A model generated the notes under the pieces. It was not told where the DNA came from. It searched no databases and worked only from the letters and a program-made list of their open reading frames with translations. A DNA stretch of 64,000 nucleotides from Clostridia bacterium (GTDB lineage Bacteria; Bacillota; Clostridia; Acetivibrionales; JAFADI01). The DNA is taken from assembly GCA_026417615.1 (NCBI GenBank), contig JAOACY010000013.1, positions 1 to 64,000 on the forward strand. Reading direction: 5' to 3'. Of the stretch, positions 1 to 64,000 are shown in pieces. Position 1 is the stretch's first letter. Each line of letters opens with the position of its first letter. A program made the position numbers and the translations under genes.

Positions 1-1107
1 CTGGGCAAGCTGAACATGGATGAGTTTGCCATGGGAAGTTCCACTGAGAATTCATACTTTAAGAAAACAAAAAATCCATGGGATCTTGAAAGAGTCCCAG
101 GCGGTTCAAGCGGAGGAGCAGCTTCTTGCGTTGCCGCCGGACAGGCTGTATTTGCCCTCGGCTCCGACACGGGCGGCTCTATCAGACAGCCTGCTTCCTT
201 TTGCGGTGTGGTTGGATTAAAGCCTACTTACGGCGCTGTTTCCAGATTCGGCTTGGTAGCTTATGCATCGTCGCTGGATCAGATTGGCCCGCTGACAAAA
301 GATGTGACAGACTGTGCTCTGGTTTTAAATGCAATAAGCGGCCATGACCCTATGGACTCTACTTCTGCGGACATTGCGCACCCTGACTACACAAAATCGC
401 TTGTTAACGATATAAAAGGTATGAAGATAGGATATCCCAGAGAGTACCTGGGTGAGGGCATAAACGATGAAGTGAAAAAGGCGGTGCTGAACGCCATTGA
501 TACTTTAAGGAAGCTAGGCGCGGAATGCGAGGAGTTTTCTCTTCCCATAACGGAGTATGCCATTCCCGCCTACTATTTAATAGCCTGTGCAGAAGCCAGT
601 TCAAATCTTGCAAGATACGATGGCATTAAGTATGGTTACAGGGCTGAAAAATTTACGGATTTGCTTGATCTTTACAAGCAGTCAAGGAGCGAAGGCTTCG
701 GAGCTGAGGTAAAGAGAAGGATCATGCTGGGGACATATGCATTAAGCTCAGGCTACTATGATGCTTACTATAAAAAAGCTCTTCAGGTGAGAACTTTAAT
801 TAAGGATGGTTTTAATCAGGCTTTTGAAAAATATGATCTGATTGTCGGCCCTACGGCTCCAACTACAGCGTTTAAAATCGGTGAGAAGACCAATAATCCT
901 CTTGAAATGTACCTTGAGGATATATATACCGTATCAGTAAACATAGCAGGGCTGCCCGGATTGGTTATACCATGCGGTATGGACAGCAAGGGGCTGCCTA
1001 TTGGACTTCAGCTTATTGGTAAGCATTTTGATGAGAGCACACTTCTTAAGGTGGGCTATACCTTTGAGCAGAATACGGATTATCACAGGATGAGGCCTAA
1101 TATCTAA
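1..1107 (+). CDS. gatA: Asp-tRNA(Asn)/Glu-tRNA(Gln) amidotransferase subunit A, 5' truncated by window edge
   Basis: Amidase signature [14 protein letters not shown]...[27 protein letters not shown]; frame open to window start; followed by gatB. Confidence 0.97.
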
Positions 1108-1118
1108 ATATATAAATA

Positions 1119-1224
1119 TGATTGTACGGCAAAAACAGTTCCTCAAATTACTTGACGGAATTGTAAGACAAGTCATTGGTTGGTTTATCGAGGTTTCAGA
1201 AAATGTTTTTATCAGTGCAATCAA
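1119..1224 (+). repeat. Repeat family copy A (internally deleted, about 106 bp) between gatA and gatB
   Basis: TGATTGTACGGCAAAAACAG...GGAATTGTAAGACAAGTCATTGG...ATCGAGGTTTCAGAAAATG...GTGCAATCAA; ends are inverted repeats and align to copies C and F. Confidence 0.8.
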
Positions 1225-1280
1225 ATATAAAAAAATAAAGAAGAAAAATATTTGAATGAACAAAGGCTGGGTGATTGAGA

Positions 1281-2720
1281 ATGGATTACGAAGTTGTTAT
1301 AGGTTTGGAGGTTCATGCGGAGCTTTCGACCAAATCAAAAATATACTGCTCTTGCACAACTGAATTCGGCGGTGAAGAAAACACGCATTGCTGCCCAATC
1401 TGCACGGGAATGCCTGGTGTGCTGCCTGTGCTTAACGAGAAGGCGGTAGAATTTGCAGTTAAGGCGGGACTTGCGACCAATTGCTCCATTGCTGAATTCA
1501 GCAAGCAGGACAGAAAGAATTATTTCTATCCCGACCTGCCGAAAGCTTACCAGACTTCCCAATATGATCTTCCCTTATGCAAGGGTGGATATATCGACAT
1601 TGACGTCGGTGAAAACACAAAAAGAATAGGAATTACAAGAATCCATATTGAAGAGGATGCAGGAAAGCTGATGCATGACGAATGGGATACGGGTACTCTG
1701 GTAGACTACAACAGATGCGGAGTTCCTCTTATTGAGATAGTAAGCGAGCCTGATATCAGGTCTGCTGAGGAAGCAAAAGCATATATGGAAAACCTCAAGG
1801 CCATACTTGAATATATAGAGGTATCTGACTGTAAAATGCAGGAGGGTTCTCTCAGGGCTGACGTAAATCTTTCTGTAAGACCCAGGGGGCAAAAAGAATT
1901 CGGCACGAGGACTGAAATGAAAAATCTGAATTCCTTCAGATCAATTGTAAGGGCTATAGAAGCTGAAACCCAGAGACAGATAAGGGAGATTGAGTCCGGC
2001 GGCGTAATTGTTCAGGAAACCAGGCGTTGGGATGACAACAAGGGTGTAAGCTATGCAATGAGAAGCAAGGAAGAGGCCCATGACTACCGGTATTTTCCGG
2101 AGCCCGACCTGGTCCCCATTGTCCTTGACAGTGAGTATATCGAGGGCATAAGACAATCCCTGCCTGAGCTTCCTGATGCGAGGAAGAAAAGATATATTTC
2201 CGGATTTGGCTTGCCTGAATATGATGCGGCAATACTCACTGCTTCAAAACGCCTTTCTGATTTTTTTGAGGAAGCCGTGGCAGCGTGTAATAACCCTAAA
2301 GCGGTCAGCAACTGGATCATGGGGGATATGATGAGAATTTTGAAGGAACGGAATTCCGAAGAGGAAGCCATACCCTTCCCCGCAGAATACCTTGCAAAGC
2401 TCATAGGTCTTATAGAAAAGGGAGTAATCAGCGGTACCATAGCAAAGAAGGTATTTGAAAAGATGTTTGAGTCAGGCAAGAGTCCCGAGGCAATAGTAAA
2501 GGAAGAAGGCTTGGAAGTTGTAAGCGACGAGGGGGCTTTAGCTGCAATAGTCAAGAAGATACTTGATGCAAATCCGCAGTCTGTTGCAGATTATAAGAGC
2601 GGCAAGGAAAAGGCCTTTGGATTTCTGGTGGGGCAGGCTATGAGAGAAACAAAAGGCAAAGCCAATCCGCAGTTAATCAATAAGATATTAAAGGATGAAA
2701 TTGATAGAATAAATATATAG
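1281..2720 (+). CDS. gatB: Asp-tRNA(Asn)/Glu-tRNA(Gln) amidotransferase subunit B
   Basis: [25 protein letters not shown]...[21 protein letters not shown] at 1281 preferred over upstream TTG at 1275. Confidence 0.97.
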
Positions 2721-2759
2721 CAAAAATTATTACATTAGTAATATATTTATTGCTTTTAA

Positions 2760-2820
2760 TGATTCTACCGCAAAAACAGCTTTTCGAAGTTTCAGAAAAT
2801 GGTTTTTGCGGCAGAATCAA
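2760..2820 (+). repeat. Repeat family copy B (minimal 61-bp hairpin derivative) after gatB
   Basis: TGATTCTACCGCAAAAACAGCTTTTCGAAGTTTCAGAAAATGGTTTTTGCGGCAGAATCAA; both termini present, interior absent. Confidence 0.85.
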
Positions 2821-2953
2821 CAATATATAAAGCCAAAACAGCAATTGTACAGGGTTAGGAGTGTATATCTTATTAACTTTGTACAATTGTTATTTTTAAA
2901 CAAAAAGATGATAAATAATTACAATAAAAAGATAAAATTTTAACAAATAAAAC

Positions 2954-2982
2954 TTGTATACAATAAACAAGTCGTATATAAT
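2954..2982 (+). promoter_or_regulatory. Predicted sigma-A promoter for pta (TTGTAT-N17-TATAAT)
   Basis: -35 2954-2959, 17-bp spacer, -10 2977-2982; predicted start near 2989. Confidence 0.65.
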
Positions 2983-3080
2983 AAAAAAGGGCTGAAACCC
3001 GCCTTCTAACTAGGTCTTATGACCTGGTAACAAAATAAATATTATAATTAATATTACTATGAGATACTGAAAGGGGTTAA

Positions 3081-4076
<996 letters not shown>

Positions 4077-4088
4077 TATATAATAATG

Positions 4089-4294
4089 TGATTATGCTGC
4101 AAAAACAGTTTTTCTTGAAACAAGATGCAAAAATCACTCGCCTGCGTCGCAGCAATTCCGACGTCAAAATGCCAAGGAAGGCATTTTGAGCATCACGTGA
4201 CAGGATGACACATTGATGCGGGCGAGGAATTGCAAGACAAGGTGCTAGTGATATCATCGAAGTTTCCGAAAATGGGTTTTTGCAGTACAATCAA
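4089..4294 (+). repeat. Repeat family copy C (full length, about 206 bp) between pta and ackA
   Basis: TGATTATGCTGCAAAAACAG...AAAATGCCAAGGAAGGCATTTTGAGCATCACGTGACA...GAAGTTTCCGAAAATGGGTTTTTGCAGTACAATCAA; aligns along its length to copy F. Confidence 0.9.
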
Positions 4295-4324
4295 AAATAC
4301 TTTAATTAGATCGGGGTTGAGATA

Positions 4325-5518
4325 ATGAAGGTTTTGGTTATTAATACGGGAAGCTCTTCGTTGAAGTACCAGCTTATTGACATGACAAACGAGTCGGTAC
4401 TGGCAAAGGGTGTTTGTGACAGGATAGGCCTTGAGCACGCTTTTTTAAAGCAGACTTCCAGAGATGGCGATCCGGTTGTTATTGAAAAGGATCTTTATAA
4501 CCACAAGGTAGCCATTCAGGAAGTAATTAATGCTCTGACTGACAAGAAAATTGGGGTTATTTCCAGCATGTCAGAGATTTCAGCGGTTGGCCACCGTGTT
4601 GTTCACGGAGGAGAAAAATTCTCGGATTCGGTTGTTATAAACGATGAGGTAATGAAGGCTATAAAGGATTGCATCGAGCTTGCACCCCTTCACAATCCTC
4701 CCAATGTTGTAGGTATTGAGGCTTGCCAGGCAATAATGCCGGGTATTCCAATGATAGCTGTCTTTGACACCGCATTCCATCAGACAATGCCAAAGCACGC
4801 ATATATTTATGCATTGCCCTATGAGATATATGAAAAGTACCGTTTAAGAAAATACGGTTTCCATGGAACTTCCCACAAATATGTGGCGGAGAGGGCGGCA
4901 GCCATGCTTAAAAAGCCTATTGAGGATTTGAAAATAATTACTTGTCACCTTGGAAACGGAGCCAGCATATGTGCCGTAAACGGAGGCAAGTCAGTGGAAA
5001 CCAGCATGGGCTTCACTCCTTTGCAGGGCCTTGCAATGGGGACGAGAAGCGGAACCATTGACCCGGCTGTTATTTCCTTCCTTATGGAAAAAGAGAAGAT
5101 GTCTGTCAAGGATATCAGCGATTTCCTCAACAAAAAGTCCGGTGTTCTCGGTGTATCCGGCGTAAGCAGCGACTTCAGGGACCTTCATGAGGCAGCTGAT
5201 TCGGGAAATGAAAGAGCCCAGCTTGCAATTGACATATTCTGCTACAGGGTAAAAAGATTCATCGGAGACTATGCCGCAGTTCTCGGCGGCGTTGATGCTG
5301 TTGTATTCACTGCCGGAATAGGCGAAAACAACAGCATAGTAAGGAGAAAAGTGCTCGAAGGGCTTGAATTCATGGGAATTTGTATTGACTGGGATAAGAA
5401 CAAGGTCAGGGGACAGGAATTAGATATAAGCACACCGGATGCAAGGGTAAGGACTCTAGTTATTCCAACCAACGAAGAGCTTGCCATAGCACGTGAAACC
5501 GTTAAGCTGTTGAAGTAA
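4325..5518 (+). CDS. ackA: Acetate kinase
   Basis: [19 protein letters not shown]..., [48 protein letters not shown]. Confidence 0.98.
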
Positions 5519-5612
5519 AGATTTATAAGGGGTGTACCGGGGTGTGATTAAAAGCCGCAAACCGGTATGCCCTTAAAGCGCTTGACAGTTAAAAAATTCC
5601 ATAAAAATATCG

Positions 5613-5641
5613 TTGCATTTGAAATTTAGCTGTGCTATAAT
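5613..5641 (+). promoter_or_regulatory. Predicted sigma-A promoter for tRNA-Gln (TTGCAT-N17-TATAAT)
   Basis: -35 5613-5618, -10 5636-5641, tRNA begins at 5723. Confidence 0.6.
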
Positions 5642-5722
5642 ACCTTTTGTCGCAAGTGTCTGAGCATTTTAATAATGCCTTTTCATATTGTGTAAAACAC
5701 GTTAGAGATTAATTATTAACAT

Positions 5723-5796
5723 TGCGGGTTTGTGTAACGGTAGCACGACTGACTCTGGATCAGTTTGTTAGGGTTCAAATCCTTAACCCGCAGCCA
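5723..5796 (+). tRNA. tRNA-Gln (anticodon CUG), CCA encoded
   Basis: Acceptor TGCGGGT/ACCCGCA, anticodon stem ACTGA-CTCTGGA-TCAGT, T loop TTCAAAT, 3' GCCA. Confidence 0.93.
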
Positions 5797-5817
5797 AATG
5801 AAAACAATTTATTTACT

Positions 5818-5852
5818 CTAAAGCCCTTGATTTCAAAGGGCTTTAGTTTTTT
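5818..5852 (+). terminator. Rho-independent terminator after tRNA-Gln
   Basis: CTAAAGCCCTT-GATTTCA-AAGGGCTTTAG followed by TTTTTT. Confidence 0.85.
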
Positions 5853-5922
5853 GCCTTTTATAAATTTCACTTTTGTGATATTATAAAAGTAAAAAATGGA
5901 GCTAACAAAAGGAGGCTTTAAG

Positions 5923-6210
5923 ATGGGACCGGACACATTAGGTTTACTGATTCCTATAGTTGCTATTGCCACTGGAGGTATTATTGCAATTACCAGTATC
6001 TATACAAAATACAGGCTGAATGTTGAGCAGATAAAAGCTGATGCAATGGTTAAAGCTGAAGAAATAAGAGCCAGGAATCAATATGATATTGAAAGGATGA
6101 TTATGGAGGACCGGAATTTCAAAGACTCACCGAAAATTGATTCTGACACTATAAAGGAAGATGAAAGCGGATATACGGAAAGAAGGACCAGCAGGAGAAC
6201 ATCCATTTGA
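5923..6210 (+). CDS. Small membrane protein, N-terminal TM helix plus charged cytoplasmic tail, unknown function
   Basis: RBS AAAGGAGG upstream of ATG at 5923 (MGPDTLGLLIPIVAIATGGIIAITSIYTKYRL...). Confidence 0.75.
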   Translation: MGPDTLGLLIPIVAIATGGIIAITSIYTKYRLNVEQIKADAMVKAEEIRARNQYDIERMIMEDRNFKDSPKIDSDTIKEDESGYTERRTSRRTSI

Positions 6211-6477
6211 TAATGTGAGCTGGAAAGCCTTGTTATAACCAGTCATTGAAGCGAAAGCCGGTGTCAAAGCTAATATCTGCACTATGCCGGATATCTGCGG
6301 ATTAACGCTTAAGTCTTTGATTCTCAAAATAGCCGGGCGCCTTATATACTCGTCCGGATTCTTTAAGTAAAAGGACAGTTCCTTGACTGTACAGAGTCTT
6401 GAAATTGTTTTTTCAGTTTCCCGTTCAACCTTGAACCAATGAGGATAATTGAGTATTGCAGCATTTTGTGTTTGCAT
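6127..6477 (-). CDS. Small hypothetical protein (possible degraded gene), overlaps the 3' end of the 5923-6210 gene
   Basis: MQTQNAAILNYPHWFKVERETEKTISRLCTVKELSFYLKNPDEYIRRPAILRI...; AGAGGA RBS-like sequence precedes ATG on the minus strand. Confidence 0.4.
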   Translation of the reverse strand: MQTQNAAILNYPHWFKVERETEKTISRLCTVKELSFYLKNPDEYIRRPAILRIKDLSVNPQISGIVQILALTPAFASMTGYNKAFQLTLSNGCSPAGPSFRISAFIFLYSVRINFR

Positions 6478-6620
6478 ATGCTTATCCTCTGTCTTTGAAT
6501 TTTTATGGACTGCTCCACAATAATATGGTAGCATATCATAAGGACTTTTTATGCGGATAATTCATACTAAAGTACTATGAATGGGGTATAGTAACAATTT
6601 CTCACTTATGGGGGTATATT

Positions 6621-7829
6621 ATGGTAAAGGCCGTTTTTGAACGAGCAAGTAGAGTAGAAAAGGATTTTTTGCTTTTTGTTTTAGCCGGAATGTTTATTGG
6701 GATAGGTCAAAGTGTAGATGGCTCTACCTTGAACAACTTCCTGAAGGAAAACTTCCATATGGCAATAGTTCAGCGTTCAATGCTTGAAATACCAAGGGAA
6801 ATGCCCGGGTTTCTTGTTTTTTTGATAGTAGGTTTTCTTTATGCCCTTGGCGATATAAGGATAGCTGTCCTTGCAAACCTTACTGCAGGTCTTGGGATGT
6901 TCCTTTTAGGGATTATACCTCCCAATTATGCAATAATGCTTATGTGTATTTTTGTGTACAGCTCCGGCCAGCATGTATTTATGCCTCTTTTCAACAGTAT
7001 AGGCATGAGTTTTGCAAATGACGGGAGACTGGGCAGGAAGCTGGGCCAAATAAATGCGGCCAATACAGCTGCTCTTGTGGCAAGCAGCGCAATTCTCTGG
7101 CTTTTATTCAGGTATCTGAGGATAAGCTATACAGTGTCCTTTACAATTGGAGCTATAGCCTTTGCAGCAGCCGGAATTGTTATGATGCTTATGCAGCCCA
7201 AAAATTCAAGGGGAATCAAGGGGAGGTTTGTGTTCAGAAAAAAATACAGCCTTTTCTACTGGTTTAGCGTCCTTTATGGGGCACGCAAACAGATATTCCT
7301 GACATTTGGCCCATGGGTTCTTGTTGATGTCTTCAGGCAAAAGGTTACAACCATGACTATACTGTTTTTTACCATAGCATTTTTGTCGATTTTTGTAAAG
7401 CCTTTAACTGGAAGGCTTATTGACGGCTTAGGAGAGAGGCTTGTTCTTGCGGGCGAATCTGCCTTGCTTGTGTTTGTTTGCCTGGGCTATGTTTTTGCTG
7501 ACAGGCTTTCCGGAAATGGACCGGTTATAATTGTTTCTGCATGCTATATAATCGACCAGCTTATGAACTCTGCGGCAATGGCCCGCGCCACATACCTCAA
7601 AAAGATTGCAGTGTGCGAAGAGGACGTGTCCCCCACGCTTTCAGCCGGGATAAGCATTGATCATATAGTTTCAATGTTTCTTCCCACGCTGGGAGGCATC
7701 ATATGGCACAGCAACGGAAGCGCCGGCTACAAGTATGTATTCCTTGGGGGAGCCATAATTGCACTTGTCAACTTTTTTTCAGCCTTAAGGATAAGAATAC
7801 GACATGCAACGCCCATAACGGAAACATAA
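6621..7829 (+). CDS. MFS transporter
   Basis: About 12 hydrophobic segments over 402 aa; MFS-like layout; RBS GGGGGT upstream. Confidence 0.85.
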   Translation: MVKAVFERASRVEKDFLLFVLAGMFIGIGQSVDGSTLNNFLKENFHMAIVQRSMLEIPREMPGFLVFLIVGFLYALGDIRIAVLANLTAGLGMFLLGIIPPNYAIMLMCIFVYSSGQHVFMPLFNSIGMSFANDGRLGRKLGQINAANTAALVASSAILWLLFRYLRISYTVSFTIGAIAFAAAGIVMMLMQPKNSRGIKGRFVFRKKYSLFYWFSVLYGARKQIFLTFGPWVLVDVFRQKVTTMTILFFTIAFLSIFVKPLTGRLIDGLGERLVLAGESALLVFVCLGYVFADRLSGNGPVIIVSACYIIDQLMNSAAMARATYLKKIAVCEEDVSPTLSAGISIDHIVSMFLPTLGGIIWHSNGSAGYKYVFLGGAIIALVNFFSALRIRIRHATPITET

Positions 7830-7830
7830 T

Positions 7831-7854
7831 GCAGGGCTCCTTTTGGAACCCTGC
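7831..7854 (+). terminator. Putative terminator hairpin after MFS gene
   Basis: GCAGGGCTCC-TTTT-GGAACCCTGC, followed by a weak T tract. Confidence 0.55.
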
Positions 7855-7900
7855 AATAGTTTTCTGCCATTTTTTATTTATTATCCGGGATAAAAAAAGA

Positions 7901-7926
7901 AAGCACTCAGAGCCAGCTGAGTACTT
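7901..7926 (+). terminator. Second hairpin, AAGCACTCAG-N6-CTGAGTACTT, T rich downstream
   Basis: 9 paired positions with one mismatch. Confidence 0.45.
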
Positions 7927-8116
7927 TTATTATAATTATGCTGGGTACAATTGTCAATACAGACTTGGTCCTATTTTTTTATTCATAAAATATGTGGTAT
8001 AATTCAATTAATGGTTTTATAATTATTTAATGCGGTATTAATCACTGCTTAACATTTTTTTGATTATTATATACTATCAGCATTTGCAGAAAAATAAAAT
8101 ATGATTGGGGCGATTA

Positions 8117-9496
8117 ATGTTGAAAAAGACCTTTGTTCTGGACACCAATGTTTTGCTTCAGACTCCCTTCGCACTATTCTCTTTTGGTGACAATGCTGTT
8201 GTAATTCCCGAGGTGGTTTTGGAAGAACTGGACAAATTCAAGAAAGACAACACGGAATTAGGGGCAAATGCCAGGCATGTGGCAAGAGTAATTGACGGAT
8301 TAAGAGCAAGGGGCAGCCTGAATGAAGGTATAGAGCTGGAAAACGGCGGGACACTGCGCATAGAGATGAACTACAACAATGTAAAGCTGCCGGAAAGCTG
8401 GGATGCTTACAGCAATGACAACAGGATACTGAAGGTATGCAAGGGCTTGCTGGAAAAGGGCGAGAGAGTATTTCTGGTAACCAAGGATATTTTTGAAAGA
8501 ATCAAGGCTGACATAATAGGGGTTATTGCCCAGGATTTTTTCGCGGAACAGGTTCCCGCAATTGATGAGCAGTACAAGGGAAGAATTGATGTTTACACTA
8601 CGGAAGAAAAGCTGAAGGAATTTTATTCAAAAGGAAAGCTTAATGCCGAAGATGTCTTCTATTACACCTCTGATCTCATTCGTCAGGACGGAATCAATCT
8701 TATAACAAATCAATTCCTGATTATACATTCCTGTAACAATGATAAACAGACTGCCTTAGGCAGATTTGACGGAAGGGAAATAGTTTGCTTGAAATTCCTG
8801 CAGGAAAGACCCTTCGGAATTTCTCCGAGAAATGCCGGACAGAAATTCATGCAGGAAGCGCTGATGACTGATGCGGACAAGGCGCCGCTTGTAATAATCA
8901 AAGGCCCTGCCGGTACTGCAAAGACCTTCTATTCACTTGCCGTCGGACTTCATAAAATAATGGTTGAGCAAAACAAGCTTTACAGGAAAATACTTGTTTG
9001 CAGGCCAAATGTGAAGCTGGACGAGGATATAGGTTTCCTGCCGGGTACGGAGCAGGAAAAGATTGCGCCGTTTTTAAGGCCTGTTATTGATAATCTCGAG
9101 GTTCTTATAGATAATGATGAGAATGAGCGCTATAACAGTGAAAAAGAGCTTAAAGACAAAGTAGACGAGCTTTTCGACAGAAAAATCATAAATACGGAGG
9201 CTATCGCTTTCATAAGAGGCCGGTCTATAGTCAGGCAATGGGTTATTATTGATGAAGCCCAGAACCTCACACCCAAGCAGGTGAAGGGTATCATAACCAG
9301 GGCCGGCGCAGGCACTAAAATAATACTTTTGGGTGATCCGGAACAGATTGACCACCCTTTTCTTGATATAAGAACCAACGGTTTGTGCTACGCCAGTGAA
9401 AAGATGAAGGGCAGCAGCCTCTGTTACCAGATCACTCTTACGGATGAAGAGTGTGAACGTTCAGAGCTTGCATATGAAGGTGCGAAACGCATGTAG
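8117..9496 (+). CDS. PhoH-like ATPase with N-terminal PIN domain (YlaK type)
   Basis: KKTFVLDTNVLLQTPFALFSFGDNAVVIPEVVLEELDKFK (PIN), VIIKGPAGTAKTFYSLAVGL (Walker A), WVIIDEAQNLTPKQVKGIITRAGAGTKIILLGDPEQID (PhoH). Confidence 0.93.
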   Translation: MLKKTFVLDTNVLLQTPFALFSFGDNAVVIPEVVLEELDKFKKDNTELGANARHVARVIDGLRARGSLNEGIELENGGTLRIEMNYNNVKLPESWDAYSNDNRILKVCKGLLEKGERVFLVTKDIFERIKADIIGVIAQDFFAEQVPAIDEQYKGRIDVYTTEEKLKEFYSKGKLNAEDVFYYTSDLIRQDGINLITNQFLIIHSCNNDKQTALGRFDGREIVCLKFLQERPFGISPRNAGQKFMQEALMTDADKAPLVIIKGPAGTAKTFYSLAVGLHKIMVEQNKLYRKILVCRPNVKLDEDIGFLPGTEQEKIAPFLRPVIDNLEVLIDNDENERYNSEKELKDKVDELFDRKIINTEAIAFIRGRSIVRQWVIIDEAQNLTPKQVKGIITRAGAGTKIILLGDPEQIDHPFLDIRTNGLCYASEKMKGSSLCYQITLTDEECERSELAYEGAKRM

Positions 9497-9500
9497 AAGC

Positions 9501-11096
9501 TTATGCACTGATATATGACAAATAGTCTATGGCAGGAAACAAATTGTCTTTCTCTTGTATATCTTTAAGCCAGGCTTCATCAATGTTATCTTCCTTGATA
9601 TCGTGGTAGAGCCTGGTGAATCTTTTTATATGCTCCTTTGTGCGATTTACGGCATAGTCAACCATTGTGCCGGCTCTCATTATAAATGCCCAATCGCTGC
9701 TTTGAGCCAGCAGAAGCTCTCTGGCTGCCTGATTCAAAGCTTCCTTTTTCAAACCTTCTGAGTACCTGTTCTCGTTTGCCAGCTCAATCATTCTTTCCGC
9801 AGATTTGATAAGCTGCTTATATATCCAGTCGTTGCTTGGGTTGAGCCATACTTCGTTATAGCCCATGTGTCCCCAGCTAGAAGCGCATGGTGTTGAAACT
9901 TGCATGACAGGGTTCTCATCTATGTATTCTCCTGGTGTCACCAGCCTGAAGGTATCCTGAGCAAGGTGAATTCTTTTATACAGTGAATACAGCCAGTATG
10001 GGCCTTCATACCACCAATGGCCGAAAAGCTCGGCATCATAAGGACAAACAATTATTGGAGATCTTCCTGTTATTTCGTTTATATATTCGATTTGCCTTTC
10101 CCTGTTGACTATGAAATTAAATGCGTGCATATCAGCTTTGTTTTTGGCCCATTCAGGGTTGTAAGGCAGCTTGTTTTCTGTCTTTCCGGTGATTCTGAAG
10201 TATTTGATGCCTGTATGAATCCGCTTCCCGTCAGGTGAAATATAGTCCTTGATGTACTCATAATCAAGGTCAAAGCCTATATCACGATAGAATTCCCTGT
10301 AGTCAAAGTCCCCAGGATAACCTTCAGTCGAGCTCCAAACCTGCCTCGAAGACTCTATATCCCTTGCAAAGGCTACAATGCCGTTGTTTGTGACAATGGG
10401 AGCATATGTGCCGAATACAGGTCTTGGATTGGCATAAAGTATGCCATGGGATTCAGTTATTATATATTCAATTCCGTTTTCCTTCAATACACCTTCAACC
10501 AAAGGGGTGTAGCCGCATTCAGGAAGCCATATCCCTCGAGGCTTTGAGCCGAAAAAAAGTTCATACATTTGCACGCCTGTTTTCACCTGAGCTCTGATAG
10601 CTTCGGGGGTGGTTGACATCAGCGGCAAAAAACCATGGGTTGCAGCGCAAGCTATTATTTCCATTTTTCCGGCTTGCCTCAAAGCTTTGAAAGCATTTAT
10701 CATATTGCAGCTGTATTTGTCCCTGAAGGTATACAGATCGTTTATGTATTTTGAACGGTACATCTCTGCCAGATGGTGGAATTCAGGCTGGTTCATAGTC
10801 CTCACGACCTCTTTGCCGCATAGCTCAATCAGACTCTCAAGGTATTTTATGTATCGACTCTGTAGCAGAGGATCAGAAAGCATGGAAATAAGGGTGGGAG
10901 TTATGGACATTGTTACTTTGAATTCAATATTTTCATTTATCAGTGACTCAAAAGCATTTATCAAAGGAATATATGTTTCTGAAATAGCTTCAAAGAGCCA
11001 TCTTTCCTCAAGGTGACTTTCGTTCTCGGGATGTCTTACGTATGGAAGGTGGGCATGCAATACAAAAGCTAAATATCCTTTGGTCAATATTATCAT
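9501..11096 (-). CDS. Glycoside hydrolase family 57, probable 1,4-alpha-glucan branching enzyme
   Basis: GYLAFVLHAHLPYVRHPENESHLEERWLFEAISETYIPLI, GIWLPECGYTPLVEGVLKENGIEYIITESHG, CPYDAELFGHWWYEGPYWL. Confidence 0.93.
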   Translation of the reverse strand: MIILTKGYLAFVLHAHLPYVRHPENESHLEERWLFEAISETYIPLINAFESLINENIEFKVTMSITPTLISMLSDPLLQSRYIKYLESLIELCGKEVVRTMNQPEFHHLAEMYRSKYINDLYTFRDKYSCNMINAFKALRQAGKMEIIACAATHGFLPLMSTTPEAIRAQVKTGVQMYELFFGSKPRGIWLPECGYTPLVEGVLKENGIEYIITESHGILYANPRPVFGTYAPIVTNNGIVAFARDIESSRQVWSSTEGYPGDFDYREFYRDIGFDLDYEYIKDYISPDGKRIHTGIKYFRITGKTENKLPYNPEWAKNKADMHAFNFIVNRERQIEYINEITGRSPIIVCPYDAELFGHWWYEGPYWLYSLYKRIHLAQDTFRLVTPGEYIDENPVMQVSTPCASSWGHMGYNEVWLNPSNDWIYKQLIKSAERMIELANENRYSEGLKKEALNQAARELLLAQSSDWAFIMRAGTMVDYAVNRTKEHIKRFTRLYHDIKEDNIDEAWLKDIQEKDNLFPAIDYLSYISA

Positions 11097-11120
11097 CCTT
11101 TCAAAAATCCGCAGAATTCA

Positions 11121-11690
11121 TTACCTTATCAGTGTCCAGGAGCTTACTCCCATAAAGGAGCGAGAGACGTCATTTTCAAGCATTTCAGGGGAGCTGACTC
11201 CTGCAATGAAGGCATTGTGAAACTTATAAATATATGACTCGAACAAACTCCCTGAATTTATTTCATTCACTCTGTTCTTCAAATCTTTATAGTTAACGAA
11301 GTATGCAGCAATATTTGAACTAACGGTGTTACTGGGAGTATATACATGGTTGGAGCTTGCCATGTTTATAAAAAAATTTTCTGATGTTTTTCTTCCAAGC
11401 TCTGCTGAATATAGGTTGTTTGAATCCTCGACATTTATATAGCAGCTGCTGATATAATCATCAATCCTTATAAAAAAGCTGTAGCTTTTGGATATATTTG
11501 TAATTCTCAATGCAGGATATGATTTGTCCCAAACATCCTTACTGAATTCTCTTATGAAGGAATCCTTAAGATCATTGGAAATTTCCCAAAAGGCAAACAG
11601 ACAATTAGGATCTCTTGGGAGCAAAACTATTCTGGTAACATGATGATTTATATGTAATTCCTGCCATGATTGGTTATCTGTTTCAGACAT
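11121..11690 (-). CDS. DUF4912-type protein
   Basis: ITRIVLLPRDPNCLFAFWEISNDLKDSF... and RITNISKSYSFFIRIDD..CYINVEDSNNLYSAELG; adjacent to GH57. Confidence 0.75.
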   Translation of the reverse strand: MSETDNQSWQELHINHHVTRIVLLPRDPNCLFAFWEISNDLKDSFIREFSKDVWDKSYPALRITNISKSYSFFIRIDDYISSCYINVEDSNNLYSAELGRKTSENFFINMASSNHVYTPSNTVSSNIAAYFVNYKDLKNRVNEINSGSLFESYIYKFHNAFIAGVSSPEMLENDVSRSFMGVSSWTLIR

Positions 11691-11967
11691 GCTATTACAC
11701 TCCTTAAAATATTATTTCATTTATTTGTTAAATATATATTTAATTCAAATTTCAACAATCAAAGAAGGAATTTCTAAACTTTTGACGAAATTTACATATT
11801 GGTAACTATGAACTGACCTCTAAACTATTTTTTCTTGAATAAAAGCTTATTATTCAGTTTTGTGCCATTAGTTTTTAAGGTGTTTTTACATAAACATAAG
11901 AAAAAGTTATAAAATATACATATTATATTGTGTTATATGACAGTAGGCTGTTTGAGAGGAGAAAGTT

Positions 11968-13194
11968 ATGCGTGTTCTGATGTTGTCCTGGGAATACCCT
12001 CCGAGAATTGTAGGCGGTATATCTAGGGTTGTACATGACCTGGCACAGAAAATAGGCCAAAAGGGTAATGAGGTTCATGTGGTAACCTGCTATGAACAGG
12101 GAACTAAGGAAATAGAAAAAGATAAGAGCGTTATTGTGCACAGGGTGCATACATACGATGTAAGCACTTATAATTTTGTAGATTGGGTTCTTCAGCTTAA
12201 TTTTGCTCTGGTGGAATATGCGTCAAAGCTTATAAATGAGACCGGACGTTTTGATATTATACATGCCCATGATTGGGTTGTAGCTTTTGCGTCAAGAGTT
12301 TTGAAATATTCATTTTCCATTCCTGTGGTGTGTACCATTCATGCCACGGAGCATGGACGCAACTGGGGAATACATAACGACCTGCAGCGCTACATCAGCA
12401 GTGTGGAGTGGTGGCTAGGCTTTGAGTCCTGGAGGGTTATTGTAAACAGCGAATACATGAAAAACGAAACAAAATATGTTTTTCAGCTGCCGGAGGACAA
12501 GATACGCATAATACCAAACGGCGTGGACATAAACAAATTTAATGGATATGAAAGGGATTACAGCTTCAGAAGGAATTATGCATCCGACAATGAGAAGATA
12601 GTTTTTTTTGTTGGACGGCTGGTGAATGAGAAGGGGGTTCACGTCCTTGTTGATGCAATACCCAAAATAATTCAGTATTACAACGATGTTAAATTTATAA
12701 TTGCAGGCAAGGGACCCCAGCTGGATTATTTGAAAAGCAAGGCATGGACTATGGGCATAGCGCACAAGGTTTATTTTACGGGATATATAAACGACGAAGA
12801 TCTTTTGAAGCTATACAAGTGCGCTGATGTAGCTGTTTTCCCCAGCTTGTACGAGCCCTTCGGAATTGTGGCGCTGGAGGGGATGGTAGCAAACATACCT
12901 GTTGTGGTTAGTGATACAGGAGGCCTTGGAGAAATAGTAAACCATGGAATTGACGGTATGAAGTCATATACCGGAAATGCCAATTCTCTGGCTGACAGCA
13001 TACTGGAAATCCTGCATAATCCTCAAAAAGCGGAAGAAATGAAACGCAGGGCAATGGAAAAGGTTTGCAGCTGCTATAATTGGGATACAATAGCCGAGCA
13101 GACGTTGGCTGTGTATAACGAAGTTCTTCTGGAAAGCGGAAGAGATGACTGGAAGACAGGGAGCATAATGGGAAGGCTTAAGGATAAGGAATAG
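11968..13194 (+). CDS. Glycosyltransferase family 4 (glycogen/alpha-glucan synthase-like)
   Basis: MLSWEYPPRIVGGISRVVHDLAQKI, FVGRLVNEKGVHVLVDAIPKI, FPSLYEPFGIVALEGMVANIPVVVSDTGGLGEIV. Confidence 0.93.
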   Translation: MRVLMLSWEYPPRIVGGISRVVHDLAQKIGQKGNEVHVVTCYEQGTKEIEKDKSVIVHRVHTYDVSTYNFVDWVLQLNFALVEYASKLINETGRFDIIHAHDWVVAFASRVLKYSFSIPVVCTIHATEHGRNWGIHNDLQRYISSVEWWLGFESWRVIVNSEYMKNETKYVFQLPEDKIRIIPNGVDINKFNGYERDYSFRRNYASDNEKIVFFVGRLVNEKGVHVLVDAIPKIIQYYNDVKFIIAGKGPQLDYLKSKAWTMGIAHKVYFTGYINDEDLLKLYKCADVAVFPSLYEPFGIVALEGMVANIPVVVSDTGGLGEIVNHGIDGMKSYTGNANSLADSILEILHNPQKAEEMKRRAMEKVCSCYNWDTIAEQTLAVYNEVLLESGRDDWKTGSIMGRLKDKE

Positions 13195-13198
13195 CAAT

Positions 13199-13252
13199 GT
13201 CGTTAGTTATTTCATCGAAGTTTCAGAAAATGGGTTTTTGCAACAGAATCAA
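13199..13252 (+). repeat. Repeat family copy D (right-end fragment) between GT4 and RNase J genes
   Basis: GTCGTTAGTTATTTCATCGAAGTTTCAGAAAATGGGTTTTTGCAACAGAATCAA matches the right ends of copies C and F. Confidence 0.8.
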
Positions 13253-13260
13253 TATTATAT

Positions 13261-13290
13261 TTGTTAATTATTACTGGAATATGCTATAAT
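13261..13290 (+). promoter_or_regulatory. Predicted promoter for the RNase J gene (TTGTTA-N18-TATAAT)
   Basis: -10 TATAAT at 13285-13290; predicted start near 13297. Confidence 0.6.
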
Positions 13291-13339
13291 ACGTGAGGGA
13301 TGCATAGCAGCATCCCATTTAATAATCGGAGGTTTGAAT

Positions 13340-15007
13340 GTGGCAAAGAACAAGAAAAAATTAAAAGTAATACCTTTGGGAGGGCTCCTTGAGATAGGTA
13401 AAAACATCACCGTTTTTGAGTACGGGGATGAAATGATTGTAGTTGACTGTGGTCTTGCTTTCCCGGAGGATGAAATGCTGGGAATAGATCTTGTCATACC
13501 TGATGTATCATATCTTGTAAAGAATAAGGAAAAGGTTAAGGGGATATTCCTGACACATGGGCATGAGGATCATATAGGAGCCTTGCCTTATGTATTGAAG
13601 GATATAAATGTGCCTGTTTATGGGACAAGGCTTACCTTGGGTCTTCTTCAATACAAGCTTGAAGAGCACGGAATGGTAGCTGATGTAGTGCTCAACACAG
13701 TAAATCATAGTGAAACAGTTGAACTGGGTGCATTTAAAATTGAGTTTATACGCTCAACACACAGCATTGCCGATGCCGTAGCACTGGCTATACACACACC
13801 TGCGGGCATTGTGGTGCACACGTCGGATTTTAAAATCGACTATACGCCAATAGAAGGTGAACCAATGGATCTTGCAAGACTTGCAGAACTAGGCAAGAAG
13901 GGCGTCCTGCTCCTCATGGCGGACAGCACAAATGTTGAACGGCCTGGCTACACGATGTCAGAGAGGACAGTGGGGGAAACCTTTGAAGAGATATTTATGA
14001 ACGCTACAAGCAGGATTCTTGTTGCAACCTTTGCATCCAATGTCCACAGAGTGCAGCAGGTAATAAATGCGGCTGTCAAATTCGGACGCAAGGTGGCTAT
14101 ATGCGGAAGAAGCATGGTTAATGTCGTGAACGTAGCTATAAACCTTGGGTATTTAAATGTGCCTGAAGGCGTAATGATTGACATAGACCAGATTGACAGG
14201 TATCCAAGGGAAAGGATTGTCATAGTTACTACCGGAAGCCAGGGAGAGCCAATGTCTGCCCTTTCAAGAATAGCTGCTTCAGAGCATAAGAAGGTGGATA
14301 TTTTCCCCGGGGATTTGGTTATCATATCAGCGACACCTATTCCCGGAAATGAGAAATTCGTTTCAAGAGTAATAAACGAGCTGTTTAAAAAAGGAGCTGA
14401 GGTTATCTATGAAGCTCTGGCGGACATACATGTGTCAGGACATGCCTGCCAGGAGGAGCTGAAGCTGGTGCACAGCCTTGTAAAGCCCAAGTATTTCATG
14501 CCTGTTCACGGAGAATTCAGGCACTTGAAGCAGCATGCAAACTTGGCGCAATCTTTGGGCATGCCTTCTGAGAATATATTCCTTATGGAAATAGGTCGTG
14601 TTCTAGAGTTGAACGCTGAGGGGGCAAAATTAAACGGTTCGGTCAATTCGGGCAAGGTTCTTGTTGACGGGCTTGGGGTAGGGGACGTTGGAAGCATTGT
14701 ACTGAGGGATAGAAAGCATCTTTCACAGGATGGACTTATTGTAGCGGTTCTGACAGTTGACAGCGACACAGGCTCACTTATGGCTGGGCCTGACATTATT
14801 TCAAGAGGTTTTGTATACATGCGTGAATCGGAGGACCTCATGGAACAAGTGAAAGAGGTAATAAAGACTGCTTTGTACAAATCTGCAGAAAAGAAGAAAA
14901 CTGACTGGGCCAGCAAAAAGAATTTTATCAAGGATTCTCTTAGAGATTACCTTTATGAGAAGACAAAGCGCAAGCCAATGATTTTGCCGATAATTGTCGA
15001 AGTATAA
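13340..15007 (+). CDS. Ribonuclease J
   Basis: LKVIPLGGLLEIGKNITVFEYGDEMIVVDCGLAFPEDEMLGIDLVIPD, FLTHGHEDHIGALPYVL, MADSTNVERPGYTMSE; probable GTG start at 13340 after CGGAGG. Confidence 0.97.
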   Translation: MAKNKKKLKVIPLGGLLEIGKNITVFEYGDEMIVVDCGLAFPEDEMLGIDLVIPDVSYLVKNKEKVKGIFLTHGHEDHIGALPYVLKDINVPVYGTRLTLGLLQYKLEEHGMVADVVLNTVNHSETVELGAFKIEFIRSTHSIADAVALAIHTPAGIVVHTSDFKIDYTPIEGEPMDLARLAELGKKGVLLLMADSTNVERPGYTMSERTVGETFEEIFMNATSRILVATFASNVHRVQQVINAAVKFGRKVAICGRSMVNVVNVAINLGYLNVPEGVMIDIDQIDRYPRERIVIVTTGSQGEPMSALSRIAASEHKKVDIFPGDLVIISATPIPGNEKFVSRVINELFKKGAEVIYEALADIHVSGHACQEELKLVHSLVKPKYFMPVHGEFRHLKQHANLAQSLGMPSENIFLMEIGRVLELNAEGAKLNGSVNSGKVLVDGLGVGDVGSIVLRDRKHLSQDGLIVAVLTVDSDTGSLMAGPDIISRGFVYMRESEDLMEQVKEVIKTALYKSAEKKKTDWASKKNFIKDSLRDYLYEKTKRKPMILPIIVEV

Positions 15008-15014
15008 GGCAAAT

Positions 15015-16271
15015 TCAATACTTTTCAATCACAAGGTTCTGGGTGAACTCCTGGCCTGCTTTTCTGTACTGGGGATTGCTGTAGCCTAAAACGTAAAGGT
15101 CAGTCGCAAGGGCTTCCAGCTCCAGCATTTTTCCAAGGAGGGGGTTGCAGGAGTTTTTAAAATCAGCAGCTTTTATAATTACTGGAAGGCAGGCACTTTT
15201 GCTCATAAGTGAAAGAAGAGTCCTGCCTTTTTGATTAAATCCAAGGACTCGTATATATTGCGGTCCTCCGTTATTGTTGAAGTCGTCAAAAAGCTTTTGA
15301 GTCATGCCTGTAAGGGTATTGAAGAGGATTCGCTGGATTCTCGTGCGGGTATAGCGTTTTGTGCTTATGGACTCAAGCAGTTCATTAAGGCTTCCGGTGT
15401 TCCCCGAAGCTTCTTTGATTCTGTTTTCCAATCCTTCGCTTACAAAGGGCAACTGCTTTAAATCTGAAGCCTTCATTTTTCTAAGCATGCTGAGTATGAG
15501 AAGCTCAAAGTGATAGGAAAACACCGGCCCTCTTCCGCTTTTGAACTCTTCCTCCAAAATGGCTGAGCTTTCCTGCGGAATTGCAGGAAGTTGGAGCGAA
15601 AAAGGCAAGGGTTTTATTTCTTTTATCTCCCTATCAATATGCTTCCTGATGGCGGTTGCGCTGGAGATTTCGCCTGACAGCTGCTCCTGGTTGTAGGTAT
15701 TGCCTACACGTGCTATAGTTAGGGGCGTAATATCACTCTTAAGCTTGATAAGAGCTTTAAGGTATTCTATTCCGAGTATGTTGTTTGAAGAAAAGGAAAC
15801 AGGGCTTTTCTTGCAGGAAAGGTAGCGGGTCAGGGCATTTTCCCTGGCGGCGGGAAAGGAAAGACCCTTGTTCAGTTCATTTTGAAGCGCGGATCTGTAC
15901 TCATGGGGCTCATCAACAAAAACTTGCGCTATATCCTTTAAGTCATCAATACTTCCGTGCTCACTCCCAAAACAAACGTAATTTACAATCCCCAGGCTGT
16001 CTAAAATCTTTACTGCCCCAAATGCAAAGTACTCTGCGCTTGACATGGCATATGGAAAAGGCAGCTCAATAACAAGGTCTGCTCCGGAACAAAGCGCCAT
16101 GCGGGCTCTGGCCCATTTGTTGACAATGGAGGGTTCTCCGCGCTGAATGAAGTTGCCGCTCATAACGCAAATGACACAGTCCGCTCCGCTGAGCTTTTTT
16201 GATTCCTGCAGGTGATACAGGTGGCCATTATGGAAGGGATTGTATTCAACTATTAATCCAAGTACTTTCAT
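15015..16271 (-). CDS. tmcAL: tRNA(Met) cytidine acetate ligase / nucleotidyltransferase (YlbM family)
   Basis: MKVLGLIVEYNPFHNGHLYHLQESKKLSGADCVICVMSGNFIQRGEPSIVNKWARARMAL. Confidence 0.93.
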   Translation of the reverse strand: MKVLGLIVEYNPFHNGHLYHLQESKKLSGADCVICVMSGNFIQRGEPSIVNKWARARMALCSGADLVIELPFPYAMSSAEYFAFGAVKILDSLGIVNYVCFGSEHGSIDDLKDIAQVFVDEPHEYRSALQNELNKGLSFPAARENALTRYLSCKKSPVSFSSNNILGIEYLKALIKLKSDITPLTIARVGNTYNQEQLSGEISSATAIRKHIDREIKEIKPLPFSLQLPAIPQESSAILEEEFKSGRGPVFSYHFELLILSMLRKMKASDLKQLPFVSEGLENRIKEASGNTGSLNELLESISTKRYTRTRIQRILFNTLTGMTQKLFDDFNNNGGPQYIRVLGFNQKGRTLLSLMSKSACLPVIIKAADFKNSCNPLLGKMLELEALATDLYVLGYSNPQYRKAGQEFTQNLVIEKY

Positions 16272-16289
16272 TCATATACTCCGAACGCA

Positions 16290-17363
16290 TTAATATTCCT
16301 GCGCTTGCTCCTCGCCGCACAAAACCCTTAAGGCTCCCTCTGCAAGAGCGGACATTTCGTCCTCTCCGGGGTACACTTTTACCGGAGCGATGAACTTAAC
16401 TCTCTCGGTAATCCAGGATACGATTCTTTTGCTGTGTGCAATGCCTCCGGTAATAATTATCCCGTCTACCTTTCCATACAGAACGGTACTGCAAGCTCCG
16501 ATTTCCCTTGCTATCTGATAGGTCATGGCTTCAAGGGCAAGGGCGGCATTTTCGGAGCCGTTGTCTATCCATGCTTCAATCTCCTTGCAGTCAGAGGTTC
16601 CAAGATAAGCAACAAGACCGCCTTTTCCCACAAGCTTTTTATAAATTTCTTCACGGGTATATTTACCCGAAAAACACAAATCCACAAGCTGGCTTACAGG
16701 AAGACTGCCTGAACGCTCAGGTGAGAAGGGGCCTTCTTCAAGACCGTTGTTAACTTCAATAACCCTTCCCATTTTATGCGCACCGACAGATATTCCGCCG
16801 CCCAAATGAGCAACAATCAGGTTTAATTCATCATATCTTTTGCCTGCTTCTTTCGAATACTTGACGGCCACAGCCTTCTGATTCAATGCATGGAAGGCGC
16901 TTCTTCTCGGTATCTCAGGCAAGCCTGAGAGCCTTGCGAGGGGTTCAAGCTCATCCACGACAACAGGGTTTACAATAAATGCCGGTATATTGTTTGGCAG
17001 CGCTATTTCGCTTGCAATAATTGCACCAAGATTGCTGGCATGCTGTCCAAACCTGCAGGATTTCAAATCCTCCAGCATAGGCTGGCTTACTCTGTAAGTA
17101 CCTCCTTTTAAAGGCTTCATAAGCCCTCCTCTGCCAACTACGGCATCCAGGTCTGTTACGGCTATTGCCTGCTCAAGCATGTACCGCATTACTGCTTCCT
17201 TCCTTAAGGGATATTGGTCGGAGATGGAGTTGAAGTGTGCAAGCTCTTGGGCGCTATGACTCAAGGTTTTGGATGAAATACAGCTGGAACCGGAAAATAA
17301 AGCTACTTTTGTAGATGTTGAGCCCGGATTGACGGCTAATATTTTATATTCGCTTTTGGACAT
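16290..17363 (-). CDS. buk: Butyrate kinase
   Basis: YKILAVNPGSTSTKVALF..., AVVGRGGLMKPLKGGTY, LIVAHLGGGISVGAHKMGRVIEVNNGLEEGPFSPERSG. Confidence 0.96.
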   Translation of the reverse strand: MSKSEYKILAVNPGSTSTKVALFSGSSCISSKTLSHSAQELAHFNSISDQYPLRKEAVMRYMLEQAIAVTDLDAVVGRGGLMKPLKGGTYRVSQPMLEDLKSCRFGQHASNLGAIIASEIALPNNIPAFIVNPVVVDELEPLARLSGLPEIPRRSAFHALNQKAVAVKYSKEAGKRYDELNLIVAHLGGGISVGAHKMGRVIEVNNGLEEGPFSPERSGSLPVSQLVDLCFSGKYTREEIYKKLVGKGGLVAYLGTSDCKEIEAWIDNGSENAALALEAMTYQIAREIGACSTVLYGKVDGIIITGGIAHSKRIVSWITERVKFIAPVKVYPGEDEMSALAEGALRVLCGEEQAQEY

Positions 17364-17378
17364 AATCGCCTCCGTGTC

Positions 17379-18275
17379 TTATTGCATCATTGCGGCCAGC
17401 GCAATAGAATAAAGCTTTGCCATGTGGTTATCGGCTCTTGACGTTACGACAAGGGGAACCTTTGCACCGGCAACCACACCGCAGGATTTTGATTTATTCA
17501 GAAAGGTAAGGGCCTTTACAAGTATGTTTCCAGCTTCGATATCAGGTGTAAGAAGGATATCCGCATCTCCTGCAACCTCGCTTACAATTCCTTTTTGCTT
17601 GGCAGCGTCCAGGTTTATTGCGTTATCCATTGCCAGAGGACCGTCAATTATGCAGCTCTTTATCTGCCCCCGGTCTGCCATCTTGGAAAGGGCGGCAGCT
17701 TCAATTGTTGCCTGCATCGAAGGATTTACAACCTCAATTGCTGCAAGAACAGCAACCTTGGGCTTTGTTATACCGAGGCTGACTGCGACATTTACCGCAT
17801 TTTGTATAATATCAGCTTTTTGTTTCAGGTCAGGGGATATATTGATTCCGGCGTCTGTCACAAAGAGCAGCTTGTGGTAGGTCGATAGCTCATAAACTCC
17901 AACGTGGCTAAGCAGCCTGTTCGTACGCAGGCCAAGATCCTTATCCAGCACAACGCGGAAAAGATCGGCTGTGGGGATCATTCCTTTCATGACTATGTCA
18001 GCTGAGCCGTTGCCTGCCATATCTACAGCTATTCTTACAGCTTTGGCGTCATCAACTTCTTTAATTATTTCATAACCGGATACATCGATTTTCAAGCTGT
18101 CAGCTATATCATAAATCTTTTTTTTGTCACCGACAAGGCTGACATTAATAAGGCCCAGGCTGTGAGCTTCGTGAACAGAATGAAGCACATCCTCATCCTG
18201 GGCTACAGCAACTGCCAACCTCTTTTTTTTTGAGCCTTTTGCGTATTCCATCATTTCTTCCATCGTTTTTATCAT
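17379..18275 (-). CDS. ptb: Phosphate butyryltransferase
   Basis: DIVMKGMIPTADLFRVVLDKDLGLRTNRLLSHVGVYEL, DADILLTPDIEAGNILVKALTF; paired with buk. Confidence 0.93.
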   Translation of the reverse strand: MIKTMEEMMEYAKGSKKKRLAVAVAQDEDVLHSVHEAHSLGLINVSLVGDKKKIYDIADSLKIDVSGYEIIKEVDDAKAVRIAVDMAGNGSADIVMKGMIPTADLFRVVLDKDLGLRTNRLLSHVGVYELSTYHKLLFVTDAGINISPDLKQKADIIQNAVNVAVSLGITKPKVAVLAAIEVVNPSMQATIEAAALSKMADRGQIKSCIIDGPLAMDNAINLDAAKQKGIVSEVAGDADILLTPDIEAGNILVKALTFLNKSKSCGVVAGAKVPLVVTSRADNHMAKLYSIALAAMMQ

Positions 18276-18405
18276 TGTAAGAATCCCCCGGAAAGTAGTA
18301 CGAATTTATTATATTATACCCTGAAATTTTTGATTGCAAAATATATTTTATCTTATTATTGGATATATTAAATACATTATAAAAATGAACAGGAGGTTTA
18401 CGATA

Positions 18406-18852
18406 TTGGATAACAAAGTTATAAATGAATTGAATGCGTACTTAAAGGGCGAATACATGGCAATACAATCCTACGACAAATTTATTTCAGAATTGCAGGA
18501 TGAGAATGTAAAAAAAGAAATGCAGAATATTCAGCAGGATCATAAGGAGCATGCCAGCACTATAGCCCGAAGGATACAAGAGCTTGGAGGAAAGCCTGTT
18601 GAGGGTACGGGGTTTGCAGGCCTGATGGCGGATGCCAAAGCAGCCTTTGAAAGCATGAAGAAAAGAAGTCCCCTGCAGATAATCAAAGAAGCCTATGATG
18701 GAGAGGACAAGGGTATTTCTGTTGCTCATGAAACTGTCAAGGGTGATTTGGATGAGGAAAGCAGAAAAATGATAGAAGGTATGCTCAAAAAAGATAATGA
18801 GCATTTAAAGACAATGAGCAGACTGATTTCAGATTATGAGAACAGACATTAA
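18406..18852 (+). CDS. Ferritin-like helical-bundle protein (DUF2383 type)
   Basis: LDNKVINELNAYLKGEYMAIQSYDKFI...; AGGAGG RBS before TTG at 18406. Confidence 0.65.
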   Translation: MDNKVINELNAYLKGEYMAIQSYDKFISELQDENVKKEMQNIQQDHKEHASTIARRIQELGGKPVEGTGFAGLMADAKAAFESMKKRSPLQIIKEAYDGEDKGISVAHETVKGDLDEESRKMIEGMLKKDNEHLKTMSRLISDYENRH

Positions 18853-18871
18853 AGGTTTGCGGAGGTAGCTT

Positions 18872-19867
18872 ATGTCTGTAAGGCTTGTTGAGGTGACAAG
18901 GTCGGGGATCGTAGAGAGCATTCACAATGGAGATATCGTAGTGGTAAACTCAAAAGGTGACATTCAATACTTGGTGGGAGATCCCCACCGCCTTACTTTT
19001 TTCCGTTCAACTGCAAAGCCTATTATTGCCGTGGCTGTTCTTCAAGGCGGTGTTGCGGAGAAATTCAACCTGGACCTCAAGGAGGTTGCAATAATAGCTT
19101 CTTCCCATAGCGGAGGGAAGGAGCATATAGAAGTCTTAAAAAGTATAATGCGCAAGACCGGCACAGACATAAGCATGCTGAAGTGCGGAATAAGAGAACC
19201 AACGGGAAAGGAAGAAGCCAGGGAATTAGCCAATGAAGGCTTAAAGCCTGATGAACTGCATTGCAACTGTTCCGGCAAGCATCTTGGAGTAATTGCCTTG
19301 GCAAAGGAAAAAGGGTTGGCGCAGGAGGATTACCACAAGATTGAGCATACAGTCCAACGCATTATAGAACAGGTTGTAGCCGACTTCTGCGGCGTAAGCA
19401 CTGAAAGCATGACAATAGGTGTTGATGGCTGCGGGGTTCCTGTTTATGGCATACCTTTGATTAATATGGCGCTTGCATATGCAAATTTGTGTGATGAAAG
19501 CTTCATGAAGGGAAAATACAGAAAGTCGCAGAAATATGTTATAGACTCAATGACAACCTATCCTGAAATGGTTGCCGGCAAGGGCAGATTGGATACGGCT
19601 CTTATGAAGCAGTACGGAGATAGAATTATAGGCAAGTTCGGAGCCGAAGGAGTATACTGTGCCGGTCTGATTGGGAAGGGCATTGGGGTTGCATTAAAAA
19701 TCGAGGATGGAAACAGCAGGGCTGTGCCGCCGGTGGTGGTTGAAACGCTTGTGCGGATAAAGGCTCTGACTTATGATGAGGCTGAACGGCTAAAGGAGTT
19801 CTGGAGGCCGGATGTGACCAACAACAGGGGTGAAAAGGTTGGAGAAATGAAAGCGGTGTGGATCTGA
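18872..19867 (+). CDS. Asparaginase family protein (L-asparaginase II type)
   Basis: VEVTRSGIVESIHNGDIVVVNSKGD...FFRSTAKPIIAVAVLQGG, ASSHSGGKEHIEVL, LHCNCSGKHLGVIALAK, GVDGCGVPVYGIPL. Confidence 0.9.
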   Translation: MSVRLVEVTRSGIVESIHNGDIVVVNSKGDIQYLVGDPHRLTFFRSTAKPIIAVAVLQGGVAEKFNLDLKEVAIIASSHSGGKEHIEVLKSIMRKTGTDISMLKCGIREPTGKEEARELANEGLKPDELHCNCSGKHLGVIALAKEKGLAQEDYHKIEHTVQRIIEQVVADFCGVSTESMTIGVDGCGVPVYGIPLINMALAYANLCDESFMKGKYRKSQKYVIDSMTTYPEMVAGKGRLDTALMKQYGDRIIGKFGAEGVYCAGLIGKGIGVALKIEDGNSRAVPPVVVETLVRIKALTYDEAERLKEFWRPDVTNNRGEKVGEMKAVWI

Positions 19868-20173
19868 GGTACATACATGAGCTGTTGGGATGAAAGCAGC
19901 AATAGTCTTAATATAATCAAAATTCACTTGACGATATAATGGATCAATAATACAATTTTCCTAAATAGTCTTAGACCAAACGTATTCATCTATTAAATGA
20001 CTATAATTTCTTAGAAGAAATAATATGTGTGAGGAAAGCAGTTATCTCAAATACATTGCCAAAGACCGCTGCTTCGTGCGGCGGATTATTAGAAAAGCCT
20101 CTGAAGCTTAAATAAATTGATACTAATTTCTTGGGGAATATGGTAGGATAAATGCTAGAAGGGACGTGGAGAA

Positions 20174-20415
20174 ATGGAAGATAAATCATTTGAGCTTCTT
20201 ACAAAAATGTATTCTGAAATGACCGAACAATTTAAGGAAATTAATAAAAAGCTAGATGAAAAAGCAGATAAAAAAGATATTATTCGATTAGAGAATGAAA
20301 TTAATCCAAAAGTACAGGCGCTTTTGACGGATATAGGCAGCATACAGACATCTTAGAGAGAATTGAAAAAGAAGTATCAAAGCAGGAAGAGATTATCATG
20401 GGGCGTGTTAAATAA
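20174..20415 (+). pseudogene. Frameshifted small coiled-coil protein
   Basis: Frame 1: MEDKSFELLTKMYSEMTEQFKEINKKLDEKADKKDIIRLENEINPKVQALLTDIGSIQTS*; helical sequence continues in another frame as ILERIEKEVSKQEEIIMGRVK*. Confidence 0.5.
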
Positions 20416-20607
20416 CTAACCTACTGCCATTGCTGTTGCATAATAATCGGAGAAAAAGAGGAATTGTTCAAGGAGCCGCCGTCCATGCCGGCTCCTGAGT
20501 TATGGGCATCCAACGTCAAATAACAACGTGTTCACGCTTTGGGTGGCGGCCAAAAAGTGCATGTGGCAAATTATCTGAAGGATAAATATTCTTGTTGCTT
20601 ATGAGGT

Positions 20608-20940
20608 TTGATGTTTATGAGAACTCCAATTAAAGAGAATATATCTTTGAAGGGGTCTTTAGCAGGAGCGGCGGCTTTGTTTGCCATGTTCCATTTATTT
20701 CCTGGGGCGTTTGGCGAAACACCTGTCAATCTATTTGGTTTGGGTAGTGTAAATGGGTATAAGAACTACTTTATTAATATTTTAAGCTATTCATTGATAA
20801 ATGTTGTGATATTTGGAATAATAAGCCTATTTGTAAAAGAAAGGGTAAAATGTATATTGAGCTTTGCATTTGGCACATGTTTAATGGCAGTGATGTTAAC
20901 TGTTTTTATTTTCTTTTACTTTGAGATTTTTTGGAGGTAA
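20608..20940 (+). CDS. Hypothetical membrane protein
   Basis: 110 aa with several hydrophobic segments; stop directly precedes RBS/ATG of the next gene. Confidence 0.6.
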   Translation: MMFMRTPIKENISLKGSLAGAAALFAMFHLFPGAFGETPVNLFGLGSVNGYKNYFINILSYSLINVVIFGIISLFVKERVKCILSFAFGTCLMAVMLTVFIFFYFEIFWR

Positions 20941-20941
20941 A

Positions 20942-21574
20942 ATGAATAAGGATATAATAATATTGGCACTTGTTTGTATGGCTCTTATGGGGCTGTCTAG
21001 TATAGCTTATGCCGGAGATATTCCTGAATCGATAATGCTTGGTGAGCAAAAATCACTTTTAATAGGGGTTTTATCTGAAATAGACAGCAATTCTTGTACT
21101 GTAATACCAAAAACTATTTTAATGGGTGAAGTTGACACAAATCCGTTAATCATTCAAAGAATTGAAAGGTATTATGGAACAAGCGTTAAACCAAAGGTCG
21201 GGGATGTTATAGTAATAGTTTTAAAATATGATAATATGATTGATGATTTATGGGTTTTCAAAGCAACATCAGATGATTACAGGACATTAAAGCTTGTCAG
21301 TGAAAAATATGATATGGTGCAAAGGTACGAAAAATACATAAATAAAGGTAAGTATCAAGAAGCTCAAAATAAAATCAACACCAAATTAAATCATGAAGAA
21401 AAAAAGAATAATAGTATTGTAACAACTTCTGAAATACAAAGCAAAGAGAATGAAAGGGAAAATACAACTAAAGATAATAATTTCAGGAAATTCAACTTGG
21501 CACCGATTGTTCTAATTATTCTTATTGTGTTTATTGGGGCAGCAGGATTGTATTTAAGAAAACGGCTTCATTAA
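20942..21574 (+). CDS. Hypothetical exported protein with signal peptide and C-terminal TM anchor
   Basis: MNKDIIILALVCMALMGLSSIAYAGD...; C-term NLAPIVLIILIVFIGAAGLYLRKRLH; GGAGG RBS. Confidence 0.7.
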   Translation: MNKDIIILALVCMALMGLSSIAYAGDIPESIMLGEQKSLLIGVLSEIDSNSCTVIPKTILMGEVDTNPLIIQRIERYYGTSVKPKVGDVIVIVLKYDNMIDDLWVFKATSDDYRTLKLVSEKYDMVQRYEKYINKGKYQEAQNKINTKLNHEEKKNNSIVTTSEIQSKENERENTTKDNNFRKFNLAPIVLIILIVFIGAAGLYLRKRLH

Positions 21575-21646
21575 AAACCGTTTTCTTAGATAACCCGTTA
21601 GATTTAAACATGACAGCCAAAAGCACCGCTGTCCAATTAATGCACT

Positions 21647-22591
21647 TTACTTCTTTTCCATACTCTTTTCGAGTAATTGTATATTAGACATGGCAACCCT
21701 TCCCTTTATGTCTACCAAAGGCTGGTTCTTTTCCCTAACCACCTTTTCCAGCTCCATTACGGAAAAGTCAAGCTTGCTTGCGTTTTCCTGCTGCTCCTTG
21801 GGTATAGTGTTCTTGAGAATTGACCATGAAGATTTGAGGTTTCCAATATCTGAATCAGCTTGAACCCAGTTTGCTGTCATCGCATTAAGCATTGCATTTC
21901 TTGTATAGTGCCTTACCCGCTTGATTTCAGGAGAAGTACTGGTCCTGTAAAGCGAATAAAAGTCCGGGATATAGGCATAAAGATAACTTGCCGCCAGGAG
22001 TGTGTTTGTTTTGTTTTTACCTATTATAGTATTGGTTAGGCTGTTCAGACCTGTACTGAAGCTTTCCAAAAGCTGCCTGTTTGCACCTTGCTTCACAGCC
22101 ATGGGCATATATGAATTCCACTGGTAATGCAGACTGTTTACTAAAGGTGTGAGCATATCCATTGGATCCTGGGGCTGAGCCTGCTGCTTGGGCTGCTTTT
22201 GCTGCGTGTCCTGTTCAGCTTTCTCTTCTTTGCCTCCGTCGATGCTGCCTTCCTTATTTTTGCTTTCTCCTTCACCATCGGCAGATTCTTCATTTTTTTT
22301 CTTATTTGAGCTTTCTTGATTTTTATCTTGCTGTCCACCACCTTGGCCCTGCATGCCCTGAGGCTGCTTGCCGCCTTTTTCTTCTGCTCCTTCATCTACT
22401 GCAGCCGGACCATTTAGGGTCTTGAAAATGTTTTCTATGCTTGCTTCAATTGATTTTAGCTGCTCTGGCACCTTTTCTGACTGTTGCTCTGTCTGAACCT
22501 GCTGCTGCTGAAATTCCTGGTTTTGCCCTTTCTGACTGCATCCGCATATAATCAAGGTGAATATTGCGATTATAATAATAATATTCTTCAT
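21647..22591 (-). CDS. Putative lipoprotein with Q/K/E/G-rich low-complexity region
   Basis: MKNIIIIIAIFTLIICGCSQKG lipobox; EEKGGKQPQGMQGQGGGQQDKNQ... linker. Confidence 0.75.
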   Translation of the reverse strand: MKNIIIIIAIFTLIICGCSQKGQNQEFQQQQVQTEQQSEKVPEQLKSIEASIENIFKTLNGPAAVDEGAEEKGGKQPQGMQGQGGGQQDKNQESSNKKKNEESADGEGESKNKEGSIDGGKEEKAEQDTQQKQPKQQAQPQDPMDMLTPLVNSLHYQWNSYMPMAVKQGANRQLLESFSTGLNSLTNTIIGKNKTNTLLAASYLYAYIPDFYSLYRTSTSPEIKRVRHYTRNAMLNAMTANWVQADSDIGNLKSSWSILKNTIPKEQQENASKLDFSVMELEKVVREKNQPLVDIKGRVAMSNIQLLEKSMEKK

Positions 22592-22743
22592 AAAATCTGC
22601 ATTGCCCTCCAATTTAGTTATTCAAACAATATTAGTATTTCTTTAAGATTGTATATAATACCGAATATGAAGAAATTACATAAAGGATTTTAGAGATTTA
22701 CGTCAAATTTATTATGTAAATATCATTGGGAGGAAGTAAAAAG

Positions 22744-23049
22744 ATGGCGGTATTGGTCAACCTGTGGTCAGGGAGAAACGGGGAAATAAAGAGATTTTTG
22801 GAAAGATATTATCAGAAGCATATTAAAATGGATGAGGATGTCGGACAGTGGATTTATATTTATAATAAGCCCCTGGAGGCTATTGATATCATGACTGCCC
22901 TAATAGACAACAGCGACAAGTACAATATTTCTCTTTGCATACAGGTTGATAAGGGAGATATACATTCGGTGACTCCTGAAAACTGCAATGACATAATAAA
23001 AGCTCTTATGTATCTTTACTATGAAGAAAAGCCTGAGGTTACATACTAG
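22744..23049 (+). CDS. Hypothetical conserved-type protein, about 101 aa
   Basis: GGGAGGAAG RBS before ATG 22744; MAVLVNLWSGRNGEIKRFLERYY... Confidence 0.7.
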   Translation: MAVLVNLWSGRNGEIKRFLERYYQKHIKMDEDVGQWIYIYNKPLEAIDIMTALIDNSDKYNISLCIQVDKGDIHSVTPENCNDIIKALMYLYYEEKPEVTY

Positions 23050-23149
23050 TCATGAGATTCTGCAGATTTCTGTGAAAAGAGTTCAATTAAGCTTGAGTAT
23101 CAAGAGGTATTGGTGTCTGAAATCAATCAAATGATAATTTATAAATAAT

Positions 23150-23188
23150 CACGTCACTTATAAAAAATGTGGCGTTTTTCTTTATGCA
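23150..23188 (+). terminator. Putative terminator upstream of cobT
   Basis: ACGTCAC-loop-GTGGCGT followed by TTTTTCTTT. Confidence 0.6.
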
Positions 23189-23285
23189 TAAAATACTTCA
23201 AAAAATTACAAATAACTGCATACCTGTTTTTTCAGATTGAGGTATAATTAAATAAAAATAATCATTATGATTTGCGGAGGATTAT

Positions 23286-24344
23286 ATGTTATTGCAGCAA
23301 GCATTGGATTCTATCGGAGACCTTCATAAAGACTTGATGGACAAAGCCCAGGCAAGGCTGGACAACCTGACAAAGCCAATCGGCAGCTTGGGAAGGCTTG
23401 AAGAAATTGTAAAACAGCTGGTTGGAATTACAGGTGATTTGAACCCTGTTGTTGATAAAAAAACGGTAATAATCATGTGCGCGGACAATGGAGTTGTAGA
23501 AGAAGGGGTAACACAGACAACCAAGGATGTTACAGCTACTGTTACAAGGAATTTCACAAAAGGCTTTACAGGGATAAATGTACTTTCCAGGCATGCCAAT
23601 TCAGATATTCTGATTGTTGATATCGGTGTTGATGCTGATTTGGGTTGTGAAGGGATAATGGATTGCAAAGTGAGAAGGGGTACATGGAATATTGCAAAGG
23701 GGCCTGCCATGACAAGGGAGGAAGCAATAAAATGCATTGAAACAGGCATAAATATTGTTGGTGATCTTAAAAAGCAGGGTATTAATATGCTTGGGACAGG
23801 CGAAATGGGAATAGGAAACACAACAACCAGCAGCGCTATTGCAATTGTTCTGACGGACAGCCCTGTCGAGGAGATGGTTGGCAGAGGCGCAGGATTAACG
23901 TCTGAGGGGCTGCAAAGAAAAATAAGTGTGGTAAGAAAAGCAATCGAAGTAAATAAACCGGACAAAAATGACCCTATAGATGTGCTGGCGAAATTGGGCG
24001 GCTTTGATATTGCAGGGTTGGTTGGCTGTTATCTGGGCGCCGCGGCTTACAGGCTGCCTATTCTAATAGATGGCTTTATATCGGCAGCGGCAGCTTTGAT
24101 TGCTGTTAATATAAAGCGTGAGGCAAAGAATTACATTTTTCCTTCTCATGGTTCTGCAGAACCAGGTACAGGCGCTATAATGAAGGCTCTTGGCCTCCAG
24201 CCCATGTTGAATCTTGGAATGCGTCTGGGAGAAGGGACGGGGGCAGCCCTTGCCTTCCATATCATAGATGCGGCTGTTGCTGCATACCGGGAAATGGGAA
24301 CCTTCCAGGATGCTCAAGTGGAGAAGTACATACCGCTAAAATAA
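23286..24344 (+). CDS. cobT: Nicotinate-nucleotide--dimethylbenzimidazole phosphoribosyltransferase
   Basis: LTKPIGSLGRLEEIVKQLVGI, IIMCADNGVVEEGVTQTTKDVTATVTRNF, GEMGIGNTTTSSAI, DGFISAAAALIAVNI. Confidence 0.96.
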   Translation: MLLQQALDSIGDLHKDLMDKAQARLDNLTKPIGSLGRLEEIVKQLVGITGDLNPVVDKKTVIIMCADNGVVEEGVTQTTKDVTATVTRNFTKGFTGINVLSRHANSDILIVDIGVDADLGCEGIMDCKVRRGTWNIAKGPAMTREEAIKCIETGINIVGDLKKQGINMLGTGEMGIGNTTTSSAIAIVLTDSPVEEMVGRGAGLTSEGLQRKISVVRKAIEVNKPDKNDPIDVLAKLGGFDIAGLVGCYLGAAAYRLPILIDGFISAAAALIAVNIKREAKNYIFPSHGSAEPGTGAIMKALGLQPMLNLGMRLGEGTGAALAFHIIDAAVAAYREMGTFQDAQVEKYIPLK

Positions 24345-24360
24345 TAGGAGGAGTTATCAT

Positions 24361-26175
24361 ATGGCTTATAATGTTAGAATGTTCGCAAATCGGACAGTAA
24401 AGGAATATAAAGTTGAAGAGGGAACCAATCTTCTAAGTTTTTTAAGAAAACAGAAGGCGGATGTCAGCGCTCCTTGCGGAGGAAAGGGAACCTGCGGGAA
24501 ATGCAGGGTGAAAGTGGAAGGGATAAAAGCCGAACCATCAGAGAAGGAAAGCAAGCTTTTGGGGGAAAAATGGCTTTCTAGAGGCTACAGGCTCGCCTGC
24601 TGCAATAAAATCGAATCAAACCTTGATGTTTACATAGATGACATGGAAGGAAAGGCTAGTATTGTTACTCAAGCAAAAGAGAGGGAAGTCAAGCTTGAAC
24701 CTATAGTTGCAAAAAAGTATGTTGAGCTTGCGGTTCCTGATATAGGCGATCAGAAATCGGATTTTGAGAGAATTATGGATACTGACAGTTATAAATCTGT
24801 AGTTTCTGCAGATTTCCTGAGAGGATTGCCGGAAACCCTTAGAAAAAGTGACTTTAAAGTGACATGCGTTGATATAGATAAAAAAATTATTGCTGTTGAG
24901 GCCGGGAATACAGTAAATGTTTCCTATGGGCTTGCAGTTGATATCGGAACAACAACAATTGCGGCATACCTGATTGATATGAATTCCGGAAAACGGGCGG
25001 GAGTGTATTCTGTTCTAAATCCTCAGAGACAATTTGGAGCGGATGTGATATCGAGAATAAATTATACTATGGAAAGCAAAAACGGCCTGGGAGAATTGCA
25101 CAAGTCAATTGCAGATTGCATTAACAAAATAGTAAGGTATTTTACAAGCAGCCTTGGCATCAAACGCAGCAGCATATATGCCGTAACCTTTGCGGGAAAC
25201 ACTACCATGATGCACTTTCTGATGAAGGTTTCCGCAAAAAATATTTCTGTGTCACCATTTATTCCGGTAACCACAAGACTCCATAAATTTAAGGCGTCCG
25301 AGCTTGGAATCAGAATTAATCCCAATGGCTTTGCCTTTGTGCTGCCTGGCGTTTCGGCCTATATCGGAGCTGATACTGTAGCGGCCGTGCTTTCTAGCGG
25401 CATGTATAAAAGTGAAAAGATAACTCTTTTGATAGATCTCGGCACCAACGGTGAAATTGTACTTGGCAGCAGCAAATGGATGTTCGCGTGTTCTGCTGCA
25501 GCAGGTCCGGCATTTGAAGGGGCAAATATAAGAAACGGAATGGGCGGTGTTGAGGGAGCTATTGACAAAATCAGCTTCAGCCCGGAAATCAAGTTCAGTA
25601 CAATAGGGGGGAAAAAGGCCAGAGGCATATGCGGCTCGGGTGTGGTGGACGCTATTGCAGGTCTGATTTCAGAAGGCATTATTGATGAAACAGGAAGGCT
25701 GCTTCCGGAAGATGAAGCTGCGACACCCAGAGAGGATCTGAAAAAAAGAATAACAACAATTGATGGCATGACTGCCTTTGTTCTTTCGGGATTGAAGAAG
25801 GGAGAGGCTGACATTGCCATTACCCAGAAGGATGTGCGCGAGCTTCAGAATGCCAAGGCAGCCATAGCAGCCGGCATAAGAATTCTTGTTTCAAAGGCGG
25901 GAATAAGGATGGAGGATATTGACAGGGTGTACCTGGCCGGTGGCTTTGGAAGCTATATCAATATTGACAGCGCCCTAAGAATAGGCCTGATACCCATAGA
26001 ACTGAAGGAGAAGATAGAAGCCATTGGTAACGCCGCCGGATCAGGAGCGGTTGAAGGTCTGATATCCGCAAGACTTCTTAAAAAGACGGAAGAGATAAAG
26101 GATAGGATAAAGTATGTAGAGCTCTCCGGTGAACCGGCATTTATGAATGAGTATGTTGAATGCATGATGTTTTAG
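24361..26175 (+). CDS. 2Fe-2S ferredoxin + ASKHA domain protein (RACo-like corrinoid reductive activator, DUF4445)
   Basis: CGGKGTCGKCRVKV...RLACCNKI cluster motif; GLAVDIGTTTIAAYLID, FAGNTTMMHFL, LLIDLGTNGEIVLG, RGICGSGVVDAIAGLI, VYLAGGFGSYI. Confidence 0.92.
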   Translation: MAYNVRMFANRTVKEYKVEEGTNLLSFLRKQKADVSAPCGGKGTCGKCRVKVEGIKAEPSEKESKLLGEKWLSRGYRLACCNKIESNLDVYIDDMEGKASIVTQAKEREVKLEPIVAKKYVELAVPDIGDQKSDFERIMDTDSYKSVVSADFLRGLPETLRKSDFKVTCVDIDKKIIAVEAGNTVNVSYGLAVDIGTTTIAAYLIDMNSGKRAGVYSVLNPQRQFGADVISRINYTMESKNGLGELHKSIADCINKIVRYFTSSLGIKRSSIYAVTFAGNTTMMHFLMKVSAKNISVSPFIPVTTRLHKFKASELGIRINPNGFAFVLPGVSAYIGADTVAAVLSSGMYKSEKITLLIDLGTNGEIVLGSSKWMFACSAAAGPAFEGANIRNGMGGVEGAIDKISFSPEIKFSTIGGKKARGICGSGVVDAIAGLISEGIIDETGRLLPEDEAATPREDLKKRITTIDGMTAFVLSGLKKGEADIAITQKDVRELQNAKAAIAAGIRILVSKAGIRMEDIDRVYLAGGFGSYINIDSALRIGLIPIELKEKIEAIGNAAGSGAVEGLISARLLKKTEEIKDRIKYVELSGEPAFMNEYVECMMF

Positions 26176-26252
26176 GCATAAAAAAAGGACTTTTTTAATT
26201 TTTGGAGAATATTCATATTAATTATCATAATAGTGTTCATGGAGGAATAAGT

Positions 26253-26792
26253 TTGGAGAGTATAAATCATAATTCCAAAAAATGCAGCTTTTGCGGCGAA
26301 GATATACGCTATGACGCAAAACGCTGTCCATACTGCGGCAGCCTTACAAGCTTAAGTCCCGAAACTGAAGCTTTACGGACTGTATACGAAATAAATGCGG
26401 ATGCATCAGCTGTTTTAAATGAAGCGGCAGATGAGGTGATAAATTCGGCTGGAGAGGATTTGGAAGACAATCCCTACAAACGCCGGGAGCCAAACTTCGT
26501 AATGGTTGGCAACCCGTACGATTATACACAAGAACAACAGATAGCTCCAAAACATAAGGCGAAGGCGTTGAGCAACGGGAAAAAGGTTTTCCTTACTGCG
26601 CTCAGCACAATAATTCCCGGATTCGGACAGCTGGCGGGCTTGATTGCAGCAATTGTTTTCCTGAATTCGGATGAGGATGAGGACAGAAAGTCCTTTGGGC
26701 AAGCGCTAATGGTTTCTTCGCTTATTGTTTTTGCAATAAACCTGTTTGTTTTTTTAGCTGCAGCTCTGATTTTTGCATCAGTTCCAAGATGA
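26253..26792 (+). CDS. Zinc-ribbon membrane protein
   Basis: CSFCGEDIRYDAKRCPYCGSL zinc ribbon; two C-terminal TM segments; GGAGG RBS before TTG 26253. Confidence 0.75.
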   Translation: MESINHNSKKCSFCGEDIRYDAKRCPYCGSLTSLSPETEALRTVYEINADASAVLNEAADEVINSAGEDLEDNPYKRREPNFVMVGNPYDYTQEQQIAPKHKAKALSNGKKVFLTALSTIIPGFGQLAGLIAAIVFLNSDEDEDRKSFGQALMVSSLIVFAINLFVFLAAALIFASVPR

Positions 26793-26828
26793 AAGCAAAT
26801 GTATAATTTTAACATTTATTAAAGACTA

Positions 26829-27425
26829 ATGTGGAATGAATTTATATTTAACGATAAAAGCCTCATAAGAAAAGCGGCTCTAAAAAAGAGAAGCAGATTG
26901 GTTGAAGAAGAAGCAATTCAAAAAAGCGGGATAATAACATCAAAGCTATTAGCCTTACAGGAGTTTAACCGCTCTGATGTTATTATGTGCTACATGGATT
27001 TTAGAAATGAGGTCAGAACAGGAGATTTCAATTTCCAGTGCATCAAATGCGGAAAGCGGCTTGCTTTGCCGAAGATAATCCGGCATGACGGAAAATTCGG
27101 AGCTATGGTGGCCGTTGATGTGACAGACTGCGCTGATGATTTTGAGGTTTGCGCATTCGGGATTCTTGAGCCCAGAAAAGGCAGCGGAAAGGTCATAATG
27201 CCTTCAGAAATAGACATGGTTATAGTTCCGGGCGTAGCCTTTGATGTCTCAAGGTTCAGAATGGGCTACGGAGGAGGCTTCTATGACAGCTTTCTAAAAC
27301 AGGTCAGAGCTGATTGCGTGAAGGTGGGAATAGCTTTTGAGCTTCAGATTTTAGAAGAACTACCTGTTGAGCCCCATGATATCAGGCTTGACATGATTGT
27401 TACGGAGAGCAGAATAATAATTTGA
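26829..27425 (+). CDS. 5-formyltetrahydrofolate cyclo-ligase
   Basis: C-terminal IVPGVAFDVSRFRMGYGGGFYDSFL...VGIAFELQILEELPVEPHDIRLDMIVTE. Confidence 0.94.
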   Translation: MWNEFIFNDKSLIRKAALKKRSRLVEEEAIQKSGIITSKLLALQEFNRSDVIMCYMDFRNEVRTGDFNFQCIKCGKRLALPKIIRHDGKFGAMVAVDVTDCADDFEVCAFGILEPRKGSGKVIMPSEIDMVIVPGVAFDVSRFRMGYGGGFYDSFLKQVRADCVKVGIAFELQILEELPVEPHDIRLDMIVTESRIII

Positions 27426-27437
27426 GAGGACAATAGT

Positions 27438-28397
27438 GTGAAAAATAAAATAACAGTAACCGGTGCCAATAAATTGTTCTTTGTTTTTGTGATCCTGTTT
27501 GTACTATTTCAGATTATATTGATTTTTTTAAGTGCAATATATGGCCAAGACATATTTGAGAAAAGGATATACGAAATTCTGCTCGTCAACCAGTATATAC
27601 TGATTTTGATTCCTGTGCTGCTATATGTAATTATAAACAAGCTTGATTTCAAGGAAGTTTTCAGGTTGAACCGGCTGAAAATTGTTCCCGCCGTTCTCAT
27701 TGCCTTTAGTTCAGTATTTGCATATTTTGCAGCATCATTTATTAATACTCTGGTTGTCTATTTGCTTCAATTTATAGGCAATATTCCGTCACAGCCAATT
27801 CCTGCACCTCAAAACTTGTATGAGCTGGCAATAGGTATCCTGGTTGTGGCCGTGTCTCCTGCCATATGCGAGGAAGCCCTTCACAGAGGAATAATGCTCA
27901 GTGCTTATGAAAAAAGAGGTACAAAGAAGGCGATAGTAATTACTTCTATCATATTCGGTTTCTTCCACTTTGATATAACCAACCTGCTTGGGCCTATATT
28001 TCTTGGCATGCTTATTGGATACTATGTAGTAAGGACTAATTCAATATATGCAGGCATGCTTGCTCACTTCCTGAATAACGCCATTGCTGAGGTGCTCCAG
28101 TTTTTCTTCAGAAATGAGGTGTCTGCCGGGAGAAATATCACTGTTAAGCTGTCTGAGCTGGGTGAGCTTGCTGTATGGGGAGCTATGGGAATGCTTGCCC
28201 TTTACTTCCTTTTAAAAGCATTCCGGCGTGTTACTGAGGACAGCAGCATTATTAAGCCATCTCTTACAGGTGTCAAAAATGATTTTGCATCCATTTTCAC
28301 ACACTGGCCTATTATTTCTGCCCTTGCAATATATTTATTGCTTTTGGCCTTATCACTCCTTGCAATGATTATTGACAAAAATAACCTGCTAAAATAG
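27438..28397 (+). CDS. CPBP family intramembrane metalloprotease
   Basis: VSPAICEEALHRGIMLSAYEKRGTKKAIVITSIIFGFFHFD, GMLAHFLNNAIAEVL. Confidence 0.92.
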   Translation: MKNKITVTGANKLFFVFVILFVLFQIILIFLSAIYGQDIFEKRIYEILLVNQYILILIPVLLYVIINKLDFKEVFRLNRLKIVPAVLIAFSSVFAYFAASFINTLVVYLLQFIGNIPSQPIPAPQNLYELAIGILVVAVSPAICEEALHRGIMLSAYEKRGTKKAIVITSIIFGFFHFDITNLLGPIFLGMLIGYYVVRTNSIYAGMLAHFLNNAIAEVLQFFFRNEVSAGRNITVKLSELGELAVWGAMGMLALYFLLKAFRRVTEDSSIIKPSLTGVKNDFASIFTHWPIISALAIYLLLLALSLLAMIIDKNNLLK

Positions 28398-28518
28398 CTA
28401 AAAATTGTTCAAGCATTGATGCCTTTGTCCTAAATTTCGACATTTCTGCTTTTGTATTTCTATATCATTTTGTTTTTGTATATAATATAAATATAAATCC
28501 TTTTGCGGGGTGAAAGCC

Positions 28519-29181
28519 TTGGATTTCAATTTCGATCTGAACCTTATCAATTCCCGTAAAATTCTTCCGACTCCTCAATTGAAGCAGGCTTTGGAAATCC
28601 TCAAGATGACCTCCCAGGAGCTATTTGAGTATGTTGAAGAGGAGCTGGAGAAAAATCCTTTTCTGGAAGTTCTGGACAGAATGAATACCGATACGGAGGG
28701 TGAGGAACTGAAAAATTTTGAAAAAATTGAATTGGATGAAAATGTCGACAACGGTAACAGATTGAAGTACATTATTCCTGATATAATTGTGCAAGAAAGC
28801 ATGGGAAAGTTCAAGGTGCTGGTCAATGACGATTCAATACCTCTTATTGGAATAAACGAGAAATATAAAGGAATAAATACATTTAACCTTGGCGGCGAAG
28901 CAAAAAAGCTTATGCAGGGAAAGCTTGACAGAGCAGTGTGGCTGATTGAATGCATGCACCAAAGAAGGAAAACCCTAAAAAAGGTAGCCAGGGCTATTGT
29001 TTCAAGGCAGATGGGTTTTTTTAAAAATGGAAAAAGCTATATCGAACCCATAACCATGAAGGAAATAGCCCAAGATACAGGGATGCATGAATCTACGGTT
29101 TGCAGGACTGTGAGCGGAAAGCATCTTCAATGCTCCTGGGGAATTATTGAAATGCGTGGTTTTTTCAAATATATGGAATGA
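28519..29181 (+). CDS. Truncated sigma-54-like protein (region I + partial core-binding domain + HTH; no RpoN box)
   Basis: TPQLKQALEILKMTSQELFEYVEEELEKNPFLEVL; YIIPDIIVQESMGKFKVLVNDDSIPL; AVWLIECMHQRRKTLKKVARAIVSRQMGFF; ITMKEIAQDTGMHESTVCRTVSGKHL; stops where full-length proteins continue. Confidence 0.85.
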   Translation: MDFNFDLNLINSRKILPTPQLKQALEILKMTSQELFEYVEEELEKNPFLEVLDRMNTDTEGEELKNFEKIELDENVDNGNRLKYIIPDIIVQESMGKFKVLVNDDSIPLIGINEKYKGINTFNLGGEAKKLMQGKLDRAVWLIECMHQRRKTLKKVARAIVSRQMGFFKNGKSYIEPITMKEIAQDTGMHESTVCRTVSGKHLQCSWGIIEMRGFFKYME

Positions 29182-29184
29182 GTG

Positions 29185-30414
29185 CTATCTTCCCTTTATA
29201 AAATATTCCATGAGGTTGTAGCCTTGTTCAATGAACACTCCTGTGCTTTTTGCCTGAAATTCATCGTAACCCTGTACACCCGACACTCTTTCAAAATTCT
29301 TCCTGTAAATTATATAGGGAACCGGGTCCGATGTATGTGTCCTCAAAGACAGCGGAGTAGGATGATCGGGAAGGATGAGCACTTTGTAATCATCATATTT
29401 TTCAATGCCCTTAAGGATGGTGCCTACCACCTGGTCATCAATCAGCTCTATAGATTTAACCTTGTTTTCGATCTCAAATCGATGCCCGCATTCGTCGGGA
29501 GCTTCAATATGCACATAGACGAAGTCCTGGCCTTCTTCCAGCTCTTTTAGTGCAGCCTTCGCCTTGCCTATGAAGTTTGTGTGAATATTTCCGGTAGCAC
29601 CTTCAACATCTATGGATTTAAGCCCTGAACACAGTCCGATGCCTTTTATAAGATCTACCGCAGAAATAACCGAACCCTTAATGCCGAATTTTTCATAGAA
29701 GCTGGGTATTGACGGTTTTTTCCCTTCACCCCAAAGCCATATGGAATTGGCTGGCTTCAAGCCTCTCTCGATTCTTGCCTTGTTTACCGGATGGTCCTTT
29801 AAAAAGCTGTGGCTTTTGACCATCATTTCAATGAGGGCAGCACTATGCTCTCCCTGGGGAAGATACTGAGATATTTTCCTTTCGAGTATGTCATGCGGGG
29901 GAGTGAGCTTGAAGCCTTGAGGGCCGTAAACCCAAACCATGCAGTGCCTGTAGCTGATTCCCGGGTAAAAGCTTATGGTTTCATTCTTAAAATATTTATT
30001 TACTTCACGTATCAGCTGGCCGGCTTCCTCGGAAGATATTTCATCAGAGCTGTAGTCGAGCATGGTTTTTTGGGAGTAATCCTCTTCATCCGACAATGTC
30101 ACAAGATTGCACCTGAAGGTGACATCAGTGTCTGACAATTCTATTCCCATGCTTACCGCTTCAAGAGGTGACCGGCCGGTATAGTAAATTTCCGGGTTGT
30201 AGCCCATGACTGACAGGTTTGCCGCATCACTGCCCGGAGGAATGCCGTCAGGAATAGTCTTTACCAGGCCGATTTCACCATGCTTGGCAAGAAAATCCAT
30301 ATTGGGCTTTTTGGCATACTGCAGCGGAGTCTTATTATCCAACTGCTCAAGGGGGTAGTCAGCCATTCCGTCTCCTAGTATGACTATATATTTCATTTCA
30401 TTCATCCTTTGCAT
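29185..30414 (-). CDS. Cofactor-independent phosphoglycerate mutase, ApgM type
   Basis: KYIVILGDGMADYPLEQLDNKTPLQYAKKPNMDFLAKHGEIGLVKTIPDGIPPGSDAANLSVMGYNP; YVHIEAPDECGH; LILPDHPTPLSLRTHTSDPVP. Confidence 0.93.
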   Translation of the reverse strand: MQRMNEMKYIVILGDGMADYPLEQLDNKTPLQYAKKPNMDFLAKHGEIGLVKTIPDGIPPGSDAANLSVMGYNPEIYYTGRSPLEAVSMGIELSDTDVTFRCNLVTLSDEEDYSQKTMLDYSSDEISSEEAGQLIREVNKYFKNETISFYPGISYRHCMVWVYGPQGFKLTPPHDILERKISQYLPQGEHSAALIEMMVKSHSFLKDHPVNKARIERGLKPANSIWLWGEGKKPSIPSFYEKFGIKGSVISAVDLIKGIGLCSGLKSIDVEGATGNIHTNFIGKAKAALKELEEGQDFVYVHIEAPDECGHRFEIENKVKSIELIDDQVVGTILKGIEKYDDYKVLILPDHPTPLSLRTHTSDPVPYIIYRKNFERVSGVQGYDEFQAKSTGVFIEQGYNLMEYFIKGR

Positions 30415-30595
30415 TTTTTATAGTATATTATACCAGACAGCAGCAATTTTATCATCTATTGTTTGCATCATAAGATACAATAAATTATAATCATAATATA
30501 TTAAATGCAACATATGAATATGAAATGGTTTGAATTCAACAAAGCTGAATTCATTTGCAAACTAAGCGGCATAAAATAATAAGGTGGGTGGGTCC

Positions 30596-31048
30596 ATGCA
30601 GGACAATAATATAAATTTCAGAGAGCAGTTGAAAGAGCGCGGGTATAAGCTGACTTCACAAAGGCAGGCAGTGCTGGATGTTTTACTGGATCACGAAGGG
30701 CAGCATCTGAGCACGGAGGAAATATATGAGCTTGTAAAGCGCAAAAATCCGGATATAGGGCTTGCGACGGTATACAGGACATTATTGCTCATGGACAGTA
30801 TGGAGCTGGTTTATAAGCTTGACTTTGATGACGGCTTAAGCAGGTATGAAATAAACAAGCATACAGAGGATCACCGCCACCATCATCTGATTTGCACTCA
30901 ATGCGGGTGCGTTGCAGAGGTAGAGGAAGATTTGCTGGAATCTCTTGAGGAACAAATACTGAGGAAGAATAAGTTTGTGGTAAAAGATCACAGGGTAAAG
31001 TTCTACGGCTTATGTGAAAAGTGCTTCAATAAGCTGAAGCAGCTTTAA
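30596..31048 (+). CDS. Fur family transcriptional regulator
   Basis: LKERGYKLTSQRQAVLDVLLDHEGQHLSTEEIYELVKRKNPDIGLATVYRTLLLM; HRHHHLICTQCGCVAEVEE. Confidence 0.94.
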   Translation: MQDNNINFREQLKERGYKLTSQRQAVLDVLLDHEGQHLSTEEIYELVKRKNPDIGLATVYRTLLLMDSMELVYKLDFDDGLSRYEINKHTEDHRHHHLICTQCGCVAEVEEDLLESLEEQILRKNKFVVKDHRVKFYGLCEKCFNKLKQL

Positions 31049-31288
31049 GCATCAAAAACCTGCAAGGCCGGCCTCGTTAAAGAAATAGGCACTATTCCAA
31101 ACCTTACAGCACAATTTATTGTTAAAAGGAATATTGCCAGAGCGGGCTGATTTATTAATTCAGTTTTTTCATTGGGAGTAAAAAATAAAGTTTGTTGGAG
31201 GCTTATTCTTTTTGTATTATATATACATACTAAAATCAGGTAATTAGGCAGAAAAGCACTTTGAATAGATTATTCCCGGAGGAATTGT

Positions 31289-32656
31289 ATGAATAAAACA
31301 GGAATTGTTGTATTATCAGCATTGGTTATTATAGTTCTGGCAGGTGCTGCCTTTATAACCATTATCAATCCTTTGAGGAAAGAGGACAATACTGAGCAAA
31401 TCAAAATTATTGATGCTTCATCTAATCCCGGGACTGAAAATGAAGAGTATTTGAAGCAAACCAAAGCAACGGCGCAGCAAACGGAAAGTGAAAGCACTGC
31501 AAAAGAAAAGGACGATTTGGTTATCAAGAATGAAGCTGTGGATGTTTTAAACAATTCTCCCGAGTTTGACATGAAAGTTTTACTGTCTAAGCTCAGTTCA
31601 GGCAAGACGGTTTTAAGGCTTGAATACTATCTGGATGGCATAAGCAGCGCAAAGGAATACAGCCAGGAGGATATACCGGAGCTTGCGGGTTTATTTGAAA
31701 AACGAGAAGGAAAATCTGGAAGCATGGAATTTAAGGTTATGCCTGCAAGTCTTAACACAAAAAAAAGCAAAGTTTATTTTGCCATAACCGGAAAGGCATA
31801 TGGTGAAGAAACGGAAACCTCTTTTTATGTAGTTAATCTTAAGGATAAAGCTATAAAGCGTCTGTTCCAGGAAAAAGGGAGGTTTTCTGAATTTAAGCTG
31901 TCCAAAAATCAGGAATATGTAGCCTTCAGCTTTTATGACAGTGCATCCTCAAGCATGTACCAGGAAAATTCACTGCTGCAGATAGTTAGCTGTGAAAACG
32001 ACTTGTTTTTAATATCCGGAAGCCGGAACACAAAAGGGGAAAGGATAGGGAACAACGAGGATTCCAGCTTGATTTGGGACTACGAGATGCTGGGATGGAG
32101 CTCAGGAAATGTGCTGAAGCTGAAGGAGACGGCAGCTCCAAAGTCAGGCGGCGGGGAGAAAAAAAGCAGTGAGGTGCTTTATGATGTTGCAAAAAATGTT
32201 TTTTTAAATCCTGACGGCAGCATAAGAAACTTAAAAGATATGGGTGCGCCACAGGGTAATAAGACCCAAAAAGAAAGCGAAGCTGTAAAGGTGTTAAGAA
32301 ATTTTTATTTATTACTTGCCGCCGACAAATATAAGGACGCATATGATTTGCTTGACGATGAATTCCAGCTGAATGCCTTCAAGGTTTTTGGATTAACAAA
32401 GCTGAGCAAAAGTGACATTGATGTGGAAAGCTTTGCAATGTACGGCAGTATCTTTAAGGCTGCGAGGCTTGAGAGCATACTGGAGGAAAAAACTGACGGA
32501 AGCCTTGCTTCCATTTATTTCTACCAGGCATATGCGCTGAAGGATGCCGATGATGCAAGGCAGCCGCTTGTGGCTGCCTTGAGAAAAACTGATAAGGGAT
32601 GGAAGCTGGTTGCGTTAGATGACGGGAATTTAAACGAGAAGCCGTTTAAGCAATAG
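31289..32656 (+). CDS. Hypothetical secreted/membrane-anchored protein
   Basis: N-terminal signal anchor NKTGIVVLSALVIIVLAGAAFITII; GGAGG RBS. Confidence 0.75.
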   Translation: MNKTGIVVLSALVIIVLAGAAFITIINPLRKEDNTEQIKIIDASSNPGTENEEYLKQTKATAQQTESESTAKEKDDLVIKNEAVDVLNNSPEFDMKVLLSKLSSGKTVLRLEYYLDGISSAKEYSQEDIPELAGLFEKREGKSGSMEFKVMPASLNTKKSKVYFAITGKAYGEETETSFYVVNLKDKAIKRLFQEKGRFSEFKLSKNQEYVAFSFYDSASSSMYQENSLLQIVSCENDLFLISGSRNTKGERIGNNEDSSLIWDYEMLGWSSGNVLKLKETAAPKSGGGEKKSSEVLYDVAKNVFLNPDGSIRNLKDMGAPQGNKTQKESEAVKVLRNFYLLLAADKYKDAYDLLDDEFQLNAFKVFGLTKLSKSDIDVESFAMYGSIFKAARLESILEEKTDGSLASIYFYQAYALKDADDARQPLVAALRKTDKGWKLVALDDGNLNEKPFKQ

Positions 32657-32691
32657 AATCAAATATAAAATATTTTTATGAGGTGGCATAT

Positions 32692-33276
32692 ATGTTAATA
32701 GTTGGTTTGAATGGCAGTCCCAATGAAAACGGAAATACAAAATTCTTATTGAACACAGTGATGGAGCAGGCGTCAACACTTGGGGCCAAGACACGTATTC
32801 TTGAAGCCGGCGAGCTGCTTTCTTCGGCAAAGCATGCCTTCTGCAAGGCTTGCAGCAATCCCTGCTCCGGAGCATGCTACAAGGGAACGAAGCTGGAGGA
32901 GGCCTTTGAAACCTTGAAAAAAGCAGACGCTATCGTGTTGGGAACTCCTGTCTACTTCGGAACAGTTTCAGCGCAAATCAAAGCTTTCTTTGACAAGACA
33001 AGAAAGCTAAGGGTTGAGAAGGCCTTTTACAATAAGGTTGGGGCTGGGGTCACGGTAGCCGCATCAAAATACGGTGGCCAGGAAACTACCATGAAGGCTT
33101 TACATGATATAATGCTTGTTCATGGAATGATTGTAGTTGCAGACGGCTTTGGTCAGGACGACTGCGGTCATCATGGGGTTTGCTCCCAAAGGCCTGCTCA
33201 AAATGATGAATTTGCCATAAAGCGGGCGCGGATTTTGGCAAAGAGGCTTGTTGAAGTGTGCGGATGGAGGAAATAG
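32692..33276 (+). CDS. NADPH-dependent FMN reductase / flavodoxin-like oxidoreductase
   Basis: IVGLNGSPNENGNTKFLLNTVMEQA, KKADAIVLGTPVYFGTVSAQIKAFFDKTRKL. Confidence 0.88.
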   Translation: MLIVGLNGSPNENGNTKFLLNTVMEQASTLGAKTRILEAGELLSSAKHAFCKACSNPCSGACYKGTKLEEAFETLKKADAIVLGTPVYFGTVSAQIKAFFDKTRKLRVEKAFYNKVGAGVTVAASKYGGQETTMKALHDIMLVHGMIVVADGFGQDDCGHHGVCSQRPAQNDEFAIKRARILAKRLVEVCGWRK

Positions 33277-33277
33277 A

Positions 33278-34039
33278 ATGCTGCATGAGTTTTCACGCAC
33301 AGAAATGCTCATAGGAGCAAAAGCGCTGAAGAAGCTTAAGGAGAGTAAAGTTGCGGTTTTTGGAATAGGAGGAGTGGGGTCCTTTGTGGTTGAAGGCCTT
33401 GCAAGAGCGGGTGTAGGCAAATTCATCCTGGTTGATGATGACCTTGTATGCCTTACGAACATAAACAGGCAGCTCCATGCAACCAGAAAGACATTAGGAA
33501 AGCCCAAGGTCGAGGTTATGAGAGATAGAATAATGGAAATCAACCCAACGGCTGAGGTTTCAATACATCAAAAGTTTTATCTTCCCGGAGAAGGAGAAGA
33601 CATTATCACAGATGACTGCAGCTACATAGTGGATGCCATAGACACAGTAACCGGCAAAATAGGACTGGTTATGGCGGCAAGACAAAAGGGAATTCCGATC
33701 ATTTGCAGTATGGGGACAGGCAATAAGCTTGACCCAACAAAATTTGAGATTGCAGATATTTACAACACCTCCGTGGACCCTCTTTCAAAGGTTATGCGAA
33801 AGGAACTGAGAAAAAGAGGTGTGGAAAAGCTTAAGGTGCTCTATTCAAAAGAAGAACCAAGAAAGCCTTTGGAAACGGAGGATTCAAGCTGCGATGCCGG
33901 CTGTATATGCCCAAGCGGCACGATAAGAAAATGCACCGTAAAGCACCGGATACCGGCAAGCATTTCCTTTGTTCCTTCTGTTGCAGGTCTTATAATAGCC
34001 GGAGAGGTTATTAAGGATATTATCGGATATGGAGGATAA
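33278..34039 (+). CDS. tcdA: tRNA threonylcarbamoyladenosine dehydratase
   Basis: VAVFGIGGVGSFVVEGLARAGVGKFILVDDDLVCLTNINRQLHATRKTLGKPKVEVMRDRI. Confidence 0.93.
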   Translation: MLHEFSRTEMLIGAKALKKLKESKVAVFGIGGVGSFVVEGLARAGVGKFILVDDDLVCLTNINRQLHATRKTLGKPKVEVMRDRIMEINPTAEVSIHQKFYLPGEGEDIITDDCSYIVDAIDTVTGKIGLVMAARQKGIPIICSMGTGNKLDPTKFEIADIYNTSVDPLSKVMRKELRKRGVEKLKVLYSKEEPRKPLETEDSSCDAGCICPSGTIRKCTVKHRIPASISFVPSVAGLIIAGEVIKDIIGYGG

Positions 34040-34041
34040 AG

Positions 34042-34719
34042 ATGTTTAATAAAAGGATAAATGTTTTTACGGGGCATTTTGGAAGCGGAAAAACCGAGGT
34101 TGCTGTCAACTATGCTCTTCAGATGGCTAAAAGGAATGAGAAGACAGCTATTGTTGATTTTGATATTGTAAACCCGTACTTCAGGACAACTGATGCCAGG
34201 GCAATCCTTGAAGAAAACAACATACGCACGATTATTCCGATGTTTGCAAATACAAATGTTGATGTGCCAGCCCTTCCGCCAGAAGTAAACTCGCTTTTCC
34301 AAAGTGAAGATTTCAAGGTGGTTCTGGATGTGGGCGGTGATGATTTGGGCGCAAGAGTTTTATCAAGATACATGGAAGAAATATCAAATGGCGGCTATGA
34401 AATGTTCTTTGTGGTTAACGTAAACAGGCCTATGACTGACACACCGCAAAAAATTGAGGAAATGATTGCAAGCATAGAGGAAAGCTCCAGGCTTAAGGTC
34501 ACAAGTCTGGTAAACAACACGAACCTTCTGCAGTTCACCACCTGGCAGGATATTATGGAAGGCCACAAGTTGATAGAGAAAGCATCACAAAAACTGGGCA
34601 TACCTATAGCCTTTATCAGCTGCATGGAAGAAAACTGCGGATCTGTTGCGGAACACACCTTTTCAAAAGTGCTGCTAATGGATAAAAACATCAGACTGCC
34701 CTGGGATAACATCTGTTGA
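34042..34719 (+). CDS. P-loop ATP-binding protein (MinD/CobQ-like) preceding the kor operon
   Basis: INVFTGHFGSGKTEVAVNYALQMAKRNEKTAIVDFDIVNPYFRTTDA. Confidence 0.85.
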   Translation: MFNKRINVFTGHFGSGKTEVAVNYALQMAKRNEKTAIVDFDIVNPYFRTTDARAILEENNIRTIIPMFANTNVDVPALPPEVNSLFQSEDFKVVLDVGGDDLGARVLSRYMEEISNGGYEMFFVVNVNRPMTDTPQKIEEMIASIEESSRLKVTSLVNNTNLLQFTTWQDIMEGHKLIEKASQKLGIPIAFISCMEENCGSVAEHTFSKVLLMDKNIRLPWDNIC

Positions 34720-34733
34720 TTTTTTGATTTTGC

Positions 34734-34762
34734 TTGAAATCAGGCATAAAGAGTTCTATAAT
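34734..34762 (+). promoter_or_regulatory. Predicted sigma-A promoter for korDABC (TTGAAA-N17-TATAAT)
   Basis: -35 34734-34739, -10 34757-34762. Confidence 0.65.
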
Positions 34763-34818
34763 AAAAAAAGGTCATGTCGGAAAAAGTAAGTTAAAGAAGA
34801 TAAAAGGTGAGGTATCAT

Positions 34819-35025
34819 ATGGCTAAGGTTATCTTTTATGAAGAAAGATGCAAGGGATGTAAGCTTTGCACCACCGTATGCCCGAAAAATATAGTGGTTA
34901 TGGACACTTCAAAGCTGAATCAGAAGGGTTTCCATCCCGCTGGAGTGTCTGATATGGAAAAGTGTATAGGTTGTGCGTTCTGTGCGACTATTTGTCCGGA
35001 TTGTGTAATTGAAGTAGAGAAATAA
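34819..35025 (+). CDS. korD: 2-oxoacid:ferredoxin oxidoreductase delta subunit (2x[4Fe-4S])
   Basis: CKGCKLCTTVCP...CIGCAFCATICPDC. Confidence 0.9.
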   Translation: MAKVIFYEERCKGCKLCTTVCPKNIVVMDTSKLNQKGFHPAGVSDMEKCIGCAFCATICPDCVIEVEK

Positions 35026-35043
35026 ACAGGGGGATTATTGGAT

Positions 35044-36099
35044 ATGGGTCAGAAATTATTGATGAAGGGCAATGAGGTAATCGCAGAAGCTGCAGTAAGG
35101 GCAGGCTGCAGACATTATTTCGGTTACCCCATAACTCCTCAGACAGAGATTGCCCATTACATGGCAAAAAGGATGCCTGAAGTCGGAGGCGTATTTGTAC
35201 AGGCTGAAAGCGAAGTGGCAGCAATAAATATGGTATATGGCGCAGCAAGCGCAGGCGTAAGGGTGATGACTTCCTCTTCAAGCCCGGGAATAAGCTTGAA
35301 GCAGGAGGGTATCTCCTATTCTGCATGCGCAGAGCTTCCCGCGGTAATTGTTAACATAGTCCGCTGCGGGCCAGGTCTTGGCGGCATTCTACCTGCGCAG
35401 TGCGATTACTTCCAGGCGGTAAAGGGCGGCGGTCACGGAGATTACAAAATGGTGGTTCTTGCGCCTTCAAGTGTTCAGGAGCTATATGAAATGACGGTCG
35501 AGGCCTTTAATATTGCAGATAAATACAGGACTCTTGTAATGGTGATGGGTGACGGTATTCTTGGACAGATGATGGAGGCTGTGGAATTCAAGGATAAGGA
35601 AAACATTGTTGCAGTTGACAAAAGCTGGGCGGTAACAGGGACAGGCATGAAGAGGGAAAACAATGTAATAACCTCCATTTATATAAAGCCTGAGGTAATG
35701 GAAGCTCACAACAACAAGCTCCAGGCCAAATACAAATTGATTGAGCAGAATGAGACTAAGGTGGAGGTCTATAACTGTGATAATGCAGATGTCATAGTTA
35801 CTGCATTCGGAACTGTGGGCAGAATAGTCAAAAATGTCATTAAAACAGCCGAAAAGGAAGGAATAAAGGTTGGCTTGATAAGACCGATTACTCTTTGGCC
35901 CTTCCCTGTGCATGCATTTGAGAAATACGCACAAACACCGAAAGCTTTTCTTTCAGTAGAGCTTAATGCCGGCCAGATGGTAGAGGATGTCAGGCTTGCG
36001 GTTAACGGCAGGCGTCCTGTGCATTTCCACGGACGTACCGGCGGCATGATTGTAACCCAGCAGGAAATACTGGATAAAATAAAAGAGATAATTAAGTGA
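35044..36099 (+). CDS. korA: 2-oxoacid (KorA/VorB type) ferredoxin oxidoreductase alpha subunit
   Basis: KGNEVIAEAAVRAGCRHYFGYPITPQTEIAHYMAKRMPEVGGVFVQAESEVAAINMVYGAASAGVRVMTSSSSPG. Confidence 0.94.
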   Translation: MGQKLLMKGNEVIAEAAVRAGCRHYFGYPITPQTEIAHYMAKRMPEVGGVFVQAESEVAAINMVYGAASAGVRVMTSSSSPGISLKQEGISYSACAELPAVIVNIVRCGPGLGGILPAQCDYFQAVKGGGHGDYKMVVLAPSSVQELYEMTVEAFNIADKYRTLVMVMGDGILGQMMEAVEFKDKENIVAVDKSWAVTGTGMKRENNVITSIYIKPEVMEAHNNKLQAKYKLIEQNETKVEVYNCDNADVIVTAFGTVGRIVKNVIKTAEKEGIKVGLIRPITLWPFPVHAFEKYAQTPKAFLSVELNAGQMVEDVRLAVNGRRPVHFHGRTGGMIVTQQEILDKIKEIIK

Positions 36100-36109
36100 G
36101 GTATGACAG

Positions 36110-36856
36110 ATGGCTACAGTATTTAAGAAACCGCACGCTTTAAAGGATCTTTCGATGCATTATTGTCCGGGCTGTACGCACGGTATAATCCACAGACTGG
36201 TTGCAGAGGTCATAGACGAACTTGGCATAGAGGGTAAGACGATCGGCGTATCGCCGGTAGGTTGTTCTTATAATAATTATGAATATTTCAACTGCGATAT
36301 GGTGCAGGCGGCACATGGAAGAGCGCCGGCAGTCGGAACAGGAGTAAAGAGAGCCAATCCTGATAATTATGTATTCACCTACCAGGGGGATGGTGACCTT
36401 GCTGCCATAGGCACCGCGGAGATCGTTCATGCAGCTACCAGGGGAGAAAAGATAACAACCATATTTGTGAACAATGCAATATACGGTATGACGTCAGGTC
36501 AGCTGGCTCCCACAACACTTTTGAATCAGGTGACAACCACTTCACCCTTTGGAAGAAAGCCGGAGGTTCATGGTTTTCCGATCAAGGTTTCGGAGATGAT
36601 TTCTACCTTGGAGGGAGCAGTCTATGTTGAACGTGTTTCCGTCCATGATATAAAAAATATAATAAATGCCAAAAAGGCTATTAAAAAGGCCTTTAAGGTG
36701 CAGATGGCAAATAAGGGCTTTTCAATGGTTGAAGTATTGTCAACCTGCCCCACTAACTGGGGAATGAATCCAACAGAAGCTTTAAGGTGGCTTCAGGATA
36801 ATATGATACCGTTCTATCCCTTGGGCAACTTCAAGGGAAAGGACCTGGAGGTGTAA
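36110..36856 (+). CDS. korB: 2-oxoacid:ferredoxin oxidoreductase beta subunit (TPP binding)
   Basis: MHYCPGCTHGIIHRLVAEVIDELG, GRAPAVGTGVKRANPDNYVFTYQGDGDLAAIGTAEIVHAATRGEKITTIFVNNAIYGMTSGQ. Confidence 0.95.
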   Translation: MATVFKKPHALKDLSMHYCPGCTHGIIHRLVAEVIDELGIEGKTIGVSPVGCSYNNYEYFNCDMVQAAHGRAPAVGTGVKRANPDNYVFTYQGDGDLAAIGTAEIVHAATRGEKITTIFVNNAIYGMTSGQLAPTTLLNQVTTTSPFGRKPEVHGFPIKVSEMISTLEGAVYVERVSVHDIKNIINAKKAIKKAFKVQMANKGFSMVEVLSTCPTNWGMNPTEALRWLQDNMIPFYPLGNFKGKDLEV

Positions 36857-36860
36857 ATAT

Positions 36861-37397
36861 ATGAGCGTTCAGCAGGAAATAATCATAGCAGGTTTCGGAG
36901 GACAGGGCATTTTATCTGCCGGCAGGCTGATTGCCTATGCGGGAATGCTGGATAATAAGAACGTTTCATGGCTTCCGTCCTATGGGCCGGAAATGAGGGG
37001 CGGAACGGCAAACTGCCATGTAATCGTATCTGACGAGCCTGTGGGCTCCCCTATACTGAACAAGGCCACATCAATCATAGTAATGAATGGCCCTTCCCTC
37101 GATAAGTTTGAGGGAATTGTTTCACCCGGGGGGCTTGTTATAACAGACAGCTCGCTTGTGGGCAAAAGCCCAAAGAGGACGGATGTGGATGTCAGTGAGA
37201 TACCGGCTTCAAGGATAGCTTCGGAAATGGGAAATGCAACATATGCGTCAATAATACTTCTTGGAAAGCTTGTAGCAAAGACGGGTGTAATATCAAAGGA
37301 GAGCTTTGAAGAGGCGCTTAAGGAAGTGCTGCCTCCGAAGTACCACCATCTCATACCTGAAGAAATGAAGGCCTTCGAATTGGGCATGAATTACTGA
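36861..37397 (+). CDS. korC: 2-oxoacid:ferredoxin oxidoreductase gamma subunit
   Basis: QEIIIAGFGGQGILSAGRLIAYAGMLDNKNVSWLPSYGPEMRGGTANCHVIVSDEPVGSP. Confidence 0.95.
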   Translation: MSVQQEIIIAGFGGQGILSAGRLIAYAGMLDNKNVSWLPSYGPEMRGGTANCHVIVSDEPVGSPILNKATSIIVMNGPSLDKFEGIVSPGGLVITDSSLVGKSPKRTDVDVSEIPASRIASEMGNATYASIILLGKLVAKTGVISKESFEEALKEVLPPKYHHLIPEEMKAFELGMNY

Positions 37398-37444
37398 TTA
37401 ACACAAAAAAAGTGCGTTTAACAATGCACTTTTTTTGTGTTAAT
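37397..37444 (+). terminator. Long perfect hairpin terminator after korC
   Basis: ATTAACACAAAAAAAGTGC - loop - GCACTTTTTTTGTGTTAAT (19 bp perfect stem). Confidence 0.85.
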
Positions 37445-37539
37445 TAATTTAAACAAAACATTACATTGGCTTAATATTAACACAACAAGAAAAAAATAAA
37501 ATTATGTAGAAAAATATGTATTATTTTTAAACTTGGTGT

Positions 37540-39294
37540 GTGATAAATATGGGTCAAGTTAACAGCGAGATTTTAAAAAGGTTTAAAACCGTTCTTGATG
37601 ATGTTGTTTTAAATAAAAGCATTGATGTTTTCTACCAGCCGATAATTTCTCTTGTAGATGGCAGCACTATAGGATATGAAGCTTTATGCAGAGGCCCGAA
37701 AAATTGCCTTGTCCGCAATTCCGGCGCTTTGTTCCAGGCTGCGGCAAGCTCGGAAAAACTTCATGAGGTGGAGTACCTGTGCAAGTGCAAAATATTAGAA
37801 CGCTCAACAGATATTTCTAAAAATCATTTTATATTTACTAATATTGAGACAGTTCTTGTTGAGGATGAGTCTTTTCATAATAATTACTTGAGCGAGATTC
37901 AAAAACATTTTAAAGATATCAACCCTTCCAGGATTGTTTTTGAAATAAAAGAAAATAGTATAATTGAAGAATACAGCCAATTTTTTAAGGGCGTTCAGAG
38001 GTTGACAAGCCTAGGATGCAGAATTGCTGCTGACAGGGTAGGCGGAAGGTCTGGGGGCATGAGAATGCTGACGGACAAAGATATTGAGTTTATAAAGCTG
38101 GATTTAAGTCTGGTCAAAGGAGTATGTGAAAGCACAGAAAAGCAGGCTTTGATAAAGCTGCTATGCGATTTCTGCAGCCAAACCGGGAAAAAGCTTATTG
38201 CGGTAGGAATAGAGAATGAGGAAGATTTAAAAGCATTGATAGAACTAGGTGTACATATGGGGCAGGGTTATCTGTTCGGAAAACCTTCCGATACACCTTG
38301 TGAAGCAAGCCAAAGCATGAAGGAATTAATTGCAAAAGCAAACAGCAATCCGATGATTAGCACCATTAGTAATAAAAATTCTACTGTTGCAATAATAGGA
38401 GAGGTATGCACCGAGTGCATGTCAATATCTCCTGAAACCATGGGTGAAGAGGCTGCGGAAATTTTTAAAAGAAACGAGAATCTCCAAGGCTTGCCTGTAG
38501 TTGAAGGAAAAAGGGTTGTGGGATTGCTTGTGAAGGAAAGCTTTTTGGCTAAGCTGGCCACACAGTACGGTGTTTCATTGTTTATGAAAAGGCCGGTGAA
38601 GCTTTTGATGGACAGTGAACCTATGGTGGTGGATTTCAATGAGCCCTTCTATGACGTGGCCAGATCTGCAGCAGCAAGAATCAACAGCAGGCTTTATGAT
38701 TATATAATTATTACAAAGGATGAAGAGTATGTTGGAATTGCTACTGTTAAGGATATTTTGGAAAAATCCACCTCTCTTGAAGTAAATCAGGCAAAATATA
38801 TAAATTCCTTCTCAGGACTTCCAGGAAAGGAACTTGCTGACAGTGTTCTTGCAGATTTAGCCAGGAGGAACGCACCCTTTTCTGTTATCAGCGTATCATT
38901 GGAGAATTTCGGAGCGTTCGGCAAGTGTTATGGAACTGAAAATGCCGATAATGCAGTACTTATGCTTAAGAGCATAATTATTAAAAGTTTAGGCAGGCAT
39001 CACTATGAGAATGCTTTTGTGGGACACTTGGGAAAGGATGAATTCATTATCGTGATAGATAAATGCACAAGAGATGATTCAATTTGCCTGGAAATACAAA
39101 AAGAGTTTTCTCAATCAATTGCCGAACTCTACAAAAAGTCAGAAAAACAGCTTCAGCCTTCAGAAAACATATCTTTAAGCCTTTTTGCAATAAACAACGA
39201 AGGCAGGAGGTTTGAAAGCAAATACCATATATACGATGAATTGTACAAAAGCAAGTGGGAAAACAGCGGAAAAATAAAGGAAGGGTGTGCTTAA
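37540..39294 (+). CDS. EAL-CBS-GGDEF domain protein with degenerate catalytic motifs
   Basis: VFYQPIISLVDGSTIGYEALCRG, ADRVGGRSGGMRML, IKLDLSLV, IAVGIENEEDL, MGQGYLFGKP; two CBS-like repeats; GHLGKDEFIIVID. Confidence 0.88.
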   Translation: MINMGQVNSEILKRFKTVLDDVVLNKSIDVFYQPIISLVDGSTIGYEALCRGPKNCLVRNSGALFQAAASSEKLHEVEYLCKCKILERSTDISKNHFIFTNIETVLVEDESFHNNYLSEIQKHFKDINPSRIVFEIKENSIIEEYSQFFKGVQRLTSLGCRIAADRVGGRSGGMRMLTDKDIEFIKLDLSLVKGVCESTEKQALIKLLCDFCSQTGKKLIAVGIENEEDLKALIELGVHMGQGYLFGKPSDTPCEASQSMKELIAKANSNPMISTISNKNSTVAIIGEVCTECMSISPETMGEEAAEIFKRNENLQGLPVVEGKRVVGLLVKESFLAKLATQYGVSLFMKRPVKLLMDSEPMVVDFNEPFYDVARSAAARINSRLYDYIIITKDEEYVGIATVKDILEKSTSLEVNQAKYINSFSGLPGKELADSVLADLARRNAPFSVISVSLENFGAFGKCYGTENADNAVLMLKSIIIKSLGRHHYENAFVGHLGKDEFIIVIDKCTRDDSICLEIQKEFSQSIAELYKKSEKQLQPSENISLSLFAINNEGRRFESKYHIYDELYKSKWENSGKIKEGCA

Positions 39295-39313
39295 GCTGCA
39301 CACCCTTTAATTT
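39282..39313 (+). terminator. Hairpin between convergent genes
   Basis: AAGGGTGTGC-TTAAGCT-GCACACCCTT followed by T-rich sequence. Confidence 0.75.
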
Positions 39314-39326
39314 ATTATATATTTTA

Positions 39327-41420
39327 TTATATATTAAAGAGCATATCACCGTAAGTGGGGAAAGGCCATACATCAGCATCCACCATAGTTTCAAGCTTAT
39401 CAGCCACAGCTCTTAATTCGCCCATCTTTTCGAATACGTCAAACCTGTAGGAATAAGCTTGTTCATAGGTATCTCCATGCATAGCCTGAGCTTTTGACAA
39501 TGAATCCTCAAGCTCTGAAATCTTCTTCTTCAATGCAGCTGCCAGAGATGATACCTCGGAAAGTAATTCTGACTGAACAGATATATCAACCTCAAGGCCG
39601 GTAGCCTGAATTGAGTTTATAGAAGCGGCAAGGTCGGTTGTGAAGTTTATAACTGCAGGGAGTATCTGACGCTTAGCCATTTCGAGCATTGTAAGAGCTT
39701 CAATATTTATGGTCTTGATGTAATGCTCAAGGGATATTTCATAACGTGAGTGCATTTCAACCCTGCTCAATACTCCATGCTTTTCCATTACAGCCAGATT
39801 TTTCTCTGCCACCAGAGCCTTGATGGATTCGACGGTTGTACGGATATTGGGAAGACCTCTCTTTTCAGCTTCTGCAACCCACTCGTCAGAATAGCCGTTA
39901 CCATTGAAAATTATACGCTTATGATTCTTAACTATTTCAAAAATAATTTTTTCAACTTCAGCATCAAAATCAGCAGCTTTTTCAAGCCTGTCACAAATCT
40001 GCTCAATTTCTTCAGCTACTATGGTGTTAAGTGTAAAGTTGGCGGCAGCTATGGACTGGGATGAACCAACCATTCTGAACTCGAATTTGTTACCCGTGAA
40101 GGCAAAAGGAGATGTTCTGTTCCTGTCCGTTGAATCCTTGGGAAGCGGAGGAAGGGTAGTTACGCCTATATTCATAAGTCCGCCCTGCTTGGATGAGGTA
40201 GCTCCGCCTTTTTCTATCTGCTCAAGTATGTCTGTGAGCTGATCGCCGAGGAATATTGAAATAATAGCCGGAGGCGCTTCGTTGGCTCCAAGACGGTGGT
40301 CATTTCCAGGATTGGCAGCCGACACCCTAAGGAGGTCTGCATATTCATCAACAGCCTTAATTACCGCGCACAGGAATACAAGGAACTGTTGGTTCTCGTG
40401 AGGAGTATTTCCGGGATCAAGTAGATTCTGACCGTCATTTGAAGCCATTGACCAGTTATTGTGTTTTCCTGAACCGTTTACTCCGGCGAAAGGCTTTTCA
40501 TGCAGCAAGCATACAAGTCCATGCCTCAATGCAATTTTCTGCATAAGCTCCATTGTAAGCTGGTTGTGGTCTGTGGCTATATTTGTGGTCGCAAATATCG
40601 GAGCAAGCTCATGCTGTGCAGGAGCAACCTCATTATGCTTGGTCTTTGCGGAAATGCCAAGCTTCCAGAGTTCTTCGTCCAACTCCTTCATGTATGCGGA
40701 AATTCTTTCTTTTATAGAGCCGAAGTAGTGGTCTTCAAGCTCCTGACCCTTGGGAGGCTTCGCTCCAAACAAGGTTCTGCCTGTGAATATAAGGTCTTTT
40801 CGTAAATCATACATCTTTTTGTCAATAATGAAATATTCCTGCTCAGGGCCCACTGTGGTTGTAACCTGTGTGGCGGTAGTATTCCCAAAAAGCTTCAGCA
40901 AGCGAACAGCCTGCTTTGAAAGAGCTTCCATTGAACGGAGAAGTGGAGTCTTTTTGTCAAGTGCTTCTCCCGTATATGAACAGAATGCTGTAGGAATGCA
41001 AAGTGAATTATCCTTAATGAAAGCCGGCGAGGTGCAATCCCATGCGGTATATCCTCTTGCTTCAAAAGTTGCTCTCAAGCCGCCTGAAGGGAAGGAGGAT
41101 GCATCGGGCTCGCCTTTAATCAACTCCTTGCCGGAGAACTCCATTATTACTCTGCCGTCAGGTGTAGGATTGATAAAAGAATCATGCTTTTCGGCAGTTA
41201 TGCCTGTCATAGGCTGAAACCAGTGAGTGAAGTGCGTAGCGCCCTTTTCTATAGCCCAGTCCTTCATTGCGTTGGCCACAACCTCTGCCACCGCAGGGTC
41301 AAGAGGAAGACCTGCGTCAAGAGTCTTTCTCAAAGCCTTGTATGTTGCTTTCGGAAGACGCTCTCTCATGACTGAATCATTAAAAACATTTGAACCAAAG
41401 ATTTCTGATAGCTTTGACAT
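39327..41420 (-). CDS. glnA: Type III glutamine synthetase
   Basis: [93 protein letters not shown]. Confidence 0.97.
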
Positions 41421-41493
41421 TTAAATAACTCCTTTCAATTATTATATATATTAATATTTCCGGAAATTTTGATAGCTTGCACAAATTACTACA

Positions 41494-41522
41494 ATTGTAA
41501 CAGCATTTATGCTTGCTATCAA
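41494..41522 (-). promoter_or_regulatory. Predicted glnA promoter (minus strand TTGATA-N17-TACAAT)
   Basis: -35 complement 41517-41522, -10 complement 41494-41499. Confidence 0.55.
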
Positions 41523-41523
41523 T

Positions 41524-41662
41524 AAAAAAAGGACGTATCAAAATAAATTTGAAACGTCCTCGTTCGTTTAAATTTAATAAATCCTTTGTAGTAAAACATC
41601 ATTGTTTTAAAATTGAAATATTAATTTAAAAATATTTTAGCCTGTTTTCTTTAAAAATGCAA
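41524..41662 (-). ncRNA. Candidate short transcript upstream of glnA: own promoter plus intrinsic terminator
   Basis: Minus strand TTGCAT-N17-TAAAAT (41634-41662) and terminator GGACGTTTCAAATTTATTTTGATACGTCC-TTTTTTT (41524-41559); about 100 nt between. Confidence 0.4.
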
Positions 41663-41757
41663 GTCATAATTTGAAAAATTTCAAAAATTTCTTATTGTAA
41701 TGGAGCGGGCAGGAGGTTATGATATTATTTAAGGTATAAAGAAAGCAGGATATTACA

Positions 41758-42963
41758 ATGAATATAAATTTTGTTTCCGCTGTGTTGCTGCTGCTCTTTG
41801 CCTTGCCGGTGCTTGCGGGAGCATTAAGCGATTTCTCAAGGGAGAGAATGCACAATAAAATCGCATCTCTTTTTGACAGCCTTGAATTTCTGGCGGCGAT
41901 GTTTATTTCTATATGGCTGACAAAAAAAATATTTTTTGAGCATGACAGCCAGCCATACAAGCAAATATACGATCTTATTCCCCGGAGTATAAAAGCTGCT
42001 CTTTATGGGCATGACGTGCTGACATATCTTTTTGCTGTGCCTGTGGCGCTTCTTTTTGCAGTCTCAATAATGAAGCTTGTAACAGTGCCAATTTACAGAA
42101 TAGTGGTAGAGCCCTTTACTGACGGACTTTATTCATTTATTGATTCCTTTGGTGAAGCCGCTAAAAGATTTTTCGGTGCCGTGTGGGAAATTCCAAAGTC
42201 TTTATACATTGTGCTGATAGTTGGTTTTCTGCTTAATTTCTATACCTATTATTTTCCTGCGCTGGCTCTTTCAAGGGAAATGAATGAGTCCGGCCTTTAC
42301 CGGATGCTGTACAGCCATGCCTTAGCCCCTGCGCTTAATTCAAATATCGCAAAAAGGATACCGGTTCTTGTGAATGACTCGTTCCGGGAAATCGGAAGGG
42401 TGATACCAGGAAGTGAGAGGGCGAGTGTTCCCGAGCTTTCGGAGCGTGTAAAGGAGCAGCTTCAGAAAAGAAACATCAAGGTAATAGAATACTTTAATGG
42501 TGTTACATTGGATGAAGCTATAAAATCGAAGGCGGAAATAGATGAAACTGCCAAAAAAATAGTTGGATATGAAAAGAACGACAGGAAAAAAGCATTTTTA
42601 ATATATAAATGGGTCAGCAGAAATATCAAATATGACTTTGAAAAAGCGGTAAGCCTTGGGAAGGATCCAAGGGGAATTTCATCCGGAGCGATAGTTGCTT
42701 TCGAGACCCGCAAGGGTGTTTGCTTTGACTATTCATGCCTGTATGTTGCCATGTGCAGGGCAGTTGACATGAAGGTAAGACTTGTGACAGGACTTGCTTA
42801 CAGCGGAATGTCATGGGGGGATCATGCCTGGAATCAGGTTTATTCCAGGCATGATAACAGATGGATAGACGTGGATGCTACCTTCGGCAGTGTAGCCGAC
42901 TATTTTGACAAGGCAGATTTCAATGTTGACCACAAGTATGCACAAGTACAAGGCGAGTGGTAG
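41758..42963 (+). CDS. Membrane protein with C-terminal transglutaminase-like domain
   Basis: RKGVCFDYSCLYVAMCRAVDMKVRLVTGLAYSGMSWGDHAWNQVYSRHDNRWIDVDATFG (Cys-His-Asp triad); several N-terminal TM segments. Confidence 0.88.
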   Translation: MNINFVSAVLLLLFALPVLAGALSDFSRERMHNKIASLFDSLEFLAAMFISIWLTKKIFFEHDSQPYKQIYDLIPRSIKAALYGHDVLTYLFAVPVALLFAVSIMKLVTVPIYRIVVEPFTDGLYSFIDSFGEAAKRFFGAVWEIPKSLYIVLIVGFLLNFYTYYFPALALSREMNESGLYRMLYSHALAPALNSNIAKRIPVLVNDSFREIGRVIPGSERASVPELSERVKEQLQKRNIKVIEYFNGVTLDEAIKSKAEIDETAKKIVGYEKNDRKKAFLIYKWVSRNIKYDFEKAVSLGKDPRGISSGAIVAFETRKGVCFDYSCLYVAMCRAVDMKVRLVTGLAYSGMSWGDHAWNQVYSRHDNRWIDVDATFGSVADYFDKADFNVDHKYAQVQGEW

Positions 42964-42973
42964 AAAGGGAGTT

Positions 42974-43293
42974 TTATATCAGCGCAGTCCTTGAAATTCG
43001 CTTAGGTATATAGTTGACTTCCTCCGAAGTAAAGCCCGTCAATTTATGCTCATGCTGGATGTTTGGCTCCAGTGATCCTTCGATTCTGTGTATGTGTCCG
43101 TTTTCAGTCTTTGCCGCAAGGCCCGTAAAGCCTGAAAAATAGTGGGTATGGCCGGTATAGGAGCATATGCCCCAATAATAGTGAAAGTGAAACATATTAA
43201 AGCCGATAATCCCTTCCGTATATCCAAGAATTCTGTGGTTGTGGCCATTTGCAATCTTGCTGTCAAAATTATATTCATGTATGTGAAGCTTCA
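42974..43293 (-). CDS. YmaF family protein
   Basis: HIHEYNFDSKIANGHNHRILGYTEG...HFHYYWGICSYTGHTHYFSGFTGLAAKTENGHIHRIEGSLEPNIQHEHKLTGFT; GGAGGTAATA RBS before ATG. Confidence 0.8.
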
Positions 43294-43309
43294 TTATTAC
43301 CTCCGCTTT

Positions 43310-43339
43310 CAAGAAAAGCTGTTTTTGAAGTAGAATCAA
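43310..43339 (-). repeat. Repeat family copy E (left-end fragment, inverted) immediately upstream of ymaF
   Basis: Reverse complement TTGATTCTACTTCAAAAACAGCTTTTCTTG matches copy F left end. Confidence 0.75.
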
Positions 43340-43491
43340 TTTTATATATAACCTGTGCAAATTAAGCCAAATTATTAATCGAATTTTATGAAATGCTGTA
43401 ATTTGGATCCATGCATAAAATAAATGTTAACGCAGCATAACCTTGGGTAAATAAATTTTAAATTGCATATATCTAAAAATGAGGTGGAGAG

Positions 43492-45204
43492 ATGGATTAC
43501 AACATTCTTATAGGTGGTTCGGCGGGACAAGGCATGGACACATTGGCGGCAATCCTCGAGAGAGTGCTCAAAAGGAAGGGGTTTCAAATTTTTACTGTCC
43601 GTGATTATATGTCCAGAGTAAGAGGGGGACATAACTTCATACAAGTAAGATTCGGAAATGAAGAGCTAACTTCCCACAGGAAAAGCGTGGACGGCATTAT
43701 AGCCTTGAATGATGAGACAATAAGGCTTCATATGGAGGATTTGTCAGAGAATGGCTTTGTAATCTGCGACGAAGAAATCAGCTTTGCTGATGAAAGGGTT
43801 ATAAGGCTTCCGTTGAAAACCGAAGCTAAAGCATCGGGAAATGTAAAAGCAATGGGAAGCACTGCGCTAGGGACAGTGCTTAAGCTGTTTGATTTGGATA
43901 TGTCCTGCGTGGAAGACGTTTTGAAATTGATTTTTGCCAGACAAGATATTGCCACGCAAAATATGGGAGCTCTAAAAAGGGGTTTTGAGCTTCTTGATTC
44001 AAGGTACAGCATTGAGCCTGCCGATTCAGACGGAAGTATTCTAATAAGCGGGAATGAAGCTATAGCACTTGGGGCTTTGGCTGCCGGGTGCAAGTTTTAT
44101 TCAGCTTATCCCATGACGCCTTCAACCAGTATAATGAACTACCTTGCAACAAAAATGGCAGAGGCGGAAGTTGTCGTAGAGCAAGCTGAAGACGAAATTT
44201 CTGCTATTAATATGGCCATAGGTGCTTCTTACGCAGGAGCAAGGTCCATGACGGGAACCTCCGGCGGAGGCTTTGCCCTCATGGTCGAGGGCCTTGGGCT
44301 TTCTGCCATGCTGGAGGTACCTCTGGTAATCGCAGAGATCCAGAGGCCCAGCCCTACTACCGGTTTCCCTACCAGGACAGAGCAGGCAGACCTGAAGTTT
44401 GTGATTAACGCTTCCCAGGGAGAGTTCCCAAGAATGGTCATAGCCCCAAGGAATCCGGAGGATGCCTTTTACCAGACCGTAAGGGCATTCAATCTGGCGG
44501 ACAACTACCAGATACCGGTTATACTGCTGGGTGACCAGTACCTGGCTGATTCCACAACCACAACAAGGCCTTTTGATTTTGACAGGGTGAAGATTGAAAG
44601 ATACCTTAGCAATGATGATTTTGCAGGAGATAGAGAATACAAAAGGTATGAACTGACGCCTGACGGCATATCTCCGCGTATTATTCCCGGAAAAGTTCCA
44701 GGCAAAACAGTTTTGGTGGACAGTGACGAACACGATGAATGGGGTCATATAACTGAAAGCGCCGAAGTAAGGAAAGCAATGAATGACAAGAGGATGAGAA
44801 AGCTCGAGTACTTGAAGAAAGAGCTGCAGGAGCCTGATTTTTTGGGAGATGGGGACTTTGAAACGCTTTTTGTAGCGTGGGGTTCCTTGCACGGACCTGT
44901 AAAAGAGGCGTTAAAGCTGCTGAACAAGACAGGAGAGAAGAAGTATGCGGCGCTTGTGTTTGGGGATGTGTGGCCTCTGCCTGAGAAGCTGCTTTTAGAA
45001 AAGGCAGGCAAGGCGAAAGCCGTTATAAACATTGAGCAAAATGCCACAGGACAGCTTGCCTCCTTAATTCGTGAGTGCACGGGAATCAAATGTGACGGCA
45101 GCATATTAAAATACGACGGCAGACCGATTTGCGCTGAATTTATCATAGAAAACATAAAATTGATTCTAACGCAAAAACAGCTTTTCTTGGAACAAGATGA
45201 ATAA
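43492..45204 (+). CDS. 2-oxoacid:acceptor oxidoreductase, fused gamma-alpha subunit
   Basis: YNILIGGSAGQGMDTLAAILERVLKRKGFQIFTVRDYMSRVRGGHNF; KFYSAYPMTPSTSIMNYLATKM...VEQAEDEISAINMAIGASYAGARSMTGTSGGG. Confidence 0.93.
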   Translation: MDYNILIGGSAGQGMDTLAAILERVLKRKGFQIFTVRDYMSRVRGGHNFIQVRFGNEELTSHRKSVDGIIALNDETIRLHMEDLSENGFVICDEEISFADERVIRLPLKTEAKASGNVKAMGSTALGTVLKLFDLDMSCVEDVLKLIFARQDIATQNMGALKRGFELLDSRYSIEPADSDGSILISGNEAIALGALAAGCKFYSAYPMTPSTSIMNYLATKMAEAEVVVEQAEDEISAINMAIGASYAGARSMTGTSGGGFALMVEGLGLSAMLEVPLVIAEIQRPSPTTGFPTRTEQADLKFVINASQGEFPRMVIAPRNPEDAFYQTVRAFNLADNYQIPVILLGDQYLADSTTTTRPFDFDRVKIERYLSNDDFAGDREYKRYELTPDGISPRIIPGKVPGKTVLVDSDEHDEWGHITESAEVRKAMNDKRMRKLEYLKKELQEPDFLGDGDFETLFVAWGSLHGPVKEALKLLNKTGEKKYAALVFGDVWPLPEKLLLEKAGKAKAVINIEQNATGQLASLIRECTGIKCDGSILKYDGRPICAEFIIENIKLILTQKQLFLEQDE

Positions 45205-45366
45205 ATCACTCGACAACGTTGAGGTGATTCCGAAGCCAAAATGCCATGGATGGCATTTTGAGCATCACGTGACACGACGTCATATTAATGCGTGCGAGGA
45301 ATTGCAAGACAAGTCGTTAGTGATTTCATCCAAGTTTCAGAAAATGGGTTTTTGTGGCAGAAGCAA
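45160..45366 (+). repeat. Repeat family copy F (full length, about 207 bp), overlapping the 3' end of the upstream CDS
   Basis: TTGATTCTAACGCAAAAACAGCTTTTCTTGGAACAAGATG...AAAATGCCATGGATGGCATTTTGAGCATCACGTGACA...CAAGTTTCAGAAAATGGGTTTTTGTGGCAGAAGCAA. Confidence 0.92.
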
Positions 45367-45446
45367 AGTTAAGAACTGAGAAAGAAAAATACAAAAAGGG
45401 ATAATGAATAGAAGCTTAAATGATTAAATGATTGGAGGCTTAATAT

Positions 45447-46298
45447 ATGGGCGAATACAGATTCTGCACATCCGAGACGGCCTGGTGCCCCGGATGCGGC
45501 GATCACAACATACTGGAGGCTTTAAGGGAAGCTCTGGAACGGACGGGAAAACAACCTCACGAGGTTCTGGTGGTTGGCGGGATAGGCCAGGCGGCTAAGA
45601 CTCCGCAATACATCAATACAAACGGATTTTGCGGATTGCATGGAAGAGCTGTCCCGCCTGCCTTTGCAGCAAAGGTGGCAAATAGGGACCTTACCGTTAT
45701 TATTGACTCCGGTGACGGCGATACCTATGGCGAAGGCGGAAACCACTTCATTCACAATATAAGAAGGAATGCAGATATTAAGCATTTCGTGCATGACAAC
45801 CAGATATACGGGCTTACGAAAGGTCAGGCTTCACCAACTACGGATTTGGGGCATATAACAGAGGTGCAGCCCTTCGGAACGGTTAATGAGCCTATGAATC
45901 CCCTTGTACTTGCGCTTTCTCTTGGTGCGGGATTTGTTGCCAGGGCCTTCAGCGGAGACAAGGATCATCTTGTTTCGGTAATGCTTGAGGCCATAAATTA
46001 TAAAGGATATGCACTTGTGGATATACTTCAGCCTTGTGTAAGCTTCAATAAAATAAACACTTTCCAGTGGTACAGCAAGAGAGTTTACAAGCTTGATGAG
46101 GCTTATGACAGCTCAGATAAAAGGGCAGCTTTCGAAAAGGCGGCGGAATGGGGAGAAAGGATACCTATTGGGGTTATATATAAGGCGGAAAAACCTACCT
46201 ACCATGACAAGATTGAATTTTTAAGGGAAGGCCCCCCGCTTGTAGACAGACCTGTAAATATGGACAAAATAAAGGGGTTAATGGAAGACTTTAAATAG
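45447..46298 (+). CDS. 2-oxoacid:ferredoxin oxidoreductase beta subunit
   Basis: WCPGCGDHNILEALREAL, HGRAVPPAFAAKVANRDLTVIIDSGDGDTYGEGGNHFIHNIRRNADIKHFVHDNQIYGLTKGQASPTT. Confidence 0.94.
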   Translation: MGEYRFCTSETAWCPGCGDHNILEALREALERTGKQPHEVLVVGGIGQAAKTPQYINTNGFCGLHGRAVPPAFAAKVANRDLTVIIDSGDGDTYGEGGNHFIHNIRRNADIKHFVHDNQIYGLTKGQASPTTDLGHITEVQPFGTVNEPMNPLVLALSLGAGFVARAFSGDKDHLVSVMLEAINYKGYALVDILQPCVSFNKINTFQWYSKRVYKLDEAYDSSDKRAAFEKAAEWGERIPIGVIYKAEKPTYHDKIEFLREGPPLVDRPVNMDKIKGLMEDFK

Positions 46299-46388
46299 GT
46301 CATTTATTTATTATACTGTTTTATTGTATAATGATGTGGTATATATCTATCGATTAAAGCCCATACTGATTTTACAGGGAGGTAATTT

Positions 46389-46982
46389 ATGAATAGCTTA
46401 AAGGGAACGAAGACGTTGGAAAATCTCATGAAGGCTTTTGCGGGAGAATCCCAGGCAAGAAACAGATATACCTACTATGCTTCAGTCGCCAACAAGGAAG
46501 GCTACAGACAGATCGAGGCAATATTTATCGAAACCGCGGAAAATGAAAAAGAGCATGCCAAAAGGTTTTACAAGCTTCTTATGGCGGGGCTTGATGGAGA
46601 GCTGCCAGCCGCGGTGGAAATAAATGCGGCATATCCTGTTGCCCAGGGAACAACCCTTGACAATCTTAAGGCGGCAGCCTCAGGCGAAAACGAAGAGTGG
46701 ACAGAGCTTTACCCCAAATTTGCTGAAGTAGCTTCACAGGAAGGTTTCCCTGAAGCAGCCGCTGCTTTCAGGCTCATTGCATCTATTGAGGCGCATCACG
46801 AAGCAAGATACAATAAGCTGGCTCAAAACATCATAAACGGCACTGTGTTCAAAAAGGCCGAAAAGGTTGCGTGGAAGTGCAGAAACTGCGGATATGTGCA
46901 CGAGGGAGAGGAAGCCCCGGACGTATGCCCGGCTTGTCAGCATCCAAAGGCACACTTCGAGGTAGCTGCGGAGAATTATTGA
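46389..46982 (+). CDS. Rubrerythrin
   Basis: [26 protein letters not shown]...[15 protein letters not shown]-terminal rubredoxin-like [28 protein letters not shown]. Confidence 0.97.
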
Positions 46983-46992
46983 CAAGCGGCAT

Positions 46993-47029
46993 AAAAAAGG
47001 CTGGTTAAAGCAAACCCAGCCTTTTTTTT
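46993..47029 (+). terminator. Intrinsic terminator after rubrerythrin
   Basis: AAAAAGGCTGG-loop-CCAGCCTTTTTTTT. Confidence 0.88.
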
Positions 47030-47064
47030 AGCTCTTAAAGTCAATCAACGCTCAATTTTACTAC

Positions 47065-47094
47065 TTGACTCAAGAGCTGATTTTGTAATAAAAT
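47065..47094 (+). promoter_or_regulatory. Predicted tRNA-Ala promoter (TTGACT-N18-TAAAAT)
   Basis: -35 47065-47070, -10 47089-47094. Confidence 0.55.
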
Positions 47095-47113
47095 TGTTCT
47101 TGCAAGCATTTTT

Positions 47114-47188
47114 GGGGCTATAACTCAGCGGGAGAGTGCCACACTGGCAGTGTGGAAGTCGAGAGTTCAAATCTCTTTAGCTCCACCA
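47114..47188 (+). tRNA. tRNA-Ala (anticodon GGC), CCA encoded
   Basis: Acceptor GGGGCTA/TAGCTCC with G3:U70, anticodon arm CCACA-CTGGCAG-TGTGG, T loop TTCAAAT, ACCA end. Confidence 0.95.
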
Positions 47189-47196
47189 TCAATTTT

Positions 47197-47244
47197 ATAA
47201 ACACAAATGCCATACGGATTTGACTGTATGGCATTTATGTTTAT
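47197..47244. terminator. Bidirectional hairpin after tRNA-Ala
   Basis: ATAAACACAAATGCCATAC-loop-GTATGGCATTTATGTTTAT, about 19 bp stem with one mismatch; weak T tract. Confidence 0.55.
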
Positions 47245-47440
47245 GTAGGTATTTCTTTTGCATTTTGTCCTTCAGTTTCATAGATGACAACACAAATCTT
47301 TATAATAATCAGAAGTTAAATATAAATGCCTGGTAATGAAATGTTTTGCACAACAATATCCGGGTATAAATATAAAAGCTTGTTTGACAGTCAATAATAA
47401 GCAAATGCTTTTGAAACAGCCAAATTAATTGCCAGGGGGT

Positions 47441-49018
47441 ATGGATGTGGGTAAGAAGGTAGTTGTTGTGGGAGCAGGCCCGGGCGGGCTGACAGCAGGA
47501 ATGCTGCTTGCTCATAATGGTTACGATGTTCATATATATGAGAAGAATGATTATGTAGGCGGAAGAAATGGGAGAATTGAGCTTGGCGAATTCAAGTTTG
47601 ATATTGGACCTACCTTCTTAATGCTGCCTGAAGTACTAGAGGATATTTTCCGATTTACAGGAAGAAATCTGAATGATTATCTGGAAATGAAAGAAATTGA
47701 GCCTTTATACCGCCTCAGGTTTCACGGGAAGCTTGATTTTTATCCTTCAAGGGACAAAAAATACATGAAAGACCAGATTGAAAAGCTCTTCCCGGGCGAT
47801 GAAAACGGCTATGAATATTATATGGAGAAGGAAAAGGTCAAATTTGAAAGGATTTTTAATTGTCTGAAGATTCCCTATGACAGATTTATTCATTTTTTCC
47901 GTCCTGCTTTTCTTAAGGCAATTCCTAAGCTTGACATTGGGAAAAGCCTATACGGGAAGTTGTCAGAGTACTTCAAGCACGAAGAAATGAGAATTGCTAT
48001 GACGTTTCAATCCAAGTACCTGGGCATGTCCCCTTGGAACTGCCCGGGCGCCTTTACCATACTTTCCTATATCGAACACAGCGGAGGCATATTTCATCCT
48101 GTTGGCGGCCTAAATACAATTTCTGAGGCTATGGCAAGGATTGTGAAAGAGGAGGGAGGAAGCATTCATCTGTCAACCCCTGTCAATGAAGTTATTGTTG
48201 AAAATGGCAAAGCAAAAGGTGTATATCTGGAAAACGGGGAAAGGATAATGGCTGACTATGTGGTAATTAATGCAGATTTTGCCCATGCCATGACTCATAT
48301 TGTCAGGGAAGAAAACCGCAAAAAGTACACAGACAAAGATTTAAGCAGACGTGATTATTCCTGTTCTACCTTCATGCTGTATCTTGGGCTTGACAAAGAG
48401 TATGACATTACGCATCATAATATTATTTTTGCTAAAGACTACAGGAAGAATGTTGAGGAAATTGCAAAAACCAAGGTGATATCCAACGACCCTTCCTTCT
48501 ACATTCACAATGCTTCGATTACAGACCCTACCCTTGCGCCAAAGGGCAAGTCCTCGCTTTACGTGCTTGTGCCTGTTCCAAACAACTCGAGCGGAATAGA
48601 CTGGGATGCCCATAAAGAGAGCTTCAGAAGGCTTGTGCTTGATAAAATAAAGGAAAAAACAGAGCTGAAAGATATTGAAAAGTATATAGTTGTTGAAAAA
48701 GTGATAACTCCGCTTGACTGGGAGAGAGAATACGGAGTATACAAGGGAGCGACGTTCAACCTCAGCCATAAACTCACTCAAATGCTCTATTTCAGGCCCC
48801 ATAACAAATTCCAGGAATTTAAAAGCTGTTATATTGTAGGCGGAGGAACCCACCCGGGCAGCGGACTGCCCACAATTTATGAATCTGGAAGAATATCGGC
48901 CAATTTAATACTACAAGACGGCAAAATGGGCCTGGGCTATAATTATTTTGATGTATTTGAGAATAGCTTTAGGGGCGGAACTGGAAGAAATTCGAGTCCT
49001 AAAAAGGTGACATTATGA
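47441..49018 (+). CDS. Phytoene desaturase/CrtI-like FAD-dependent oxidoreductase
   Basis: KKVVVVGAGPGGLTAGMLLAHNGYDVHIYEKNDYVGGRNGRIELGEFKFDIGPTFLMLPEVL; C-term YIVGGGTHPGSGLPTIYESGRISANLI. Confidence 0.88.
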   Translation: MDVGKKVVVVGAGPGGLTAGMLLAHNGYDVHIYEKNDYVGGRNGRIELGEFKFDIGPTFLMLPEVLEDIFRFTGRNLNDYLEMKEIEPLYRLRFHGKLDFYPSRDKKYMKDQIEKLFPGDENGYEYYMEKEKVKFERIFNCLKIPYDRFIHFFRPAFLKAIPKLDIGKSLYGKLSEYFKHEEMRIAMTFQSKYLGMSPWNCPGAFTILSYIEHSGGIFHPVGGLNTISEAMARIVKEEGGSIHLSTPVNEVIVENGKAKGVYLENGERIMADYVVINADFAHAMTHIVREENRKKYTDKDLSRRDYSCSTFMLYLGLDKEYDITHHNIIFAKDYRKNVEEIAKTKVISNDPSFYIHNASITDPTLAPKGKSSLYVLVPVPNNSSGIDWDAHKESFRRLVLDKIKEKTELKDIEKYIVVEKVITPLDWEREYGVYKGATFNLSHKLTQMLYFRPHNKFQEFKSCYIVGGGTHPGSGLPTIYESGRISANLILQDGKMGLGYNYFDVFENSFRGGTGRNSSPKKVTL

Positions 49019-50223
49019 ATGTCATTAGCTTCATAGACCTAATAAGAGAAATATTCTATAAGAAGAAGCCTGATATTGAAAAAATCCAGAAAAAGGGCCT
49101 TTTGGCAGTAAAAATAGCCCAGACCTTTGCGCTTCGCATTGATTTCCTTGATGAACACAAATGCTATGAACTTTCAAAACTATTTAACCATGTAGAAAAA
49201 ATCCCTTCAGAAAGCATAGACAAATTAATTGAAAAATATATGGGACAGCATTGGCTGGAACGGAATTTTCAAAGCTTTAATAAAGAAAGCTTTGCCAGTG
49301 CCTCGATAGGTCAGGTGCATGAAGGTGTCCTAAGGTCAGGGGAACGTGTAGCTGTGAAAATTATCAAACATAATTTCAAACAAAGGTTCGAGAAGGATGT
49401 TCAAAGTGTTTTGCAGCTTTTTAAATGGATTATACGGTTTTATCCCAAGCTTGCCAAGGTAGCTGACCCGGTGGGCATTTTAAACAGTATAAGAGCGTTT
49501 ACGCTGGATGAGCTGGATCTTCGCAATGAGCTGAGAAACAGAAATCTTTTATTTGAAATTTGGGAGCAAAACCGAAACAGGGTTGACCTGTCTAGGCTTA
49601 AATTTATCAATATCAAGCCGGAATTAACCGGGGAGAATATAATGGTTTCGGAGTATATAGAGGGGGAAACCTTTGATAAGCTGTTGGCGGAAAAGAAAAT
49701 GCCTTACGACATACTGCTGGAACTATTTCATATTCATGGCTTCTACATATTCGGCATTGGCATTTTCCATGGGGATATCCATCCGGGGAATATAATTCTG
49801 CAGGGGCAGGACATTTGCTTTGTAGATTGCGGCGCAATCGGAAGGGTTGGTGAAAGGCTGCGAAAAGGCTTGTTTCATTTTATGGAGAGCTTAAGCATGT
49901 ATGAATTCAGACAATGCGCCTACTGGCTTAATCAGATGTCAGAAGTGACTCTTGAAGGAAACAGCTACAAAGCCTATGAAGAAAAGCTGCTAAAGCTGTA
50001 TGAAGATTTTGAAAACGCAACCGTATCACAAGTCAGCCTTACAAAGAGGATGATGGAGACAATAAAGCTTGGGGTAAACTCAGGCATGAGCTTTGAGCAG
50101 GGCATGTTTCCGATAATAAAAAGCTTGATGTACATGGACGGCATGGTGCTAAGGTGCAATCCCCAAGCTGTGTTGATGAAGGATATGAGAAGGTATATAG
50201 AGGAATTCAAGCGTTTTGTGTAA
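49015..50223 (+). CDS. ABC1/UbiB/AarF family atypical kinase
   Basis: ASASIGQVHEGVLRSGERVAVKII, LDELDLRNELRNRNLL, GIFHGDIHPGNIILQGQDICFVDCGAIGRVGERLR; ATGA overlap with upstream gene. Confidence 0.9.
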   Translation: MNVISFIDLIREIFYKKKPDIEKIQKKGLLAVKIAQTFALRIDFLDEHKCYELSKLFNHVEKIPSESIDKLIEKYMGQHWLERNFQSFNKESFASASIGQVHEGVLRSGERVAVKIIKHNFKQRFEKDVQSVLQLFKWIIRFYPKLAKVADPVGILNSIRAFTLDELDLRNELRNRNLLFEIWEQNRNRVDLSRLKFINIKPELTGENIMVSEYIEGETFDKLLAEKKMPYDILLELFHIHGFYIFGIGIFHGDIHPGNIILQGQDICFVDCGAIGRVGERLRKGLFHFMESLSMYEFRQCAYWLNQMSEVTLEGNSYKAYEEKLLKLYEDFENATVSQVSLTKRMMETIKLGVNSGMSFEQGMFPIIKSLMYMDGMVLRCNPQAVLMKDMRRYIEEFKRFV

Positions 50224-50361
50224 TTGAGGCTTTCATATGTCTGATTCCAACAAAATAGTATTTAATGCCTATTTATATGTACGAATGCAAATGGTATAAT
50301 ATAGAAACATAAATACTAATGTATTTTTGTGTAGTATTATAGTTTAATTTGGAGGTGTATT

Positions 50362-51765
50362 ATGAAGTCTTTGAAATTACAAGCGCTTATAGCTTTATTT
50401 GCTCTATTAATTCTTGTTTTCCCTGAAGCAGGCCTTGCACAGCATAATGAAGGAAAAACTGCCTTTAAAGATCTTCCTTCGGGGCATTGGGCATATGAGG
50501 CTATACAGAAAATGGTTGAAAAAGGAATAATAAACGGCTATGCGGATAATACCTACAGACCTGACAATATTGTTTCAAGAGCGGATTTTGCCAAGCTTAT
50601 GGTTTTGTCTCTTGGACTTGATGCAACGAATCCTGGGAAGAGCACCTTTCTTGATGTCGGTACAAGCCATTGGGCGAATAAATATGTTGAAAGGGCAAAG
50701 TATTACCTTACCGGCTTCAGAACATCCAGCGGCGATTATTTCAAGCCGGAGGACCCTGCTGTGAGAGAGGATATGGCTGTTGCCCTGGTAAAAGCAAGAA
50801 AACTGGAAAATGACGATTATGACGAAAGCCTTCTTGATGTTTTTAATGATAAGGAAGGCATATCTCCTAAGTTGAAAAAATATGTTGCCTTGGCAGTAAA
50901 GCATGGAATTATGAAGGGAAATGCTCTTGCGGACTCTACAAAGAAGGCTTTTAATCCTCAAGGGTCTTTGACAAGAGCCCAGGCGGCCGTTCTGCTTTAT
51001 AACGTTATGAATAGCTCACAAGAGAAAGTAACTTATGAAAATGTGGAAGAAAACAATGCATCTAATCTTGAACTGCAGGACGAAGAAAGCTCTGTACAGT
51101 ATACTATTCCAAAGGTTTCCGGCAATATTGAAAACGGGAAAATCGTATTAAGGTGGAATGCGGTAAAAGACAGAAGGTTCAGATATTATAAAGTTGTAGT
51201 TTCAAAGAACAATCCATATCCGTCATATCCTGAGGACGGTTATTTATATTGCATTGAGGACAGTAACACCACATATGCTGTAATAGACAACAGAGAAGCT
51301 TATAACGGCGGGGATTTCGGAAGCTATCTGATACCAGGGCAAAAATATTATTTCAGCGTAACTGTGGTTTATGAAGATGTGAAGCTAAGAGGAAATGTAA
51401 TTCAAATAGCATATCCAGTTAATGCATCAAATGCATCCTCAAGCTTTCAGGCTCCGGTGGTTAATGTGAAAGCAGTTGACGGAAAGGTACTTATAAGCTG
51501 GAATACAATCAACGACAGCAGGCTCCAAGGCTATAAAATAGTTATCTCAAAAAACAACCCGACACCCAAATATCCTGAAGACGGTTATCAGCAATGGATA
51601 ACAGATAAAAACAGGAACAACTGGGTTGTACAGGCCGGTGACTGCTATAACGGGGGTGACTTCGGGGAAAAGCTGGTTAAAGGACAGGCATATTACTTTA
51701 GCGTAACAGCGGTTTATAATGGAGCGAAAGTAAGAGGAAATGCTGTAAGCGTGCGTGTTCCATAA
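50362..51765 (+). CDS. SLH-domain surface protein with two tandem FN3-like repeats
   Basis: FKDLPSGHWAYEAIQKMVEKGIINGYADNTYRPDNIVSRADFAKLMV (SLH), further SLH repeats; two copies of YKxVxSKNNPxPxYPEDGY...YNGGDFG...GQxYYFSVTxVY. Confidence 0.92.
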   Translation: MKSLKLQALIALFALLILVFPEAGLAQHNEGKTAFKDLPSGHWAYEAIQKMVEKGIINGYADNTYRPDNIVSRADFAKLMVLSLGLDATNPGKSTFLDVGTSHWANKYVERAKYYLTGFRTSSGDYFKPEDPAVREDMAVALVKARKLENDDYDESLLDVFNDKEGISPKLKKYVALAVKHGIMKGNALADSTKKAFNPQGSLTRAQAAVLLYNVMNSSQEKVTYENVEENNASNLELQDEESSVQYTIPKVSGNIENGKIVLRWNAVKDRRFRYYKVVVSKNNPYPSYPEDGYLYCIEDSNTTYAVIDNREAYNGGDFGSYLIPGQKYYFSVTVVYEDVKLRGNVIQIAYPVNASNASSSFQAPVVNVKAVDGKVLISWNTINDSRLQGYKIVISKNNPTPKYPEDGYQQWITDKNRNNWVVQAGDCYNGGDFGEKLVKGQAYYFSVTAVYNGAKVRGNAVSVRVP

Positions 51766-51768
51766 ACT

Positions 51769-52893
51769 ATGATAAACTATTATGCCGCTTATTCAACACA
51801 GGCAATGCTTATGATAGCAGCAGCCATTGCCTGTGTAATCCTCGGAGCCTTTTTATGTGCATATTTGTTTGTTAAAGCGGAAAAAAGCTTGCTATTATGG
51901 GTCGTAATTGTTGAGTTGACGGTTTTCTTAACCCTTCCTGTTTTAGGGGTGATGTCACTTGTTTCTCCGACTCTTGAATTGCGGAACTTGTATATTGCTT
52001 CGCAGCGATTTGCTGCTCTTTTGGCTGCCGCCCTGCTGCTTTGCATTTTTTCCTGGATGCATCGCCATGGCGGCAGGCTTATGCATTATTCTGCGTATGC
52101 CCTGGTTTTCCTTACAAATATTTTTTGTATTTATTGCTTATTTGAAAACAAATCAGTTATATTGCAGGGCTTTGTAAATGTTGTGGATTTCGCCGTATTC
52201 ATTTTTTTCCTTTTGCTGACCAGACAGCATTTATTTGTTGAGCTTTCTCCGGTATCCATAGACAATTTCATGAACGAGCTTGATCATGACATCATACTGA
52301 TATTTGAAAAAAGCGGCAAGCTGATAGATGCAAACAGCCTGGCAAGAAAATCGTGGGCATTCCTTCAGGACGGGCTTGCAATAAATGATTTTTTTATAAG
52401 CTTGAATAAGCATACGGTTTCAAAAAAGTTTATTGAAAAAAATGGTCTTTTGCAGCATGAAGAGGTTGCAATTAAGTCATTTGATGGCATAAGGCACTAC
52501 CAATACAGTTTATGTGAGGTAAAGGATAAAAAAGGAGCAATTCAGGCTACAGTGCTGATTTTCCATGACATCACAGAAAAAACGGTGCTTGAAGGCGAAT
52601 TGAAGGCAAAAAATGAACAGCTTGAAAAAACCAATATCAAGCTTAATGCTTTTCTGGATACCTCAGAAAGGCTTTTGGAAGAAGAACAAAAGGAAAAAGC
52701 CGCAAAAGATTTAAAGGAGGTTCTAAGTGTCAAAATTGAAAAGCTGTTTTCAGAAATTGAAGCAGTATCCTTTGATAATAAAAATGATAAATTACCGAAT
52801 TTGATTGACAAATGCAGGGAAATAATGTCAGGAATACGCCTTGCTATGCAAAAACTAATTCAGGATGGGAGAAGGGACGAGGAAAATGCTTAA
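51769..52893 (+). CDS. 7TM-PAS sensor protein lacking a recognizable histidine kinase catalytic domain
   Basis: About seven N-terminal hydrophobic segments; PAS-like FMNELDHDIILIFEKSGKLIDANSLARKSW...; C-terminal coiled coil; no HATPase motifs. Confidence 0.75.
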   Translation: MINYYAAYSTQAMLMIAAAIACVILGAFLCAYLFVKAEKSLLLWVVIVELTVFLTLPVLGVMSLVSPTLELRNLYIASQRFAALLAAALLLCIFSWMHRHGGRLMHYSAYALVFLTNIFCIYCLFENKSVILQGFVNVVDFAVFIFFLLLTRQHLFVELSPVSIDNFMNELDHDIILIFEKSGKLIDANSLARKSWAFLQDGLAINDFFISLNKHTVSKKFIEKNGLLQHEEVAIKSFDGIRHYQYSLCEVKDKKGAIQATVLIFHDITEKTVLEGELKAKNEQLEKTNIKLNAFLDTSERLLEEEQKEKAAKDLKEVLSVKIEKLFSEIEAVSFDNKNDKLPNLIDKCREIMSGIRLAMQKLIQDGRRDEENA

Positions 52894-53548
52894 AATAGCT
52901 ATAGCTGATGATCAGGTATTGCTTAGGGAAATGCTTAAAATGGTGCTTTCGTCTGACAATGAATTTGAGATTGCAGGCCTTGCCGGCGACGGAGAGGAAA
53001 TTTTGGATATTTGCCGACGGAACAAGCCGGACATTGTGCTTCTTGACATTAAAATGCCTTTTAAGGATGGCTTTTTTGCACTGGATAGCATAAAAAATGA
53101 AATGCCTGACATTAAAGTAATTATGCTGACTACCTTCGGAGACGAGCGAAATGTGCTGGAGGCTTATAAAAAAGGAGCGAACGGCTATGTTTTAAAAGAC
53201 ATAAAGCCTGAGCTGCTGATAAAAACCATTAAGTGCGTTTCCGAGGGGCTTTTTATTATGCAGGATGAAATAGCAGGACTTGTACGAAAGCGAATTAAGC
53301 TTCCTGCTGCTAAAAAAACAATTGAGCATGAAGCATATGAGCAATTTTATGACAAGTACGGCCTTGACGCTGTTGACAGGAAGATTGTGAGGCTTTTGAC
53401 AGACGGCAAGAGCAATAAAGAAATAGGAGAGGCTATTAATTATTCTGAAGGCTCGGTAAAAAACAGGATATCCCGTATCCTGGACGCAACCGGATTGAAG
53501 GACCGTACACAAATTGCGGTTTTCGCATTGCAAAACAATATTATTTGA
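52886..53548 (+). CDS. NarL/LuxR family response regulator
   Basis: LKIAIADDQVLLREMLKMVL..PDIVLLDIKMPFKDG...VIMLTTFGDERNVLEAYKKGANGYVLKD; HTH LLTDGKSNKEIGEAINYSEGSVKNRISRILDATGLKDRTQIAVFAL. Confidence 0.95.
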   Translation: MLKIAIADDQVLLREMLKMVLSSDNEFEIAGLAGDGEEILDICRRNKPDIVLLDIKMPFKDGFFALDSIKNEMPDIKVIMLTTFGDERNVLEAYKKGANGYVLKDIKPELLIKTIKCVSEGLFIMQDEIAGLVRKRIKLPAAKKTIEHEAYEQFYDKYGLDAVDRKIVRLLTDGKSNKEIGEAINYSEGSVKNRISRILDATGLKDRTQIAVFALQNNII

Positions 53549-55268
53549 CGGCTTGGCAAAGAGGAATGGAGGCTTGAATGCAGAAGCCCTGACCGTCCAA
53601 GGAATGGCAGTTGAATTTGCCTTTAAGGACACAAATGCGCTGCTCCATGCCAAAGATGCCCATGCCCTTTTGGAATGTTCCGCAGCCTGAACCGTTGTCA
53701 ATTATATATAATTCAATTATTTGATTTTTGTTCCTAAGGATAATGTCAACTCTGCTTGCCTTCCCATGACGCAATGCGTTTGTTATGCCTTCGCGGGCTA
53801 CCTTGAATATGGTATCTGCAATCAAGCCGTCAAGCTCTGGCATTAAGCCAGAGGAGCTTATTTCCACGGCAACAAAAGCGGTACGGAACTCATCAGCCAG
53901 TTTTTCAAGCCTTTCAAAAATTCCCTGGCTTTTTGAGGGACAGTTATTTTCCGCTGAAGCAACCATGTTTAGTTCCATCAAGCTATTAATTATTATTTTT
54001 TTTGCCCTCGAGATATATTCCATTGCTTGGGATTCATCGTTGGAAAGCCTTGCTATTTCCAATAATGAAATCGCAAGCATGATAGAGTGCCCCAGAATGT
54101 CATGAGCCTCCTGGGCAATATAATTGCGTGTTCTTGCAACAACAAGCCTTTTCTTTATTTCAGCCTGGAGCTTCAATTGATGATTGGCTGACTGCAGCTT
54201 GTCGTTTTTTTTCTGCAAATCCTTTATGATTGCTTGCTTTGCCGTAACATCCACAAAGCATATGTATGCTCCCCTATAAAACTTATGCGCTACCGGCCTG
54301 CAAATAACCCTGATGTGCAAGCCGCCTTGTGTTTTATAAGTAAAATCATGCTCTGTACTTGTATCGAAATCTGCGGAGAGCTTTTCAAAAGGGGAAAAGG
54401 CTTGTTTGCAAAAACCTTTTTCCATGCTTTCCTCAGAGCATGGAGAAAGCTTTCCCGAGAGCTTCATTTGTTTGAAGGTTTCGTTAAAAGCTGCAATCCT
54501 GTCACCCTTTGCAAGCAGAATACCTTCAGGTATGTTTGCCAAAGCGGACTTTCGAGCAATTTTAAGATTGTCAAAAAAATCAAGCTTAAATGTGGCAAAA
54601 GCAAGCAGTACAAGAGAGGCGGAGGCAGACATAGGAGTTATATCAAAGGGGGGAGAGAACCCAAAAATTTTCTTGAAGAATCGAAAAACATAAAGAATGT
54701 TTGCAATCAAAGGGATGGCAATGGCAATGGTGAAAAATAGGGTTTGAATGCGTTTTTCAATTAAGCCGGAAAAAAATTTCTTAACGCATAGTAAAATTCC
54801 AATTATAAACAACAAAAAGCTATAGCCCTGATACAAATAAAAAAGCGGCCCGAAGCTGTCGCCCCAGAAATCAAAGCTGGAATAAAACAAATAATGGATA
54901 GAATTTGTTATAATTATTATAAAAAATATGGCTGAAGAAATTAATAAGGGCTGAATGATCTTACGGCAAGGCTTGACGCCGGTTGCAAAAATACTTGCAA
55001 ATATGATAAAAGCGGGTCCGAGAAAGCAAACGCCGGCATATTGGCAGGCAACAAAAAAGAACTTGAGGTTGGCATCAGGCGCAAAGGTTTTAAGAATTTT
55101 GGCAATAATCCAGTGAGCAAGGATAGCCTGCAAAACGAAAAATGAGCTTAATAAAGAGCCCTTTTTTGCCTTCAAATAAATCACGGTATTAATAAAAACA
55201 ATCAAAAAAAGGGAAATAAAATGAAAAAGAGCAATGTAATAAGATTCATACACAAAGGTCTCGGTCAT
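53541..55268 (-). CDS. 7TM (+PAS) sensor histidine kinase, HisKA_3/HATPase_c
   Basis: AQEAHDILGHSIMLAISLLEIARL (phospho-His box), FKVAREGITNALRHGKASRVDI (N box), IIDNGSGCGTFQKGMGIFGMEQRICVLKG (G box). Confidence 0.92.
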   Translation of the reverse strand: MTETFVYESYYIALFHFISLFLIVFINTVIYLKAKKGSLLSSFFVLQAILAHWIIAKILKTFAPDANLKFFFVACQYAGVCFLGPAFIIFASIFATGVKPCRKIIQPLLISSAIFFIIIITNSIHYLFYSSFDFWGDSFGPLFYLYQGYSFLLFIIGILLCVKKFFSGLIEKRIQTLFFTIAIAIPLIANILYVFRFFKKIFGFSPPFDITPMSASASLVLLAFATFKLDFFDNLKIARKSALANIPEGILLAKGDRIAAFNETFKQMKLSGKLSPCSEESMEKGFCKQAFSPFEKLSADFDTSTEHDFTYKTQGGLHIRVICRPVAHKFYRGAYICFVDVTAKQAIIKDLQKKNDKLQSANHQLKLQAEIKKRLVVARTRNYIAQEAHDILGHSIMLAISLLEIARLSNDESQAMEYISRAKKIIINSLMELNMVASAENNCPSKSQGIFERLEKLADEFRTAFVAVEISSSGLMPELDGLIADTIFKVAREGITNALRHGKASRVDIILRNKNQIIELYIIDNGSGCGTFQKGMGIFGMEQRICVLKGKFNCHSLDGQGFCIQASIPLCQAVK

Positions 55269-55439
55269 TTTTACCTCATCATTTTAAAACGGTTAGCTTG
55301 ATTTTTGGCCATAAGTCACTGGAATAATGACTTTAGGCACTACAAACACCCTTTGTATTTATATTATAATAAGTATTGGTTATTATTGTCAATTTATATG
55401 TTATAATAAGATAAGAATTAAGAGGGAAGGATGGAGTGG

Positions 55440-55961
55440 ATGAAAAGAAATTTATTGTTTTTTTTAATTTCAGCTTTAATCATATTTACCGGTGCGGGGT
55501 GCTCAGGCGGAGAAACCAAGCAGGACCGGACGGAAATTAACAGCTCAGGCGAACAGGAAAAAAAAGCTGTTGAAGTCAATGAAGCAAATAAGGAATCAAT
55601 AGTATTAAAAAATGAAGATGGAAGCCTGGCGGTTTCAGGCGGGAAAAGCGTAGAATTGCCAAAAGGCTATCCGTCTGATAAGTTCCCCGTTTATGAAAAC
55701 AGCTTCATATATTCGGCTGTTGAATTGCAAGGCTCGTATACTGTTTCAGCCTATAGCAAGGATGAAGTGAAAAAGGTTATAGCTTTTTATGAAAAGGTAT
55801 TAGAAGGCGCAAAGACGAATATGGAAACTAAAACTGATGAAAGCCTTACATCCATGGGGACCAAAAACGGGTATGCCTATACCATGGATGTGGGAAAAAG
55901 CTCTGAGCAGGGCTATCAGACAATAATAACAATTTCCTTGCAGCCTGCCGCTTCCGAATAA
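55440..55961 (+). CDS. Putative lipoprotein
   Basis: MKRNLLFFLISALIIFTGAGCSGGE lipobox. Confidence 0.8.
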   Translation: MKRNLLFFLISALIIFTGAGCSGGETKQDRTEINSSGEQEKKAVEVNEANKESIVLKNEDGSLAVSGGKSVELPKGYPSDKFPVYENSFIYSAVELQGSYTVSAYSKDEVKKVIAFYEKVLEGAKTNMETKTDESLTSMGTKNGYAYTMDVGKSSEQGYQTIITISLQPAASE

Positions 55962-55986
55962 AAAAGATGGGGAGGGTGTATTTTAT

Positions 55987-58900
55987 ATGAAAAGCTTCTA
56001 TTTGTTATTTAAAAAGCTTTTTATACTGGTTTTGCTGCCTATACTCATTTCAGCATGGATATTGCCGGCTTGTTCAACCTGTGCTGCTATTGTCAATGAA
56101 CCTTTTTTATTAAATCCCATAGATGGGAAAACAATACAAAATATGGGATTCCCAGACCTTCCGGACATTTCAAGGGATGCAAGGCTAAAGGGCATTCAGC
56201 CTGCGTCATTGAAAAATTTGAGCTTAAGACTCAAGGAAGGTGTTAATTGGCTGAGCGAAGCAGACTCTCAAATCATAAAAGAGAAAGCCGTCAGCGGGAA
56301 AATAAGCCAATCTCTCCTGCCTTCAGTCGTTCCGGGCAGGATATATATTGATCCCTTCTCCATGCTGGCATTTGAATTTGTAAGGGCAGATACCGGCAGC
56401 CTCTACATGGTTTTAGCGGACGAAGACAAAATTGTTGAAGAAATATCAATTCCAGAGCAGATAGTATTTTTAAACGAAGCAAATATTACTACCCTTGCCA
56501 AGGGTATCAACACCACTTCTTATAAAATGAAATCCGGAACTACTGAAAGGTCGGGATTCAATTTTTATTTTGACGAACGTCAAACCATTCCGGGGTACGA
56601 CAAGGAAGGAAAACGCATAGAGGTCGCTCTGAAAGGAAGCTTGAATCTTGATTCCCCTGCCGTTGAAGTAAAATACACGAAAGACAACGGCTACAAGTTT
56701 GTGTTTTTTGCATCTCAGACTGCGGAAGTAAAGGCTGAGATGCTTGCGGAAATAAAAAAAGATGTAAAAATTCCGCTTTACGATTTTACCATTCCTGCCA
56801 AAGGCTGCAAGATTACTGTAGGTTTTTTCCTTGTTCTGGGCGTTGACGGCCGCATTACGATGGATTATTCAGTAAAACAAAGCTCCGGTATAAGGGCGGG
56901 GCTTCAGGGAGATACTTCATATTATTTACCTTCCAGTCTTAATACTGTAAAAGAAGTAAGCTTTACATTTACACCAATGGGCTTGTCTCTTTCTGCAGAC
57001 GTAAAGGGAGAAACCAGCCTCTTAGCTGAGGTTGCCTTTGATGTTCTTGGAAAATGCAAGGTTATTTTTGACAACAAGCTTGGAGTCCTCCTTGAAGCAA
57101 AAGCCGGTTTGCAAGGCGGAGGAGATTACCTGAGCATAAAGGGGGACGGCTTTGTAAAAATAAACGGAAGAATAAAGGTAAAATCATTTGATAAAAGCAA
57201 AACTATATATGAGTATAAGTATCCTCTTTTCAACTATGTAAAGGAACGCTCAGGAGGCTATAGTATAGACATTACAGAAGCATGCGCCTATAAGGATATT
57301 ATCAAAGGTAAAATAGCCGAAAAAGCAACAGCAAAACCATATGCAAACAAAGAAATTCAGTTGAAAATAAATGATTCTTCGGGAAATGAAAAGGTTTTGA
57401 GCACGGTAACGGATAATTCCGGAGCCTTCATAAAGCCCTATGATTTAAAAAAAGGCAGCATGGTTAGAATTAAAGTTCCGGGAAGCTCAAATATCTGGTC
57501 GTATCCACGTGAGGCCAGCTTTCCTTTTGACCATGTGGCCATAGAGGCTGCGGATTATCTTACAGATACTGTTAATGGCTATCTGAGCGGCTCGGGACAG
57601 GATGATTCGACTTATAACGGTCCTGTGTCCATATACATAGAACGCTCAAACAATATTTCGCTTCATCCCCAAGACAATATTTCTCTTCCTGTCGAATATG
57701 CCATAAAACTTAATGCGCAAAGCACAGGCGGGAAGTTTAAGCTTCAGGGAGCCGATATCAGGCCCTTTGACAAGGTCTATGCCGTATTGGAGAAGGATGG
57801 GTTTGTATTTTCCAGCAATAAGCTTGAAGCTGAAGGAATAAATGTTTGCGTAGAGGGCGGTTACAAACAGGAAGCCAACCGTTTGAGCTCACCCGGCAGT
57901 TATGTGCTTCTAGGCAGCTCCAAGACTGAAGCTCCTTTTACGGGAGAAGCTTATTTTCAAGTGGCAGCCCTTTACCCACACTGTTCACAACCTGAAAACA
58001 CACTCAAAATGAAGGAATGGCGTCTTGATTTTGCCTCTTTGCCTGGAACTGGAATTTCTTCGGCCGGCACAGGCCCATGGGAGCTTGACCTTAACTCCTT
58101 GGCTAGCCAGATAACTTCTCCCTTGGACAGGTACAGGAGCTCATTGGCTGGGACCCGCTCAGTCAATTATCATGTCTTCGAAACCTTAAAATTTTTTGTT
58201 GAAGGCAAAAAGCTTGAGTATTTCAATGAAGCCAAATCCTGTGAGCAGGAAAAAATAGAAAGCCTGTTAAACAAAATAGAAAAAAATTATCCGGTTGTTG
58301 GAGCCGCACCTGCGGAATTCTATCTTAAGAACCTGAGAGCCTTTGCGCTTGAAGCTGGTAAGGCGAACAGTGAACAAAACAAAGGTGCTCTTTCTCCTCA
58401 AAACTGCACTTGTGATGTTTCGATAAAATACTATAATTCTGCTGCAAGCACAACTCCTGAATACACCAGAAGCTATAGATTTTCCGCCTTGGATTCAAAG
58501 CAAAAGCTTGAGCAGGGAGTGAGAGATCCTATACTGTTCTGGGATAAAAAGAGCAAAACCAAGGTAATAAGCTATCAGGAATTTCCTAAAAATGAAAGCT
58601 TGCGCTACGATCTTGACGACTACATCCCTGAATTCAAGGGCTTGCCTTTCGCCCTTAAGGGAAATGAGCAATTAAACGGAATAACCTGCCAGGTTTGGGA
58701 GAAAAGTAAAAAAATTGATCCTATAATGAATGTATATGTCAAGCTGCAGCTATTCACTGATAAAAACAGCGGCCTGCCTTTGAAAGCTATTTTTTATGAC
58801 GGATACTACCAGAAAATTGAGATGCTTTTTAATAACTGGAAGCAGGCTTCAGGAGGTGAATCGGTGCTTTTTCCGCCTTTATTCGGGGGAATAAGGTATC

Positions 58901-59364
58901 CGACAGTTAATCTGGAGCTTCCTCCTTTTTCGGATGAAGTGAACGGACAATACGAAGGAGGGAATGGTGAAAGAACAAACACAGTTATAACTCTTGTCAT
59001 TGGGGATTCATATATGACAGTAAACGGAAACAGGCAGGAAATAGACCCGGGAAGAGGCACAAAGCCTCTGATCTTTGAAGGGAGAACCATTATGCCTATC
59101 AGGGCTGTGGTTGAAGCCTTGGGAGGAACTGTAAGCTGGAATGACAGAGAAAAAAGAATAACTATTGTTCGCAAAGATACAATTATTGAAATGGTGGTTG
59201 GAAGCAAAGAAATGCTTGTTAATGGAGTCTCGATATCAAACGATGTTCCTCCAAGGATTATAGGTGAGCGCACATTTGTTCCGGTCAGGTTTGCAGCTGA
59301 AAATTTGAATTGTGTTGTCGGCTGGGATGAAGCAACCAGAACTGTAAGCATAACAACAAGATAA
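55987..59364 (+). CDS. Large secreted protein (1125 aa), C-terminal copper-amine-oxidase N-terminal-like domain
   Basis: N-terminal signal peptide; C-term GDSYMTVNGNRQEIDPGRGTKPLIFEGRTIMPIRAVVEALGGTVSWNDREKRITI...GERTFVPVRFAAENLNCVVGWDEATRTVSI. Confidence 0.85.
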   Translation: MKSFYLLFKKLFILVLLPILISAWILPACSTCAAIVNEPFLLNPIDGKTIQNMGFPDLPDISRDARLKGIQPASLKNLSLRLKEGVNWLSEADSQIIKEKAVSGKISQSLLPSVVPGRIYIDPFSMLAFEFVRADTGSLYMVLADEDKIVEEISIPEQIVFLNEANITTLAKGINTTSYKMKSGTTERSGFNFYFDERQTIPGYDKEGKRIEVALKGSLNLDSPAVEVKYTKDNGYKFVFFASQTAEVKAEMLAEIKKDVKIPLYDFTIPAKGCKITVGFFLVLGVDGRITMDYSVKQSSGIRAGLQGDTSYYLPSSLNTVKEVSFTFTPMGLSLSADVKGETSLLAEVAFDVLGKCKVIFDNKLGVLLEAKAGLQGGGDYLSIKGDGFVKINGRIKVKSFDKSKTIYEYKYPLFNYVKERSGGYSIDITEACAYKDIIKGKIAEKATAKPYANKEIQLKINDSSGNEKVLSTVTDNSGAFIKPYDLKKGSMVRIKVPGSSNIWSYPREASFPFDHVAIEAADYLTDTVNGYLSGSGQDDSTYNGPVSIYIERSNNISLHPQDNISLPVEYAIKLNAQSTGGKFKLQGADIRPFDKVYAVLEKDGFVFSSNKLEAEGINVCVEGGYKQEANRLSSPGSYVLLGSSKTEAPFTGEAYFQVAALYPHCSQPENTLKMKEWRLDFASLPGTGISSAGTGPWELDLNSLASQITSPLDRYRSSLAGTRSVNYHVFETLKFFVEGKKLEYFNEAKSCEQEKIESLLNKIEKNYPVVGAAPAEFYLKNLRAFALEAGKANSEQNKGALSPQNCTCDVSIKYYNSAASTTPEYTRSYRFSALDSKQKLEQGVRDPILFWDKKSKTKVISYQEFPKNESLRYDLDDYIPEFKGLPFALKGNEQLNGITCQVWEKSKKIDPIMNVYVKLQLFTDKNSGLPLKAIFYDGYYQKIEMLFNNWKQASGGESVLFPPLFGGIRYPTVNLELPPFSDEVNGQYEGGNGERTNTVITLVIGDSYMTVNGNRQEIDPGRGTKPLIFEGRTIMPIRAVVEALGGTVSWNDREKRITIVRKDTIIEMVVGSKEMLVNGVSISNDVPPRIIGERTFVPVRFAAENLNCVVGWDEATRTVSITTR

Positions 59365-59379
59365 ATTATAAAAAATATC

Positions 59380-59408
59380 TTGACAGGAAAATACAAGTTT
59401 AATAAAAT
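59380..59408 (+). promoter_or_regulatory. groESL promoter (TTGACA-N17-TAAAAT)
   Basis: -35 59380-59385, -10 59403-59408. Confidence 0.85.
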
Positions 59409-59412
59409 ATTA

Positions 59413-59439
59413 TTAGCACTCGGCTATATTGAGTGCTAA
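59413..59439. promoter_or_regulatory. CIRCE operator (HrcA binding site)
   Basis: TTAGCACTC-N9-GAGTGCTAA, exact consensus, just downstream of the groES -10. Confidence 0.98.
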
Positions 59440-59580
59440 TAAAGCGTTTTAATATTCCTTTTATATTTATTGATATTTATATTAATAGCGTTTAACCGTT
59501 ATCGATATTTTATCTTAAAACTAGAAGGGGTTTTAAAGCGCTTTTTTATATACAATAAACATATGAAAGGAGCAGGTTGA

Positions 59581-61506
<1,926 letters not shown>

Positions 61507-61531
61507 GAGCTTGAAGGGACGGGGAATATGT

Positions 61532-61561
61532 GCCAGCCACTTGGTGTACATAGTGGCTGGC
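61532..61561 (+). terminator. Hairpin after groEL
   Basis: GCCAGCCACT-loop-AGTGGCTGGC followed by ATTTTC. Confidence 0.65.
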
Positions 61562-61591
61562 ATTTTCACATCCATAAGTACTTTTAAATAA

Positions 61592-61612
61592 GTTTTTTTG
61601 CTGTAGAATCAA
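61592..61612 (+). repeat. Repeat family copy G (short right-end fragment) after groEL
   Basis: GTTTTTTTGCTGTAGAATCAA matches the right terminus of the family. Confidence 0.5.
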
Positions 61613-61715
61613 GTTTCAATATTTTTGAGGCATAACATAAATATTCCAAAAAATAAAGAAATTTTGAGATTTAAGAAGATAAACTAAAATATTTCAAAAA
61701 AAGTCTAAAACAAAG

Positions 61716-61732
61716 GTCAAAGATGGTCAAAG
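61716..61732 (+). promoter_or_regulatory. CtsR operator, tandem heptads
   Basis: GGTCAAA-GAT-GGTCAAA, matches the published CtsR direct-repeat consensus; a further GGTCAAA lies at 61791-61797. Confidence 0.88.
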
Positions 61733-61739
61733 TCAACAG

Positions 61740-61768
61740 TTGAAAAAGCAATACAAATATTGTATAAA
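61740..61768 (+). promoter_or_regulatory. hsp20 promoter (TTGAAA-N17-TATAAA)
   Basis: -35 61740-61745, -10 61763-61768, 8 bp downstream of the CtsR site. Confidence 0.7.
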
Positions 61769-61826
61769 TAATAGTGTAAGGACCGAACAAGGTCAAAAAA
61801 AAATGAGATTTTTGGAGGTGTTGTTT

Positions 61827-62282
61827 ATGTTCGGATTGGTTCCATTTGAAAGAAAGGGCAGAGGTCTTCAAAGAAGAAACGGTGACTATTTTGACATTGA
61901 CAGCATTTTTGAGAATTTCTTCAACGACGCGGTTCTTCCTTCCTTCTTCAGCAAAAGCAATCAGATGAGAGTTGACATCAGTGAAAATGACAAGGAATAT
62001 ATTCTTGAGGCTGAGCTGCCTGGAGTTAAAAAGGAAGAAATAAACCTGGAGGTTCATGACGACAGGCTTACAATCAGCGTGAACAGGGACGAGAGTAATG
62101 AGGAGAGGAAGGACAACTACTTAAGAAGGGAAAGAAGAACAAGCTCCATGGTGAGGTCGTTTTCAATCGAAAACGTTGTAAGCGACAAGATTACAGCAAA
62201 GCATGAAAACGGAATTCTCACTCTGGTGCTCCCTAAAAAGGAAGAAACCAAACCAAAGGGAAGGAAAATTGATATTTCTTAA
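61827..62282 (+). CDS. Hsp20/alpha-crystallin family small heat-shock protein
   Basis: MRVDISENDKEYILEAELPGVKKEEINLEVHDDRLTISVNR...; start at ATG 61827 after GGAGGTG. Confidence 0.95.
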   Translation: MFGLVPFERKGRGLQRRNGDYFDIDSIFENFFNDAVLPSFFSKSNQMRVDISENDKEYILEAELPGVKKEEINLEVHDDRLTISVNRDESNEERKDNYLRRERRTSSMVRSFSIENVVSDKITAKHENGILTLVLPKKEETKPKGRKIDIS

Positions 62283-62307
62283 TTTCTGCCCGATGCATGG
62301 AAATTTT

Positions 62308-62343
62308 GCAAAACCCCTTTATCTTTAAGATAAGGGGTTTTGC
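62308..62343. terminator. Strong hairpin between hsp20 and dnaJ-like gene
   Basis: GCAAAACCCCTT-loop-AAGGGGTTTTGC, 12 bp perfect stem; no long T tract. Confidence 0.6.
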
Positions 62344-62436
62344 AGCTGTAAAAAGGCATAAAATTCAGTGCTATATGCAGAATATATAATGCAGTTCATG
62401 GAATAAATTACAAAATGATGGAAGGAGGTGTGCTTC

Positions 62437-63375
62437 ATGCAGTACAAGGATTACTACAGCATTCTCGGGCTTGATAAGAATGCTTCCCAGGAGGATATTA
62501 AAAAAGCTTACAGGAAGCTGGCAAAAAAATATCACCCTGATACAAATCCAGGAAACAAGCAGGCTGAGGAAAAATTCAAAGACATTAATGAAGCATACGA
62601 GGTCTTGAGCGATCAGGACAAGAGAAAGAAATATGATAATTTCGGAAATGAGTACAACTTTAAAAATGGTTTTGATTTTGACCCGTCACAGTTTGGGTTT
62701 GGAAAGAATGTGAAGTATGAGTTCAGGACAGGCGGGGGAATGGATCACAGCGACTTCTTCAATATGTTTTTTGGAGGAGGAGGCTTTGGCTTTGACAGCT
62801 TTTTTGACCATGCAGGTGTAAATAACAGGAGCAGACGGTCTTCATATCATGGGGAAGATATTGAGGCGGAATTGGAAATCATTCCCGAGGAAGGTTTTCA
62901 AGGAGTGGAAAAAAGGATATCTATCAGGGGACAGGGTGGAACAAAAAGCCTTTCGTTTAAAATCCCCAAGGGTGTGAGAGACGGAGAAAGGGTAAGACTT
63001 CAAGGGCAAGGAGAGGCAGGCTTTAATGGAGGACAAAACGGAGATTTATTTCTTACCCTCAGGATAAAGCCCAGTGAACGCTTTACTCTTGAGGGTAACG
63101 ATTTGACAATGACAGTGAATATAATGCCGTGGGATGCTGCCCTGGGCAGCGAAACAGCGGTTGATACCATAGATGGCAGGATTTTAGTAAAGATACCGGC
63201 AGGAATACAAACCGACAGCAAAATACGTGTTTCAGGAAAAGGGTATGTGGACAGAACAGGCAGAAGAGGAGATCTATACCTCAAAATACGGATTGTAAAC
63301 CCAAGCCATCTGACCAACGAAATGAAGGAGCTTTATGAAAAGCTCAGGCAGGCATCAAGGGTCAGGGCTATGTAA
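62437..63375 (+). CDS. DnaJ/CbpA-type co-chaperone
   Basis: [63 protein letters not shown]; no zinc-finger; GGAGGTG RBS. Confidence 0.95.
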
Positions 63376-63396
63376 AAGAATAGGAGGGAGTAAGCC

Positions 63397-64000
63397 ATGA
63401 ATATAGATAAATTCACAGAAAAAGCCCAGGCTGCGGTTTCAGCAGCTCAGGACATAGCAGTTAGAATGGGACACCAGCAGGTGGACGGAGAGCACATCCA
63501 CCTTGCACTGGCAGCCCAGGAGGACGGCCTTATTCCAAAGCTCTTAGGATATATGGGGCAGGATGTCCAGCTATATATAAAGGATATTGAGATAGAGCTT
63601 GAAAAGCTACCAAAGGTATACGGTGGCGGAGCCTCAAGCCTGTATGCCACAAGGCGCTTCAACGAAGTCCTGATCCATGCGGAGGATGAGGCGAAGCGGT
63701 TCAAGGATGAATATACAAGCGTGGAGCATATTTATATGGCCCTGCTGAAGGAAAAGAATACTCCTTCACAGACCATATTCAAACGTTTTGGGATTACACT
63801 GGAGAAATTTATGGCGGCTCTTGGCAAGGTGCGAAGCAACCAGAGAATTACATCAAAAAACCCGGAAGAAACCTATGATGCTTTAAAAAGGTTTGGACGT
63901 GACCTAGTGGAGCTCGCAAAAAGCGGCAAGCTTGACCCTGTTATCGGAAGGGATGCTGAAATCAGGCGGGCCATAAGGATACTCTCCAGAAGAACCAAGA
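63397..64000 (+). CDS. clpB: ATP-dependent chaperone ClpB, 3' truncated by window edge
   Basis: [44 protein letters not shown]...; [29 protein letters not shown]. Confidence 0.95.

Follow-up and report, generated by a model that had tools for sequence, protein, structure and literature searches.

A short sigma-54 gene, most likely a remnant, and recurrent loss of the RpoN box in Clostridia without sigma-54 activators

Sigma-54 is the protein that steers RNA polymerase (RNAP) to special promoters, and it is understood to depend on an AAA+ activator as well as on a -24/-12 promoter. What, then, is a sigma-54 gene that stops before its RpoN box? The window, i.e., the whole stretch of 64,000 nucleotides analysed here, comes from a Clostridia genome (G000) and carries such a gene, hereafter the mini. 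A preliminary description left two options: a remnant, or an intact-frame decoy or modulator of sigma-54. Starting at GTG 28510 or TTG 28519, the reading frame runs uninterrupted to a TGA at 29181. The TTG lies just after GGGGTG, and the same start is kept in a relative of the same family (G001). A consensus scan found no sigma-70-type site in the upstream stretch (28466..28518). The features of the locus are as follows.

28466..28518, + strand: upstream stretch shared with G001, with GTATATAATATA (-10-like), a GCGRGGTG Shine-Dalgarno and the TTG start (G000/G001 alignment).
28519..29181, + strand: mini sigma-54 ORF, 220 aa from TTG 28519 or 223 aa from GTG 28510, without RpoN box and without core-binding domain (CBD).
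28519..28674, + strand: region I (activator-interacting or gate region), 84% identical to G001.
28675..28758, + strand: acidic disordered linker (remnant of region II), site of the in-frame loss of ~150 CBD codons; pLDDT <50 at model residues 58-79.
28759..28911, + strand: C-terminal end of the Pfam CBD model (YIIPDIIV...), a beta segment running into the next helix.
28912..29028, + strand: extra-long helix (ELH), with the R336-equivalent residue kept.
29029..29178, + strand: helix-turn-helix (HTH) and post-HTH hairpin (MHESTVCRTVSGKHLQCSWGIIEMRGFF); the -24-binding RpoN domain, expected next, is absent.
29185..30414, - strand: apgM-like gene, convergent; a neighbour and not part of the system, with its 3' end at the deletion junction.

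The domain content agrees with what had been read from the translation. Region I is matched by Sigma54_AID (PF00309; E 1.4e-12, residues 21-54). After the short acidic linker, Sigma54_CBD is matched only over its last 38 positions (148-185 of 185, E 5.7e-7), and Sigma54_DBD only over positions 3-89 of 160 (E 3.5e-26). The HTH for the -12 element is present, with the equivalents of T380 and R383 kept, unlike in most short relatives, and there is no RpoN domain with the RpoN box that binds the -24 element. Residues 268-404 of Escherichia coli RpoN align without gaps to residues 84-220, which places the stop within the stretch that links the HTH to the RpoN domain. The structural CBD, approximately residues 120-260, is the main RNAP anchor of sigma-54 (PMC5505868); the domain proper is missing from the mini, and the segment kept is its link to the ELH. 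The equivalog model TIGR02395 (NCBIfam rpoN_sigma) gives E 5e-50 and 170.8 bits, below its curated cut-off of 277 bits. On these profile matches, the sigma-54 identity of the mini is far beyond chance. Its AlphaFold model (pLDDT 84, pTM 0.79) superposes on RNAP-bound SigN (TMq 0.77), but predictions of this kind draw on existing sigma-54 structures and are no independent proof. Its stop and that of the convergent apgM are 3 bp apart and no remnant of the box follows, so that the C-terminus is not merely frameshifted, as had been proposed.

The gene order around the mini is conserved in relatives: a corrinoid-activation protein (RACo), a zinc ribbon protein, MTHFS, an Rce1-like protease, rpoN, apgM and fur. 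G001 is colinear with the window over ~17 kb of matched genes within the 19 kb fetched, with rpoN mid-way, and at the locus of the mini it encodes a full-length RpoN of 461 aa. In the protein tree, the mini is sister to this RpoN (support 99/95), with branches of 0.77 for the mini and 0.23 for G001. By position and phylogeny, the mini is the direct ortholog of an ordinary rpoN. Between its RpoN box and apgM, G001 has a terminator-like hairpin and then a small convergent gene. Relative to this arrangement, the window has lost ~0.85 kb between the end of the HTH and the tail of apgM and, in a second loss that kept the frame, ~150 CBD codons. The possibility that both deletions reflect a misassembled full-length gene is suggested by the draft state of G000 (127 contigs, 84% complete). 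We regard it as highly improbable: the locus is mid-contig with flanks colinear with G001, the leftover coding sequence is only 60% identical to G001, as in a real diverged gene, the junctions are in frame and at domain boundaries, and relatives without the box include the isolate Anaerobacterium chartisolvens and a single-contig genome (G003).

Two other components recur near this locus. A small conserved protein convergent with rpoN (~101-104 aa, MAREIPQKLLMFLKNALKDVDDGYEY...) is found at L059 9660-9965 (minus strand) and in 7 further relatives; it is absent from the window, where its stretch was removed by the same deletion as the RpoN box. A large serine recombinase (~500 aa) lies just downstream of rpoN in 16 of 20 relatives (e.g., L069, L072, L076, L062, L064 and L043). 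We rejected it as a conserved functional partner, because it flanks full and short rpoN alike and is missing in G000 and G001.

Could the mini still serve a sigma-54 regulon? The assembly of G000 (2.46 Mb) has no other Sigma54_DBD gene, hence no full-length rpoN, and no GAFTGA AAA+ activator, both within a genome that is 84% complete. A simple decoy of sigma-54 itself, one of the roles first suggested, is thus not possible in G000. Its sole strong PF00158 protein (E ~3e-38) is a GAF-PAS-AAA-Fis regulator adjoining a DhaL-like gene.

G000 contig C41, L089 6594-8342: DhaR-like GAF-PAS-AAA-Fis regulator, with GAFTGA replaced (ELFGSESETSKTNPGI) and the Walker B acidic pair DE lost.

This regulator belongs to the superfamily of the sigma-54 activators, but with GAFTGA and the Walker B pair gone, remodelling of sigma-54 cannot be assumed. 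Weak PF00158 proteins of similar size also occur in G026 and G009 (open frames of 598 and 586 aa). A search of the whole G000 genome with the exact -24/-12 pattern TGGCAY-N5-TTGCW gave 7 matches, against 0 for the reversed pattern used as control. None of the 7 is a credible promoter: four are inside genes and three in one dispersed intergenic repeat, and we rejected a functional sigma-54 regulon in G000. The repeat (~190 bp, GAAACTT.GATG.AATCACT...TTGTCTTGCAATTCCTCGC...CATTTTGGCATCGGAATTGCTGC...) occurs at at least 3 places (L174, L175, L177) and mimics a -24/-12 promoter. In contrast, six relatives in which RpoN at the locus of the mini is full length (G013, G031, G037, G042, G052 and G054) each encode a single PspF-like GAFTGA activator of 316-339 aa, and a -24/-12 site lies a few hundred bases from it in divergent orientation. 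These loci (L079-L084) have the look of a one-activator sigma-54 system, the site lying mostly before a small secreted-looking protein of unassigned family, followed by an Amidase_3 cell-wall gene (Pfam-checked in L083 only).

Constraint on the mini was assessed by relative rates, as synonymous sites between G000 and G001 are saturated (dS 2.9), which also defeats the proposed dN/dS comparison for this pair. The mini has evolved 2.2 times faster than the RpoN of G001 (0.387 vs 0.176). Most neighbours are close to 1:1 between G000 and G001 (RACo 0.244/0.298, Rce1-like protease 0.266/0.220, apgM 0.117/0.131), and MTHFS is slower in G000 than in G001. Identity to G001 is 54% in the ELH and 64% in the HTH. 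This faster branch and the full-length RpoN in G001 favour a remnant; the preliminary description had itself taken a full-length gene at the orthologous locus of a close relative as the mark of recent decay. That T380 and R383 are still present is what one would expect if the mini descended from a functional RpoN not long ago. Had the ~47 excess replacements in the mini been neutral, ~2.5 nonsense changes should have accompanied them, but there are none (probability of zero ~0.08). Constraint on the mini thus appears relaxed, while a long period of pure neutrality is not favoured.

Some observations count against a remnant: the 220-codon frame is intact, the start signals are conserved and both losses fall at domain boundaries. 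They raise the alternative that the mini is a functional minimal regulator, in which the gate formed by region I, ELH and HTH would by itself touch RNA polymerase (beta/beta') and modulate sigma-A transcription, following a selected loss of the CBD and the RpoN domain. The promoter-like element and Shine-Dalgarno kept together with frame and start, the high conservation of region I and the compact model, which would fit the RNAP-bound arrangement, are compatible with it, and an in-frame loss of the N-terminal CBD portion is also seen in two other lineages (G008 and G023). We nevertheless find it doubtful, given the accelerated branch, the replacement of otherwise conserved positions (K316E, E319H, S367C, Y374H, F382I and Y386G in G001 numbering), the loss of the main RNAP anchor and the lack of a second genome with the exact architecture. 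Without that anchor, a remnant is likelier than a working brake. As judged from its domains, the mini is no longer able to direct RNA polymerase to promoters.

The preliminary description proposed checking whether relatives share this short architecture, and the outcome was twofold. We surveyed 80 relatives, plus a class-wide sample of 243 genomes; in a scan of genome contigs, the mini alone as query gave no match and an alignment query succeeded. The exact architecture of the mini was found in no second genome. However, many of the 80 relatives encode sigma-54 proteins of 363-397 aa without RpoN box and with region I and CBD intact, and these short forms occupy the locus of the mini across Acetivibrionales-like families. 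Their frames are intact in ~17 genomes of ~10 families, and nearly all end a few residues from a ..GIFE.KYFF motif. They include the 389-aa protein of A. chartisolvens, several Hungateiclostridiaceae MAGs and G003, whereas the proteins of Acetivibrio alkalicellulosi and Herbivorax are full length. In the class-wide sample, 77 of 243 genomes have a DBD match, nearly all full length outside the order of the mini and families f20 and f32. The short form is dispensable, given that many genomes of this order are without any sigma-54. The AlphaFold model of a short form (pLDDT 84, pTM 0.63) is confident over the gate and the RNAP-binding part, as that of the mini is over the parts it keeps, although both draw on existing sigma-54 structures.

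The absence of the box in these proteins does not result from its displacement. We rejected a box encoded separately or left as a downstream remnant, as there is no remnant 3' of any short gene, and also readthrough into a hidden box, as the downstream frames are boxless and the stops vary (TAA, TAG, TGA). Two further variants were seen in which the N-terminal part of the CBD is lost in frame: L031 1477-2421 in G008 (314 aa), which keeps a degenerate RpoN box in a genome carrying a GAFTGA activator with a -24/-12 site nearby, and L038 808-1788 in G023 (326 aa).

Box loss is recurrent. A single ancestral loss for all short forms at the locus is rejected when the mini and G057 are included (AU p <1e-70), while a single origin of the other 15 short forms is not rejected (AU p 0.206). 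Counting G060 (family f20), there were at least 4 independent losses, and parsimony gives 7 changes. Leaving out G017 and G023, GAFTGA activators are found in none of 17 genomes without the box and in 20 of 23 with it (Fisher p 2.6e-8, ignoring relatedness). Among the four supported independent pairs, 2-3 agree and none disagrees, a count for which a sign test is not significant. Besides its short copy at the locus of the mini, G017 carries at another site a full-length rpoN that is accompanied by an activator of its own.

If activators vanished, every short form might simply be a stage of sigma-54 loss, with no new function. The joint loss of box and activators, the many relatives wholly without sigma-54 and the relaxed HTH residues all fit such plain decay, but selection on the short genes makes it rather improbable as a general account. 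In genus g7, the short gene has a dN/dS of 0.08-0.11 for most pairs, i.e., those that are unsaturated (dS 0.8-1.9), against 0.10-0.19 for MTHFS, protease and RACo, whose values it equals or undercuts, and 0.108 for a full-length rpoN pair, so that here the proposed dN/dS comparison could be made. The post-HTH motif GKYLQCRWG.YEL..FF is nearly invariant (pN <=0.024 and pS >0.7, regional values from genus g7 only). The intact frames across families, the shared end point and the lack of downstream remnants also count against decay, which is already difficult to defend for family f6. As far as substitution patterns can tell, purifying selection on the 363-397 aa short forms is strong.

The residues retained indicate what might be selected. 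The equivalent of R336, whose mutation frees sigma-54 from its activator requirement (PMC7057263), is kept in 17/17 short forms, and the post-HTH K, Y, Q, C, W and G in 14-17 of the 17. In contrast, one of the 17 retains T380 and six retain R383, a residue that crosslinks with promoter DNA (PMC5505868); among full-length proteins, each of the two is present in 20 of 21. With R336 and the CBD kept and T380 and R383 lost, the gate and the RNAP-binding part are retained and DNA reading is dropped. It is thus probable that the short forms attach to RNA polymerase but do not read promoters, and their maintenance by selection in some activator-less relatives suggests that they took on a different job.

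These observations can be assembled into a tentative sequence of events. In the lineage of the mini, sigma-54 activators would have been lost first, then the RpoN domain by a deletion reaching the tail of apgM, and the CBD would have been removed in frame. What remains is the region I/ELH-HTH module, the 'gate' that blocks DNA entry in normal sigma-54, presumably still expressed and under relaxed selection. In at least four independent activator-less lineages of Clostridia, rpoN has been cut at the same HTH/RpoN boundary. From published structures, the most likely mechanism for the CBD-keeping short forms is that the CBD would bind core RNAP while region I and the ELH shut DNA entry; with neither promoter anchor nor releasing activator, such proteins would compete with sigma-A, as a brake or holding factor.

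On balance, we think it fairly likely that the mini is an rpoN ortholog, most probably a remnant under relaxed selection within a recurrent loss of the box in activator-less Clostridia, and that the CBD-keeping forms are most probably promoter-blind RNAP-binding factors. Of the roles first envisaged, a modulator is well motivated for this wider group and less so for the CBD-less mini. A bolder version, which we hold only tentatively, is that activator loss repeatedly made RpoN an activator-independent, promoter-blind RNAP-binding protein, with gate and CBD selected and both DNA-reading elements discarded. This would be a new class of sigma-derived transcription brake, and the mini its extreme CBD-less offshoot.

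We found no description of the box-less group in the open-access literature, and a report elsewhere is possible; the group would represent a new sigma-54 variant, probably with a new activator-independent role. Orthologs that lack promoter reading and activators yet have a dN/dS of ~0.1 imply a sigma-54 function needing neither. The short forms also provide naturally occurring deletions that uncouple the inhibitory gate from the recognition of DNA, and the annotation 'rpoN present' is no guarantee of a working sigma-54 regulon. Compared with full-length sigma-54 (RpoN, SigL), they share the orthologous locus, region I and the ELH-HTH, to which the 363-397 aa forms add the CBD. They differ by the absence of the -24 domain, by -12 recognition residues that are mostly replaced and by the lack of activators in the genome, the mini being in addition CBD-less. 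The closest parallel is the rpoN-like sequence (RLS) of Neisseria: most of the atypical sigma-N forms in meningococci retain the RpoN box but no longer have the HTH, and others are frameshifted (PMC6755734), and the genus was noted to be without an obvious sigma-54 activator (PMC3162934). Both cases involve a degenerate rpoN, no obvious activator and retained protein frames, but the RLS is a mirror image, since the short forms described here keep the HTH scaffold and end at a sharply defined boundary before the RpoN domain, a cut that recurs in different families. Laboratory activator-bypass mutants dissect the same modules by breaking the region I-ELH gate (R336) while keeping DNA reading (PMC7057263, PMC5505868); the short forms are the reverse, with R336 kept and DNA reading lost.
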